A stretch of 52,119 nt of DNA. Source: Tannerella sp. Lineage in GTDB: Bacteria > Bacteroidota > Bacteroidia > Bacteroidales > Tannerellaceae. This document shows, one piece after another, positions 1 to 52,119 of the stretch (its first letter is position 1; the number at the start of each line of letters is the position of its first letter). Position numbers and translations under genes: made by a program. The notes beneath the pieces are model-generated. The model was given only the letters and a program-made list of their open reading frames with translations, was not told the DNA's origin and did not search any database. The stretch lies in the NCBI GenBank assembly GCA_031265585.1, contig JAISCL010000378.1, positions 1 through 52,119 of the forward strand. Reading direction: 5' to 3'.

Positions 1-91
1 CGTAGACCTTTCCATTGTCAAAAACCAGGGAGAGGTCTTTAAAAACAGTCTTTTTTCTGTACCTGAAGGTGACGTTTGTTGCTTTAATCAT
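1..91 (-). CDS. ABC transporter ATP-binding protein, N-terminal fragment
   Basis: Only the first 30 codons lie in the window; the gene runs off the left edge. The peptide starts MIKATNVTFRYRKKTVFKDL and continues with a short strand ending in NGKVY. This is the usual opening of an ABC ATPase: a first beta strand, an aromatic A-loop residue (Tyr11) that stacks on adenine, then the strand just before Walker A. Walker A itself lies outside the window, so substrate and partner permease cannot be named. A well-formed Bacteroidota promoter sits about 90 bases upstream. The family call is fairly safe; the specific role is unknown. Confidence 0.72.
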   Translation of the reverse strand, partial: MIKATNVTFRYRKKTVFKDLSLVFDNGKVY

Positions 92-183
92 GATGCTTTT
101 AATTTTTAATATGTTGAAAATTGTTTATTTACCGCCCCTATTGCTTATTCACTAACATGGTGTAATAGTATAGTAGTGCACCG

Positions 184-214
184 CAAAGATAGAGACGTAT
201 TTTATATTTCCAAA
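184..214 (-). promoter_or_regulatory. Bacteroidota -33/-7 promoter for the ABC ATPase gene
   Basis: On the minus strand a TTTG (214-211) is followed after exactly 19 bases by TATCTTTG (191-184), matching the TTTG-N19-21-TAnnTTTG promoter of Bacteroidales. It faces the ABC gene and would leave a leader of roughly 85 bases. The rest of the 240-base gap between the two divergent genes is A/T-rich with long A and T runs. Confidence 0.7.
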
Positions 215-264
215 AAAAAAGCGGATTTTTTTTATTTTTTTTCCAGGATGTTGAAAATTAACAT

Positions 265-272
265 TACATTTG
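265..272 (+). promoter_or_regulatory. Probable -7 box upstream of the MBL-fold hydrolase
   Basis: TACATTTG fits the TAnnTTTG -7 consensus and lies about 60 bases before the hydrolase start. I see no good TTTG at the expected upstream distance (only T-rich sequence), so this is a weaker call than the divergent promoter. Confidence 0.45.
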
Positions 273-331
273 CCCGTGCAAAGTTTTCGAAAGAATCATG
301 CACAGGCGGAAAGATATATGTTCAACAATAA

Positions 332-1210
332 ATGGTTAGTATTATGAATGTGAAAGAATTGTACGGTTTGTTTTATTTACTGTTATTTATGTTTATTTCT
401 TTAGATATGACGGCGCAAAATGGAACGGGTGTTTACACTCATCATGTGGGGGCTTTTTCTATCAATACCTTACCGGAATCGCAGGGAACCGGCAATACAA
501 AGATCTTGATCGGGATTACACCTGAAATGCAGGAAAAATATTTGCCGGACGGGACTTTTCCGAATGCAGTCAATGCCTTTTTGGTGAAGACGCCGGACAG
601 GACAATCCTGATAGATGCCGGGTTCGGACGTAAACTTTTTGATCATCTGGAAAAGTTGAATACCAGGCCTGATCAGGTGGATATGATCCTGCTTACACAC
701 ATGCACGGCGACCATATCGGGGGCCTGCTGCGTGACGGAAAGAAAACATTTCCGAATGCGGAACTTTATATCTCTGCTGTCGAACATGATTACTGGATGA
801 AAGAAGGGAAAGAAGCGCAGGTGAATGTGATAAATGCCTATAAAAGCAAATTGAAACTGTTTGATGCGCAGGCGTTGAATGAAGCGGCGCCGGATTTAAT
901 ACCCGGAGTCAAAGCTTTTGCGGCTTATGGACATACGCCCGGACATACGGCTTTTCTGTTTGAGTCTGATGGCGGAAAGCTGTTCGTATGGGGGGATTTG
1001 ACACATGCAATGAAGATTCAGATACCCTGTCCGGAAGTTGCGGTGACATACGATGTAGACCCCGTCATGGCGACTCAATCACGCAAGGAGGTACTGGAAT
1101 ATGTCTCCCGGCATAAAATTCCCATCGCAGGGATGCATATTGCCTTTCCCGGCATGGGGGAAGTCGCTTCCGGTCAGGAGGGGTATATTTATAAAGCATT
1201 TACGCCATAG
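332..1210 (+). CDS. Exported metallo-beta-lactamase-fold hydrolase
   Basis: A 292-residue MBL-fold enzyme. The metal-binding pattern is clear: HMHGDH at residues 123-128 (His123, His125, Asp127, His128), His205 in GHTPGH, Asp222 in GDLTH and His269 in GMHIAFPG, which together can hold two zinc ions. A hydrophobic stretch at residues 10-22 followed by TAQN looks like a signal peptide, so it probably acts in the periplasm. A second ATG four codons in (position 344) would shorten the N-terminus and give a more usual signal peptide. The fold is shared by lactonases, hydrolytic esterases and beta-lactamases; the substrate cannot be told from sequence. It is monocistronic, between the ABC gene and a small secreted protein. 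Confidence 0.85.
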   Translation: MVSIMNVKELYGLFYLLLFMFISLDMTAQNGTGVYTHHVGAFSINTLPESQGTGNTKILIGITPEMQEKYLPDGTFPNAVNAFLVKTPDRTILIDAGFGRKLFDHLEKLNTRPDQVDMILLTHMHGDHIGGLLRDGKKTFPNAELYISAVEHDYWMKEGKEAQVNVINAYKSKLKLFDAQALNEAAPDLIPGVKAFAAYGHTPGHTAFLFESDGGKLFVWGDLTHAMKIQIPCPEVAVTYDVDPVMATQSRKEVLEYVSRHKIPIAGMHIAFPGMGEVASGQEGYIYKAFTP

Positions 1211-1314
1211 GCGTGATGTGACAGCGTGAAATGCGTCCAGGATCCGGTTTGAACGTGAGAATGTGATTTTTGGGTTAAACTATGTAAATAAGTCAACGCA
1301 GTGAAAATAAACGC

Positions 1315-1322
1315 TATCTTTG
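1315..1322 (+). promoter_or_regulatory. -7 box TATCTTTG just before a small secreted-protein gene
   Basis: TATCTTTG matches TAnnTTTG exactly and ends 14 bases before the ATG at 1337, which predicts a leader of only about 7-8 bases. It rules out the in-frame GTG at 1301 as the start because that codon lies upstream of the promoter. No clear -33 box is visible. Confidence 0.55.
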
Positions 1323-1336
1323 CGAAAAAAATAAAA

Positions 1337-1699
1337 ATGACATCAGGATTGAAATATTTTTTAATCATTCTGTTTTCGTTTCCTGTAAATTCGGAAGCTT
1401 TTTGTTTCGATGCGCAACCGTCTTCGGGCGAACCGGTCATTACATGTATAGAAGGTAATATCTTTGCAGGAAAGATGGATTCTGCGGATAACGCGCCCGT
1501 CTTTCCTTATTATGATTTACTGGTAAAAGATGATTCGCATCTGTCTACGTCCAAATTACATACTTGTTTTTTATTAAATTACGACAGCCGTAAGTATCTG
1601 CTGAACAATATCAAATATCAACTGAAAAATCCGACTGTAAATAATTATACCCCTTCTCCGGATTATTATCTTTATATGCTGGAGAAAATTGTCATTTAG
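1337..1699 (+). CDS. Small secreted protein of unknown function (120 aa)
   Basis: Begins MTSGLKYFLIILFSFPVNSEAF, a typical signal peptide with a basic N-region, a hydrophobic core and a likely cleavage near SEA. The mature part is about 100 residues, rich in Tyr, Asn and Asp, with three Cys residues (CFD near the start, TCIEG, and HTCFLL) and no domain I recognise. The ATG at 1337 was chosen over a GTG at 1301 because a -7 promoter box lies between them and the signal peptide starts cleanly here. It stands alone between the hydrolase and the nuo operon and is followed by a weak terminator. It may be lineage-specific. Confidence 0.55.
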   Translation: MTSGLKYFLIILFSFPVNSEAFCFDAQPSSGEPVITCIEGNIFAGKMDSADNAPVFPYYDLLVKDDSHLSTSKLHTCFLLNYDSRKYLLNNIKYQLKNPTVNNYTPSPDYYLYMLEKIVI

Positions 1700-1731
1700 A
1701 AAAATCCTGTTCTCTCCTTTTTCTTGAATTG

Positions 1732-1755
1732 CAGGCCCTGAGCCTGTACGTTTTT
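1732..1755 (+). terminator. Weak intrinsic terminator before nuoA
   Basis: A short stem CAGGC/GCCTG with a five-base loop is followed by a run of five T after TACG. The stem is only 5 bp, so termination is likely partial. Confidence 0.35.
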
Positions 1756-1787
1756 GTATTTATAATAATAGTATAATTTCACTTATT

Positions 1788-2138
1788 ATGTATTTTACAT
1801 TACTGATTGTTGTGATTTTGACGGCAATTACGCTGGTTGCAGCGGCATTGGGGATCGCTAAGAGTATTTCCCCCCGGTCTTTTAATCCGCAAAAGGGTGA
1901 AGCCTATGAATGTGGCATTCCTACCCGTGGAAAATCGTGGATGCAGTTCAAAGTGGGGTATTATCTGTTTGCGATCCTCTTTCTTATGTTTGATGTGGAA
2001 ACGGTCTTCCTGTTTCCGTGGGCTGCTGTTGTGCAGGATTTGGGGGCGCCCGGATTAATTAGTATCATCTTCTTTTTGTTTATCTTAATCCTCGGACTGG
2101 TTTATGCCTGGAAGAAAGGAGCTTTGGAATGGAAGTAA
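1788..2138 (+). CDS. nuoA: NADH-quinone oxidoreductase subunit A
   Basis: Small membrane subunit of respiratory complex I, 116 residues with three hydrophobic segments (about 1-22, 58-80 and 88-108). The family signature is present: YECGIP, a charged loop, then [16 protein letters not shown] with the conserved acidic residues of the second helix. It is the first gene of an 11-gene plus-strand operon and its 3' end overlaps nuoB by 10 bases, implying coupled translation. In the complex it contacts NuoH and NuoJ near the quinone chamber. Confidence 0.95.
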
Positions 2139-2761
2139 AAAAACCGAAAATAAAATCGATGAAATATGAGGAGTTCAATGACAATGAATACCTCGAAAAC
2201 ATGGTGAAAGAGCTGAACGGTAACGGGACAAATGTGCTTCTGGGCGTTCTGGATGATGTGGTAAACTGGGGACGTAGTAATTCGCTGTGGCCATTGACAT
2301 TCGCGACCAGCTGCTGTGGCATCGAATACATGGCGGTGGGAGCGGCGCGTTATGACTTTGCCCGTTTCGGGTTTGAAGTAACGCGCGCCAGTCCGCGGCA
2401 GGCTGATTTCATTATGGTGGCCGGAACGATTACCGACAAAATGGCGCCGGTACTGAAACGTCTGTATGATCAAATGGCAGATCCCAAGTATGTGATTGCC
2501 ATAGGGGCGTGTGCCGTTTCGGGCGGGCCGTTTAAGAAATCATACCATGTGGTGAACGGAGTGGATCAGATTCTTCCCGTAGATGTGTTTGTGCCGGGTT
2601 GCCCGCCACGTCCGGAAGCGATGCTGTACGGCATCATGCAGTTGCAGCGGAAAGTGAAAGTGGAAAAATTCCTGGGTGGTGTGAACAAACAGGTAAAGAA
2701 AGGTGAATATGAACGTTTGCTGAAAGAGTCGGATCTTCCGGAGCGGCAAAATCTCGTATAA
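2129..2761 (+). CDS. nuoB: NADH-quinone oxidoreductase subunit B (cluster N2)
   Basis: 210-residue peripheral subunit that carries the N2 [4Fe-4S] cluster, the last electron carrier before quinone. The ligand pattern is intact: tandem Cys62-Cys63 in TSCCGIEYM, Cys128 in GACAVSGG and Cys158 in VPGCPPRP. The N-terminus is charged, with no membrane segment. The gene overlaps nuoA and is followed by nuoCD after six bases. The length is on the long side for NuoB because of a Lys/Glu-rich C-terminal tail. Confidence 0.96.
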
Positions 2762-2767
2762 AGGAGA

Positions 2768-4396
2768 ATGAAGATGAAGGAAAAAATAAAAAATCTGGTT
2801 CCCGAAGCGCAGTTTACGGAAGGAGAGGTAGACACGGTAACTGTTATGCCCGTACAGCTTCATTTTTTATCCCGGCAATTAAGGGATGATGAAGACCTGA
2901 AGTTTGATTATTTACGCAGCCTGACCGGTGTGGACTGGGGTGAAGAAGGCCTGGGGGTCATTTATCATCTGGAATCGACCCGGCACGGTCATCAGTTAGT
3001 GTTGAAAGTTTCCACTCCGGCTTCGGAGAATCCGGAGCTGCCGACCGTAAGCGATATATGGAAAGCTGCCGAGTTAAACGAACGGGAGGTCTATGATTAT
3101 TTTGGGATCGTTTTCACGAGGCATCCGGATATGCGCCGCCTGTATCTTCGGGAGGACTGGGTCGGATATCCGTTACGCAAGGATTTTGATGAAAGTAAAG
3201 ACATTAATCCGTTGCGTATGAGTAACGAAATGACAATAGACAGCACTTCCTCCCTTGAAATAGATGAAAAGTGGCATACGGTGGAAAAAACGCATGTTTT
3301 ATTTGAAAACGACGAATATGTCATTAATATAGGCCCTCAGCATCCCGCGACGCATGGCGTACTGCGCTTTCGCGTTTCACTGGAAGGCGAGGTGATTAAA
3401 AAGCTGGATGTGCATTGCGGGTATATTCACCGCGGAATAGAAAAGATGTGCGAGCGCCTTACTTATCCGCAAACGCTGGCCCTGACCGACCGCCTGGACT
3501 ATCTTTCCGCCATGCAGAACCGTCATGCGCTTTGCATGTGTATCGAAAAGGCCATGGGAGTGGAGATCCCGGAACGTGTCCGGTATATCCGTACAATCAT
3601 GGACGAACTGCAGCGTATCAATTCACATTTGCTCTTTTTTTCCACACTCTGTATGGATCTGGGGGCGCTGACTGCCTTTTTTTACGGTTTCCGCGACCGC
3701 GAAAAAATACTGGATATTTTCGAGGCGACCACAGGAGGACGCTTAATCCTCCACTACAATACAATCGGAGGCGTTCAGGCGGATATACATCCTGACTTTG
3801 TGAAATGCGTGAAGGCATTTATCACTTATCTGCGTCCGCAGTTGAAAGAATATCACGAGGTGTTTACCGGTAATATTATTGCACAGCAACGGATGAAAGG
3901 CGTCGGCGTGCTGAGCCGCGAAGATGCCATCTCTTTCGGAGCGACGGGAGGAACGGGCCGTGCTTCCGGCTGGGCATGCGACGTACGTAAACGTCATCCT
4001 TACGGGGTATATGACCGGGTTGATTTCCGGGAAGTTATCTATCGGGAAGGCGACTGTTTTGCACGTTACATGGTTCGTATGGATGAGATTGTGGAAAGTA
4101 TGAATATTATCGAGCAGTTGATCGATAACATTCCCGCAGGTGATTATCAGGTGAAAATGAAGCCTGTCATCAGACTGCCGGAAGGCCGTTATTATTCTGC
4201 CGTAGAAACGAGCCGCGGGGAATTTGGCGTTTATATCGAAAGCCGCGGGGATAAAAATCCGTACCGGATGAAATTTCGCAGTACGGGGCTTCCTCTCGTT
4301 TCGTGTATTGACACCATCACCCGTGGAGGTAAAATTGCCGACCTGATTGCGATTGGCGGAACACTGGATTATATTGTACCGGATATTGACAGGTAG
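2768..4396 (+). CDS. nuoCD: NADH-quinone oxidoreductase subunits C and D, fused
   Basis: One 542-residue polypeptide. Residues 1-150 are the NuoC domain, with the family motif EREVYDYFGIVFTRHPD at about 105-121. From about residue 180 the NuoD domain follows, starting NIGPQHPATHGVLR, with the HCGYIHRGIEK segment and the ESMNIIEQLI region that line the quinone site. NuoD descends from the large subunit of [NiFe]-hydrogenases but has lost the metal ligands. NuoC-NuoD fusions are known from enterobacteria and are also common in Bacteroidota. Lies between nuoB and nuoH. Confidence 0.96.
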   Translation: MKMKEKIKNLVPEAQFTEGEVDTVTVMPVQLHFLSRQLRDDEDLKFDYLRSLTGVDWGEEGLGVIYHLESTRHGHQLVLKVSTPASENPELPTVSDIWKAAELNEREVYDYFGIVFTRHPDMRRLYLREDWVGYPLRKDFDESKDINPLRMSNEMTIDSTSSLEIDEKWHTVEKTHVLFENDEYVINIGPQHPATHGVLRFRVSLEGEVIKKLDVHCGYIHRGIEKMCERLTYPQTLALTDRLDYLSAMQNRHALCMCIEKAMGVEIPERVRYIRTIMDELQRINSHLLFFSTLCMDLGALTAFFYGFRDREKILDIFEATTGGRLILHYNTIGGVQADIHPDFVKCVKAFITYLRPQLKEYHEVFTGNIIAQQRMKGVGVLSREDAISFGATGGTGRASGWACDVRKRHPYGVYDRVDFREVIYREGDCFARYMVRMDEIVESMNIIEQLIDNIPAGDYQVKMKPVIRLPEGRYYSAVETSRGEFGVYIESRGDKNPYRMKFRSTGLPLVSCIDTITRGGKIADLIAIGGTLDYIVPDIDR

Positions 4397-4443
4397 GGAG
4401 GTATTTCGATTTATGACTGTTGTTATATATAAAACGAAGAAAA

Positions 4444-5520
4444 ATGTTTGATTTCAGTATCGTTACGGATTGGATACACGGGATGCTTACATCGGTAATG
4501 CCTGCCGGGTTGGCGGTATTTGCGGAGTGTGTGCTTATCGGGGTATGTATAATGCTTATGTATGCAGTAATCGCCATGATCATGATCTTCATGGAGCGTA
4601 AAGTATGTGCCGCCTTTCAGTGCCGTTTGGGGCCGAACAGGGTGGGGCCGTGGGGTATACTCCAGCTGTTTGCCGATGTGATAAAGATGCTTATCAAGGA
4701 GATTATCGTCATACGCCATTCGGATAAATTTTTATATAATCTGGCCCCCTATATTGTCATCCTGGGTTCTATCCTGGCTTTTGCCTGCATCCCTTTCAGC
4801 AGGGGGGCTGAGGTGCTGGATTTTAATGTGGGCATCTTTTTCTTTATGGCGGCTTCCTCTATCGGTGTTGTCGGCATATTGCTTGCCGGATGGAGCAGTA
4901 ATAATAAATATTCGCTTATCGGCGCCATGCGGAGCGGGGCGCAGATGATCAGTTACGAGCTTTCCGTCGGATTTTCCATTCTGACGATTGTTGTCCTGAC
5001 CGACACGATGCAGTTCAGTCAGATTGTAGAGCGTCAGGCGGACGGCTGGTTTATTTTCAAGGGTCATATTCCTGCAGTGATTGCATTTGTTATCTATCTG
5101 ATCGCCGGGAACGCGGAAGTAAACCGCGGGCCGTTTGACCTTCCCGAAGCCGAATCGGAACTGACGGCCGGATATCATACCGAATATTCGGGGATGCATT
5201 TCGGATTCTTTTACCTGGCGGAGTTTATGAATTTGTTTATCGTAGCTTCTATTGCCGCCACCATTTTCTTTGGCGGATGGATGCCTTTGCATATTCCGGG
5301 ATGGGACGGATTCAATCAGGTCATGGATTATATCCCGGGGTTTGTGTGGTTTTTCGGGAAAGCGTTTTTTACAGTCTGGTTACTGATGTGGATTAAATGG
5401 ACTTTCCCGCGTTTGCGCATTGACCAGATTCTGCATCTGGAATGGAAGGTGCTGGTGCCGATAGGGCTGGTAAATCTGTTGCTGATGACGGTTTGTGTGG
5501 TGTTCGGATGGCACTTCTAA
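4444..5520 (+). CDS. nuoH: NADH-quinone oxidoreductase subunit H
   Basis: 358-residue integral membrane subunit forming most of the quinone entry channel. Recognised by [23 protein letters not shown] near residue 50 and by the acidic loop [24 protein letters not shown], both diagnostic of NuoH. About eight hydrophobic segments. I start it at the ATG at 4444 (MFDFSIV); a TTG eight codons upstream would add only a short basic extension. 47 bases separate it from nuoCD. Confidence 0.95.
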
Positions 5521-5536
5521 ACATAACTATAATTAT

Positions 5537-6022
5537 ATGATGAGTAAGAATGGACAGTATAATAATCCCCCGGAGGGAGAGGTGAAAAGATCCTGGCTTA
5601 ATGGAATTTTTCATGGGCTTGCGACCTTATTGACGGGACTTAAAGTGACCTTTATCGAATTTTTTACCGGGAAAGTGACGGAAGAATACCCGGACAACAG
5701 GGATACGCTCGTGCTGTCCGACCGTTTCAGGGGGACGCTTTACATGCCACTGGATGAGAACGGGCAAAATAAATGTACGGCCTGCGGTTTATGCCTGATG
5801 AATTGTCCGAATGATACGATTCAGCTGGAAATTGAGACGGTTACCGATGAAGAAACCGGTAAAAAGAAAAAGGTGATGCAAAAATACCGGTATGATCTGG
5901 GGTCATGCATGTTTTGCCGGATCTGCGTGAATGTATGCCCTGCGGATGCGATCGCGTTCGATACGAAATTTGAACATGCGGTCTTTAACCGGGATAAATT
6001 AGTAAAAATATTGAACACCTGA
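5537..6022 (+). CDS. nuoI: NADH-quinone oxidoreductase subunit I (2x[4Fe-4S])
   Basis: 161-residue ferredoxin-like subunit carrying clusters N6a and N6b. Two CxxCxxCxxxC motifs are visible, Cys80/83/86/90 in CTACGLCLMNC and Cys124/127/130/134 in CMFCRICVNVC, each followed by Pro. An N-terminal amphipathic stretch (residues 20-42) would lie along the membrane. Tandem ATGs occur at 5537 and 5540; I use the first. An in-frame upstream start would lie inside nuoH and is unlikely. With no NuoG or NuoE/F encoded here, NuoI is the outermost iron-sulfur subunit, and so the likely electron entry point of this enzyme. Confidence 0.95.
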   Translation: MMSKNGQYNNPPEGEVKRSWLNGIFHGLATLLTGLKVTFIEFFTGKVTEEYPDNRDTLVLSDRFRGTLYMPLDENGQNKCTACGLCLMNCPNDTIQLEIETVTDEETGKKKKVMQKYRYDLGSCMFCRICVNVCPADAIAFDTKFEHAVFNRDKLVKILNT

Positions 6023-6038
6023 TATTAAACGGAAAACT

Positions 6039-6548
6039 ATGGACATTACTTTAAATTTAATTGTATTTCTGGTACTGGCGGTCTTTATGGTAGTCAGTTC
6101 CATCCTTGCCGTTACCACGACGCGGATATTGCGTTCGGCGACGTATCTGTTATTTGTCCTGTTCGGGACGGCAGGCATTTATTTCCAGTTGAATTACTCT
6201 TTTCTGGGAGCGATTCAGTTACTTATTTATGCCGGTGGGATTATTGTGCTTTACGTGTTCTCAATACTGCTGACTTCCGGTCAGGGCGATAAAGCGGAGA
6301 AGTTGAAAAGATCCAGGATGTTCGCAGGGCTTCTGACTGCCGGCGCCGGACTGGTTATCTGCCTTTTCATTACATTAAAAAATACATTTGTACCGTCTCA
6401 TTTTGAACATGGCGAGCTGCCTGTGCGCACGATCGGGCATGCATTGATGGGTTCGGGGAAATATCAGTATATACTTCCTTTTGAAGTGATCAGCATTTTA
6501 TTGCTGGCATGTATTGTCGGGGGGATTTTGATTGCAAGAAAAAGATAA
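6039..6548 (+). CDS. nuoJ: NADH-quinone oxidoreductase subunit J
   Basis: 169 residues, five predicted membrane helices. The family segment FLGAIQLLIYAGGIIVLYVF (helix 3, with its pi-bulge glycines and a proton-path Tyr) is clear at about 54-73. The C-terminus ends in a helix followed by ARKR. In complex I it pairs with NuoA and NuoK at the junction between the quinone chamber and the antiporter arm. Follows nuoI by 16 bases. Confidence 0.93.
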   Translation: MDITLNLIVFLVLAVFMVVSSILAVTTTRILRSATYLLFVLFGTAGIYFQLNYSFLGAIQLLIYAGGIIVLYVFSILLTSGQGDKAEKLKRSRMFAGLLTAGAGLVICLFITLKNTFVPSHFEHGELPVRTIGHALMGSGKYQYILPFEVISILLLACIVGGILIARKR

Positions 6549-6560
6549 AACAGTTCAGTT

Positions 6561-6869
6561 ATGATACACATGGAATATTACCTGATAGTTTCTACTATCA
6601 TGATGTTTGTAGGGATTTACGGCTTTTTTACGCGCCGTAACCTGTTGGCAATGTTGATTTCCGTCGAGTTGATACTAAACTCGGTGGATATAAACTTTGC
6701 CGTATTCAACCGCTTTCTTTTCCCGGAGCAGCTCGAAGGGTTCTTTTTCGCCCTGTTTGCGATCGGGATCTCGGCGGCTGAGACGGCCGTAGCAATTGCT
6801 ATCATTATTAATATCTACCGGAATATACGGAATATTCAGGTGACGAATATGGATGAGATGAAGCATTAA
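6561..6869 (+). CDS. nuoK: NADH-quinone oxidoreductase subunit K
   Basis: 102 residues, three helices, homologous to MrpC of antiporters. The conserved acidic residues of the proton path are present in SVELILNSVDINF (helix 2) and GISAAETAVAIAIIINIYR (helix 3). A second ATG three codons in (6570) is an equally good start. Twelve bases after nuoJ and two before nuoL. Confidence 0.95.
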   Translation: MIHMEYYLIVSTIMMFVGIYGFFTRRNLLAMLISVELILNSVDINFAVFNRFLFPEQLEGFFFALFAIGISAAETAVAIAIIINIYRNIRNIQVTNMDEMKH

Positions 6870-6871
6870 TT

Positions 6872-8761
6872 ATGGAATATACGATATTGATTTTAGTCCT
6901 TCCGTTTCTCTCCTTTCTTTTGCTTGGACTGGGGGGGAAGCGCTTTCCTCCGAAGGTGGCCGGGTTGATCGGAACCGTTTCTCTGGCCGCTGTCACCGTT
7001 TTGTCGTATGCGGCGGCTGCCGGTTATTTTGGCGGTGGACGCGGCGCAGACGGCACATTCCCGACGCTGGTGCCGTATGAGATGACCTGGTTGCCGCTGA
7101 ACGATACCCTGAGCATCGGGATGGGGATCCTGCTGGACCCCATATCCGTCATGATGCTGGTCGTTATTTCTACGGTTTCGCTGATGGTGCATATCTATTC
7201 GTTTGGATATATGAAAGGCGAAAGCGGATTTCAGCGTTATTATGCTTTCCTGTCCCTGTTTACCCTGTCGATGACGGGTCTGGTGGTGGCGGTCAATATC
7301 TTCCAGATGTATGTATTCTGGGAGTTGGTGGGCGTTTCGAGTTATCTGCTTATCGGGTTTTATTATCGGAAGCCGGCTGCTGTCGCCGCCTCTAAAAAGG
7401 CATTTATCGTTACGCGGTTTGCCGATCTGGGATTTCTGACGGGGATCCTGATCTACGGATATTATGCCGGGACTTTTTCATTTACTCCCCAGGCGCAGGC
7501 GCTGGTTGCAGCAGGCGCCATGATTCCGCTGGCGCTGGGGTTGATGTTTGTGGGCGGTGCGGGCAAGAGCGCGATGTTTCCGCTGCATATCTGGCTTCCG
7601 GATGCGATGGAAGGCCCGACGCCCGTCAGCGCGCTGATTCATGCGGCGACTATGGTAGTGGCCGGGGTCTATCTGGTAGCGCGCATGTTCCCGCTGTTTA
7701 TCGGGTATGCTCCGGAGGTGCTTCCTGTCGTGGGGTATGTGGGTGCGTTTACTTCTCTGTTTGCCGCCGTGATCGCCTGTGTGCAGACGGATATAAAACG
7801 CGTGCTGGCCTTTTCCACGATCTCGCAGATTGGTTTTATGATGGTTGCACTGGGGGTCTGCACCTCCGATGATCCCCATGCGGGCGGACTGGGCTATCTG
7901 GCTTCGATGTTTCATCTTTTCACGCACGCGATGTTCAAGGCGTTGCTGTTTCTTGGAGCGGGCGCGATCATACATGCCGTACATTCGAATGAGATGAAGG
8001 ATATGGGCGGACTGCGGAAATACATGCCGGTTACGCATATCACCTTCCTGATTGCCTGCCTGGCAATCGCCGGAATACCTCCGTTCAGCGGATTTTTCTC
8101 CAAGGACGAAATACTTTCCGCCTGTTTTGCTTTCAGTCCCGTTATGGGAGGAGTGATGACGTTCATCGCCGGATTGACGGCGTTCTATATGTTCCGCCTC
8201 TATCATAACATCTTCCGGGGTTCCGGCAGGAACGTTGCCGAAGAAGGGGAAAATCACCATCCGGCGCCCCGCGAAGCTCCTGCCGCCATGACGGTTCCGC
8301 TGATCTTCCTGGCTGCCGCGACGTGTGTGGCCGGATTTATTCCTTTCGGGGAATTTGTAAGCAGTAACGGAACGGCGTATCATATACACCCGGACTTGAA
8401 AGTGGCGGCGGTGAGCGTCTGTGTCGCCATCGCGGGCATTGTGGCGGCGACGCTCAGGTATAAGGACGGAAAGCGGCGGCCGGTTAGCCGTTTTAAAGGC
8501 TTGTACGTTGCCGCCTGCCGGAGGTTTTACATTGATGAGATCTATCGGTTTGTTACGCATAAAATCATTTTCGGCTGTATTTCCGTCCCTGTTGCCTGGT
8601 TTGACCGCCATGTGGTGGACGGTTTCATGAACGGACTCGCATGGATTACCAACGCGACGAGCCGTAAAATCAGGGGGCTGCAGAGCGGCGCTGTGCAGCA
8701 GTATGCGGTTGTATTTCTGGGGGGCGCTTTGGCGCTGATTGTTATATTGCTATTGACTTAA
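6872..8761 (+). CDS. nuoL: NADH-quinone oxidoreductase subunit L
   Basis: 629-residue distal antiporter-like subunit. Key proton-translocation features are visible: a Glu in YVFWELVGVSSYLLIGFYY, a Lys in GGAGKSAMFPLHIWLPDAM, and the following EGPTPVSALIHAATMV, a hallmark of the NuoL/M/N family. The C-terminal 120 residues have the long lateral helix region and a last anchoring helix (LGGALALIVILLLT). The length agrees with the family. Confidence 0.96.
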   Translation: MEYTILILVLPFLSFLLLGLGGKRFPPKVAGLIGTVSLAAVTVLSYAAAAGYFGGGRGADGTFPTLVPYEMTWLPLNDTLSIGMGILLDPISVMMLVVISTVSLMVHIYSFGYMKGESGFQRYYAFLSLFTLSMTGLVVAVNIFQMYVFWELVGVSSYLLIGFYYRKPAAVAASKKAFIVTRFADLGFLTGILIYGYYAGTFSFTPQAQALVAAGAMIPLALGLMFVGGAGKSAMFPLHIWLPDAMEGPTPVSALIHAATMVVAGVYLVARMFPLFIGYAPEVLPVVGYVGAFTSLFAAVIACVQTDIKRVLAFSTISQIGFMMVALGVCTSDDPHAGGLGYLASMFHLFTHAMFKALLFLGAGAIIHAVHSNEMKDMGGLRKYMPVTHITFLIACLAIAGIPPFSGFFSKDEILSACFAFSPVMGGVMTFIAGLTAFYMFRLYHNIFRGSGRNVAEEGENHHPAPREAPAAMTVPLIFLAAATCVAGFIPFGEFVSSNGTAYHIHPDLKVAAVSVCVAIAGIVAATLRYKDGKRRPVSRFKGLYVAACRRFYIDEIYRFVTHKIIFGCISVPVAWFDRHVVDGFMNGLAWITNATSRKIRGLQSGAVQQYAVVFLGGALALIVILLLT

Positions 8762-8780
8762 AAACATAAATAAACGGGAT

Positions 8781-10244
8781 ATGAATTTCTTATCTTTATT
8801 TGTTCTGATTCCGGTATTGATGATGGCGGGATTATGGTTTTCCCGCAACACCGGACAGATACGCCTGGTCATGGTCGCCGGCGCTTCAGCATTACTGGCG
8901 CTGGCCGTCTCGCTGGTCTTTTTATACCTGGGAAAGCGTGCCGGGGGGGACGCTTCCGAAATGTTATTCACCGATAGCCGCGTGTGGTATAAACCGTTGA
9001 ACATCCATTACGCGGTGGGGGCGGACGGCCTGTCGGTCGTCATGTTACTGCTTTCGGCCGTCATTGTTTTTACCGGGGTGTTTGCGTCGTGGCGGATGCA
9101 GATGCAGACGAAGGAATTTTTTTTATGGTACTGCCTTTTGAGCGTGGGCGTATTCGGCTTTTTTATTTCGCTCGACCTGTTCACCCTGTTTATGTTTTAC
9201 GAGGTCGCACTGATCCCGATGTATCTTTTAATCGGCGTATGGGGGAGCGGACGGAAAGAATATTCGGCCATGAAGCTGACCCTGATGCTGATGGGAGGCT
9301 CCGCCCTTCTGTTAATGGGCATCCTGGGGATTCATTTCGGATCGGGAGCCACGACCATGAACCTGACGGAACTGGCGCAGCTGAACATGCCGGTGGAAAT
9401 GCAGCGTATTTTCTTCCCCCTGACGTTTATCGGCTTTGGCGTCCTGGGAGCCTTGTTCCCGTTTCACACCTGGAGTCCCGACGGGCATGCTTCCGCGCCG
9501 ACCTCCGTATCGATGCTGCATGCCGGCGTGCTGATGAAGCTTGGCGGATACGGCTGTTTCCGTGTCGCTGTTTACCTGATGCCGGAAGCGGCGGCGGAAC
9601 AGGCCCGGTTTTTCCTCCTGCTCACGGCAACCGGCGTTGTATACGGCGCTTTTTCGGCCTGTGTACAGAAAGACCTGAAATACATCAATGCCTACTCATC
9701 TGTTTCGCATTGCAGCCTGGTACTTTTTGCCATCCTGATGATGACGCGGACGGCGGCCACGGGAGCCGTGCTGCAGATGCTTTCGCACGGACTGATGACG
9801 GCGCTTTTCTTCGCGCTGATCGGCATGATCTACGGGCGCACGCATACGCGCGATATCCGTGAGATGAGCGGCCTGATGAAGGTGATGCCTTTCCTTTCGG
9901 TCTGTTATGTGATTGCCGGACTGGCCAACCTGGGCCTTCCGGGACTGAGCGGATTTATAGCCGAAATGACCCTCTTTGTCGGCGCTTTTGAAGTAAATGA
10001 CACGTTCCACCGCGTGCTGACGATCCTTGCCACGACTTCGATTGTTGTGACGGCAGTCTATATCCTGCGCCTGGTAGGAACCCTGCTGTACGGGAAAGTC
10101 GAAAACACCGAACACCTGCACCTCACCGATGCAACCTGGGACGAACGCCTCACGCTGCTATGCCTCCTGGCTACCATAGCAGGCCTGGGCCTGTTACCCT
10201 GGGGAATAAGCGAAATGATCAGCGAAAGCATATACCTGAAATAA
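8781..10244 (+). CDS. nuoM: NADH-quinone oxidoreductase subunit M
   Basis: 487-residue middle antiporter-like subunit. Diagnostic segments are [17 protein letters not shown] (conserved helix-5 Glu), [20 protein letters not shown] and [13 protein letters not shown]. It lacks the lateral helix of NuoL, as expected. Nineteen bases after nuoL; nuoN starts 17 bases after its stop. Confidence 0.96.
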
Positions 10245-10261
10245 CCAAAATAAAAAAGACA

Positions 10262-11692
10262 ATGGACTACAGTCAATTTTTACAAATGCGCCCGGAACTG
10301 TCACTCATAGCCGTGATGGTGATCCTGTTTCTGTACGATTTATTCGCCGGAGAAAAATCGCGGAACCACATCCAGCCTTTAGCATGCCTCTTACTGCTTA
10401 TTCACACTGTGGTGAACATTATCCCGCCGGACATGCCTGTCGAAGCCTTTGGCGGGATGTATCTTTACCTGCCCGTGATGAGCCTCGTAAAGAGCATCCT
10501 CTCGGCCGGGACGCTGCTTGTCGTCATGCAGTCCGGCGCCTGGCTGAAACGGGAAGACACGGTCTTTAAGCGGGGAGAATTTTACATGCTGACACTCTCC
10601 ACGCTGCTGGGGATGTTTTTCATGATCAGTGCGGGAAATTTCCTGCTGTTTGTGATCGGCATCGAGCTGGCCTCCATCCCGATGGCCTGCCTGGTCGCTT
10701 TTGACAAATACAGGCGTCATTCGGCGGAAGCGGGCGCCAAATACATATTGACCTCCATGTTTTCATCCGGGCTGATGATGTTCGGGCTTTCCTTTCTCTA
10801 CGGCACGACGGGCGGACTGTATTTCGCCGATGTGACGGGCGGACTGACCGGAAGCCCCCTGCAGGTCATGGCGCTCGTGCTGTTCTTCTCCGGCCTCGGA
10901 TTCAAGATCTCGCTGGTACCCTTCCATCTGTGGACGGCCGATGTCTACGAAGGCGCCCCGACCGGCGTAACGGCCTACCTCTCCGTCGTCTCCAAAGGCG
11001 CTGCGGCATTTGCCCTGCTCGTTATTTTCATAAAAGTATTTGCACCGCTGACAGCCGTCTGGCAGGAACTCTTATACATCGTAACCGTGATTACGATAAC
11101 GGTAGCCAACCTGTTTGCGATCCGCCAGAAAAACAGCAAGCGTTTCTTTGCCTTCAGCAGTATTTCGCAGGCCGGCTATATGATGCTGGGCGTGATCGGC
11201 GGGGATGCGGCGGGCATGACTTCGCTGGTCTTTTACCTCCTGGCCTATCTTGTCGCCAACATGGCCGTTTTCGGTGTAATCGCGGTGATCGAGCAGAAAA
11301 CGGACAAAGTATCCATCCCCGACTACAACGGACTGTACAGGACAAATCCCCGGCTGACATGGATCATGACCCTGGCCCTGTTTTCTTTAGCCGGCATACC
11401 GCCCTTTGTCGGGTTTTTCAGTAAATTCTTTATTTTTATGGCCGCCTTCAGCGCCGGCTTCCGCCTGCTGGTCTTCATTGCGCTGGTCAACACCGTCATC
11501 GCCCTGTACTATTACCTGCTGATCGTAAAAGCGATGTTCATCAACGAAAATGAAGCGCCTGTCCCCTCCTTCCGGAGCGACGGCTATACCCGTGCAAGCC
11601 TTGTCATCTGTTTACTCGGCATCCTCTTAATAGGAATAGTAAGCGGCATTTTCGACAGCATCCACCTGTTCGGGTTCGGCATACAGGGATAA
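10262..11692 (+). CDS. nuoN: NADH-quinone oxidoreductase subunit N
   Basis: 476-residue antiporter-like subunit closest to NuoK/J. Recognised by [17 protein letters not shown] (helix-5 Glu), [20 protein letters not shown] and [14 protein letters not shown] start it at the ATG at 10262 (MDYSQFLQ); earlier in-frame starts would overlap nuoM and give a non-family N-terminus. It is the last gene of the operon. No nuoE, nuoF or nuoG follows: the next gene is convergent. Confidence 0.95.
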
Positions 11693-11803
11693 ACGGATAA
11701 AGCGTCCCGCCCCCGCACTCCGCCGGTACGGAAAACAGTGACTCTTATCAAACAATAAAAGCAGATGAAAAAAAACAGCCCGTACCCCTGACACCCTCCA
11801 CCC

Positions 11804-11830
11804 CCCGGCGAAGGCGAAGCCTTCACCGGG
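11804..11830. terminator. Hairpin between the convergent nuoN and GH-D clan genes
   Basis: A 12-position stem with one mismatch, CCCGGCGAAGGC against GCCTTCACCGGG, around a GAA loop. It lies in the 146-base gap between convergent genes, just past the GH stop. There is no good T-run on either strand, so it may act as an RNA stabiliser or a weak bidirectional terminator. Confidence 0.45.
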
Positions 11831-11838
11831 CAGGGCAA

Positions 11839-13827
11839 TCATTCCGAACCTGTTTTATTGATGAACACAACAGCAACGTCTTTTGCCGGGATGGTCAGTG
11901 CGTTTTTCAGGTCGACGGGTTCATTCCGCCAGAGTTCACGGGCAGAGTAGGAGGCCGCGGGGTTCAGGCCTATCCTGTCCAGGGGGACGTGCAGCTGCAT
12001 TTCGTCTTCACCGTAGTTAAAACAGATGTAGCAGATCCCGTTTTCTTCGGTGCGGATGAACTGGTGCTCCGAGCGGTCGCCGTCGCCTTCGAGCGGGCGG
12101 AAGGTGATGCCGTTTGCCAGTGCATTGATGGCGGCGTTGGTCAGGTATTTCAGGGAGCGCATTTTGCCTTCTTCACCGCCTTCGAGGCTGTAGTCTTCGC
12201 CGGTTATATACAGTCCGGTGATCACCGACGAGGTTACGCGCGCCCGGTTTTCGCCTTCCGTGGCATCCCGCAGCACGATGTGGTCGGCATCGTTATACTG
12301 ATATATCCGGTCAATCCACCAGCCGTACGAGACGGCGTTCATCGTATACTCCGTATCTTTTATTTTGTTCCACGCATCACAGGCTATGCGGCGCGACTGT
12401 GCGTACTGCGCCGGGAAGACGGGCGAAATCGAGAGGTTGATGTACATATCTCCAAAGTATGTGTTGAGCAGTTGCATGCCGTAATTATAGGCCTGGATAC
12501 CGGTCCGTATCTCCGGCCTGTGCCAGCGATCGCCTTCCATCGCGCCATGCGTCATGAAATCCAGCTTTACATATTCAAACCCGCAGCGGCGGAACAGTTC
12601 CGACGTCTTCTTCATCCGCTCTTCAACGGCCGGGTGTGTCGGGTCGATCGCATACGCACCGTCCAGCGCCTGCGGCTTTCCGTTCGCATACACATAGATG
12701 TCCCTGTACGTATAACTTTCCGCGTCGCGTACCACCGCTTCCGGGTTCTTCCCCCAGTCCGTAAAGGGCGTCCAGTAGATGCCGGCCACCTGCCCGTTCG
12801 CCCGGCATTTCCGGACGAACGCTGCCAGTTCTTCTTCCGTGAAGCGGTTCCAGCCCGAATCCAGGCCGACATAAACTACCCCGTCCGTATTCACAAACCG
12901 GTTCTGCAAATTTTTCCGGATAAAATCCGACACTTCCATCGCTTTGGGAAACGTCAGGTTGAACTGAAGCACGCCCCAGCTGTTCCAGCCGAAAGGCACG
13001 GCCCTGTCCCAGGCTTTCGGGGGAGCAATGACGGCATTTGCCGACCCGTAGGCGTCCAGCCCGTCCCTCCAGTCATCAAACACGCCCACCAGCACCCGGG
13101 GCGATGTGATTATTTTACCGGATAACATCCCGTGAGGCTTCGAATCGCGGGTCAACGTGTCGGCAACGCCCCCGTAACAGACCAGCGACTTGAGCGCGCC
13201 GGCGCCGTTGCCGGTCATCTTCACCGCCGTCTTCCAGCTGTCGTGCGTTACGGAGCCGGTCACGAATCCCCGCCGGCTTTCATTATCAAAAACCGCCGTC
13301 ACCTCATAGCTTGTCAGCTCCTCGAAATCCGGGCGATGCGACCGGTAGCGTATCCAGCAGTCATTATCGAACGGCACGAAGAGCGCGCGGTTAGCGGCCG
13401 ATGCCGGGAGAAGCGTAAAATCATCCACATTCACCGGCGCCATATAGTTGGAAGAAACATCCTCGCCTTCAATCGAAAACTCGGTCAACACGTAATCCTT
13501 CCCCTCATACAGATAAAAACACTGCGTCAGGGCAGGCAGCCCGGCTTCCCCGTAAATAATCCGCCAAACCCGCCCTTTTCCGAATCCGTCCCGGACATCC
13601 TCCGCTTCAAACCGGACCTGCGAATAATCTTTCGTAGAAACCGCTTTCCCGTCCAGCGTACAGGAGGCGTAAACATTTACCGCCTCCCGGTGATCCTTCT
13701 CCAGAATGACCTCCCGCGTGCGGGCATCATACGAAACACTCCATTTACCAAACTCCATGCCGGCTTTGCCGCAGGAAAGCAGGACAAATACCGGAATCGA
13801 CAAAATAACGAACTTTAAAATTTTCAT
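11839..13827 (-). CDS. Lipoprotein glycoside hydrolase, GH-D clan (alpha-galactosidase-like)
   Basis: 662-residue lipoprotein: signal peptide with lipobox LLSC (Cys19). Residues 25-260 form an N-terminal beta-sandwich-like part; the (beta/alpha)8 barrel begins near 278 with PFGWNSWG, the usual entry motif of GH27/GH36 enzymes. Asp423 in YVKLDFMTHG is the probable nucleophile and Asp484 in RIACDAW the probable acid/base. The family hydrolyses alpha-linked galactose or related residues by a retaining mechanism; exact substrate unknown. I start at the ATG at 13827, since upstream codons would bury the signal peptide. Last gene of the long minus-strand block, 73 bases after queC, so it may have its own promoter. 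No SusC/SusD genes are next to it. Confidence 0.8.
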   Translation of the reverse strand: MKILKFVILSIPVFVLLSCGKAGMEFGKWSVSYDARTREVILEKDHREAVNVYASCTLDGKAVSTKDYSQVRFEAEDVRDGFGKGRVWRIIYGEAGLPALTQCFYLYEGKDYVLTEFSIEGEDVSSNYMAPVNVDDFTLLPASAANRALFVPFDNDCWIRYRSHRPDFEELTSYEVTAVFDNESRRGFVTGSVTHDSWKTAVKMTGNGAGALKSLVCYGGVADTLTRDSKPHGMLSGKIITSPRVLVGVFDDWRDGLDAYGSANAVIAPPKAWDRAVPFGWNSWGVLQFNLTFPKAMEVSDFIRKNLQNRFVNTDGVVYVGLDSGWNRFTEEELAAFVRKCRANGQVAGIYWTPFTDWGKNPEAVVRDAESYTYRDIYVYANGKPQALDGAYAIDPTHPAVEERMKKTSELFRRCGFEYVKLDFMTHGAMEGDRWHRPEIRTGIQAYNYGMQLLNTYFGDMYINLSISPVFPAQYAQSRRIACDAWNKIKDTEYTMNAVSYGWWIDRIYQYNDADHIVLRDATEGENRARVTSSVITGLYITGEDYSLEGGEEGKMRSLKYLTNAAINALANGITFRPLEGDGDRSEHQFIRTEENGICYICFNYGEDEMQLHVPLDRIGLNPAASYSARELWRNEPVDLKNALTIPAKDVAVVFINKTGSE

Positions 13828-13900
13828 AACCGAATTCTTTTTTTTGCACAAGTAAACTATTTCTTCTCCCGCATCGGCAGCGTGGCAGATCAACGTGTAA

Positions 13901-14587
13901 TCAATCCTGCAGGACATATTGTGAATTACCGTCGGGGTTGGCGGTGTATTTTTCCAGGCCGGCGCGGCGGAGGTTGCAGGCGGGGCAGTGGCCGCAGCCT
14001 TCGGCGGGGATGCCGTTGTAGCAGGTGAGGGTTTGAGTTCTTACGAGGTCGAAGACGCCCAGCTCGTCCGCTAAGGCCCAGACTTCGCTTTTGTCGCGGT
14101 TCATGAGCGGAGTGTGTATGACAAACTGTTCGTCCATGGCCAGGTTGAGCGTTACGTTCAGCGAGCGGATAAACGTGTCGCGGCAGTCGGGGTAGCCGCT
14201 GTAGTCAGCTTGCGAAACGCCCGTTACCAGATGGCAGATCCCGCGGCTCCGGGCCAGTACGGCGGCAAAGGTCAGGAAGAGCATGTTGCGTCCGGGCACG
14301 AAGGTATTGGGATAGCTGCCGGCCGGCTGTTCCGCGTCCATCGCGAGGGTGCGGTCTGTCAGCGCATTCGGGGCCAGCTGCGACAGCAGCGACAGATCCA
14401 GTATTTGAAAGGGGATATTTGCTTCGGCGGCGATTCCGGCTGCAACTGCAACTTCCTGTACATGGCGCTGTCCATAGCTGAAGATGACGGCTTCCACGCG
14501 GTCAAATTGCTTTTTGGCCCAGAACAGGCAGGTCGTGGAGTCCTGCCCGCCCGAAAAACAGACTAATGCGGCGTTTCCTGCTTTCAT
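13901..14587 (-). CDS. queC: 7-cyano-7-deazaguanine synthase
   Basis: 228-residue PP-loop ATPase that turns 7-carboxy-7-deazaguanine into preQ0, a step of queuosine biosynthesis. The PP-loop SGGQDST is at residues 12-18, and four zinc-binding Cys (189, 198, 201, 204; the last three in GCGHCPAC) are in the usual C-terminal place. [13 protein letters not shown] matches the substrate-binding segment of QueC. It follows lplA by six bases and is probably cotranscribed with the glycine cleavage genes, with which it has no obvious functional tie. Other que genes are not in the window. Confidence 0.94.
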
Positions 14588-14593
14588 AGGGTT

Positions 14594-15586
14594 TCAAAAA
14601 TTATTTTCTTCCGTAAGGTGGATGATATCGGCCAGCATCGCCTCTCCTGCCGGTTCCGACTGCGCCAGCTCCAGCAGTTTGCTTTTGACTGCGGAAGATG
14701 AAAAGGGCACGCCTTTCAGCGCCTGGCCGATCGCCCGGATAAAGTTCGTTTCCATTCCGTCGGACCAGGCTGCCGCGTCCTGTATGATCCCTCCCTCGAC
14801 GCAGAACTGCAGCGTCAGGTCGCCCCACGCAAAACGGTCGCCGTACGTGGCGGTAAACGGCAGCTTCCGTCCCATGCGCCATTCGCGGGAGGCGTATTTC
14901 TTTTCGTACGTTTCAATTTCTTCCCGGTTCAGGCGGTCGTCGGGGAAGGGTGCGGGAAGGCCTCCGTACACTTCGCCGAAGGCTTCTATGAGGGCATGTT
15001 GCAGGGATTCGATGCACATGCCGGGCGCCAGTTCCGTCAGGTTGACGACGCGCGAACGGACCGAGGCCACGCCTTTCGACTGCAGTTTTGCCGGCGAGAC
15101 ATTCAGGTAGCGTGAAAGATTCGACATGTCCGTATCCAGCAGCAGTGTGCCGTGATGATAGCAGTATCCGCGCGAATTGAAGAAGGCGTTTCCGGAGAAT
15201 TTTTTCCCGTCGGCGAGGATGTCGTTGCGGCCCGACCGTTCGGCGTGAATGCCGAATTTTGCTACCGCACGGATGATGACTTCCAGCTGGCGTCCCACGT
15301 CATAGCCTTCTTCCCGCACGAGGAACGTAAAATTCAGGTTTCCGAGGTCGTGAAATACGGCTCCTCCGCCCGACATGCGCCGTGCAAGGAAGCCGCCGTC
15401 CTGTTCCAGTTCCTTTACGCGGGCTTCCTTCCAGGGGTTCTGGTTGATTCCGATGACGACGGTATGCCTGTTTTGCCACAGGTAGAGGATCCGTTCGTCC
15501 TTTTCTACATTCCAGAGGAGGTATTCTTCGAGCGCCAGATTTGCGTACGGGCCGGTCTGGCCGGACAGGATAAAGGAGAGTTTCAT
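14594..15586 (-). CDS. lplA: Lipoate-protein ligase A family
   Basis: 330 residues. The lipoate/biotin ligase fold is shown by LARRMSGGGAVFHDLGNLNF (residues 67-86; RRxSGGGAVxHD motif) and by DGKKFSGNAFF, with the adenylate-binding Lys. A C-terminal accessory domain is present (about 250-330). It attaches lipoate to acceptor lysines. Its start overlaps the gcvPB stop by four bases (ATGA), so it is translated with the glycine cleavage genes, and GcvH encoded upstream is the likely acceptor. This gives a self-contained unit for making active H protein from scavenged lipoate. Confidence 0.92.
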   Translation of the reverse strand: MKLSFILSGQTGPYANLALEEYLLWNVEKDERILYLWQNRHTVVIGINQNPWKEARVKELEQDGGFLARRMSGGGAVFHDLGNLNFTFLVREEGYDVGRQLEVIIRAVAKFGIHAERSGRNDILADGKKFSGNAFFNSRGYCYHHGTLLLDTDMSNLSRYLNVSPAKLQSKGVASVRSRVVNLTELAPGMCIESLQHALIEAFGEVYGGLPAPFPDDRLNREEIETYEKKYASREWRMGRKLPFTATYGDRFAWGDLTLQFCVEGGIIQDAAAWSDGMETNFIRAIGQALKGVPFSSSAVKSKLLELAQSEPAGEAMLADIIHLTEENNF

Positions 15587-17025
15587 TCGCAGCCGTATTT
15601 GAGTCGTGGATTACGCGCCGCGCCGACTTCGTCCGGGCGGCGTACCGGCGTGGTGAGGGGCATTTCGTGCAGGCGTTCCGGGTTGGTGCGTATCAGGCCG
15701 GCTATTTTTTTGAACACTTCGATTGCTTCGTCCATTGTTTCCTTTGATTCGGTTTCCGTCGGTTCCACCATCAGCGCTTCCGGGACGATGAGGGGGAAGT
15801 ACATGGTCGGCGGGTGGATGCCGTAGTCGAGCAGGGCCTTGGCGACGTCCAGCGCCGTTACGCCGGCCTGTTCCTTCGCTTTTTGAAGTGTGATTACAAA
15901 CTCGTGCATGCAGGGGCCTTCCGTGGCCATGTCGTAGCATTCCGACAGTTTCCTGCGCATGTAGTTGGCGTTCAGCACGGCGTGTGTTGCCGCGCGGCGG
16001 ATGCCTTCCGCGCCGAGCGTCCGGATATAGGCCAAGGCCCGCACGACGACGAGGAAATGGCCGTAAAAGGCTTTTACGCTTCCGATCGTCCGGACAGGCG
16101 TGTCGAAGGTGTAGCTTCCGTTCTTTTCCGTGATCCGGCAGGCGGGCAGGAAGTCGCTCAGGATCGCTTTGCATCCGACGGGGCCGGAGCCGGGGCCTCC
16201 GCCGCCGTGGGGAGTGGAGAAGGTTTTGTGGATATTCAGATGCACCAGGTCAAAGCCCATGTCTCCGGGACGGACGATTCCCATGACGGGGTTCAGGTTG
16301 GCGCCGTCGTAATAATTGAGTCCTCCGGCGTCGTGAATGATTCCGGTGATTTCGAGGATGTTCCGGTCGAAGAGGCCGAGGGTGTTCGGGTTCGTCAGCA
16401 TGAGTCCGGCGGTGTCTTCTCCGGCGGCCCGGCGCAGTTTTTCGACGTCGACGCATCCGTCCGGGCCGGAGGGTATGTTGACGACCGTAAATCCGCCCAT
16501 CGCGGCCGAGGCGGGGTTCGTGCCGTGCGCGGCGTCGGGGATGAGGATTTTCGTCCGTTTCAGGTCGCCGCGGGATTCATGCCAGGCTTTGATCAGCAGG
16601 ACGCCCAGCAGCTCGCCGTGGGCGCCGGCGGCAGGCTGGAAGGTGACGGCATCCATGCCTGTGATTTCGCAGAGGGCTTTCCCGGTTTCCGAGAGGACTT
16701 CCATGCAGCCCTGGACCGTGTGTTCGGGCTGGAGCGGGTGGATGTCGCAGAATCCGGGAAGCGCTGCCAGTTCTTCGTTGATGCGGGGATTGTATTTCAT
16801 TGTGCAAGAGCCGAGCGGATAGAAGCCGCTGTTCACGCCGAACGTCCGTTGCGCCAGGCGCGTATAGTGGCGGCTCAGCTCGGTCTCCGACAGTTGGGGG
16901 AGGTCGAGCGGGGTCTTGCGGCACATTTCTTCGGGGAGCGTCGCTTCGGGCACATCCGGCGCCGGTAGCAGGTCGCATCCATGTTCGTCTTTACTGATTT
17001 CGAATAAGAGTTTCATTTTGTTCAA
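15583..17025 (-). CDS. gcvPB: Glycine dehydrogenase (decarboxylating) subunit 2
   Basis: 480 residues, the C-terminal half of the two-subunit P protein. It holds pyridoxal phosphate on Lys267 in HLNIHKTFSTPHGGGGPG. PLGSCTMKYNPR (about 70-81) and AAHGTNPASAAM are also family marks. With GcvPA it decarboxylates glycine and passes aminomethyl to lipoyl-GcvH. It is separated from gcvPA by 241 bases that hold a 20-base tandem array, an unusual break in an otherwise tight operon. Overlaps lplA by four bases. Confidence 0.95.
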   Translation of the reverse strand: MNKMKLLFEISKDEHGCDLLPAPDVPEATLPEEMCRKTPLDLPQLSETELSRHYTRLAQRTFGVNSGFYPLGSCTMKYNPRINEELAALPGFCDIHPLQPEHTVQGCMEVLSETGKALCEITGMDAVTFQPAAGAHGELLGVLLIKAWHESRGDLKRTKILIPDAAHGTNPASAAMGGFTVVNIPSGPDGCVDVEKLRRAAGEDTAGLMLTNPNTLGLFDRNILEITGIIHDAGGLNYYDGANLNPVMGIVRPGDMGFDLVHLNIHKTFSTPHGGGGPGSGPVGCKAILSDFLPACRITEKNGSYTFDTPVRTIGSVKAFYGHFLVVVRALAYIRTLGAEGIRRAATHAVLNANYMRRKLSECYDMATEGPCMHEFVITLQKAKEQAGVTALDVAKALLDYGIHPPTMYFPLIVPEALMVEPTETESKETMDEAIEVFKKIAGLIRTNPERLHEMPLTTPVRRPDEVGAARNPRLKYGCE

Positions 17026-17079
17026 GCAGTTAATTTTGTTTGTTTATTGATGTTATGCAGTGTATGTGTTGTGCGCGGC

Positions 17080-17260
17080 CCGGTTTTTTTCGCCAGGCTC
17101 CCGGTTTTTTCGCCGGAATACCGGTTTTCTGGCGAGAATACCGGGAATCTGGCGAAAATACCGGTATTCTGGCGAAAATACCGGGAATCTGACGAAAATA
17201 CCGGGAATCTGGCGAGAATACCGGGAATCTGGCGGGAATACCGGCGCTCCGGCCGGGGCG
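17080..17260. repeat. 20-bp tandem array between gcvPA and gcvPB
   Basis: Eight head-to-tail units in exact 20-base register from 17101 to 17260, plus a degenerate one before (17080-17100, 21 bases). A typical unit is CCGGGAATCTGGCGAAAATA. Units 17121-17240 are close copies that vary mainly at bases 5-7 (TTT, GAA, TAT, GAA, GAA, GAA) and 15-16 (AG, AA, GG); the outer units are diverged. At 17156-17167 the junction forms the 12-base palindrome AATACCGGTATT. 20 is not a multiple of 3, so any reading frame cycles through all three phases. It occupies most of the gcvPB-gcvPA gap. Confidence 0.9.
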
Positions 17261-17266
17261 ATGCTT

Positions 17267-18571
17267 CTATGCGGTTTCACGGAGTATTTTTACCAGGTGA
17301 TCGATTTCTTCCTTTGTGTTCATCTCCGTTACGCACCAGAGGATGCCGCCTTCAAGCGGGTATCCGCCGAGGATGCCTTCCTTCTCGAGGGCGGCCATTA
17401 CAGCGGCGGCGTCGCCCGGACAGCCGGTCATGAACTCGTGGAAGAACGCGCCCGGGTAACGCAGCGCGAAGCCGGGGATTTCACTGATCGCGGCGGCGGC
17501 ATAGTGCGCTTTGGAGAGGCACTGTGTCGCTGCGCGGCGCATGCCTGCGGGGCCAAGGGCAGCCATGTAAGCCGTGGCGGCCAGGGCGCACAGGGCCTGG
17601 TTGGAACAGATGTTCGACGGGGCTTTTTCGCGCCGTATGTGCTGCTCGCGGGCCTGCAGGGTGAGGACAAACGCGCGGCGACCGTCCACGTCGGCCGTTT
17701 CGCCGGCGATGCGGCCCGGCAGCCTGCGCATCAGGGCTTCCGTGCAGGCCATGAAGCCGAGGTACGGGCCTCCGAACGAGAGCGGCAGGCCGAGGGGCTG
17801 GGCTTCGCCTGTGGCAATGTCGGCTCCGTTTTCGGCCGGGGTCTTCAGGATCGCCAGCGAGAGGGGGTTTACTCCCGTTACGAATTTGGCGCCTGCGGCA
17901 TGTGCTTTTTTACCGATGGCGGCGGCGTCTTCTATCAGTCCGTAATAATTCGGCTGCTGGATGTAGATTCCGGCCGTCGTATCGTCCGGCGCCAGGGCTT
18001 CGAGGTCCGTCACGCCGTCCCTGGCCGGGGCTACGGCGAGGGACACGCCTTTTCCGTGACAGTACGTGCGCACGGTTCGCAGCGTCATGGGGTCGACCGT
18101 TGCGGAGATGATCATTTTCGTGCGCCTGCGTTCCAGGCACATCGTTACGGATTCGGCTGCCGCCGAGGCCCCGTCATACATCGAGGCGTTGGCGACGTCC
18201 AGCGCCGTCAGGCGGCAGATTGCCGTCTGGAATTCAAAGATGGCCTGGAGGATTCCCTGCGATATTTCCGCCTGGTAGGGGGTGTATGCCGTGACAAATT
18301 CTTCTTTTGCGGTGATGCTTTTTACAATCGCGGGGATGTAGTGGCGGTAGGCGCCGGCGCCGCGGAAGATGGTTTTGAAGCGGATGTTCCGGTCTGCCAT
18401 CCGGCGGATTTGACGGCTGACTTCCAGTTCGGACAGGCCGCCGGGGAGGTGCAGTTTTTTTACTTTGATTTCGTCGGGGATTTGTGCATAGAGTTCATCC
18501 GCCGTTTTCAGGCCGAGGGTTTCGAGCATCCGGTCGCGTTCCGACGGGTTATTCGGGATATAGCTGCCCAT
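17267..18571 (-). CDS. gcvPA: Glycine dehydrogenase (decarboxylating) subunit 1
   Basis: 434 residues, the N-terminal half-equivalent of P protein. Recognised by GSYIPNNPSERDRML at the start and by FRGAGAYRHYIPAI, TAYTPYQAEISQG, DGASAAAESVTMC and PLSLAILKTP. It forms a heterotetramer with GcvPB and has no PLP lysine of its own. I start it at the ATG at 18571, which shares one base with the gcvH stop (TGATG), rather than seven codons upstream inside gcvH. The downstream gap to gcvPB carries the 20-base array. Confidence 0.94.
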   Translation of the reverse strand: MGSYIPNNPSERDRMLETLGLKTADELYAQIPDEIKVKKLHLPGGLSELEVSRQIRRMADRNIRFKTIFRGAGAYRHYIPAIVKSITAKEEFVTAYTPYQAEISQGILQAIFEFQTAICRLTALDVANASMYDGASAAAESVTMCLERRRTKMIISATVDPMTLRTVRTYCHGKGVSLAVAPARDGVTDLEALAPDDTTAGIYIQQPNYYGLIEDAAAIGKKAHAAGAKFVTGVNPLSLAILKTPAENGADIATGEAQPLGLPLSFGGPYLGFMACTEALMRRLPGRIAGETADVDGRRAFVLTLQAREQHIRREKAPSNICSNQALCALAATAYMAALGPAGMRRAATQCLSKAHYAAAAISEIPGFALRYPGAFFHEFMTGCPGDAAAVMAALEKEGILGGYPLEGGILWCVTEMNTKEEIDHLVKILRETA

Positions 18572-18957
18572 CAGTGCGCCTCCTTCCCGCAAAATGCTTC
18601 GTATTCGGCGGCGGTCATCAGTGCGGACTGCCCGGAGATTTCTTCGATTTCGACCAGCCAGCTTTCGTACGGGCTTTCGTTTATGCGCTCCGGATGTTCC
18701 GCCACTTCCCGGTTAACGGCCGAAACGATCCCGGTGAGGGGCGATACAATGTCCGAGACGGCCTTTACGGATTCTACGTCGCCGAATGCTTCGCCTGCCG
18801 TGACGGGGTCTCCCGCTTCGGGAAGGTTGATAAAAACAATGTCTCCCAGTTCCTGCTGCGCAAAGTCGGATATGCCGGCGCGCGCCGTCCGGTTTTCTTT
18901 CATGTCTACCCATTCGTGGGTTTTTGCATATAGCAAATTGTCAAGTATTCTGTTCAT
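18571..18957 (-). CDS. gcvH: Glycine cleavage system H protein
   Basis: 128-residue lipoyl carrier. The lipoylated Lys is Lys65 in VESVKAVSD, inside the usual hairpin preceded by GDIVFINLPEAGDPV. THEWVD near the N-terminus and NESPYESWLVEIE near the C-terminus are family features. It shuttles the aminomethyl group between P and T proteins and the lipoyl arm to dihydrolipoamide dehydrogenase. Eight bases after gcvT. The lipoate ligase for it is encoded in the same operon. Confidence 0.96.
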   Translation of the reverse strand: MNRILDNLLYAKTHEWVDMKENRTARAGISDFAQQELGDIVFINLPEAGDPVTAGEAFGDVESVKAVSDIVSPLTGIVSAVNREVAEHPERINESPYESWLVEIEEISGQSALMTAAEYEAFCGKEAH

Positions 18958-18965
18958 ATAATCTG

Positions 18966-20063
18966 TTATTTAAAAATGTTTCTTTTGTAAAAGGGCAGTG
19001 CCGCGACTTCGGCCGTGACCCGCCGTCCGCGGACGTCGACGTCCAGCTGCGTGCCGGTCGCTGCCCGGCCGGCTTCTACGAGGGCCATTGCGACGGCGCA
19101 CTTCAGGAAAGGGGCGTATGTTCCGGAGGTAGTCCGCCCGACGGGCCTGTCGCCGGCATAGACCTGCTGGTTTTCGCGGGCGATTCCGCGTCCCGTCATC
19201 CGGAGTCCGACCCGCCTGATCGCGGGTTCGCCTCTTTCGATCAGCGCTTTTTTTCCGAGAAAGTCATCCTTTTCCATTTTAACGCCGAAATGAAGCCCGG
19301 TTTCGAACGGCGAGATGTTTTCGTCCATTTCGTGGCCGTAGAGGGGCATTGCCGCTTCGAGGCGGAGGGTGTCACGCGCGCCGAGGCCGCAGGGGATCAG
19401 TCCGCTGTCCCGTCCCGTTTCGAGGAGGAGGTTCCACATCGCCGGGGCGTCGTCGCTGGAAAGGTAGATTTCATAGCCTTCTTCCCCGGTGTATCCGGTT
19501 TGCGAGACGAGGCATTTCATGCCGCCGACCGGGACGTTTTCCCGGAAAGTGTAGTATCCGGCGGGAAGGGCGCTTTCCGGGGCCAGGCGGCGCAGGATTT
19601 CGCCGGCGCGCGGGCCTTGTACGGCCAGCTGCGCCACCCGGGCGGAGAGGTCTTCTACGGTGACGTCTCCGAACGTGTGCGCCTTCATCCGGGCGACATC
19701 CTTCCCGCGGTTGGCCGCGTTGACTACTACCCAGAAGGTTTCTTCGTCTATCCGGTAAACGATCAGGTCGTCCACGCATCCGCCCCGTTCGTTACACATC
19801 ACGCTGTAACGCACCCGGCCGGCCGGCAGGGACGTGAAATCGTTGGTGAGGATATAGTTGAGGTTTTTCAGGGCGTCTTTGCCCGAGAAGCGGACTTCAC
19901 CCATGTGCGAAACGTCAAACAGTCCGGCGGCTGTGCGCACGGCCGTATGCTCCGCGATAATGCCTGCCGGGTACTGCACGGGCAACAGATAGCCGGCAAA
20001 CGGGACAATAGTCCCGCCATGCGCCAGATGGCAGTCATATAATGGCGTCTTCTTTTCATTCAT
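18966..20063 (-). CDS. gcvT: Glycine cleavage system T protein (aminomethyltransferase)
   Basis: 365 residues; transfers the one-carbon unit from GcvH-bound aminomethyl to tetrahydrofolate, releasing ammonia. Motifs include [24 protein letters not shown] (with the catalytic Asp) and [12 protein letters not shown], then [12 protein letters not shown]. The start lies only 11 bases after the ftsZ stop on the same strand, with no terminator or promoter between, so the glycine cleavage genes appear to be read on from the division cluster. Confidence 0.95.
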
Positions 20064-20074
20064 GTGTTTACTGT

Positions 20075-21397
20075 TTAAAAATCTATGACTACAGCGCCGC
20101 CGGCATTCGCGCTGCCGGCCGGTGTTGCCGTTTTCGCGGTTTCTTCGGGCGGTTTCCGTCTGGCGGCTATGTCTTTGGGGTTCCGGTTACAGGTCGGGTT
20201 ACTCTCAAGGTATGAGATGAAGGCGTCGTCGTCCATTTCGTCCATAGTCAGGACTACGATGCTGGAGGGCGAAACTCTTTTTATTTTCATATTCGCGCCC
20301 AGCGTTTCGACGCCATAGGCTTTCTTGACACGATCTTCGTCCTTTGCCTGCCGGCCGATCTCTTCCTGCGCTTCCAGTATGGCTTTCTTATCTTTCAGTT
20401 TCTTTATTTCGGGAACGGCGTCGAGGCCGAATCCGGTCGCGATGATCGTAAATTTCACGGCCTGTTCCGGCAGCAGCGATTCATCTATTCCATGTCCCCA
20501 AATCATTTCGATATGCCTGTCGAAACGTCCCATAAAATTGTCGGCGGATGTATTCAGTTCATCAATCTTGACGTGAGCGTCACTCCGGTATGAGACATAG
20601 AAGAGCATCCGTTTCGCATTGTAAATATCGTTATAGCTGAGTAAAGGCGAATCAAGCGCTTCCTGGATGGCATTGTCGAGACGGTTTTCGCCGTTGCCGA
20701 ACCCGTAACTCACCAGTGCAATGCCACTGTCTTTCATCGTTGTATTCACGTCGTTAAAGTCGCGGTTTATAACGCCTTTTACGGTGATGATCTCGGCAAT
20801 GCTCTTAACGGCCATCGCCAGCACTTCGTCCGGCTTTTTGAAAGCTTCGGTCACATCGCAATCGGGATAGAAATATTTCAGGCGCTCGTTATTAATGACA
20901 ATCAAGGCGTCTACATTACGGCTCATTTCTTCGACGGCGTCCAGCGCCTGGATAATGCGCGGAACCTGTTCGAAAAGGAAAGGAATCGTAACGACGCCTA
21001 CCGTAAGGATTTCTTTATCTTTCGCCATCTTGGCCAGCAGAGGGCCTGCGCCGGAGCCGGTTCCGCCGCCCATGCCTGCGGCAATAAAAGCCATTTTTGT
21101 GCCGTCTTCGAACAGTTTGCTCACTTCGGCGGAGCTTTTCTCAAACTCTTTCCTTGCATTTTCAGGCTTTCCGCCGGCGCCTAATCCTTCTCCTAATGTA
21201 ACTTTAACGGGCACATTCACCCCTTCAAAAGATTGCCTGTCCGTGTTGCAAACGGCAAAATTAACGCCAAGTATACCACATTCATACATGTAGTTTACAG
21301 CATTCACGCCGCCGCCTCCGATTCCGATTACTTTTATAATTTTAGTCGAATCCGAATCTATCGGAAAACTATATTTTATTCCTACATTTGTATCCAT
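20075..21397 (-). CDS. ftsZ: Cell division protein FtsZ
   Basis: 440-residue tubulin-like GTPase forming the Z ring. The T4 signature GMGGGTGSGAGP (about 108-119), the N-terminal IGIGGGGVNAVNYM, and the T7 segment GVINRDFNDVNTTM with its catalytic Asp are all intact. The core ends near residue 375. The C-terminal part, ESNPTCNRNPKD then a short Ala/Thr-rich linker ending GGAVVIDF, lacks the familiar DIPAFLR-type peptide of other FtsZ proteins. Its start context (26 bases around and before the ATG) is duplicated 222 bases upstream, at the start of the mini-ftsA ORF. Confidence 0.96.
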   Translation of the reverse strand: MDTNVGIKYSFPIDSDSTKIIKVIGIGGGGVNAVNYMYECGILGVNFAVCNTDRQSFEGVNVPVKVTLGEGLGAGGKPENARKEFEKSSAEVSKLFEDGTKMAFIAAGMGGGTGSGAGPLLAKMAKDKEILTVGVVTIPFLFEQVPRIIQALDAVEEMSRNVDALIVINNERLKYFYPDCDVTEAFKKPDEVLAMAVKSIAEIITVKGVINRDFNDVNTTMKDSGIALVSYGFGNGENRLDNAIQEALDSPLLSYNDIYNAKRMLFYVSYRSDAHVKIDELNTSADNFMGRFDRHIEMIWGHGIDESLLPEQAVKFTIIATGFGLDAVPEIKKLKDKKAILEAQEEIGRQAKDEDRVKKAYGVETLGANMKIKRVSPSSIVVLTMDEMDDDAFISYLESNPTCNRNPKDIAARRKPPEETAKTATPAGSANAGGAVVIDF

Positions 21398-21918
21398 ATC
21401 ATTTGTTTTTTTCTAATAATCTTCTCCAAAAAAATCCTTTCTAAAATAGTCATCATAAATACCGTCCCACGGTTTCCTCCGCCTGACGCCGTTGTCGGGC
21501 TTCTTTCTTCCTTTATTCTTTTCCTTTATATCAGCGTTCAGACTGATCGCCGGCATATAGGGAGGATTGTCAAGCCGGTCGTCCGATTCGCGAACCGGGC
21601 CTTCACCATTCGTATCCATATCATTTGTTTTTTTCTATTATTCTTCATCAAGACTCTTTTTAATATAGTCACCAAAAATATCGCGCCACGGTTTTCCCTT
21701 CGTCTTCCTGGGGGTTTTTTTCACTTTTTCCTTTTTCTTTTGATCCTCTTCCTTTACATCAGCGTTGACGGCTGCCGTTTCCTTCTGTTCCGGTTCCGGT
21801 TCCGGTTCTGCAAAGGGAGGCGAAACGCAGGATTCCGTTCCTTTGAGCATCAGACTGATCGCCGGCATATAGAGAGGATTGCCAAGCCGGTCGTCCGATC
21901 CGTGAACCGGGCCTTCAC
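21390..21918 (-). repeat. Imperfect tandem duplication of the ftsA 3' end and ftsZ start context
   Basis: Two blocks occur twice in the same order. Block 1 is 68 bases, at 21539-21606 and 21851-21918, with four differences; it codes for the last strand/helix of the FtsA core. Block 2 is an identical 26-base segment at 21390-21415 and 21612-21637, covering the first codons of ftsZ (or of the mini-ORF) and the preceding spacer. Sequence between the blocks is diverged and about 90 bases shorter in the ftsZ-proximal copy. The simplest history is one duplication followed by deletion and drift. Confidence 0.9.
21413..21619 (-). CDS. 68-residue partial duplicate of the FtsA C-terminus (mini-FtsA)
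   Basis: Starts MDTNGEGPVRESDDRLDNPP. Residues 1-4 equal the start of FtsZ (MDTN); from Glu6 on it matches FtsA from residue 347: EGPVRESDDRLDNPPYMPAI against EGPVHGSDDRLGNPLYMPAI (18 of 22 identical through the following SL). A 28-residue Pro/Glu-rich part of the FtsA linker is missing. It then continues NADIKEKN and ends RRKPWDGIYDDYF, like the FtsA tip GKPWRDIFGDYI, the presumed amphipathic membrane-binding helix. It lies 18 bases after ftsA and 15 before ftsZ, in frame and with a good ATG. It lacks the ATPase core, so it could at most bind membrane or a partner; it may equally be decaying. Confidence 0.55.
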   Translation of the reverse strand: MDTNGEGPVRESDDRLDNPPYMPAISLNADIKEKNKGRKKPDNGVRRRKPWDGIYDDYFRKDFFGEDY

Positions 21919-22954
21919 AGATAGCCGAATGACGGACTTTCACTTTGCATTTGTCCCGGATCAGTTCGGGCAGGCCTTTAAGTTCCACCGCACATCCTGC
22001 GAGAACGATTCCCGAACCTAACGATTTGAGTTCCGTCACCTCGCTGATGCGGGCATAGACGTTTTCAACGATTTCTTTCGCGCGTCCTTCTATGACGGCG
22101 TTCAAATCGTTTATTTCTATTTTCCGGTCCATATTTACCGAAATGGACTCGCCTTCGTCTTCCTTGCGCACAATGGCGCTTCCATGTTCTTTTTTCAGGT
22201 TTTCAGCTTCGGCCTCCGTCAACTGTAAGGACACAATATCGCGGGTGATCAGGTTGCTTCCCAGCGGGATGACCGACATGTGCAGCAGATCGCTGTCCTT
22301 ATAAACGGAAACGGAGGTCACACCGGCGCCAAAATCCACCAGCGCGCATCCCAGTTCCTTTTCTTCCCTGCTCAGCATGGCGTCTGCCAGCGCAAGGGGA
22401 GTGACCATGATTCCTGCAATTTCTTTGTCCATGCGATCCCGGATACTGTTGTGGATGTCCCGGCGGATGGAACTGCGCCCGATCACCAGCTTGTAGCGCG
22501 CTTCAAACCGTTTACACGGCACGCCGACCGGCTTCGTTTCCCGGCGTCCGTCCAGGTAATAGACCGCCGGCGCGGTATCCAGGGCGTCCAGCAGGTCGGG
22601 TTTATTTTTTTCGCACCGTTCCTTCAATTCTTTTATGTCGTCTTTCGTGACGACGGCTCCTTCCGCGATCTCCTTGCTCTCGACATGATCGATCGTCCGG
22701 AGAGACTGTCCGCCGACTCCGATATACACCTTGTCTATATACCCTCCTTTCAGGTGGCTTTCCAGTTTGTTTACAAGACGACCGGCACGGTCTGCCGTAT
22801 CATCCAGGTTGTGGATGTTGCCCCTGCGCATGCATGATAACGGGGTCTCCATTTCACAGGCAACGATGGTAAACGTTCCGTCTGCATTTTTCTCTCCGAC
22901 AATCCCTGTCATGTGGGATGTCCCCAAATCAATCGCTACAATAAAATCCGTCAT
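21638..22954 (-). CDS. ftsA: Cell division protein FtsA
   Basis: 438-residue actin-like protein tethering FtsZ to the membrane. The phosphate-1 motif is AIDLGTSHMTGIVG (residues 7-20), with phosphate-2 in ALVDFGAGVTSVSVYKDSDL and the adenosine motif in LGSGIVLAGCAVELKGL. The core ends near residue 370, followed by a 70-residue extension rich in Glu, Pro and Lys and a C-terminal KPWRDIFGDYIKKSL, which fits an amphipathic membrane-targeting helix. Overlaps ftsQ by four bases. The C-terminal coding part is duplicated just downstream. Confidence 0.94.
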   Translation of the reverse strand: MTDFIVAIDLGTSHMTGIVGEKNADGTFTIVACEMETPLSCMRRGNIHNLDDTADRAGRLVNKLESHLKGGYIDKVYIGVGGQSLRTIDHVESKEIAEGAVVTKDDIKELKERCEKNKPDLLDALDTAPAVYYLDGRRETKPVGVPCKRFEARYKLVIGRSSIRRDIHNSIRDRMDKEIAGIMVTPLALADAMLSREEKELGCALVDFGAGVTSVSVYKDSDLLHMSVIPLGSNLITRDIVSLQLTEAEAENLKKEHGSAIVRKEDEGESISVNMDRKIEINDLNAVIEGRAKEIVENVYARISEVTELKSLGSGIVLAGCAVELKGLPELIRDKCKVKVRHSAICEGPVHGSDDRLGNPLYMPAISLMLKGTESCVSPPFAEPEPEPEQKETAAVNADVKEEDQKKKEKVKKTPRKTKGKPWRDIFGDYIKKSLDEE

Positions 22955-23697
22955 AACTCTGTCTTTTTACTTTTTGTGCATACAATCTGATTCCTATACT
23001 TCAAATTTATAACACTGTACTTTTCCCATCCCATTTTGGGTATGACCTGTTCATAGAACAGGCGCAAGCGCTTCAATTTATTTTCATAATTATCCAAACT
23101 CCCGACTATAATCCGGTGATTCCCTATGCGCGGAACAAGCTCTATATCCTGCTCCGAGCGGATATAAATCTGTTCTATCTGGTCATCCCAGAAGTCATCT
23201 TTCTGCAAAAACAGGGCAAATCTATACAAGTCGCCCGTGGCAAATGATTTTTCGATATTCCCGCTTGCAACGGGTACATAAATCGCCTGTCCCAATACCG
23301 CGGACATCGTCCGGCCCGTTTTGTCGATATAATAGCTCCCTCCGGCACTAAAGACGCGCAATATAGGCATTTTTTGCGAAATCACAATTTTTATTTTACC
23401 CGAAACCGTCCGGAAGACTTCCGCCTTTTCTACGATATCATTCTTCAGCAGGGCATTTTCGATCGCATTTGTATTTATTTCACGGCTGTTTTTGTTCAGC
23501 GGATAGAGGTTCGCTCTTTTCAGACCGGCCACCACGTCTTTTTCTTTCAGGAAATGTTTTTCAAGGCTGTCGGCAATGACCACTTCCACGCTCTTACAGG
23601 GCCGGTTGTCCTCCCTCCTGTCCGTAAGGAAAAAAGCAGCGGCCAGAATATACGCGGCCAGCAGGGTGGCAAAGATGATATACAGGATCTTTTTCAT
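22951..23697 (-). CDS. ftsQ: Cell division protein FtsQ
   Basis: 248 residues: a short cytoplasmic N-terminus, one membrane helix (about 4-26, IIFATLLAAYILAAAFFL), then a POTRA-like domain (about 38-110, with VADSLEKHFLKEKDVVAGL). The C-terminal part carries the weakly conserved FtsQ beta domain. Identification rests partly on position between murC and ftsA, where FtsQ is expected, and on the topology. It would link early and late divisome proteins in the periplasm. Confidence 0.85.
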   Translation of the reverse strand: MKKILYIIFATLLAAYILAAAFFLTDRREDNRPCKSVEVVIADSLEKHFLKEKDVVAGLKRANLYPLNKNSREINTNAIENALLKNDIVEKAEVFRTVSGKIKIVISQKMPILRVFSAGGSYYIDKTGRTMSAVLGQAIYVPVASGNIEKSFATGDLYRFALFLQKDDFWDDQIEQIYIRSEQDIELVPRIGNHRIIVGSLDNYENKLKRLRLFYEQVIPKMGWEKYSVINLKYRNQIVCTKSKKTEL

Positions 23698-23700
23698 CGC

Positions 23701-25107
23701 TTATCCGTATTTTTTGTTTAACAGTTCCGTTACCGGTTCCACAAACCGGTCTATATCGCCGGCTCCGAGCGTGAGAAGGACGTCCGGGTCTTCTTCCTGC
23801 AGGAGGTTTATCAGTTCGTCTTTCGGGCAAAGTATTTTATCCCGGACGGTCACTTTGTCAAAGATCAGTTTTGAAGTGACGCCGGGAAGCGGTTCCTCGC
23901 GCGCCGGATAGATATCAAGCAGGATCAGCCTGTCCAGCAAAGAGAGCGCCGAAGCAAACGCATCTGCAAAATCACGCGTACGCGAATACAGGTGAGGCTG
24001 GAACACGCCTGTGACTTTACGCCCCCTGTACAGCTCCTTCACCGACAGGATGCAGCTTTCCAGTTCCCGGGGATGATGCGCATAGTCGTCAATGTATACG
24101 ATATTCGCCTTCTTCACCCGGAAGTCAAAGCGGCGCTGCACGCCGGCAAAGGATCGCATGGCCGCACGCATCTCGCCGGCCGTCACGCCGTTCAGCCCGG
24201 CCATCGCCATCGCCGCAATGCCGTTTTCGACATTCGTCCGGACGGGAACGCCCAGCCGGACATCTTCCAGGCAAAGTCCGGGCGATACAAAATTAAAACA
24301 GACTTCCCCATTCCCCACCCGAATCTGCTCCGCATGAAAATCAGCGGCCGGATCGGAAGCGGAATAGGTATACAGCCGGACGCCGGACTGCAGGCGGGGC
24401 GTTACTTCAATCCCCTTTTTCATGAGCAGGACGCCTCCGGGACGGATCAGGGATGTGAACTTTTCAAAACTCTCGCGATAGGCCTGCGGAGTGCCGTAAA
24501 TATCCAGATGATCCGGATCGGCGGATGTGATGACCGCCATATAAGGGGTTAGAAAATGAAAGGAACGGTCGTATTCATCCGCTTCGACAACCGTCAGGTC
24601 GCTCCGTTCCGAAAGCATCAGGTTGCTGTCACAGTTTTTAAGTATGCCGCCCAGGAAGGCGTTGCAGTCTACTTCCGACTGCCGGAGGAGATGCGCCGTC
24701 ATGGACGACGTGGTTGTCTTTCCATGCGTTCCCGCAATGCACAGTCCCCGCGATGCGTCCGTTATAAGCCCGAGCGCCTGGGAACGCTTCAATACTTCAA
24801 AGCCGTTCGTGCGAAACCAGGTCAGTTCCTTATGCGAGGCCTGTACAGCCGGCGTATAAACCACCAGCGTGGTCCGCCTGTCCCGAAATTCTTCGGCTAT
24901 GCAGGCTTCATCGTCTTCATAGTGGATGGCGGCCCCTTCGGAAATCAGTTTTTCCGTCAGGGCGGAAGGCGTGCGGTCATACCCGGCCACGCGCTTTCCC
25001 CGGGCCAGGAAATAGCGTATCAGGGCGCTCATTCCGATCCCTCCCGCACCTGCAAAATAGACTGATTTTACATCCTCTACCGCTCTCTTTCCGTTATTTT
25101 CATTCAT
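23701..25107 (-). CDS. murC: UDP-N-acetylmuramate--L-alanine ligase
   Basis: 468-residue Mur ligase adding L-Ala to UDP-MurNAc. The N-terminal domain begins YFAGAGGIGMSALIRYFL; the P-loop is CIAGTHGKTTTSSM (about 117-130), then VEADEYDRSFHFL and DDYAHHPREL. The HGKTTT form and the GIGMS motif separate MurC from MurD/E/F. It overlaps murG by four bases; ftsQ starts three bases after its stop. Confidence 0.95.
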   Translation of the reverse strand: MNENNGKRAVEDVKSVYFAGAGGIGMSALIRYFLARGKRVAGYDRTPSALTEKLISEGAAIHYEDDEACIAEEFRDRRTTLVVYTPAVQASHKELTWFRTNGFEVLKRSQALGLITDASRGLCIAGTHGKTTTSSMTAHLLRQSEVDCNAFLGGILKNCDSNLMLSERSDLTVVEADEYDRSFHFLTPYMAVITSADPDHLDIYGTPQAYRESFEKFTSLIRPGGVLLMKKGIEVTPRLQSGVRLYTYSASDPAADFHAEQIRVGNGEVCFNFVSPGLCLEDVRLGVPVRTNVENGIAAMAMAGLNGVTAGEMRAAMRSFAGVQRRFDFRVKKANIVYIDDYAHHPRELESCILSVKELYRGRKVTGVFQPHLYSRTRDFADAFASALSLLDRLILLDIYPAREEPLPGVTSKLIFDKVTVRDKILCPKDELINLLQEEDPDVLLTLGAGDIDRFVEPVTELLNKKYG

Positions 25108-26210
25108 CTCCTGTCTATTATTTTCATCATTTCATCCACAATTCTTTCCGCGCTGTTATGCTGGGCAAACAGGACGATGTTTTCACTCAGGGAACGTAAC
25201 TGTTCTTCATCGGCGATCCATTTTATTGCCGTGGGAACCAGCTGTTCTTCCGCCACGCTGTCCGGCAAGAGAACGGCCGCGCCGTTATCCGACAGCGCCC
25301 GGGCGTTTTTTGTCTGGTGATCTTCCGCTACATTCGGGGAAGGCGCCAGGATGGCCGGCTTTTTCAAAAGGCACAATTCCGAGATGGTTCCCGCTCCGGC
25401 CCGTGAAACAACCAGGTCGGCAGCGGCATACGCATAATCCATGCGCGGGATAAAATCCGAGACCCAAAGGCCTTCGTACCGCCTGCCCTTCAGTTCTTCC
25501 CGGACGGTATCGTAATAAGACCGTCCGGTTTGCCATATCACCTGGATGCCGGCGCTTATCAGCGATTCCAGCCCCTTATGCACGCCACGGTTGACCGTCT
25601 GCGCGCCAAGGCTTCCTCCCGTCACCAGCAGTATCGGCTTTCCGGCCTTCAGTCCGAAGTAATCCAGGACTTCGGAATCCCTCTCCCTTACCGTTTCAAG
25701 CTCTTTCCGGACAGGGTTGCCTGTTATGACGATGCGATCCGGAGGGAAAAACTTCTGCATCCCCCGGTATGCCACGCAAACTTTAGAGGCGCGCTTTGCA
25801 AGCAGCCTGTTTGTGATCCCGGCATACGAATTTTGCTCCTGGATCAGTATCGGGATCTGAAGCGACGAGGCCATCCACAGCGTGGGGCCGCTTGCATAGC
25901 CGCCGACCCCGACTGCCACATCCGGCTTAAAGTCGCGGATCATCTTCCGGGCTAACCGAAGACTTCGGGCCAGTTTCACAAGAACACCCGCATTCTTCAG
26001 TTTCTGCGCACGGTTAAAACCGCTTACCGGCAGGCCGATGATCTTATATCCCGCCTCCGGCACACGTTCCATCTCCATCCGGTCTTCCGCTCCGATAAAC
26101 AGGATGTCCGCATCCGGAAAGCGCATCCGGATCTCATTTGCTATTGAAACGGCAGGAAAGATATGTCCTCCCGTTCCGCCTCCGCTGATAATTACTCTAA
26201 GACTGTCCAT
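25104..26210 (-). CDS. murG: UDP-GlcNAc transferase MurG (lipid II synthase)
   Basis: 368-residue GT28 glycosyltransferase that adds GlcNAc to lipid I at the inner face of the membrane. The N-terminal glycine loop ISGGGTGGHIFPAVSIA and GVGGYASGPTLW, LIQEQNSYAGITNRLL and VSRAGAGTISELCLLKKP are hallmark MurG segments. It is separated from ftsW upstream by 442 bases filled with a 41-base array; from here on genes are tightly packed again. Confidence 0.95.
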   Translation of the reverse strand: MDSLRVIISGGGTGGHIFPAVSIANEIRMRFPDADILFIGAEDRMEMERVPEAGYKIIGLPVSGFNRAQKLKNAGVLVKLARSLRLARKMIRDFKPDVAVGVGGYASGPTLWMASSLQIPILIQEQNSYAGITNRLLAKRASKVCVAYRGMQKFFPPDRIVITGNPVRKELETVRERDSEVLDYFGLKAGKPILLVTGGSLGAQTVNRGVHKGLESLISAGIQVIWQTGRSYYDTVREELKGRRYEGLWVSDFIPRMDYAYAAADLVVSRAGAGTISELCLLKKPAILAPSPNVAEDHQTKNARALSDNGAAVLLPDSVAEEQLVPTAIKWIADEEQLRSLSENIVLFAQHNSAERIVDEMMKIIDRR

Positions 26211-26238
26211 TTAAGATAACATATATAATAATCATTTG

Positions 26239-26566
26239 CCAAAACAAAAATTGGGGAAACGTGAATCCGACTGTTTTGGCCAAAACAAAATTTGGGGAAA
26301 CGTGAATCCGACTGTTTTGGCCAAAACAAAAATTGGGAAAGCATGAATCCGACTGTTTTGGCCAAAACAAAAATTGGGGAAGCATGAATCCGGCTGTTTT
26401 GGCCAAAACAAAATTTGGGGAAGCATGAATCCGACTGTTTTGGCCAAAACAAAATTTGGGAAAGCATGAATCCGACTGTTTTGGCCAAAACAAAAATTGG
26501 GAAAGCATGAATCCGGTTGTTTTGGCCAAAACAAAATTTGGGGAAACATGAATCCGACCTGTTCTG
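26239..26566. repeat. 41-bp palindromic tandem array (8 units) between ftsW and murG
   Basis: Eight units in exact 41-base register start at 26239, 26280, 26321, 26362, 26403, 26444, 26485 and 26526. Each begins CCAAAACA and ends TGTTTTGG (the last end is degenerate), so every junction makes the perfect 16-base palindrome TGTTTTGGCCAAAACA. The 25-base interior is nearly constant, varying between AAAATT and AAATTT, three or four G, AC/GC before RTGAATCC, and GAC/GGC/GGT at the end. No CRISPR logic: interiors are not diverse. The period is about four helical turns. All three minus-strand frames stay open across it. The remainder of the 442-base gap (26567-26652) shows nothing I recognise. Confidence 0.95.
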
Positions 26567-26652
26567 TCAAAACCGGTTTCGGTTACTCGCCGTACAGGTT
26601 CGGAATATCCCACACATCCGGAAACGGTTATATTCTGTTTGTTTCGCATCCC

Positions 26653-27909
26653 TCAGTCTGTTTTATCTTCATCCGGTTCCCTCATTCCAGTCATTCCCTC
26701 CTCCGTGTCCGGAACAGCGGGAGCGGCAACCGCCACTTCTTCCGCCTCGTCTTCTTCATCTCCCATGCCGGCGCCAAAGCGGCTTACGCTCAGGATAATT
26801 CCAAAATAAAAACAGGTAAGCATCGTCGAAGTGCCGCCACGGCTTATCAGGGGCAGCGGCTGTCCGGTGACCGGTATCAGGTTGACGGCCACCGCCATAT
26901 TGATGAAAGCCTGTATCACAATCAGCAACCCGCATCCGAGCGCCAGGTATTTAGGAAATAACTTCTCACACCGCCGCGCAATAATAGCGACCCGGAACAT
27001 CAGGAACACATACAGCATCATCACGCCGATCCCTCCGAAAATCAGGCCCATTTCTTCGATGATAATCGCATAGATAAAATCGGAATAGGCCTGGGGAAGG
27101 AAGTCGCGCTGGACGCTGCGTCCCGGCAGTTTGCCCAGCAGTCCCCCCCGTGCAATGGCAATCTTGGCATGTGATACCTGATAATTATCGTCATCTATGA
27201 CGTATTTGTTTTCGCTTTTGTCCTTGCCGAAATCCTTCACCCGTTCCACCCAGGTCATGGCGCGCCGGGGCATGTATTTATCCATAAAATCATCCGGTAC
27301 GGAACGTATGAAGGCAAATGAAAGCCCTCCGAGCAGAACCAGGGAAAGAAACAGTACGGTCATCTTTTTCCAGGGCGCCTGGCCGACCACCATCAGCAGG
27401 AAACAGACCGTAAAGAGCAGAAACGCAGTCGAGAAATTTTCCGGCAGGATCAGCGCACAGGCAAGTCCCACGCCGGCCAGTATGATCCAGAAGGTTTTGT
27501 TCGGCGTAAAACGCTCCTGCTTGCTCAGCATAAAAGCGACAAATACGATGCAGGCCAGCTTGGCAAATTCCGAGGGTTGAAACTGGAAGCCCATAAACGA
27601 CAGAAAGCGGTGCGCATTGTTGATGTCAGCCCCTATAAAGGGCGTGATCAAAAGCATAATGATCGAAACGGGCAGCAGGATAATGGCTGCGGAATAATAT
27701 CTGCTCGGTATATTGTGCAGCACGAGTACGGCGGCAAAACCTGCGAACAGGAAGGTAGCGTGCCTTAAAATCGGAGACGAGAAATGTGTATTCTTATAAG
27801 CCAGCGTGCTGGTTGCGCTGTACACTTCAACCAGCGACACCAGGCACAGGAACATAAAAATGATCCATACCGAACGGTCTCCCTTGAATAATCGATTAGC
27901 TAATCCCAT
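26653..27909 (-). CDS. ftsW: Septal peptidoglycan polymerase FtsW
   Basis: 418-residue SEDS glycosyltransferase with about ten membrane helices. Family segments are FQFQPSEFAKLACIVFVAF, SHAKIAIARGGLLGKLPG, AYSDFIYAIIIEEMGLIFGG and LIPVTGQPLPLISRGGTS. It polymerises lipid II with its partner transpeptidase FtsI, encoded four genes upstream. The C-terminal 45 residues are a charged cytoplasmic tail rich in Glu, Asp and Ala. Five bases after murD. Confidence 0.94.
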   Translation of the reverse strand: MGLANRLFKGDRSVWIIFMFLCLVSLVEVYSATSTLAYKNTHFSSPILRHATFLFAGFAAVLVLHNIPSRYYSAAIILLPVSIIMLLITPFIGADINNAHRFLSFMGFQFQPSEFAKLACIVFVAFMLSKQERFTPNKTFWIILAGVGLACALILPENFSTAFLLFTVCFLLMVVGQAPWKKMTVLFLSLVLLGGLSFAFIRSVPDDFMDKYMPRRAMTWVERVKDFGKDKSENKYVIDDDNYQVSHAKIAIARGGLLGKLPGRSVQRDFLPQAYSDFIYAIIIEEMGLIFGGIGVMMLYVFLMFRVAIIARRCEKLFPKYLALGCGLLIVIQAFINMAVAVNLIPVTGQPLPLISRGGTSTMLTCFYFGIILSVSRFGAGMGDEEDEAEEVAVAAPAVPDTEEGMTGMREPDEDKTD

Positions 27910-27914
27910 AGTTT

Positions 27915-29252
27915 TTACAGATTACGGACACAAGTTTTAAACCGGTCGCCGCGGTCTTCATAATCTTTGAAAAGGTCAAAGCTGGCGCAGCAGGGCGAAA
28001 GCAAAACGGTATCGCCCTTCACGGCCAGTTCATACGCTTTCCTTACCGCCTCCTCCATCGATCCGGCGTCCTCGATCCGGGCGGCCTTGCCGTCGAAAAA
28101 GTCATGCAGCTTGCGGTTATCAACTCCCAGGAAGATCAGCGCACGCACCTTTTTCTTTACCAGCTGTTCTATTTCGGAATAATCATTGCCTTTGTCCGTT
28201 CCTCCCAGAATCAGGACTAACGGAGTGCTCACGCTTTGCAGGGCGTACCAGCATGAGTTCACATTGGTCGCCTTTGAATCGTTGATGTAGTCAACCCCCT
28301 TCACGCGCGCAACCATTTCCAGCCGGTGCTCGACACCGCAAAAGTCACTCAGCGACGCACGAATCTTTTCGTCGCGAATATCGGAAACCTTTGCAGCGAT
28401 ACCCGAGGCCAGCGAGTTATACAGATTGTGCGTTCCCTTCAGGGATAATAAATCTCTGTCCATTGTATATATTCCTTTTAATGTTTCCACTCTGATTTTT
28501 CCATTTTCCACATATCCCTTTACGCCCGGTTCACGACGCTCCGAAAACGGATAGAACGTCGCCTCCGGTTTAAACGTTTCAATCCCTTCCCGGATCACCG
28601 GGTCATCATTCCAGAAGATAAAACTGTCGGCTACCGTCTGATTCCGGATAATCCTGAATTTGGAAGCGGCATACTCCCGGAAATCATACTGATAGCGATC
28701 CAGGTGATCCGGCGTTATATTCAGCAGCACCGCAATATCCGCCTTAAAATCATACATATTGTCGAGCTGGAAGCTACTCAGCTCGATGATATAATATGCG
28801 TGGGGGCTTTCCGCGACCTGCAGCGCCAGGCTGCTGCCCACGTTACCTGCAAGTCCTGCATCCAGGCCGGCGTTCTTAAAAATATGATACGTAAGCATCG
28901 TGGTCGTCGTTTTGCCGTTACTTCCGGTTATACAGATCATCTTTGCATCCGTATACCGTCCGGCAAACTCGATCTCCGAGATAACGGGGATGTTCCTTTC
29001 CGTTATTTTCCGGACGACGGGCGCCTGATCCGGTATTCCCGGACTTTTTACGATCTCGCCGGCATCCAGGATCATCTTCTCCGTATGCTGTCTTTCCTCC
29101 CATGCGATCGCATGGTTATCCAGTATTTTTTTATACTCCGGACGGATGGACGAAGCGTCGGAAACGAAGACGTCAAATCCTTCCTTCCGTGCCAGTACGG
29201 CCGCTCCCGTTCCGCTCTCTCCCGCGCCCAGTATGACGATTCTCCGACTCAT
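27915..29252 (-). CDS. murD: UDP-N-acetylmuramoylalanine--D-glutamate ligase
   Basis: 445-residue Mur ligase adding D-Glu. N-terminal Rossmann-like start ILGAGESGTGAAVLARKEG; P-loop CITGSNGKTTTTML (about 109-122); central NITPDHLDRY; C-terminal NDSKATN and LILGGTDKGNDY, typical of MurD. Three bases after mraY and five before ftsW. Confidence 0.96.
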   Translation of the reverse strand: MSRRIVILGAGESGTGAAVLARKEGFDVFVSDASSIRPEYKKILDNHAIAWEERQHTEKMILDAGEIVKSPGIPDQAPVVRKITERNIPVISEIEFAGRYTDAKMICITGSNGKTTTTMLTYHIFKNAGLDAGLAGNVGSSLALQVAESPHAYYIIELSSFQLDNMYDFKADIAVLLNITPDHLDRYQYDFREYAASKFRIIRNQTVADSFIFWNDDPVIREGIETFKPEATFYPFSERREPGVKGYVENGKIRVETLKGIYTMDRDLLSLKGTHNLYNSLASGIAAKVSDIRDEKIRASLSDFCGVEHRLEMVARVKGVDYINDSKATNVNSCWYALQSVSTPLVLILGGTDKGNDYSEIEQLVKKKVRALIFLGVDNRKLHDFFDGKAARIEDAGSMEEAVRKAYELAVKGDTVLLSPCCASFDLFKDYEDRGDRFKTCVRNL

Positions 29253-29255
29253 TCC

Positions 29256-30518
29256 CTATCTGATTTTTAATGTAACAATAGTAATGACCGCAAGAATAAT
29301 CCCTATCAGCCAGAAACGGACAACCAGTTTCGATTCCGGCACCACATTGTACGGGCGTTGAATCAGCGCCTGTATACCTGCATGGCCGGCTTTCTGGAAA
29401 TGATGATGCAGGGGGGTCATCTTGAAAATACGCCGGCCTTCCCCGTATTTCTTTTTCGTATATTTGAAGTAAATCACCTGAAACAGTACGGACAGCTCCT
29501 CGATGAGGAAGATCCCGCAAAAAATAGGGATCAGCAGCTCTTTACGTATAATAATCGCATAAACGGCGATGATACCGCCCAGGGTAAGGCTGCCCGTATC
29601 CCCCATAAACACCTGCGCAGGATAGGAATTATACCACAGGAACCCGATCGTCGCGCCGATAAATGCGGCGGCGAAAACAACCAGTTCCTCGGCTCCGGGC
29701 AGGAACATAATGTTCAGGAAGGAAGCAAACTCAATGTGCGACGACATATAGGCCAGAATACCCAGCGCCACGCCCATAATAGCCGAACTGCCGGCTGCCA
29801 GCCCGTCCAGTCCGTCCGTCAGGTTAGCTCCGTTAGAAACCGCCGTGACGATAAAAATAACGATCAGGACGAAAAAGAACCAGGTCGCTTCTTCCTTCCA
29901 TTCCCCGGCCCACGAGCCAAGCCAGGCATAATCAAAATTATTGTTCTTAAAAAAGGGAATGGTCGTCTTGGTCGATTTCGTTTCCGACGGATGAATCTGT
30001 ACCTCCTCGATCACATTGTCGCCGTTGATCACTTCCCGGTTCTCGCGGATCACCGTATCCGGACTTAAATACAGGGTCATACCGACAATCAGCCCCAGGC
30101 CCACCTGCGCCACAATCTTGAATTTCCCCCGCAACCCTTCCTTATCTTTCTTGAAAACTTTGATATAGTCATCCGCAAACCCCAGCACGCCAAGCCAGAC
30201 GGTCGTAATCAGCACCAGCAGAATGTACACGTTATTGAGGCGGGTAAAAAGCAAGACCGGAACCAGTATGGAGATGATGATGATAATACCTCCCATCGTA
30301 GGCGTGCCTTTTTTACTCATCTGCCCTTCGATTCCAAGGTTACGAACCGTCTCGCCGATCTGCATCCGCTGCAGCCGGTTGATGATGCGCCGGCCGGTCA
30401 GCGTCGAAAGAAACAGGGCAAACACAATGGCCAGTCCCGACCGGAACGAGATGTATTTAAACATGCCCGCCCCCGGAAAATCCATCCGGTCCAGGTAAGC
30501 AAAAAGATCATACAGCAT
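29256..30518 (-). CDS. mraY: Phospho-N-acetylmuramoyl-pentapeptide-transferase
   Basis: 420-residue membrane enzyme that makes lipid I from UDP-MurNAc-pentapeptide and undecaprenyl phosphate. Diagnostic segments: [30 protein letters not shown] (catalytic Asp pair), [12 protein letters not shown], and [12 protein letters not shown]. It is longer than the ~360 residues of proteobacterial MraY because of a loop at about 170-210 ([10 protein letters not shown]...), an insertion often seen in Bacteroidota. Its start overlaps the murE end by 11 bases. Confidence 0.95.
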
Positions 30519-31974
30519 AATTCCCCGTATTAATTATTTCACGCACTGTTTCCCGGTCATCAAAATGATGCTTCACCCCTTTCACCTCCTGATAATCTTC
30601 ATGTCCTTTCCCGGCAATAAGGATCACATCTCTTTTCCGGGCAAGGGCGATCGCCGTTTTTATCGCCTGCCTGCGGTCTGTGATACAAAGCGTACGCTCC
30701 CTGTCGCCCGCATCAAGCCCCGCGACCATGTCGTTTATGATCTCATCCGGTTCCTCAAACCGCGGGTTATCGGAGGTCAGGATCAGCTGATCGCTCTGCC
30801 GGGCCGCTTCTTTCGCCATCAGGGGACGCTTGCCTTTGTCCCGGTTTCCCCCGGCTCCGACCACCGTAATCACGCGCCCGTTACGGCCCAATACCTCGTG
30901 GATGCCGCTCAGGACGTTTGCCAGCGCATCCGGCGTATGCGCATAGTCAACAATGGCCGTAAAACCTTTCGGGGAAGGTATGGTCTCAAACCTTCCCGGT
31001 ACGGGAAGGAGCGTACTCATCGCAATCAGTATTTTTTCCGGATCTTCGCCCAGGGCGACCGCAGCGCCATAAACAGCCAGCAAGTTACAGGCATTGAAAC
31101 GGCCGATGAAATGCGTATATACATCCCGTCCGTTCACATTCATTTCCATTCCCTCCAAATGGGAGGCGATTATCTTCCCTTTAAAATCGGCCATCGTCTG
31201 CAGCGAGTAGGCGAGCTTCCGGGCTTTCGTATTTTGCAGCATGACCGTTCCGGACTTGTCATCGACATTCGTCAGGGCAAATGCAGAATCGGGAAGGTTG
31301 TCAAAAAATTTCTTTTTCGTTTTCAGGTAATGATCTACCGTTTTATGATAATCCATGTGATCGCGTGTGAGGTTCGTAAAGATCCCGCCCCTGAACGTCA
31401 CTCCGAAGATACGTTTCTGGTCTATGGCGTGCGAACTCACTTCCATAAATACATATTGGCATCCCGCATCCGCCATTCGCGCCATAAGCCGGTGGATCGT
31501 AAGCGGATCCGGCGTCGTATGCTCCGACGGTACGGCTTCTTCATCCACATAATTACAGACCGTCGAAAGCAGTCCGGTTTTATATCCCAGCTTGCGGAAC
31601 AGGTGATACAGCAGGGTAGCGACGGTGGTTTTCCCGTTTGTACCCGTTACGCCGACGACGGTCATCCGGGATGAAGGACGGCCATACCATATCGAAGCCA
31701 TAAACCCCAACGCATCCGCCGTATCCGAAACGGTCATAAAAGCAGCCTTCTTTCCGGCTGAAGAAACCGGACGATCGCAAACGATCAGGGCGGCTCCCCG
31801 CTCGATCGCGTCATCAATATAATCATGCCCGTCGACAACGGTGCCTTTCAGGGCGATAAACATCGACCCCGGCGTCACCTGCCTTGAATCGGAGTAAATG
31901 CCGGTTACCGTAAGAGTACCGTCTTCCGTAAGTCCGCCCGATCCGGCGGTGTTTTTTGATTCGGATAATTGCAT
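30508..31974 (-). CDS. murE: UDP-MurNAc-tripeptide synthetase, meso-DAP type
   Basis: 488 residues. P-loop [19 protein letters not shown] near 108-126, YAHTPDAL, and the substrate-specificity motif DNPR in [14 protein letters not shown], which points to meso-diaminopimelate rather than lysine as the third residue. This fits the direct-crosslinked DAP peptidoglycan of Bacteroidales. The carbamylated Lys region ([20 protein letters not shown]) is present. Seven bases after ftsI. Confidence 0.95.
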
Positions 31975-31981
31975 ATCTGTT

Positions 31982-34171
31982 TTATTCTTTCAAAGTTAAT
32001 GTAACTGTTTGTCCCGGCACTGCCCGGCTACCGTTTTTCACGGACTGTGAAACAACGCGTCCCCTGCCGGAGAGGGACACGCGCAGGCCACAGTTCTCAA
32101 GGGCGTAAACGGCATCTTTGGCGCCCATTCCCACCACATTCGGCACCAGGTTACCGGTCAGCGGCAGTTCTTTTAATGTAATCCCCCGGTCATTTCCGGT
32201 TGCCGTTACATAGCCGGAATTTACCGGAGCCGCCTCGCCCGCTTTTATCTTAAGACCCTTCATCACATTTTTCAATGCGGCGTAGTCTCCGTTTTTAATC
32301 TCCGGATAAGGCGCTTTCAACGAATCGTCCGGCATCTTTTTCAGATCACTGACCGTACAGTTCGCAATCGTTTTCTCCGCTATTTCCCGGACGACCGTAC
32401 CGCACATCAAGCCGCCGGACGGGAACCCGATACGCGGGCGCGAGATCACAACAATACAGGTATAAAGCGGATCTTCGTACGGAAAATACCCGCAAAAGGA
32501 AACATTGTATCCGGATGTCCGGTAAACGCCTCCGCTGGCGATCAGCGCCGTCCCCGTCTTCCCGGCAATCGATATCACCTCCGAGCGCGCCGGCATGCCT
32601 GTCCCGTCGCGGCGGGCGGGCGTCGGATCCTTATAGTTTACTACATTGTATAACATCTGCTGAATAATCTTCAGCGTGCGTTCCGAACAGATTTTCGGGA
32701 TCACCGTTTCCGGGTCAAAATGTTTAACGACCTTCTCATTTTTCAGAATATCCTTCACAAACATCGGGCGCACCATCTTTCCGTCGTTTGCAATGGCATT
32801 GAAAAAGGTAAGCGTCTGGATGGGCGGTATCTGCACTTCGTATCCGAAGGACATCCACGGCAGGGAAGTCTTCGACCAGTAGCGGTCTCCCGGCCGGCGC
32901 AGTTTCGGCTTTCCCGCCCCGGGAATCTCGACCCGGAGGTCTGCGTCCATTCCGATACGGTGAAGTCCTTCCACAAACTTTTTAGGATTCCGTTCATACC
33001 CTTTCAGGATGATCTTGGCAACACCGATATTGGAAGAATACCAGATAGCCTTCTCCGCCGAAATCAGGCCATATCCTCCACGGTTTGAATTATGATCGGC
33101 CAGACGCTGGTTTGCATACGTATAGGTACCGTCCCCCACATCGACCGGCGTTTCCGGCTCGACCACGCCATCCTCGATCGCAACCATCATGGAGGCTACT
33201 TTAAAGGTAGACCCCGGCTCTATCTCGTCGGCAACCGCATGGTTGAGCGTTTCGGCGTACCGTCCCTGCCCGACCCGTTCCATGTTCGTGATCGCTTTGA
33301 TGGCGCCGGTCTTCACCTCCATGACCACGGCCGTGCCGGCATCCGCATCAATCTCCTTCAGCTTGTCCGTAAGCGCCTTTTCGACCAGATCCTGGATATT
33401 GATGTCAATCGTGGAACGGAGATCCATGCCGTTTACAGGCTCTACCTCCACGATATTGGTCCACCGTCCGCCCACGCGCTGTACGGAGTTCAGTCCGGGT
33501 ATGCCGCGGAGCAGGGAATCATACTGCAGTTCCAGGCCGTTCTTCCCCTTCGTCACGCCGCCCGAATCAATCTCGCTGTAAATATCGCCAACCGTACGTG
33601 ACGCCAGCATGTCGAAGGGCTTCTGCCGCTGCATCATTTCTTTGGTGTAAAACCCGCTTCGGTTACGGTGAAGGCGCAGAAACGGGAAGGTTTTGATTTC
33701 TTTCAGGTCGGCATACGACACCCTTCCCTCATACACGGGATATTGCCGTTTCTTTGTCTTCAGTCCTTTCAGGAGATGCTCCCTGTAACCTGCCTGCGTA
33801 CGGTTTTTCAGTTTTTTAGACAGGTAGTAAGCCAGTGAATCCACATTATTATATCGACTGTTCCGGAACGAATCCAGCGCAAATCCCTCCGCTTTGAAAT
33901 CGATGTACATATAATATTTCGGAGCGCTTGTCGCCATCATCCGGCCATCACTCGAATAGATATTCCCGCGTGCCGGATTCACCAGCAGATCGGGCAGCTT
34001 CAGTTCTTCCGCGACCTTGAGCCATTCCTTCTTTTCCCGAACCCCGATCTTGAAAGCCGAACCCAGTATGGCGACCGCCACCAGGCCCAGGACGACGGTA
34101 ATAATAAAGTAGCGGAAAAAGATGTTTTTATCCTTCTCGTTATATTTCTTTGCGGTATCTTTTGACGGCAT
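31982..34171 (-). CDS. ftsI: Septal transpeptidase FtsI (PBP3) with PASTA domain
   Basis: 729-residue class B penicillin-binding protein. One membrane helix (about 20-40), a dimerisation domain (about 65-230), then the transpeptidase: active-site STFK at 321-324, SSN at 379-381 and KTG at 538-540. A PASTA domain occupies about 671-729, starting [17 protein letters not shown] on a Bacteroidota FtsI is common in the phylum, unlike in Proteobacteria. It crosslinks septal peptidoglycan made by FtsW. Thirteen bases after the ftsL-like gene. Confidence 0.95.
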
Positions 34172-34184
34172 ATTATATGTAGTA

Positions 34185-34517
34185 TTATTTCCGAAGCCTG
34201 TACGGAGGCTTTTTCGATTTTTCCAGATTCAATCCCAGGCGCTTTACAAGCTCCTCTACCTGCGACGGGCGGGTATTTCCCGTTAACTGGGCGGAGACGG
34301 ACAGCGCCTCATACTTCACATCCTTCAACTGCTCCTGTAGATGGTCAATCTCACGGATCTTGATCATACAGGAATAACGGTTACTGATGTAGAAAAACAG
34401 CAGGATGACAATCAGTACGATCATCTTCGTATGCTTAATCACAAATTCTTCCTTCAGTATGCCCCCTCCGAGAATATACATCAGCGAAATGCGTTTTTTC
34501 TTCTTTGTTTTCTCCAT
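34185..34517 (-). CDS. ftsL: FtsL-like divisome protein
   Basis: 110 residues: a basic cytoplasmic N-terminus (about 1-30), one membrane helix (about 31-46, MIVLIVILLFFYISNRY) and a short coiled-coil-like segment (IREIDHLQEQLKDVKYEAL). FtsL is poorly conserved in sequence; the call rests on this topology and on location between rsmH and ftsI, the standard FtsL slot. In other bacteria it pairs with FtsB through the coiled coil to activate FtsWI. Followed by ftsI after 13 bases. Confidence 0.75.
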   Translation of the reverse strand: MEKTKKKKRISLMYILGGGILKEEFVIKHTKMIVLIVILLFFYISNRYSCMIKIREIDHLQEQLKDVKYEALSVSAQLTGNTRPSQVEELVKRLGLNLEKSKKPPYRLRK

Positions 34518-34530
34518 TGACTTGCTTTCT

Positions 34531-35481
34531 TTATGTTATTTCAAACCGGGCGATTTTCTCGGCCACCCGCAGCTTCGCACTCCTCGAACGGGGATTGCGT
34601 TCGATTTCCTCCGGTGAAGGAACCGTCACTTTCCCCAGCGGACGTAAGGGAGACTGCACATTCCCATAAAAATCCTGCTCCCTGCGCCCTTCAAAGTTTC
34701 CGGACTTCATAAAATGCTTCACCAGCCGGTCTTCCAGCGAATGGTAGGTGATGACGGCCAGCCGTCCTCCCTCCGCCAGTAGCCGGAGAGACTGCGGCAG
34801 CAGTTCGCGTAAAGCCTGCATCTCCTGGTTGACTTCTATGCGTAGCGCCTGGAATACCTGCGCCAGGAATTTCTTTTCCCTTTCTTTTTCCGCAAAAGGT
34901 TTCAGCACCGCCCGTAAATCCGGGATCACCCGGAAGGGTTGCCATTCCCTTGTACGGACAATAGCTGAAGCAATCCGGCGCGAATTTTTCAATTCCCCGT
35001 ACAGGTAAAGCACATCGGCCAGCTGTTCTTCCGAATACGTATTCAGGACATCGGCAGCCGTCTGTCCTGCGCGGTTATTCATCCGCATATCGAGCGCTCC
35101 TTCAAAGCGGAACGAAAAACCGCGCCCCTCCTCATCCAGATGATGCGACGAAACGCCCAGGTCGGCAATCAGGCCATCGATCTGTTTCACCTGACAGTAA
35201 CGCATAAAATTGGATACATACCGGAAGTCGCTGCGCACAAAAACAAACCGTTCATCGTCTATCCTGTTTTTTTCGGCATCGGCATCCCGGTCAAAGCCAT
35301 ATAAGCGTCCTTCTTTTCCCAGCCGTTCCAGAATACCGCGCGAATGTCCCCCGCCTCCGAACGTGGCATCCACATAAACGCCCGAAGGTTTGACGTTCAA
35401 CCCCTCAAGACTTTCCCCCAACAGGGCGGGAACATGATATTTCAGTTCTTTATCACACACAACCGTGCACATACAATCCAT
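34531..35481 (-). CDS. rsmH: 16S rRNA m4C1402 methyltransferase
   Basis: 316-residue SAM-dependent methyltransferase (MraW). YHVPALLGESLEGLNVKPSGVYVDATFGGGGHSRGIL at residues 15-51 is diagnostic, as are IADLGVSSHHLDEEGRGFSFR and ITYHSLEDRLVKHF. It is the first gene of the minus-strand cluster here; the usual preceding mraZ is not found, and upstream DNA is an intergenic region and an HU-like gene on the other strand. ATGs at 35481 and 35472 are both possible starts. Confidence 0.95.
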   Translation of the reverse strand: MDCMCTVVCDKELKYHVPALLGESLEGLNVKPSGVYVDATFGGGGHSRGILERLGKEGRLYGFDRDADAEKNRIDDERFVFVRSDFRYVSNFMRYCQVKQIDGLIADLGVSSHHLDEEGRGFSFRFEGALDMRMNNRAGQTAADVLNTYSEEQLADVLYLYGELKNSRRIASAIVRTREWQPFRVIPDLRAVLKPFAEKEREKKFLAQVFQALRIEVNQEMQALRELLPQSLRLLAEGGRLAVITYHSLEDRLVKHFMKSGNFEGRREQDFYGNVQSPLRPLGKVTVPSPEEIERNPRSRSAKLRVAEKIARFEIT

Positions 35482-35683
35482 AAAAAAGACGTAACAATCT
35501 GATTAGGCGGGTAAAATTACACATTTTCCGCATCATCCGCAGAGATTTAACAAAAAAAAGTTTTCAACATCGCCTTTTTCCGGCGAAGACAGGGAAAGAA
35601 ACCGGAATAAAGACCGGGAAGAAGAAACTCTTTTCAGGGAAGAAAAAAATAATCGCTAAATTGCCGAAAAAAACAGATATAAA

Positions 35684-35716
35684 TTTGGATTATATAATAA
35701 ATAACCGTTATCCTTG
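35684..35716 (+). promoter_or_regulatory. Bacteroidota promoter before the 49-codon ORF and HU-like gene
   Basis: TTTG at 35684-35687 is followed after 21 bases by TATCCTTG (35709-35716), one base off the TAnnTTTG consensus. Transcription would start near 35723, about 18 bases before the ATG of the small ORF. It faces away from rsmH and could also read into the HU-like gene 300 bases on. Confidence 0.55.
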
Positions 35717-35740
35717 CGGCTCATCTTTATAATAAGCGGT

Positions 35741-35890
35741 ATGGAAACAGTTTCCGGAAAATTCTTCTCAGGTTTTGAATTAATTAACACAGACGTGTTG
35801 GTTAATTCCGCTTATTTCTTAGAGAGAGACGCGCAGGTTTATAAATTTCGCGTTACGAGCGCGCGTAACCCATCATTTACTTTTAAATAA
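35741..35890 (+). CDS. 49-residue ORF of unknown function with an internal hairpin
   Basis: Starts METVSGKFFSGFELINTDVL, no similarity recognised, no signal or membrane segment. It follows a good promoter at the right distance. Codons 13-22 overlap a strong RNA hairpin (35777-35808): a 14-bp stem including two G-U pairs and a 4-base loop. This overlap suggests either a leader peptide whose translation affects RNA folding, or a non-coding structured leader in which the ORF is chance. It lies in the 550-base gap between rsmH and the HU-like gene. Confidence 0.35.
   Translation: METVSGKFFSGFELINTDVLVNSAYFLERDAQVYKFRVTSARNPSFTFK
35777..35808 (+). other. Strong RNA hairpin in the leader before the HU-like gene
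   Basis: GAATTAATTAACAC pairs with GTGTTGGTTAATTC over 14 positions (two are G-U in RNA) around an AGAC loop. As DNA it is an imperfect palindrome and could also be an operator. It lies inside the 49-codon ORF. Confidence 0.55.
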
Positions 35891-35953
35891 TCAGGAAAAA
35901 CCGTCTTATTTTTTAAGCCGGGTTTGGCTGTTTGCTGTCAAATCGAAAATGGT

Positions 35954-35984
35954 AGCCTTCGGAAAGATTTTCTTGCCGGAGGCT
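35954..35984 (+). terminator. Terminator-like hairpin upstream of the HU-like gene
   Basis: AGCCTTCGG (35954-35962) pairs with CCGGAGGCT (35976-35984) over nine positions with one G-U, loop of 13 bases, followed by CTTTGTGTTT. The T-run is broken, so it may be a partial terminator or attenuator between the 49-codon ORF and the HU-like gene, which starts 47 bases on. Confidence 0.45.
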
Positions 35985-36031
35985 CTTTGTGTTTATAAAT
36001 CTATTGTTAAACTTTTAAATTCTTATTTGTT

Positions 36032-36412
36032 ATGTCGGTTAAGATCGTACCGGTAGAAAAAGGGAATCCGGCCAGGCCGGACAACCCTAAAACATGGCAT
36101 GGCATGGTCACAAGTGATGGCGATGTCAATTTGAAAACGCTGGGCAAATACATTTCCCTGCGCTGTACGGTAAATCCCGCCGATACGGTGGCAGTGCTGG
36201 AAGTGCTGACGCAGGTATTGACGGAAGAATTGAGTGACGGTAAAATCGTTCGTTTCGGCGATTTCGGTTCCTTCCAGGCAGGAGTCGGGAGCCGGGGCGC
36301 GGAAACGAAGGAAAAATTTACGACGTCTTTGATCAGATCACGCAAGGTCATTTTCCGTCCGGGCGCCGATCTGAAGGAAATGCTGACCAACCTGAAGTTC
36401 GAAAAACTGTAA
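36032..36412 (+). CDS. HU-family (histone-like) DNA-binding protein
   Basis: 126 residues. The HU/IHF core is seen in the second half: LTQVLTEELSDGKIVRFGDFGSFQ (the GDFGxF turn at about 75-80), then the DNA-binding arm region and RKVIFRPGADLKEML, the usual RxPxTGE-like close of the fold. The N-terminal 30 residues (GNPARPDNPKTWHGMVTSDG) follow the Bacteroidota-specific HU-like form rather than classical HU, in which residue order at the start differs. It probably bends or packages DNA. It is followed by a good terminator and then by a palindromic tandem array. Confidence 0.85.
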   Translation: MSVKIVPVEKGNPARPDNPKTWHGMVTSDGDVNLKTLGKYISLRCTVNPADTVAVLEVLTQVLTEELSDGKIVRFGDFGSFQAGVGSRGAETKEKFTTSLIRSRKVIFRPGADLKEMLTNLKFEKL

Positions 36413-36428
36413 GGGAAGTACGCAAAAA

Positions 36429-36468
36429 AAACGTCCCGGTCTCTCTCCGGAAAAAGATCGGGATGTTT
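36429..36468 (+). terminator. Intrinsic terminator of the HU-like gene
   Basis: AAACGTCCCGGTC (36429-36441) pairs with GATCGGGATGTTT (36456-36468) over 13 positions including two G-U, with a 14-base loop and a terminal T-run. It starts 17 bases after the HU-like stop codon. Confidence 0.75.
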
Positions 36469-36473
36469 TCAAA

Positions 36474-36560
36474 AAACGATAAGGATCTTTCCCGAAAACG
36501 ATAACTATCGTTTCCCCAAACGATAACTATCGTTTTACTAAACGATAACTATCGTTTTTA
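36474..36560. repeat. 22-bp palindromic tandem array downstream of the HU-like gene
   Basis: Three perfect copies of AAACGATAACTATCGTTT at 36496-36513, 36518-36535 and 36540-36557, each an 8+2+8 inverted repeat, spaced exactly 22 bases. A fourth, degenerate copy sits in the same register at 36474. Linkers are four bases (CCCC, TACT). The array follows the terminator directly and precedes the decayed surface-protein gene. The remaining 160 bases up to 36722 hold only short, out-of-frame coding-like sequence. Confidence 0.92.
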
Positions 36561-36722
36561 CTAAACATCTAAGTGCCTTATTCAGTATGCTTTACAAACG
36601 CATCAAAAAAGTCGAATATTCAACAACCGCGAAGGCTTTCTCGGCCTCTTCAACCGTGCCGAAATACAAATTTACACCTATACAGCCGGCTATTCCCCCG
36701 AAGCAGTCCCCACAGTCCTTAA

Positions 36723-38106
36723 ATTGGTGGTTATTTATGTTATGGGTGTGGTTACGGAGGTTTTAGTAATTGTACCGGTTTAACATCCATAACAATTCCC
36801 AGTGGTGTAACTAAGATTGGAGAGGCAGCATTTGGAGGATGTGTCAGTTTAACATCATCCATAACGATCCCATCAGGTGTAACTAGGATTGAAAGGAGCA
36901 CATTTGCAAGTTGTAGGGGGTTAAAATCAGTAACGATTCCTAACAGCGTTACAGAGATTGAAAGGTTCGCATTTATCAATTGCACCAGTTTAACATCCAT
37001 AACGATTCCCTCCGGTATAACTATGATTTATCAAGGCACATTTGAGAATTGTACTCAATTGAAAGACCTTACCGTCAACTGGACAACGCCTTTACCTATA
37101 ATCGATTATGCATTTTATAACGTACCTTTATCCGCTTGCACGCTGCATGTACCTGCCGGAACAGAGGCTCTTTATAAAGCCGCTCCGGTATGGAAATACT
37201 TCTCTTTTCCCGAAAGCGCGTCGCTGGAAGTATCACCGTCTTCGCTTGACTTTACGGCTATCGGCGGTTCGAAACAGATTTCGGTGACCTCCAATGTCAG
37301 CTGGACGGTCAGCAAGGAAGGCTCATGGATGACTGTAAACACAGTCTCACACAGTGGCAACAACACGATAACCGTCACGACAGCCGCCAATACGACAACA
37401 AGCCGGCGGACGGCCACCGTCACCGTCAGCGGCGGCAGCCTTACGCACACCATCACCGTTACGCAGGAAGCCGGGCAGCAGCAGATTGTAGTTGAGCCTG
37501 AACAGCCCAAAGGCGGCCGGGGCGTGATTGACATAAGGCCGCAACTTCCCATTAACGAAAAGTTTACCATCGTATTTATCTTCCATCTGCCTGTCGGATT
37601 CCACCTGGACGAGGCGGCGACCTCGCTAATTGCCGAACTGCTGGCAGACTACGAACTGCTGATTACGCCGAACGGCGCAAACAGCTGGCGTTTTGTCATC
37701 CGTCCGAAGACTGCGGTTGCGCCGCGCGCTGCAGGCGACATGACGTACCGGCAGTTGCTGCATATCGTCTATACGATGGATGAAACGGTCGGGAACGGCA
37801 ACTATGAGATGAGCCTCAACGATATTGACCTGACCCTGAACAGCGGACAGGTGATTCATCAGGACGAAATCAACATCCCCGTCAGAATCGACGATGTCAG
37901 CAACGCAACAGTCAGCGCAACGGACGTCCGCTACTTCAACAGCCGCCTGTACGTCAACACTCCTCCCGCCGAACGCATCACAGTCTATTCACTCGACGGC
38001 AGAATGATCTATCAGGTGCAGAAGCAGCCTGGCATCGCAACCTTCAACCTGTACACCCTTGATTGTCCGTGGCGACAGCGGCCGGGTAAAGAACATAATC
38101 AAATAA
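36723..38106 (+). pseudogene. Decayed BspA-like LRR / BACON / T9SS-tail surface protein
   Basis: The reading frame is open from 36723 but has no start or signal peptide; the first ATG (37023) is mid-domain. In order it encodes LRR_5 (BspA-type) repeats to about 37110, e.g. NCTSLTSITIPSGITMI; a capping segment ending AAPVWKYF; a BACON domain (about 37210-37480, from LEVSPSSLDFTAIGGSKQIS); an unassigned beta-rich domain; and a type IX secretion tail (RITVYSLDGRMIYQV...). Near 38055 the frame shifts: the expected end LIVRGDSGRVKNIIK is read in the next frame (38059-38106, TAA). The original frame instead runs on to 38222 into the MITE. It was probably a surface or secreted adhesin. Truncated at both ends, so likely a pseudogene. 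Confidence 0.75.
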
Positions 38107-38123
38107 CCCGTGCGCGCGGTAGA

Positions 38124-38248
38124 GGGTGTCTAAAAAGTCATCACATCGTCATTGCGAACGAAGCGAAGCAATCCAGAGTACTGTTAATCACTGGATTGCT
38201 TCGGGCTACATCCTCGCAATGACGGAAACTGACCCTTTTGAGACACCC
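38124..38248. mobile_element. MITE-like inverted-repeat element
   Basis: About 125 bases bounded by near-perfect inverted ends: GGGTGTCTAAAAAGTCA (38124-38140) against TGACCCTTTTGAGACACCC (38230-38248). Inside is a second inverted repeat with arms 38147-38176 and 38191-38224, of the widely seen type that opens CGTCATTGCG and includes GAAGCAATCCAG. Its chance translation HCERSEAIQ is a familiar spurious peptide in many genomes. No transposase; it would need to be moved in trans. It abuts a 13-C tract. Confidence 0.75.
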
Positions 38249-38267
38249 CCCCCCCCCCTACCCCCCC
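38246..38267. repeat. Poly-C tract (13 C, then TA, then 7 C)
   Basis: Thirteen C at 38246-38258 followed by TA and seven C at 38261-38267. It lies at the edge of the MITE and 28 bases past the pldA stop, outside any gene I support. Such runs slip easily in replication and in sequencing, so the exact length is uncertain. Confidence 0.9.
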
Positions 38268-38294
38268 TGTCACGGCACGGAATGGCATGCCGGT

Positions 38295-39209
38295 TTAATA
38301 AATGGTGAAATCACGCGGCTTGATGACGAATCCCATGCGGAAAATGCTTTTGTATCGGTTGTAGTCCAGCAGGTTTTCTCCGTATCCGTTATAATACTGG
38401 ATAAACAGGTACTGGTTTTCCTTTTTATTGAGTTTGAAACTGAACTCCCACTGGGTGTTAAAACTGAATGATTCCGTTCGCCACGTTGTTAGCAGTCCGG
38501 CGTGGAAGCGTTTGTCACTGTTACAATAATTCAGTCCGAAATGGCCTATCCCGTTATATCTTAAGATGTCACGGTTATTGTCGCTGTCCACGATGGGCGC
38601 CCATAATTTTAACTGGGCATCAAAGTTGTTGTTCAGCATTAAATTTATGCCCAGGGATACTTTGTTCCAGCTTCTTGACGACAGGCTGTCCTTCCCGTTC
38701 GATTCATGCTCAAGCATGAAGATGGTTTTCCCGATGTATCTGTTTTCGTGTATGATGAGGTGTCCTATGCCTATGCCCGGGTTGAAATTCATATCCCTTA
38801 CGGGGAGCGATTCTTCAAAAACGTTCCAGACTGTTTTTTGCGAATAGTGCAGGAACAGATACGTGTCGAAAGGCAATACGCTCTTTGTAAGACGGTGACT
38901 GATGCTTAACTGGAATTTCACGTTTGAATTGCCGGCTTTTACTTTCTGTCCTAACGGTACTCCACCCATAAAATAGTTATCCTTGAACAGGGAGAAGTGA
39001 GGCCCGCTTTCAAGTTCCCTGCGAACACTGTCCGCATTATAATCGGGGCCGAAATCGTCTATCCGTTCCCTCAGGCGTGTCATGAGGCTGTCCCTCCGTT
39101 CGAGCCTGATGGCTTTCCTTTCTTCTTTTGAATACGCCCTGTCCGGCTTCTGCGCCGGCAGTGACAGGCTTACGGATAAAAAGAAAAAGAAACAGATCAG
39201 TTTGTACAT
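38295..39209 (-). CDS. pldA: Outer-membrane phospholipase A
   Basis: 304 residues with signal peptide (cleavage near LPAQ, residue 20). The catalytic set of OMPLA is present with the right spacing: His168 and Ser170 in EHESNG, and Asn182 in SRSWNKV, 12 residues after the Ser. Alternating hydrophobic strands and the C-terminal aromatic residue fit a 12-strand barrel. It hydrolyses phospholipids that reach the outer leaflet of the outer membrane. An N-terminal charged segment (residues 25-70) precedes the barrel. It follows the sensor kinase by 19 bases on the same strand and is probably cotranscribed with it. Confidence 0.88.
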   Translation of the reverse strand: MYKLICFFFFLSVSLSLPAQKPDRAYSKEERKAIRLERRDSLMTRLRERIDDFGPDYNADSVRRELESGPHFSLFKDNYFMGGVPLGQKVKAGNSNVKFQLSISHRLTKSVLPFDTYLFLHYSQKTVWNVFEESLPVRDMNFNPGIGIGHLIIHENRYIGKTIFMLEHESNGKDSLSSRSWNKVSLGINLMLNNNFDAQLKLWAPIVDSDNNRDILRYNGIGHFGLNYCNSDKRFHAGLLTTWRTESFSFNTQWEFSFKLNKKENQYLFIQYYNGYGENLLDYNRYKSIFRMGFVIKPRDFTIY

Positions 39210-39228
39210 GGCTTTTTAAACAGGTGAT

Positions 39229-40479
39229 TCATCCGTGATACTTGCGCAGTTCGATCCTGAAAGTGGCGCCTTTGCCTATTTCGGCGCTTTTTACGTATAT
39301 TTTTCCTCCCGGATAGGATTCCACGATTCTCTTTACAAGCGACAGCCCCAGTCCCCAGCCGCGCGCCTTGGTGGTATATCCGGGATTGAAAATAGTTTTA
39401 AACCGTGATTTGGCGATCCCTTTCCCGGTATCGGCAATGTCGATACAGACTTTTTTTGCGCTGTTTTCGACCCGGTAATGGATGCTTCCCTGACCGCCCA
39501 TCGCATCTACCGCATTTTTCGTAATGTTTTCGATGACCCAGGAGAACAGCGAATCGTTCATCAGTACGAGCGCCGGTTCCCGTGAGAGTTCAAGGGTAAG
39601 CTTTACTTTCGAAGAGATGCGCGTTCCCATATATTCGTAGGAGGATCTCATGGACTCGTTTATGTTCAGGGGTAAGGGTTCCGGGTTGGAGCCTATTTTG
39701 GAAAACCGGTCCGCTACCGTTTCGAGCCTTTTGACATCCTTTTCCATTTCCTTGAGGTAGGTAGCGTCGACTTCCTTTGTTTTCAGGTATTCCACCCATG
39801 CGATCAGGGAGGATATCGGAGTGCCCAGCTGGTGCGCCGTCTCTTTTGACAGGCCTACCCATACCTTGTTTTGCTCCGCTTTTTTTGCGCTTAACAGCGC
39901 AAGGAAGGACAATATGATGAATGCAAAAACGACGGACAGCTGGACGTAAGGGAACATCAGCAGCCTTTTCAGGAACACGGAATCGTCGTAATATAAATAC
40001 TGGTTCACTTCATTCTCCCTGTCGTCTATTGTGATTACAATGGGAGGATTTTTGGCTTTAAATTCTTCTATCTTCTTTTTTAAAAACGCTTCCGCATCCT
40101 TTTCCGGTATCTCGATGTTTTTGTATGAACTTACAGAATCCTTTTCATTGCACAGTATGGCAGGAATGGAAGTATTACCGTTGATGATCTTCAAGATAAG
40201 GTTCATGAGGGTAAATTCCGTTTCCATCTGTCTGTTTTCAAGTTCCTCGTAGCTGGCGGGCGCCTCGTTTCCGGGAAAATCATGCGGTTCCGGCGCTGTG
40301 AGGATTTTCGTAGCCTCCGCCCAAATCTCCGCCTTATTCCTTTCTTCCTCCGCCAGCTGACGGCTCAATGAATTGGAAAAATAAACCGTTGCAATAACAA
40401 TCAATACCGCAATCAGGATAAATACGTAAGTTCCCCATTGCCCGGAATCATAAATACTTCTACCCATAAAAAATAACAT
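39229..40479 (-). CDS. Sensor histidine kinase
   Basis: 416 residues. Two membrane helices (about 17-34 and 175-197) flank a periplasmic sensor region of about 140 residues. His216 in ETAHQLGTPISSLIAWVEYL is the phospho-accepting His; the N box is ENITKNAVDAM (about 317-327) and the G boxes ADTGKGIAKS and GWGLGLSLVKRIV. HQLGTP-type H boxes are common in Bacteroidota kinases. No response regulator is adjacent, so it is an orphan, but the gene directly upstream-to-downstream coupled to it is pldA. ATGs at 40479 and 40467 are both possible starts. Confidence 0.88.
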   Translation of the reverse strand: MLFFMGRSIYDSGQWGTYVFILIAVLIVIATVYFSNSLSRQLAEEERNKAEIWAEATKILTAPEPHDFPGNEAPASYEELENRQMETEFTLMNLILKIINGNTSIPAILCNEKDSVSSYKNIEIPEKDAEAFLKKKIEEFKAKNPPIVITIDDRENEVNQYLYYDDSVFLKRLLMFPYVQLSVVFAFIILSFLALLSAKKAEQNKVWVGLSKETAHQLGTPISSLIAWVEYLKTKEVDATYLKEMEKDVKRLETVADRFSKIGSNPEPLPLNINESMRSSYEYMGTRISSKVKLTLELSREPALVLMNDSLFSWVIENITKNAVDAMGGQGSIHYRVENSAKKVCIDIADTGKGIAKSRFKTIFNPGYTTKARGWGLGLSLVKRIVESYPGGKIYVKSAEIGKGATFRIELRKYHG

Positions 40480-40596
40480 TTACGAAAAAAGAACGCAAAA
40501 GCGCCGAATATATTGTATCCGCGCTTCATACCGGAGGCGTTTTGCCGCTTGTGTGGAACGGGCCATTCACCATGCGACGCCGGGGTATAAAGATTC

Positions 40597-42015
40597 TTAC
40601 AGTTCTCCCGCCGCCTTCAGATAGTACGTCTCGTTAAGTTGGCGGCGGGTCAGGGCGTTGATGTATTCCATGCGAGCCTGTTGCCATGCGGTTTGGGCTT
40701 CGAGGTAGTTGGAGAGCGTTTCCATGCCGGCGTCGTATTGCATGCCGCTGACCTTCATGTTTTCTTCTGCCTGTTCGAGGGAGCGGGCGGTCAGATCTAC
40801 TTCCAGCGTTGATTCGTCGCATTTGTCGATAGCGCGAGACAGTTCCAGCGCCATCTGTTCGCCGGTATTTTCGTGCCGGAGACGGGCGATATTGCGTTCG
40901 GCTTTGGCGGCACGGATTTTATTCCGTCCCTCGCCCCACTGGAACAGGGGTATGCTTACGGAGGCGAGGACGGTGAAGGAAGCGCGGTCGAACAGTTTGC
41001 TGCCGTTCAGCGTACCGCCGTTTGTGTAGCCGTATCCCGCTATCACGCCGGCTTTGGGCAGGAAATCGCTTCGTACAAGATTTATTTCCTGTTCCTTCAG
41101 GCGCACCTGTTTTTCGAGCATCATGTATTCGGGACGCTTGCTGTAGTCGGCGGAACGCGGATGCGAGGACGCCGACGAAGCGTCGAAAGATTCGGGGAGA
41201 TTCAGTTCGCTGTCCGGCGGAATACCCATGACGTGGCAGAGATTCTTTCGTGCCAGGCGCAGTCCGTTTTCGGCGCGTCGCAGCTGCAGTTCGGCTTCGT
41301 TCATCTTGACCTGAACCTTGAGCGCGTCGTTGCGGTGTTTCAGTCCGGTTTCCTCGGCAGCCCGCACATTGCGCAGCAGTTCGCCGAGCGTTTTACGGTA
41401 CGACTGGGCGAGCTTCACCAGTTCGCCCGTTTGGATGCATGTCCAGTAAGCCTCGTCCGTTTGGACGATAATCTCTGCACGGGTGAGTTGTTGGCTTAGA
41501 CCGGCAATCTCGTTGCCAATCCGCGCCATCCGGTAGGCCGAAGTAATCTTTCCGCCCGTGTATATGGGCTGTTCGGCGCTTACGCCCGCCATCCAGAGGC
41601 TTTTCATTCGCAGGGAGAAATCCATGCCGGGGAAGAAGGCGTATTCCCTGAAAACAGGATTCCCGTCCGCTCCGACGACCGGATTTCCGTCAGGTCCGAC
41701 AATGATATTCGGGTTCATGCCGCCCGTTGCCGGGTCGGGGACGAAGGTCGGCAGATAAGCTTTCGGTATGCTTGCGTTCAGCCGGAGACCGCTGTGCAGG
41801 TAGTTTCCCGAAGCCGAGATTTTTGGAAAATAGTTTGCATGATAAGCGTTTCGAGTGTATTCGGCTTTATCGCTGTTCAGAGCTGCTATGGCGCCGGACT
41901 TGTTGTTTTTCAGCGCCGTTTCGCGGCATTTTTCCAGCGTCATCAGTTCCTGTGCGCCGGCGACGCCGCATATCACGGAAAGGACGGCGGCGAGAAATAT
42001 ATGTTTCGTATTCAT
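40597..42015 (-). CDS. TolC-family outer-membrane efflux protein
   Basis: 472 residues with a signal peptide (cleaved after GVAGA, about residue 21). Two repeated OEP halves, long alpha-helical stretches with the pattern ALKVQVKMNEAELQLRRAENGL and YLEAQTAWQQARMEYINAL, both typical TolC helices. It forms the exit duct for the RND pump encoded just upstream; the two genes overlap by four bases. The outer-membrane part includes GYGYTNGGTLNG-like strands. Confidence 0.92.
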   Translation of the reverse strand: MNTKHIFLAAVLSVICGVAGAQELMTLEKCRETALKNNKSGAIAALNSDKAEYTRNAYHANYFPKISASGNYLHSGLRLNASIPKAYLPTFVPDPATGGMNPNIIVGPDGNPVVGADGNPVFREYAFFPGMDFSLRMKSLWMAGVSAEQPIYTGGKITSAYRMARIGNEIAGLSQQLTRAEIIVQTDEAYWTCIQTGELVKLAQSYRKTLGELLRNVRAAEETGLKHRNDALKVQVKMNEAELQLRRAENGLRLARKNLCHVMGIPPDSELNLPESFDASSASSHPRSADYSKRPEYMMLEKQVRLKEQEINLVRSDFLPKAGVIAGYGYTNGGTLNGSKLFDRASFTVLASVSIPLFQWGEGRNKIRAAKAERNIARLRHENTGEQMALELSRAIDKCDESTLEVDLTARSLEQAEENMKVSGMQYDAGMETLSNYLEAQTAWQQARMEYINALTRRQLNETYYLKAAGEL

Positions 42016-45000
42016 TTCTTTACATTCTTTATTTTAATCTTGAAAAACAGGGCGTACATTACCGGTACGATCAGTAGCGTAACAAGCGTGCCGAACAGCA
42101 GTCCGCCCATGATGGTTACCGCCAGCGGACCGAACAGATTGTCCGACAGCAAGGGTATCATGCCGAGGCTGGTAGCCAGGGACACCATCATAATCGGACG
42201 GAAACGGTTGGCGGAACTGTCGAGCAGCGCCTTTTCCGGCTCGACGCCCTCCTTTAACTGCAGTACGATTTCGTCTATCAGAAGAACGCCGTTCCGTATC
42301 ATCAGACCTACAAGCCCGAGGATGCCCACTATCGCCACAAAGCCGAACGTCTTGCCCGACAGCAGCATCCCGAATATCACGCCGATGAAAAGCAGCGGGA
42401 TGCAGCACAGGATGATCAGCGGCTTTTTGTAGTCCCCGAACAGAATAATCAGAATGGCAATCATCATGACGATGGCAATCGGGAAGTACTTGAACAGGTA
42501 CGCGCTCGACTGCCGACTCGCGTTGATTTCCCCCTCCCACTGCATGGTGTAGCCTTCCGGAAGCGCTATTGACTCAATCCGGCTGACGATGCTTTGCCGT
42601 GCGTCTTCGGTCGTTATTCCGCTTGCCGGATTGCCCTGCGCCCGCATGGAACGCTGACCGTTGTAGCGAATGACAAGCGGGTCTTCCCAGACCAGCTTTA
42701 TCCCGTCGGTTACCTGACTGAGCGGCACAGTGCGCAGGATTTCCTCCAACATCTCTTCTTCGGAATATGTGCCGCTTATTAAGCCGGTTACCATATCCCG
42801 GTTGATGGAAGACAGGGAAGGCATCATGTTAAACACCGGCGTGTTTTCCAGCAATTCGATGGGATTTCCCCCGCTATCCACGCACTTGAGGTAAATAGTT
42901 TGCCGGTGGATATTATCATAGAAGACGCTTGCCGGAATACCGTCCGTAGCGCTCAGCAGCGACATTGCCGTCTCTTGCCGGCTAATCCCCAGATCCCTGG
43001 CGACGGGCTGGTTGTACTCCACCATCAGTACCGGCGTTTTCGGTTCCCAGTTTGAACAGACAAGGGAAACGGACGGACTTTCCTCCATGACAGCCATCGC
43101 CTGAGCGGTCAGTTCCCGCAGTATCGCCGGGTCGGGACCGTTAAACTGCACCTCTATCGGATATTTCTTATACATCAGGTTATATCGCTTCAGCCTGACG
43201 TAAGCGTCGGGATACTGTGCCGTAAGATATTCCTGAATCTCGTCCATGGCGGCGATCAGTTCCCCGGACGAAGTGTAGTCAATAATTAATTCACCGTAAG
43301 ACATGGAGGGGGCGGCAACGCTGCGCACCAGATTATACCGCGCAGGCGTGCCGCCGATGGAAGCCGTAACGTGCGTTATTTCGTCGCGCGACAGCAGGTA
43401 ATCCGTAATGGACAGCAGGTCTTCCTTCACCCTCTCGCTCGAAGCGCCTTCCGGCAGCTTGTATTCCATATATAACTGATCGTAATCCATATCGGGGAAA
43501 AATCCCTGCGGCAGGAAGCGATAACATGCAAGGGACGCCAGCAGCAATGCGGCAACTCCGGCAAGCGTTACGCTCTTGTGATGCAGCGCCCACGACAGCA
43601 CGGCTCGCAGCGTGCGATACCAGCGGTTGCCGTGCGGGTCTCTGCCGCCGTCCTTCCTGACCCGCAGCATGTAAACGCCCTGTATCGGGACATATACGAG
43701 CGCCAGTATCCAGCTCATGGCAAGCGAAACCGCCAGCACAATGAACAAATCGCGTACATAAATGCCGGCAGTGTCGGGCGACAGGTAGATGGGAAAGAAG
43801 GCAAGGATGGCGATTGCGGTAGCCCCGAGGAGCGGCAGCGCGGTTTTCCTTCCCGAAGTGGCGAGCGCTTCCTCCCGTGGCATTCCCCGCTCCATGTTTA
43901 CAAGGATATTGTCGATCACGACAATGGCGTCGTCCACCAGTATTCCCATTGCCAGCACGAAGGTGGCGAGCGATACGCGCTGCAGCGTTCCGCCCATGAA
44001 ATACAGGATCAGGATGGAACCCATCACGATGACCACCAGATTGGTCGCGATGAGCAGCCCGCTCCGGAATCCCGTGAAAAAGAACAGCAGCAGTATCACA
44101 ATCACAATCGCTTCTATCAGGTCAATCATGAAACGTCCCAGCGCATGATTCACCTTGTCGGGCTGGAAAAATACCTTGTGGATGTCGATTCCCGCCGGCA
44201 CGCGGGTATCCATTATCTTCTGCACGCAGGCTTCCACCTTTTCCCCGACCTGCGTGACGTCCGCTTCCGTGAGGGCGGATATGATGATTCCCAGCGCCTG
44301 CTGCCTGTCGTAGAACAGTCCGTTGCGGACGGGCGTTTCGTAGTCAAGGGTAACTTTGGCAATGTCCTTGAGCCGGAAGCGGTCGCCCTGATGTCCGCGG
44401 AACAGCAGGTTCTCAATATCCTCCACATTGCGGTACTTGTCGTTCACCGCGACGCGCAGCCGCTGACTGCCGGTCCTGTAGTACCCCGAATACGCCGTTT
44501 TGTTCTGACCGCTCAGCGTGGACAGCACCTCGGCAGGCGCGATTCCCAGATAAGCCATCTTGTCCTCGTACAGTTCGATGTTGATGCAGTTTGCACGCCG
44601 ACCGTAGATGTCTACCTTCGACACTCCCTCAATCTCAAGGATATTGCGCCTGAGCAGTTCGGCATAATCGCCAAGTTCGTCGTCGGAAAATCCGTCGGAA
44701 GTAAGCGCGTAGAACATGCCCATAACTTCCCCGAAATCGTCTTTCACGGATACGGAAGCGCCTTCGGGCAAAGCCGGCTGTGCATCGCCTACTTTCCTCC
44801 GGAGCAGCGTCCACATGTCGTCCACTTTCTCATTCGGCACTAAAGTGGAAATATTGACGGTAATCATGGACAGCTCGTTCATCGAACGGCTTTCTATATA
44901 GTCGATATTCTTCATTGTACGGATGGACTTTTCCAGCGGATCGGTAATTTCCATCTCGACCTGATGCGCCGACGCACCCGGATAAACGGTTACGACCAGC

Positions 45001-45137
45001 GCCTGCTTGACAATGAGTTCCGGGTCTTCCAGCTTTCCCATATTCCTGATGGCAAACAGCCCGCCCACAGTAAGCACGAGCACGAAGAAGCCCATTGTCT
45101 TCCTGTTTTTCAGTCCCCAGGTTCCGAAATCAATCAT
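42012..45137 (-). CDS. RND-family efflux transporter permease
   Basis: 1041 residues, full length for the family. First helix near 15-30; after a large periplasmic loop, a helix cluster with the conserved proton-relay Asp pair in LAMGILVDDAIVVIDNI; second half with QWEGEINASRQSSAYLFKYF and GLVGLMIRNGVLLIDEI. Sequence style is that of the HAE1-like exporters widespread in Bacteroidota rather than heavy-metal CzcA, but substrate is not predictable. It overlaps both neighbours (adaptor and TolC) by four bases, so the three are translationally coupled. Confidence 0.93.
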   Translation of the reverse strand: MIDFGTWGLKNRKTMGFFVLVLTVGGLFAIRNMGKLEDPELIVKQALVVTVYPGASAHQVEMEITDPLEKSIRTMKNIDYIESRSMNELSMITVNISTLVPNEKVDDMWTLLRRKVGDAQPALPEGASVSVKDDFGEVMGMFYALTSDGFSDDELGDYAELLRRNILEIEGVSKVDIYGRRANCINIELYEDKMAYLGIAPAEVLSTLSGQNKTAYSGYYRTGSQRLRVAVNDKYRNVEDIENLLFRGHQGDRFRLKDIAKVTLDYETPVRNGLFYDRQQALGIIISALTEADVTQVGEKVEACVQKIMDTRVPAGIDIHKVFFQPDKVNHALGRFMIDLIEAIVIVILLLFFFTGFRSGLLIATNLVVIVMGSILILYFMGGTLQRVSLATFVLAMGILVDDAIVVIDNILVNMERGMPREEALATSGRKTALPLLGATAIAILAFFPIYLSPDTAGIYVRDLFIVLAVSLAMSWILALVYVPIQGVYMLRVRKDGGRDPHGNRWYRTLRAVLSWALHHKSVTLAGVAALLLASLACYRFLPQGFFPDMDYDQLYMEYKLPEGASSERVKEDLLSITDYLLSRDEITHVTASIGGTPARYNLVRSVAAPSMSYGELIIDYTSSGELIAAMDEIQEYLTAQYPDAYVRLKRYNLMYKKYPIEVQFNGPDPAILRELTAQAMAVMEESPSVSLVCSNWEPKTPVLMVEYNQPVARDLGISRQETAMSLLSATDGIPASVFYDNIHRQTIYLKCVDSGGNPIELLENTPVFNMMPSLSSINRDMVTGLISGTYSEEEMLEEILRTVPLSQVTDGIKLVWEDPLVIRYNGQRSMRAQGNPASGITTEDARQSIVSRIESIALPEGYTMQWEGEINASRQSSAYLFKYFPIAIVMMIAILIILFGDYKKPLIILCCIPLLFIGVIFGMLLSGKTFGFVAIVGILGLVGLMIRNGVLLIDEIVLQLKEGVEPEKALLDSSANRFRPIMMVSLATSLGMIPLLSDNLFGPLAVTIMGGLLFGTLVTLLIVPVMYALFFKIKIKNVKK

Positions 45138-46195
45138 AACATTCCTCCTGCATTAGTGGGTGACACGGCCGGCAGGAGCTTCACCCGCTCGCCCTCGTGC
45201 AGTGAATGTGCTCCTGCCGTGACGACGGTTTCGCCCGCCTGCAATCCTTCGATGACGGTTACCGTACCGTCCGTCAGCACGGTTCCCGTCCGCACCGTCC
45301 GCGATTCGACCGTCTGCGTGTCGCTGCGGTAAATCCACACCGTCGAGGCGCTGTTGATCTCGAAGACGGCGGACAGCGGGATGTTGACCCGCGCCGTGTG
45401 TTCGGGCTTCAGGACGATGTTCACCATGGCAGCCATCCCCGGCGCGGGCATCTGCTTTGCCTCCTCCTTCATCCGCAGGCGCATGGCGTACAGCTGGTTC
45501 AGGTTGGCTTTCCGCGTGATGCCTATCAGTTCGAGCGGGAACTTCCGGTCGGGATAAATGTCTACGGTGCAGGAGAACGATTCAAAACGGTCGCGCCGGA
45601 TGAAATCGGACGAGGAAATGTTGATTTCCACCTCCGGAACGCCCGTGCTGATCATGGATATGACGGGCGTCCCCGCGCCGACGGTCTCGTTTGCCTCGAA
45701 GAAACGCTTCTGCACATAACCGTCGAAGGGCGCGTACAGATTGACGTCGGCAAGGGCGTTGCGGTGCGCCTCGTACTTGGCGGTGATCTGCCGGAGACCG
45801 TACACGGCCTTGTCGTGCTCGTTGGCAGTAACGCCGTTCTTCTCATACAGCGCGATGATCCGCTCGGCTTCGGCTTTCACCTGCCTGTATTCGGCTTCGG
45901 TGGCGTCAAGCTGGACGGCGTAGTCGCGCGAATCCATCTCCACGAGAATCTGACCCTTCCTGACGCGACGCCCTTCTTCGACATGGATCTTCGCAATGGG
46001 TCCGCTGATGCGAAACGCCAGATTGACGTCCGACGCCGCTTTTACTTTTCCCGGAAAACTTATGTTCGGCTTTTCACCGTACATTCTGACGGTGTCTGCC
46101 TTTACTGTCCTTACGGTCGCCCCGCCGGTTTTCCGCTGCGTGCAGGATGATGTGAACAGCGTCAGACCTGCCAGTATTATAAATAAATGTTTCAT
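45134..46195 (-). CDS. RND efflux periplasmic adaptor lipoprotein
   Basis: 353-residue membrane-fusion protein. Lipobox TSSC near residue 18 anchors it to the inner membrane. The lipoyl-like half motifs are ISGPIAKIHVEEGRRVRKGQILVEMD and NLYAPFDGYVQKRFFEANETV, on either side of a helical hairpin. It joins the RND pump to TolC. First gene of the operon, with its own promoter 25 bases upstream and an AraC-type regulator divergently beyond. Confidence 0.92.
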   Translation of the reverse strand: MKHLFIILAGLTLFTSSCTQRKTGGATVRTVKADTVRMYGEKPNISFPGKVKAASDVNLAFRISGPIAKIHVEEGRRVRKGQILVEMDSRDYAVQLDATEAEYRQVKAEAERIIALYEKNGVTANEHDKAVYGLRQITAKYEAHRNALADVNLYAPFDGYVQKRFFEANETVGAGTPVISMISTGVPEVEINISSSDFIRRDRFESFSCTVDIYPDRKFPLELIGITRKANLNQLYAMRLRMKEEAKQMPAPGMAAMVNIVLKPEHTARVNIPLSAVFEINSASTVWIYRSDTQTVESRTVRTGTVLTDGTVTVIEGLQAGETVVTAGAHSLHEGERVKLLPAVSPTNAGGML

Positions 46196-46219
46196 GCCTG
46201 TGTAATTTAAATCTCACGG

Positions 46220-46250
46220 CAAAGGTACGGCAGGGACGGCGTTCAAGGTT
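46220..46250 (-). promoter_or_regulatory. Promoter of the efflux operon
   Basis: On the minus strand TACCTTTG (46227-46220) matches TAnnTTTG; 18 bases upstream is CCTTG (46250-46246), a TTTG-like -33 box. It lies 25 bases before the adaptor start. Confidence 0.55.
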
Positions 46251-46302
46251 ATTTCGTAGTTAGTCAAAAATGTTCGATTCGTACGCTTTTTTAATTTTTT
46301 AT

Positions 46303-46334
46303 CTTGTTTTAAAGGATCGGAATCCCTATTTTTG
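46303..46334 (+). promoter_or_regulatory. Promoter of the divergent AraC-type regulator
   Basis: TATTTTTG (46327-46334) fits the -7 consensus and CTTG (46303-46306) lies 20 bases upstream as a -33-like box. It is 17 bases before the regulator ATG, so the leader is about 10 bases. The two back-to-back promoters lie within 115 bases, room for shared control. Confidence 0.55.
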
Positions 46335-46351
46335 TTGAAAAACCGGCTATT

Positions 46352-47218
46352 ATGAAAGAAAAAGAATTAACAGGCAACCTTAACGGCGCTGCGGAGGGTA
46401 AGCTGTTTTGCGGATTCAGCATCAACAGCAATACCGGCATCGCACGCAACGGCCACGGAATACCGCAGCATCTGAGCAGCGGCGGCATTTTTATCTGCCT
46501 GCGGGGCGAAGCGGAATTTTTCCTGGATCTGGAGAGTTATAAGCTGAAAGCGGGCGACATGTGCGTGGCATTCCCCTTTTCCATCCTGCAAATAATAAGC
46601 ATAAGCGACGGGTTTGAAGGTTTCGGCATGGGCGCCGGCGCAGCGCTTTTCAACGATATCCGGATCCCTTCCCTGACGGACTATTACCTGTATATCAAGG
46701 ATAATCCGTGCATATCCCTGTCGGACGGGGAACAGACGATGCTGACGGAACTCTGCCGGCAGATGATTCAAAAATACGAACGCACCGGCCACCCCTTCCG
46801 CATAGAAATAGCCAACAGCATGTTCCGGGTGATCTACTGCGAAATCGCCGCGATCTACAAGCGCAGCAAGCCGGTCGTCCACGAAGCCGTTTCGCGGAAG
46901 GACATGCTTTTCCGCAAGTTCCTGTTCCTGATCTCCAAAAACTACTGTCGCCACCGGGAAGTTGACTACTATGCCCGCGAACTGTGCGTAACTGCGCGTT
47001 ACCTTTCGTCGGTCATCAAGGGAAAGTCCGGCCTGAGCGCCCTGGGATGGATCAGCGGCATGGTCATAAGGCAAGCCAAAAGCCTGCTGGAAGACCCCGG
47101 CCTGAGCGTACAGCAAATATCAGACGAACTGAACTTTGCCAACCCCTCGTTCTTCGGGCAGTATTTCAAGAAATACACAGGCACAACGCCCAAGAAGTTC
47201 AGGGATGAGAGGAAGTGA
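46352..47218 (+). CDS. AraC/XylS-family transcriptional regulator
   Basis: 288 residues. The N-terminal part (to about 150) is a cupin-like sensor domain; the C-terminal 100 residues hold two helix-turn-helix motifs. The second includes LSVQQISDELNFANPSFFGQYFKKYTGTTPKKFR, the standard AraC signature. It is divergent from the RND efflux operon and is probably its regulator; which ligand it senses is not visible. Convergent with the GH109-like gene, 37 bases apart. Confidence 0.9.
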   Translation: MKEKELTGNLNGAAEGKLFCGFSINSNTGIARNGHGIPQHLSSGGIFICLRGEAEFFLDLESYKLKAGDMCVAFPFSILQIISISDGFEGFGMGAGAALFNDIRIPSLTDYYLYIKDNPCISLSDGEQTMLTELCRQMIQKYERTGHPFRIEIANSMFRVIYCEIAAIYKRSKPVVHEAVSRKDMLFRKFLFLISKNYCRHREVDYYARELCVTARYLSSVIKGKSGLSALGWISGMVIRQAKSLLEDPGLSVQQISDELNFANPSFFGQYFKKYTGTTPKKFRDERK

Positions 47219-47255
47219 CTCCGGAAGCTTTTTTCAGGGAAAATTTTCGCCGTCT

Positions 47256-48668
47256 TTAACAGAATACCGTTTCCATGTCGACAACCGGCCACGGCTTGGC
47301 TTCCTTCCATGCGCCGCGGGTGAAGTCGGGCACGTCGACCGGGTTGCTCCGGTTTTCGAGGGACTGTTCGCTCAACTCGGTGATGCACGACCAGGTGGCT
47401 GCGTCGTAGACGTCCTGATCCGGCGGCAGGCCGTTGCGCAGGCAGTAGATCAGGCGCCAGTCCATGATGTAGTCCATGCCGCCGTGGCCGCCGACCGCTT
47501 TTGCCTTTTCGCCGATGTAGCGCGAGAGCGGGTGCTCGTACTGCGCCATGAGGGCCTTGAATTCTTCGGGTTTCAGGAATTCGTGGGCATGGGGGTCGAG
47601 GGCGATTTTTTCTTCCGGATATTTGACCGCGAAGCCTTTGGTGCCGCTGATCTTGTGGATGCGGTCGTAGGGGCGCGGGCTGGTCGTGTCGTGCACGACC
47701 AGCAGGGTGTGGCCGTTGACGGTGCGGATCAGCGTATTGTTCATGTCGCCCAGCTTGTAGGTGGCTTTTGCTTCGGGCGAATCCTTGCCGAAGGTGTTTT
47801 CGGCGTAGAGCGTGAGGCCGTACTGGTTGGTGGACATGGAGGTGAGGTAGTCGAAACGGTCGCCGCGGTTGATGCCCATGATTTGCGCGATGGGGCCAAG
47901 GCCGTGCGTCGGATAGGGGTCGCCGGTGTGAAGCTTGCTGTGTTCGAGCCGCCACATTTTGTAATAGCCGTTTTTGTTGTGCTTATAACTGCGCAGGTCG
48001 TGGATGTAGGCGCCTTCGCCGTGGTAGATTTCGCCGAAAAGGCCCTGGCGCGCCATGTTGAGCGTGGCCAGTTCGAAGAAGTCGTAGCAGCAGTTTTCGA
48101 GCATCATGCAGTGGCGCTGCATTTCTTCTGCGGTGTCGACCAGCGCCCAGCAGTCGTTCACCGTATGGGCGGCAGGGACTTCCACGACAGTGTGCTTGCC
48201 GTGCTTCATGGCGTACAGGGCAATGGGGACATGCAACTCCCAGGGCGTGGTGTTGTAGATCAGGTCAATGTCGTCGCGTTCACAAACCTTCTTCCAGTCT
48301 TCTTCGCCGGTGTAGGTGGCTGCATCGGGACGTCCGAGTTTCCGGATGGTTTCCCGGCTGCTTTCGACGCGGTCGTTGCGCAGGTCGCACAGGGCGACAA
48401 TCCGTGTGCCGTCAATCTGCGACAGGCGGGAGACGGTGCCGCCTCCACGCGCACCCAGCCCGATAACGGCGATACGCACTTCGGACAGGGGTGCACAGCG
48501 CAAACCCATCGTCGTTTTCCCTTTGCGCGGACGTTTGTCGGCTGATGTTTTTCCCGGCTCCGTCCCGCTGTTCATACGTTGCGCCGCTCCTGCATAACTG
48601 CCTGTTACGCCCAGCGCCAATCCCCCATACAGGGATTTCTTCAAAAATTCTCTACGATTACTTTTCAT
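47256..48668 (-). CDS. GH109-like (Gfo/Idh/MocA-fold) secreted glycosidase
   Basis: 470 residues. A Tat signal (RREFLKKS, residues 5-12) precedes a Rossmann domain with the NAD loop VIGLGARGGG at about 68-77. The C-terminal part is that of GH109 alpha-N-acetylgalactosaminidases: GHGGMDYIMDWRLIYCLRNG and SNPVDVPDFTRGAWK. GH109 enzymes use tightly bound NAD+ and an oxidise-eliminate-add-reduce mechanism, so folded, cofactor-loaded export by Tat makes sense. A role in mucin or host-glycan breakdown is likely by family. It begins 58 bases after a terminator hairpin and has no clear -7 box of its own. Confidence 0.82.
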   Translation of the reverse strand: MKSNRREFLKKSLYGGLALGVTGSYAGAAQRMNSGTEPGKTSADKRPRKGKTTMGLRCAPLSEVRIAVIGLGARGGGTVSRLSQIDGTRIVALCDLRNDRVESSRETIRKLGRPDAATYTGEEDWKKVCERDDIDLIYNTTPWELHVPIALYAMKHGKHTVVEVPAAHTVNDCWALVDTAEEMQRHCMMLENCCYDFFELATLNMARQGLFGEIYHGEGAYIHDLRSYKHNKNGYYKMWRLEHSKLHTGDPYPTHGLGPIAQIMGINRGDRFDYLTSMSTNQYGLTLYAENTFGKDSPEAKATYKLGDMNNTLIRTVNGHTLLVVHDTTSPRPYDRIHKISGTKGFAVKYPEEKIALDPHAHEFLKPEEFKALMAQYEHPLSRYIGEKAKAVGGHGGMDYIMDWRLIYCLRNGLPPDQDVYDAATWSCITELSEQSLENRSNPVDVPDFTRGAWKEAKPWPVVDMETVFC

Positions 48669-48725
48669 ACTTGATCAATTAATAAGTTATTTTTCAGTCA
48701 CATAACCCTGCCTGCATGAGGGTAT

Positions 48726-48771
48726 AAAAAAGCGTGTAAACTTTTTATATACGGGTTTGCACGCTTTTTTT
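48726..48771. terminator. Strong bidirectional terminator upstream of the GH109-like gene
   Basis: AGCGTGTAAAC (48731-48741) pairs with GTTTGCACGCT (48755-48765) over 11 positions (one G-U), and the stem is extended by A5 on the left and T6 on the right. It has T-runs on both strands. It ends 58 bases before the GH109-like start on the minus strand. Confidence 0.85.
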
Positions 48772-48885
48772 AATTGAGAATAGAAAATGAAGGGACACTA
48801 AGATTAATTCATAATTCATATCGCATCCCGGATAACAGGATTGCTTTTCGACAAATGACCGTATTCCTATCGGCAAATTCTTCAT
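48745..48885 (-). CDS. 46-residue ORF / candidate leader between promoter and terminator
   Basis: Starts MKNLPIGIRSFVEKQSCYPG and ends KKSVQTRI; no family recognised. It begins about 13 bases after the predicted transcription start of a good promoter (48905-48935) and its last codons enter the terminator stem. This arrangement suits either a leader peptide controlling termination ahead of the GH109-like gene, or a small RNA of about 170 bases for which the ORF is chance. Confidence 0.3.
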   Translation of the reverse strand: MKNLPIGIRSFVEKQSCYPGCDMNYELILVSLHFLFSIKKSVQTRI

Positions 48886-48904
48886 ATTAATATTTTTTAT
48901 GTGA

Positions 48905-48935
48905 CAAAGATAAACAATCATTTTCAATTTTCAAT
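48905..48935 (-). promoter_or_regulatory. Promoter of the leader/sRNA unit upstream of the GH109-like gene
   Basis: Minus-strand TATCTTTG (48912-48905) is a perfect TAnnTTTG box; ATTG (48935-48932) lies 19 bases upstream as a -33-like box. The predicted start near 48898 and the terminator at 48726 bound a unit of about 170 bases. Confidence 0.62.
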
Positions 48936-49300
48936 TAAATAGATGCGTGTAAACCAATATGTCAAAGAGCGCTTTTTTCTGCCGGTAATCCGCAAGCGAT
49001 AAACGCCTGTGAAAACAGCCGTGAGCGGAATAATTTTTACATCGCCCACCGAATCCTTGAATCGAAAACGCCTGCCGGCAGTCTTTCCTGCGCCTGCCGG
49101 CAGAGGCTTTCATCATCAAAGAACCTGTTGTTTCGGAGAGGAATTATTCATTCTCCGAAAGATATTTCGACACTTCGTGCTTAAATGTATCATATTTCTG
49201 TTATTTTTTTGATTAATACTTTTTTGTATCTGCACCGGTCTTCGCCCGCCTCGCCGACATGCCTGTGTGGAGCGGACGAAGATACCTGATGCAATATTCT
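48936..49300. other. Gene-poor intergenic stretch with a paired palindromic repeat
   Basis: No gene supported. It contains CGCCTGCCGGCAG twice (49069-49081 and 49091-49103), 22 bases apart, each with the 10-base palindrome CTGCCGGCAG. Short ORFs on both strands here have unlikely composition and no start signals. Confidence 0.5.
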
Positions 49301-50677
49301 TTAGTCGGCGTAAGCGCCCCAGAATTTAAGTTCGGTTATTTGTATGTTAGACTGTTCACCCCTTATTCCGTATGTGTTTTGTCCCCTGATAACGAATCTT
49401 AAATACTTGAATTGTTCACTTGTATGTACAGGATCCATGTCAAATCCAAATCCACTTTCAATGAACTCCCTGTCTTCTTGCGTAAGCACAGGCGTATTTG
49501 TCCACACCCTGGCGCCTGAAGGCAACTGCAATTCACAGTCTGCCAGTTTTACCCAGTCATTCCTCCATTCGCCCGTACCTCCGACTTCCGGCCATTCCGT
49601 CCAGTATTTCAAGTTATCCGTCTGACTTCCGTCGCCAACAGTATTTAATGGTTTAGGTTCGTTTGTACCCCATACTTCAAAACTGACCCATACGGGACAG
49701 GAAAAGTAAGGACTCCTTGATCTCATCCAGTATCTCAACCGGCTGTATGAAGCGTTTCTTGCCATGTCGATTGTAAAATACATAGGCAGAGGTTCGTAGA
49801 GTGGATCGTCAGGCCAGGGAATATAACCGTTTAAATAATTTGTAGTAACATGCCACCACGTTGAATTTTGAAAGATTTCTCCGTCGTAAAGCCTCCAAAA
49901 TTCACGACTGCCGGCGACCTGATTATATATATCTCCTCTGTATAAAACAGTTTTATCGTCGAATCCATACCATTGCCATATATTGGCAGTTGTAACAGGA
50001 TCGCGACCATAGATTTCTTCCTCGAACAATGGTGTCAGCACTGTATCCAAAGGCGTAGCGTAATGTTCCCATTTGTCGCGCACCTCAATACGCATATCCT
50101 GTGCCAGATTCTTCATGTTCCGGAATGAATATTTACCTTCATTTTCTTTGGTATAATAAGTATCATGCACAACATAGTCGCCGACAGAATCTTTCAGATA
50201 GACCGTAATGGCAATATCGTTTCTATATTTATTTTCCCATTCCGAATAAATCCCACCAAATGCAGGATAGATTTTAATGGATTGTCGAAGCAATTCTACC
50301 GGAGGCGTCAAGGGATTGACGGTTACCGAAACCGGTCCGGATTCATTCTGACTTTTATCCATCACATACAGTTTGACGGGATGCTCGTTTGTATTGGCAT
50401 ATCCTTCCAGCAGAATGGAATCGTTGAATGCGGAAGAAAAAACACTGCGCAGTTCTTCCCCTTCTTCAAATGCGTATTCCGCCCTTACGCCCAACAGGTC
50501 ATCATCAGCAGGCAGGGTATAATAAATCCATGCCCCGCCATTGATATTTTTTACCGTAACATTACTGACAGTTCCGGGCGGAACACTGTCGGTCACATCA
50601 TGCCAGTCTTTCACCTGTTCACATGACCCCAAAAACATTACCGATAAAATCATCAGAAAAATATATATTCTCTTCAT
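49301..50677 (-). CDS. PUL-associated lipoprotein (DUF4959/DUF5000-like)
   Basis: 458-residue lipoprotein, lipobox FLGSC (about residue 19). An N-terminal Ig-like segment begins DVTDSVPPGTVSNVTVKNIN (DUF4959 style), a second one follows near 125, and the C-terminal 150 residues form a discoidin-like (F5/8 type C) domain of the DUF5000 type, ending SNIQITELKFWG. Such proteins sit right after SusD in many Bacteroidota polysaccharide utilization loci and are thought to bind glycan at the cell surface. It follows susD by 37 bases. The target glycan is unknown. Confidence 0.75.
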   Translation of the reverse strand: MKRIYIFLMILSVMFLGSCEQVKDWHDVTDSVPPGTVSNVTVKNINGGAWIYYTLPADDDLLGVRAEYAFEEGEELRSVFSSAFNDSILLEGYANTNEHPVKLYVMDKSQNESGPVSVTVNPLTPPVELLRQSIKIYPAFGGIYSEWENKYRNDIAITVYLKDSVGDYVVHDTYYTKENEGKYSFRNMKNLAQDMRIEVRDKWEHYATPLDTVLTPLFEEEIYGRDPVTTANIWQWYGFDDKTVLYRGDIYNQVAGSREFWRLYDGEIFQNSTWWHVTTNYLNGYIPWPDDPLYEPLPMYFTIDMARNASYSRLRYWMRSRSPYFSCPVWVSFEVWGTNEPKPLNTVGDGSQTDNLKYWTEWPEVGGTGEWRNDWVKLADCELQLPSGARVWTNTPVLTQEDREFIESGFGFDMDPVHTSEQFKYLRFVIRGQNTYGIRGEQSNIQITELKFWGAYAD

Positions 50678-50714
50678 AATTCTTAATTTTTAATTCATAA
50701 TTCATAATTCTAAA

Positions 50715-52119
50715 TTACCATCCCGGGTTCTGTACCAGATTTTTATTAGTCAACAGGACACTTTGCCGGATGGGCCAGAAATAATCTTTTTTCTCGAAGC
50801 TCAACCGGTAAAGGTCAACCGGAGTGTAGAAATCATCAGCAAAAATATCAAACCCCTGTATGGTTTGGCTCATATACTGTTCCGCTAATTTCCAACGCCT
50901 TAAATCCCAGAAGCGTATCCCCTCAAAAGCGAGTTCATTCATGCGTTCGCGACGGATGACGTCGCGCATACCCGTCTTTGTCAAGGGTTTATCCGGATTC
51001 AGGGAATGACTGCTCCAGCTTTCCACTACGCCATTCAGGCCGCTACGTCTCCTCACCAGGTCTACATACTGATATACCTCGCCCGAAGGGGTACTTCCCG
51101 CTTCGTTCAGCGCTTCGGCATACATCAGATACAGGTCGGCCAGACGGATCAGCGGAAAAGGATAACGGTCAATAGACAGACTGGTGCCATCGTTTCCTAC
51201 GCTGGATAAATAGTTAAGCATTTTTTTACAGATATATCCTGTACTGGAGTGCATTTCAGTCAATCCTGTATAACTCCTCATGTCAAAATGCCAGAGTGTC
51301 CCGTCCGTTACCCGTCCGCAGCCGAACAGTCTTCCCCGGGTGAAAAGAATGGAAGCGTAGAAACGGGCTTCGCGGTCGAAATGAAGCTGCAGGGTTTGCT
51401 GATTCGGCTGAGTATAGAATCGCTCGTCATCGGTAGCTGTTCTCAATTTCAAAAGATCGATTCCGACCCAATCCCGGTCTTCTTCGATCGGCACCCCATT
51501 TTTAGTGTAAAACTGCTTGACAATATGCAAAGGTGGCGCCCAGGTTTGTTTCTGATCCCAATTATTTCCTCCCGTAATACGGGGAAAGCAGGCCTGTTGC
51601 AATCCGCCGGTATTTGAACTGAAATCCGCCCATATCATTTCCGGATTGTTCATACGTTCTGTAACGGCGCCCCTTACCTGCATACTGTTAATTGTTGCAT
51701 CGCTTAAACTTGCAGCCGTCATAGGGCTGGATTCTCTGAAATCGTACAGCCTGTGCCCGTTTTCATGAGCAAAGTCGATAGCTGTTTTCAATGCTTCAGC
51801 CGCCTTCTGCCATTTACCGGCATCATACGTTTGCGGGAAAAGCTCCCTGTTCCGGTTATCGATTAAAGAGAATGTGGGAGGTTCTTCGGCCATGCCGTTG
51901 AATAACGGGCTTGCCGCATAAGTCAATACCTGCGCTTTCAATGCCAAAGCAACGGTTTGAGTCGGTCGTCCCAGTTCTGTGGTCAGGTACTCTATAATCG
52001 GGGGTAAATCGTCGAAAGCCTCGTCCAGAAGCGATATGATGTACTCTACCACTTCGTCCACCGGTTCCCTGTATCTCATCGAAGCATCTCCCTTTTCGCT
52101 GACGGGAATATTTTCCTTA
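50715..52119 (-). CDS. SusD/RagB-family nutrient-binding lipoprotein, C-terminal part
   Basis: About 467 residues are in the window; the N-terminus with its signal peptide lies beyond the right edge (the frame is open to 52119). Family features: VDEVVEYIISLLDEAFDDLP, ALALKAQVLTYAASPLFNG, LIRLADLYLMYAEALNEAGS and the C-terminal RRERMNELAFEGIRFWDLRRW. SusD forms the lid of the SusC TonB-dependent transporter, so a susC gene is expected just outside the window. It is cotranscribed with the DUF4959-like lipoprotein. Confidence 0.93.
   Translation of the reverse strand, partial: KENIPVSEKGDASMRYREPVDEVVEYIISLLDEAFDDLPPIIEYLTTELGRPTQTVALALKAQVLTYAASPLFNGMAEEPPTFSLIDNRNRELFPQTYDAGKWQKAAEALKTAIDFAHENGHRLYDFRESSPMTAASLSDATINSMQVRGAVTERMNNPEMIWADFSSNTGGLQQACFPRITGGNNWDQKQTWAPPLHIVKQFYTKNGVPIEEDRDWVGIDLLKLRTATDDERFYTQPNQQTLQLHFDREARFYASILFTRGRLFGCGRVTDGTLWHFDMRSYTGLTEMHSSTGYICKKMLNYLSSVGNDGTSLSIDRYPFPLIRLADLYLMYAEALNEAGSTPSGEVYQYVDLVRRRSGLNGVVESWSSHSLNPDKPLTKTGMRDVIRRERMNELAFEGIRFWDLRRWKLAEQYMSQTIQGFDIFADDFYTPVDLYRLSFEKKDYFWPIRQSVLLTNKNLVQNPGW

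Follow-up and report, generated by a model that had tools for sequence, protein, structure and literature searches.

Partial tandem gene duplications are known to yield chimeric small ORFs, and a self-anchored FtsZ exists as the engineered FtsZ-mts. For the membrane-targeting tip of E. coli FtsA, the work cited is reportedly that of Pichoff and Lutkenhaus from 2005. The tip of E. coli FtsA is described as an amphipathic membrane-binding helix (PMC7613929). A natural self-anchored FtsZ is likewise described for Odinarchaeota, where OdinFtsZ1 is anchored via an N-terminal helix (PMC12583498). Among the open-licence papers listed, as judged by titles and the opening parts of abstracts, neither an ORF nor a duplication at the ftsA–ftsZ junction is described.

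The junction considered here lies in the window, i.e., the whole stretch of 52,119 nucleotides of Tannerella sp. DNA that was analyzed. The genes follow each other on the minus strand in the order murC, ftsQ, ftsA, and ftsZ, the names of the first two being presumed from their translations. Between ftsA and ftsZ lies a 68-codon ORF—its presence, reported in the first-pass annotation, is confirmed (Table 1)—with a gap of 18 nt to ftsA and of 15 nt to ftsZ. According to the ORF coordinates, ftsA, the 68-codon ORF, and ftsZ share a common reading frame. The ORF consists of two parts: the first 13 bases, ATGGATACGAATG, are the ftsZ start with one mismatch, and codon 6 onward corresponds to FtsA from residue 347 onward, less 84 nt of the core end and the linker. 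The earlier description of the N-terminal MDTN as the start context of ftsZ is hence correct. The copy of the ftsZ start and the copy of the ftsA tail meet at about 21606/21607, and the first copy of the spacer and start places an ftsZ-like initiation region ahead of the small ORF. A scan for regulatory sites yielded two promoter-like sites (1.3 in shuffles) and four terminator-like sites (0.9 in shuffles), with only one of the latter on the coding strand. Elsewhere, the window carries an array (26238–26563) in which a 41-bp unit bounded by inverted CCAAAAC/GTTTTGG recurs about eight times, as well as two short tandem arrays with units of 20 bp (17080–17244) and 22 bp (36461–36566).

Table 1. 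Features of the ftsA–ftsZ junction, with positions in the window
Feature	Position	Strand	Remarks and basis
ftsA	21638..22954	-	438 aa; source of the tail duplicated from residue 347 onward; ORF call, Pfam FtsA (E 5.4e-21), repeats, tblastn
Original 69-nt core-end block inside ftsA, EGPVHGSDDRLGNPLYMPAISL	21850..21918	-	Repeat search
Copy of the core-end block inside the small ORF	21538..21606	-	4 mismatches, each amino-acid changing; repeat search, alignment
68-codon ORF; ftsA tail behind an ftsZ-like start (MDTN), 84-nt deletion; FtsA-type tip KPWDGIYDDYFRKDFFGEDY	21413..21619	-	ORF call, alignment
First copy of the ftsA–ftsZ spacer plus ftsZ start bases	21607..21637	-	1 mismatch in 28 nt; repeat alignment
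Second spacer copy plus true ftsZ start	21385..21412	-	Sequence, repeat alignment
ftsZ	20075..21397	-	440 aa; ORF call, Pfam Tubulin and FtsZ_C

The small ORF is a product of a tandem duplication of the ftsA tail. The two 69-nt core-end blocks are identical in 65 of 69 nt (94%) at a spacing of 312 nt, which bears out both the duplication and the four changes in the block that had been noted earlier. A second repeat (21385–21475 and 21607–21694) has an identity of 80% and a spacing of 222 nt and holds the tip, the spacer, and ATGGATACRAATG. The alignment of the copies features three gaps—of 84, 9, and 3 nt, every one a multiple of three—and the two spacings differ by 90 nt because this is the net of these gaps, in agreement with the previously estimated loss of about 90 bases from the linker. 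A shortened linker, a retained FtsA-type tip, and an open frame, also part of that description, are found by ORF call and alignment. In a tblastn search with FtsA against the region, the second copy was matched with an E of about 1e-8, so the similarity is not due to chance; together with the repeat search, this rules out a chance resemblance of the ORF to ftsA. That another ftsA lies elsewhere in this genome was considered and rejected as well: in the assembly, one match to the window DNA, one FtsA, and one FtsZ were found.

The assembly, a Tannerella-type one, is MAG-like and fragmented (4.88 Mb in 383 contigs, the window being contig 62), and short repeats can mislead assemblers, which would speak for an artefact of assembly. 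Such an artefact is highly improbable: the novel joint, ATGGATACGAATG followed directly by GTGAAGG, occurs in neither parent sequence; no exact match between the copies exceeds 26 nt, so that a read would be expected to span the joint; and substitutions and indels separate the copies, as would not be the case for a duplicated piece of a contig.

Among the described systems, the 68-codon ORF belongs with the partial tandem duplications, with which it shares a direct repeat, intact parent genes, a novel chimeric joint in frame, and a copy that has changed; it is unusual only in lying between ftsA and ftsZ and in borrowing its start from ftsZ. It ends, as FtsA does, in a homologue of the FtsA membrane-targeting tip. 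Unlike in FtsA, this tip stands without the FtsA body—the actin-like core (Pfam FtsA/SHS2_FTSA) is absent—and its predicted amphipathicity is ordinary; membrane binding is putative in this genus. As in a self-anchored FtsZ, a start derived from FtsZ and a membrane-type tip are joined in one frame. In contrast to such proteins, the GTPase domain is absent and the four residues MDTN are all that is shared with FtsZ. A search of the 68-aa protein against Pfam finds no family at E up to 1, whereas FtsA and FtsZ are found in the neighbors.

A further FtsZ with an FtsA-like end was observed in a relative of the same genus. In G023, an extra FtsZ of 385 aa is encoded between ftsA and ftsZ (L047, 5298–6455), with 218 of 320 aligned residues identical to the neighboring FtsZ. 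The C-terminal NPTYNR stretch is missing from this protein, whose end, FWQLVKDLFKED / SKFWQLVKDLFKED, resembles an FtsA tip; a stretch of 24 nt near the ends of the extra ftsZ and of ftsA matches at 20 positions. Judged by its sequence, it is a candidate for a natural self-anchored FtsZ, which is more striking than the 68-codon ORF and may deserve more attention. Two or more FtsZ matches occur in three of the 36 same-genus genomes with an FtsZ match: three in G023, two in G029, and two in G064. The tandem or additional copies lie at L051 5379–6419 and 6416–7732 (G029), at L199 455–1729 and 1734 onward (G064), and on contig 51 of G023. In other families, FtsZ proteins ending like an FtsA tip were seen at L089 (G058) and L083 (G055), with the ends FVGSLFDDKDDQLV and KKAGDLFNNE.

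The ftsA–ftsZ regions of 129 loci were compared with the window. These comprise 113 loci of the same family—an FtsA match is present in 115 further members, of which G069 and G114 were left out and all 36 matching same-genus genomes included—and 16 loci of other families, from 16 of 22 genomes with an FtsA match. The named FtsA relatives (19 loci) are mostly MAGs of Tannerella sp., the best having an identity of 77% to the FtsA of the window. Tannerella forsythia FtsA shows an identity of 49–53%, and the other named relatives are a Porphyromonadaceae MAG (68%), a Tannerellaceae MAG (41%), and three Flavobacterium (30%). Isolate names of this type suggest that the window comes from a gut bacterium, presumably of a termite. 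The junction was readable in 124 of the 129 loci: in 118 by alignment of FtsA and FtsZ and in six, which the FtsA search had missed at that place, by a separate estimate. Of the five unreadable junctions, four lie at a contig end and one, L162 (G076), has no FtsZ match within 1857 nt 3' of ftsA.

Spacing between ftsA and ftsZ is usually close in the relatives. In the 118 aligned junctions, no more than 190 nt separate the ftsA stop from the first FtsZ codon in the alignment, and the gap in the remaining six is estimated at −10 to 44 nt; none of the 124 readable junctions has room for an ORF of 207 nt between the two genes. A second ftsA tail was found in none of the 118 gaps, the best self-tail score being 36 compared with 121 in the window. 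Among the same-genus relatives with an FtsA match, 34 of 36 have a readable junction, and none of these carries such an ORF. The search for the same ORF in related genomes, which the first-pass annotation had proposed as a check, thus gave 0 of 124; by the criterion set there, this goes against a selected division peptide. When the 68-aa protein was searched against 100 genomes, it matched the window genome and, weakly, four others (E 0.03 to 0.07). Given its absence from the junctions and the weakness of the other matches, the event is limited to the lineage of the window as sampled, with one genome per species.

The copy differs from its parent in a way that gives no sign of constraint on the protein. 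All four codon differences in the core end are nonsynonymous. Comparison with 13 relatives most readily assigns three of these to the copy (G to E, G to D, and L to P; the FtsA residue is retained in 10, 13, and 9 relatives, respectively) and the fourth to the FtsA of the window (R to H), since R occurs in the copy and in six of the 13. The nearest differing pairs of real FtsA have synonymous-to-nonsynonymous ratios of 4:1 (G027/G014) and 6:3 (G034/G009) in the core end. The ratio of 0:4 is weak by itself (Fisher p 0.56 for the core end) because all pairs of 14 FtsA, which are mostly far more diverged, sum to 570 synonymous and 871 nonsynonymous differences in this segment. For linker and tip, pN is 0.27 and pS 0.26, and overall pN is 0.25 and pS 0.15, with neither Fisher test significant. 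As far as this blunt comparison over few sites can tell, no purifying selection on the protein is visible between copy and parent; selection after the duplication may still have acted.

The divergence is distributed unequally over the duplicated unit: 4 of 68 nt differ in the core end, 1 of 28 in the spacer, 26 of 64 in the linker, and 14 of 59 in the tip. The ends of the unit differ in 5 of 96 nt and the middle in 40 of 123 (21385–21918; Fisher p 2e-7), and the tip alone is also set apart from the ends (p 0.0017). This contrast between ends and middle is not predicted by uniform neutral decay. Real FtsA pairs of similar core-end divergence retain similar tips, unlike the copies in the window: G027/G014 differ in 5 of 66 nt in the core end and 3 of 45 in the tip, and G034/G009 in 9 of 66 and 7 of 45. 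The likeliest accounts are that the tip, once freed in one or both copies, changed fast or that the copies stem from two diverged alleles. In the latter case, recombination between strains would have joined two alleles, or later overwritten the copy, with linker and tip already different and the ends the same. The unequal segments and the conserved tips of the real pairs speak for this history. A donor allele was not found, however, the closest tip (that of G033) belonging to a gene that shares no more than about 73% identity with the FtsA of the window, and rapid evolution of a tip that is freed or adapting could look alike. We regard the joining of two alleles as possible but doubtful; it is a question of history and fits any functional reading.

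The tip of the small ORF was compared with real FtsA tips at two levels, which disagree. Summed over 11 FtsA tips of near relatives, its similarity amounts to 340, compared with 287 for the best of 1000 shuffles; it is also nearer to the tip of G033 (score 62) than the tip of the window FtsA is (39). This near-relative comparison favors an FtsA-like tip in the copy. On a broad profile of 108 distinct FtsA tips—from the family, other families of the order, and one Flavobacterium—the small ORF reaches 1.3 bits, with 51 of 300 shuffles as good, and the FtsA of the window 8.5; the 108 tips themselves score 0.9 to 33.3 on their own profile, two real tips lying below 2. An amphipathic character of the tip did not stand out: the maximal hydrophobic moment is ordinary, with 1323 of 2000 shuffles at least as high, a measure that is uninformative for most real FtsA tips tested too.

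These comparisons bear on the possibility of a small selected division peptide, in which a free FtsA tip would bind the membrane or a partner and compete with or tune the anchoring of the Z-ring by FtsA. The near-relative scores, the open frame with its indels in multiples of three, and the duplicated ftsZ start region, which would drive expression, are in line with such a role. Together with the near-relative scores, the unequal divergence along the unit leaves some room for a function. The broad profile and the ordinary hydrophobic moment argue against it, as do the lack of a second case in the readable junctions and of visible purifying selection; for the last two reasons, a functional peptide was rejected as the main reading. 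The selection that the first-pass annotation had considered is thus unlikely. Quite unlikely, too, is a newborn division micro-gene, in which the FtsA tip under the ftsZ start would be kept while the core fragment drifts and the tip of the parent FtsA changes. If true, such a micro-gene would supply a free peptide that binds the membrane or a partner and is produced in concert with FtsZ.

The openness of the frame is moderately remarkable. When random substitutions are introduced into the present ORF, 70% of trials with 10 changes keep it open, as do 51% with 20 and 27% with 40, figures to be read with the case having been picked partly because the frame was open. An in-frame joint is a one-in-three chance, and the in-frame loss of 84 nt is another. 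The three multiple-of-three indels would be jointly unlikely if they were independent one-in-three events in the copy; the gaps of 9 and 3 nt may, however, lie in ftsA, where the frame is constrained. An open frame could also be kept as a translational spacer. In this case, the openness and not the sequence would matter: ribosomes would be delivered 15 nt before the ftsZ start, stops and frameshifts would be selected against, and the output of ftsZ may change. The common frame of the three ORFs with their gaps of 18 and 15 nt and the short distance usual in relatives are compatible with this idea. In addition, the sole mismatch between the two spacer-plus-start copies probably lies on the ftsZ side, because the base of the first copy is found in most near relatives. 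Translational coupling is, however, putative in this genus, and the initiation copies are short, with few changes to be expected anyway; a spacer role is rather unlikely.

Tandem duplication is an ordinary process in these genomes because near-tandem clusters are common both in the window genome and in a single-contig relative. In the window genome, 13 clusters of near-tandem direct repeats occur in 300,309 bases (the window and 20 further stretches). In the relative, G030, 50 clusters occur in 300,000 bases (L201–L215, 15 stretches); in 24 of these, the best spacing is 82 or 84 nt. The base rate is given as cluster counts only, since an ORF on the opposite strand also spans the 68-codon feature and thereby spoils counts of ORF containment. 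Many of the clusters resemble arrays or repeats within an ORF, and some are two-copy, e.g., L118 with two adjacent similar ORFs.

Taken together, the 68-codon ORF is the product of a partial tandem duplication, specific to this lineage as sampled, that was tolerated; the copy is probably translated and probably has no selected role. The duplication with its joints, the deletion, and the lack of such an ORF at the junctions compared are direct observations, and the route of recombination, the translation, the behavior of the peptide, and its lack of function follow by inference. Slippage or illegitimate recombination would have linked the ftsZ start, after ATG GAT ACG AAT G, to residue 347 of ftsA at a joint with little or no sequence in common. 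The segment copied in one piece runs from the core end of ftsA through linker, tip, and spacer to the start of ftsZ. The event was tolerated, as ftsA stayed whole and ftsZ retained its own start and the upstream gap of 15 nt. Afterwards, the copy lost 84 nt and gained amino-acid changes where related FtsA is largely fixed. Because it inherited a near-exact ftsZ start region, the small ORF is probably translated, and its product would be a short, drifting peptide that carries an FtsA-type tip and lacks the FtsA core. That this peptide has no selected role is most likely.

The locus illustrates well how, within an essential operon, a partial duplication can create a chimeric ORF that is in frame and comes with its own start region while the parents stay whole. 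If strain data showed that the frame is kept, it would represent the birth event of a small division protein.
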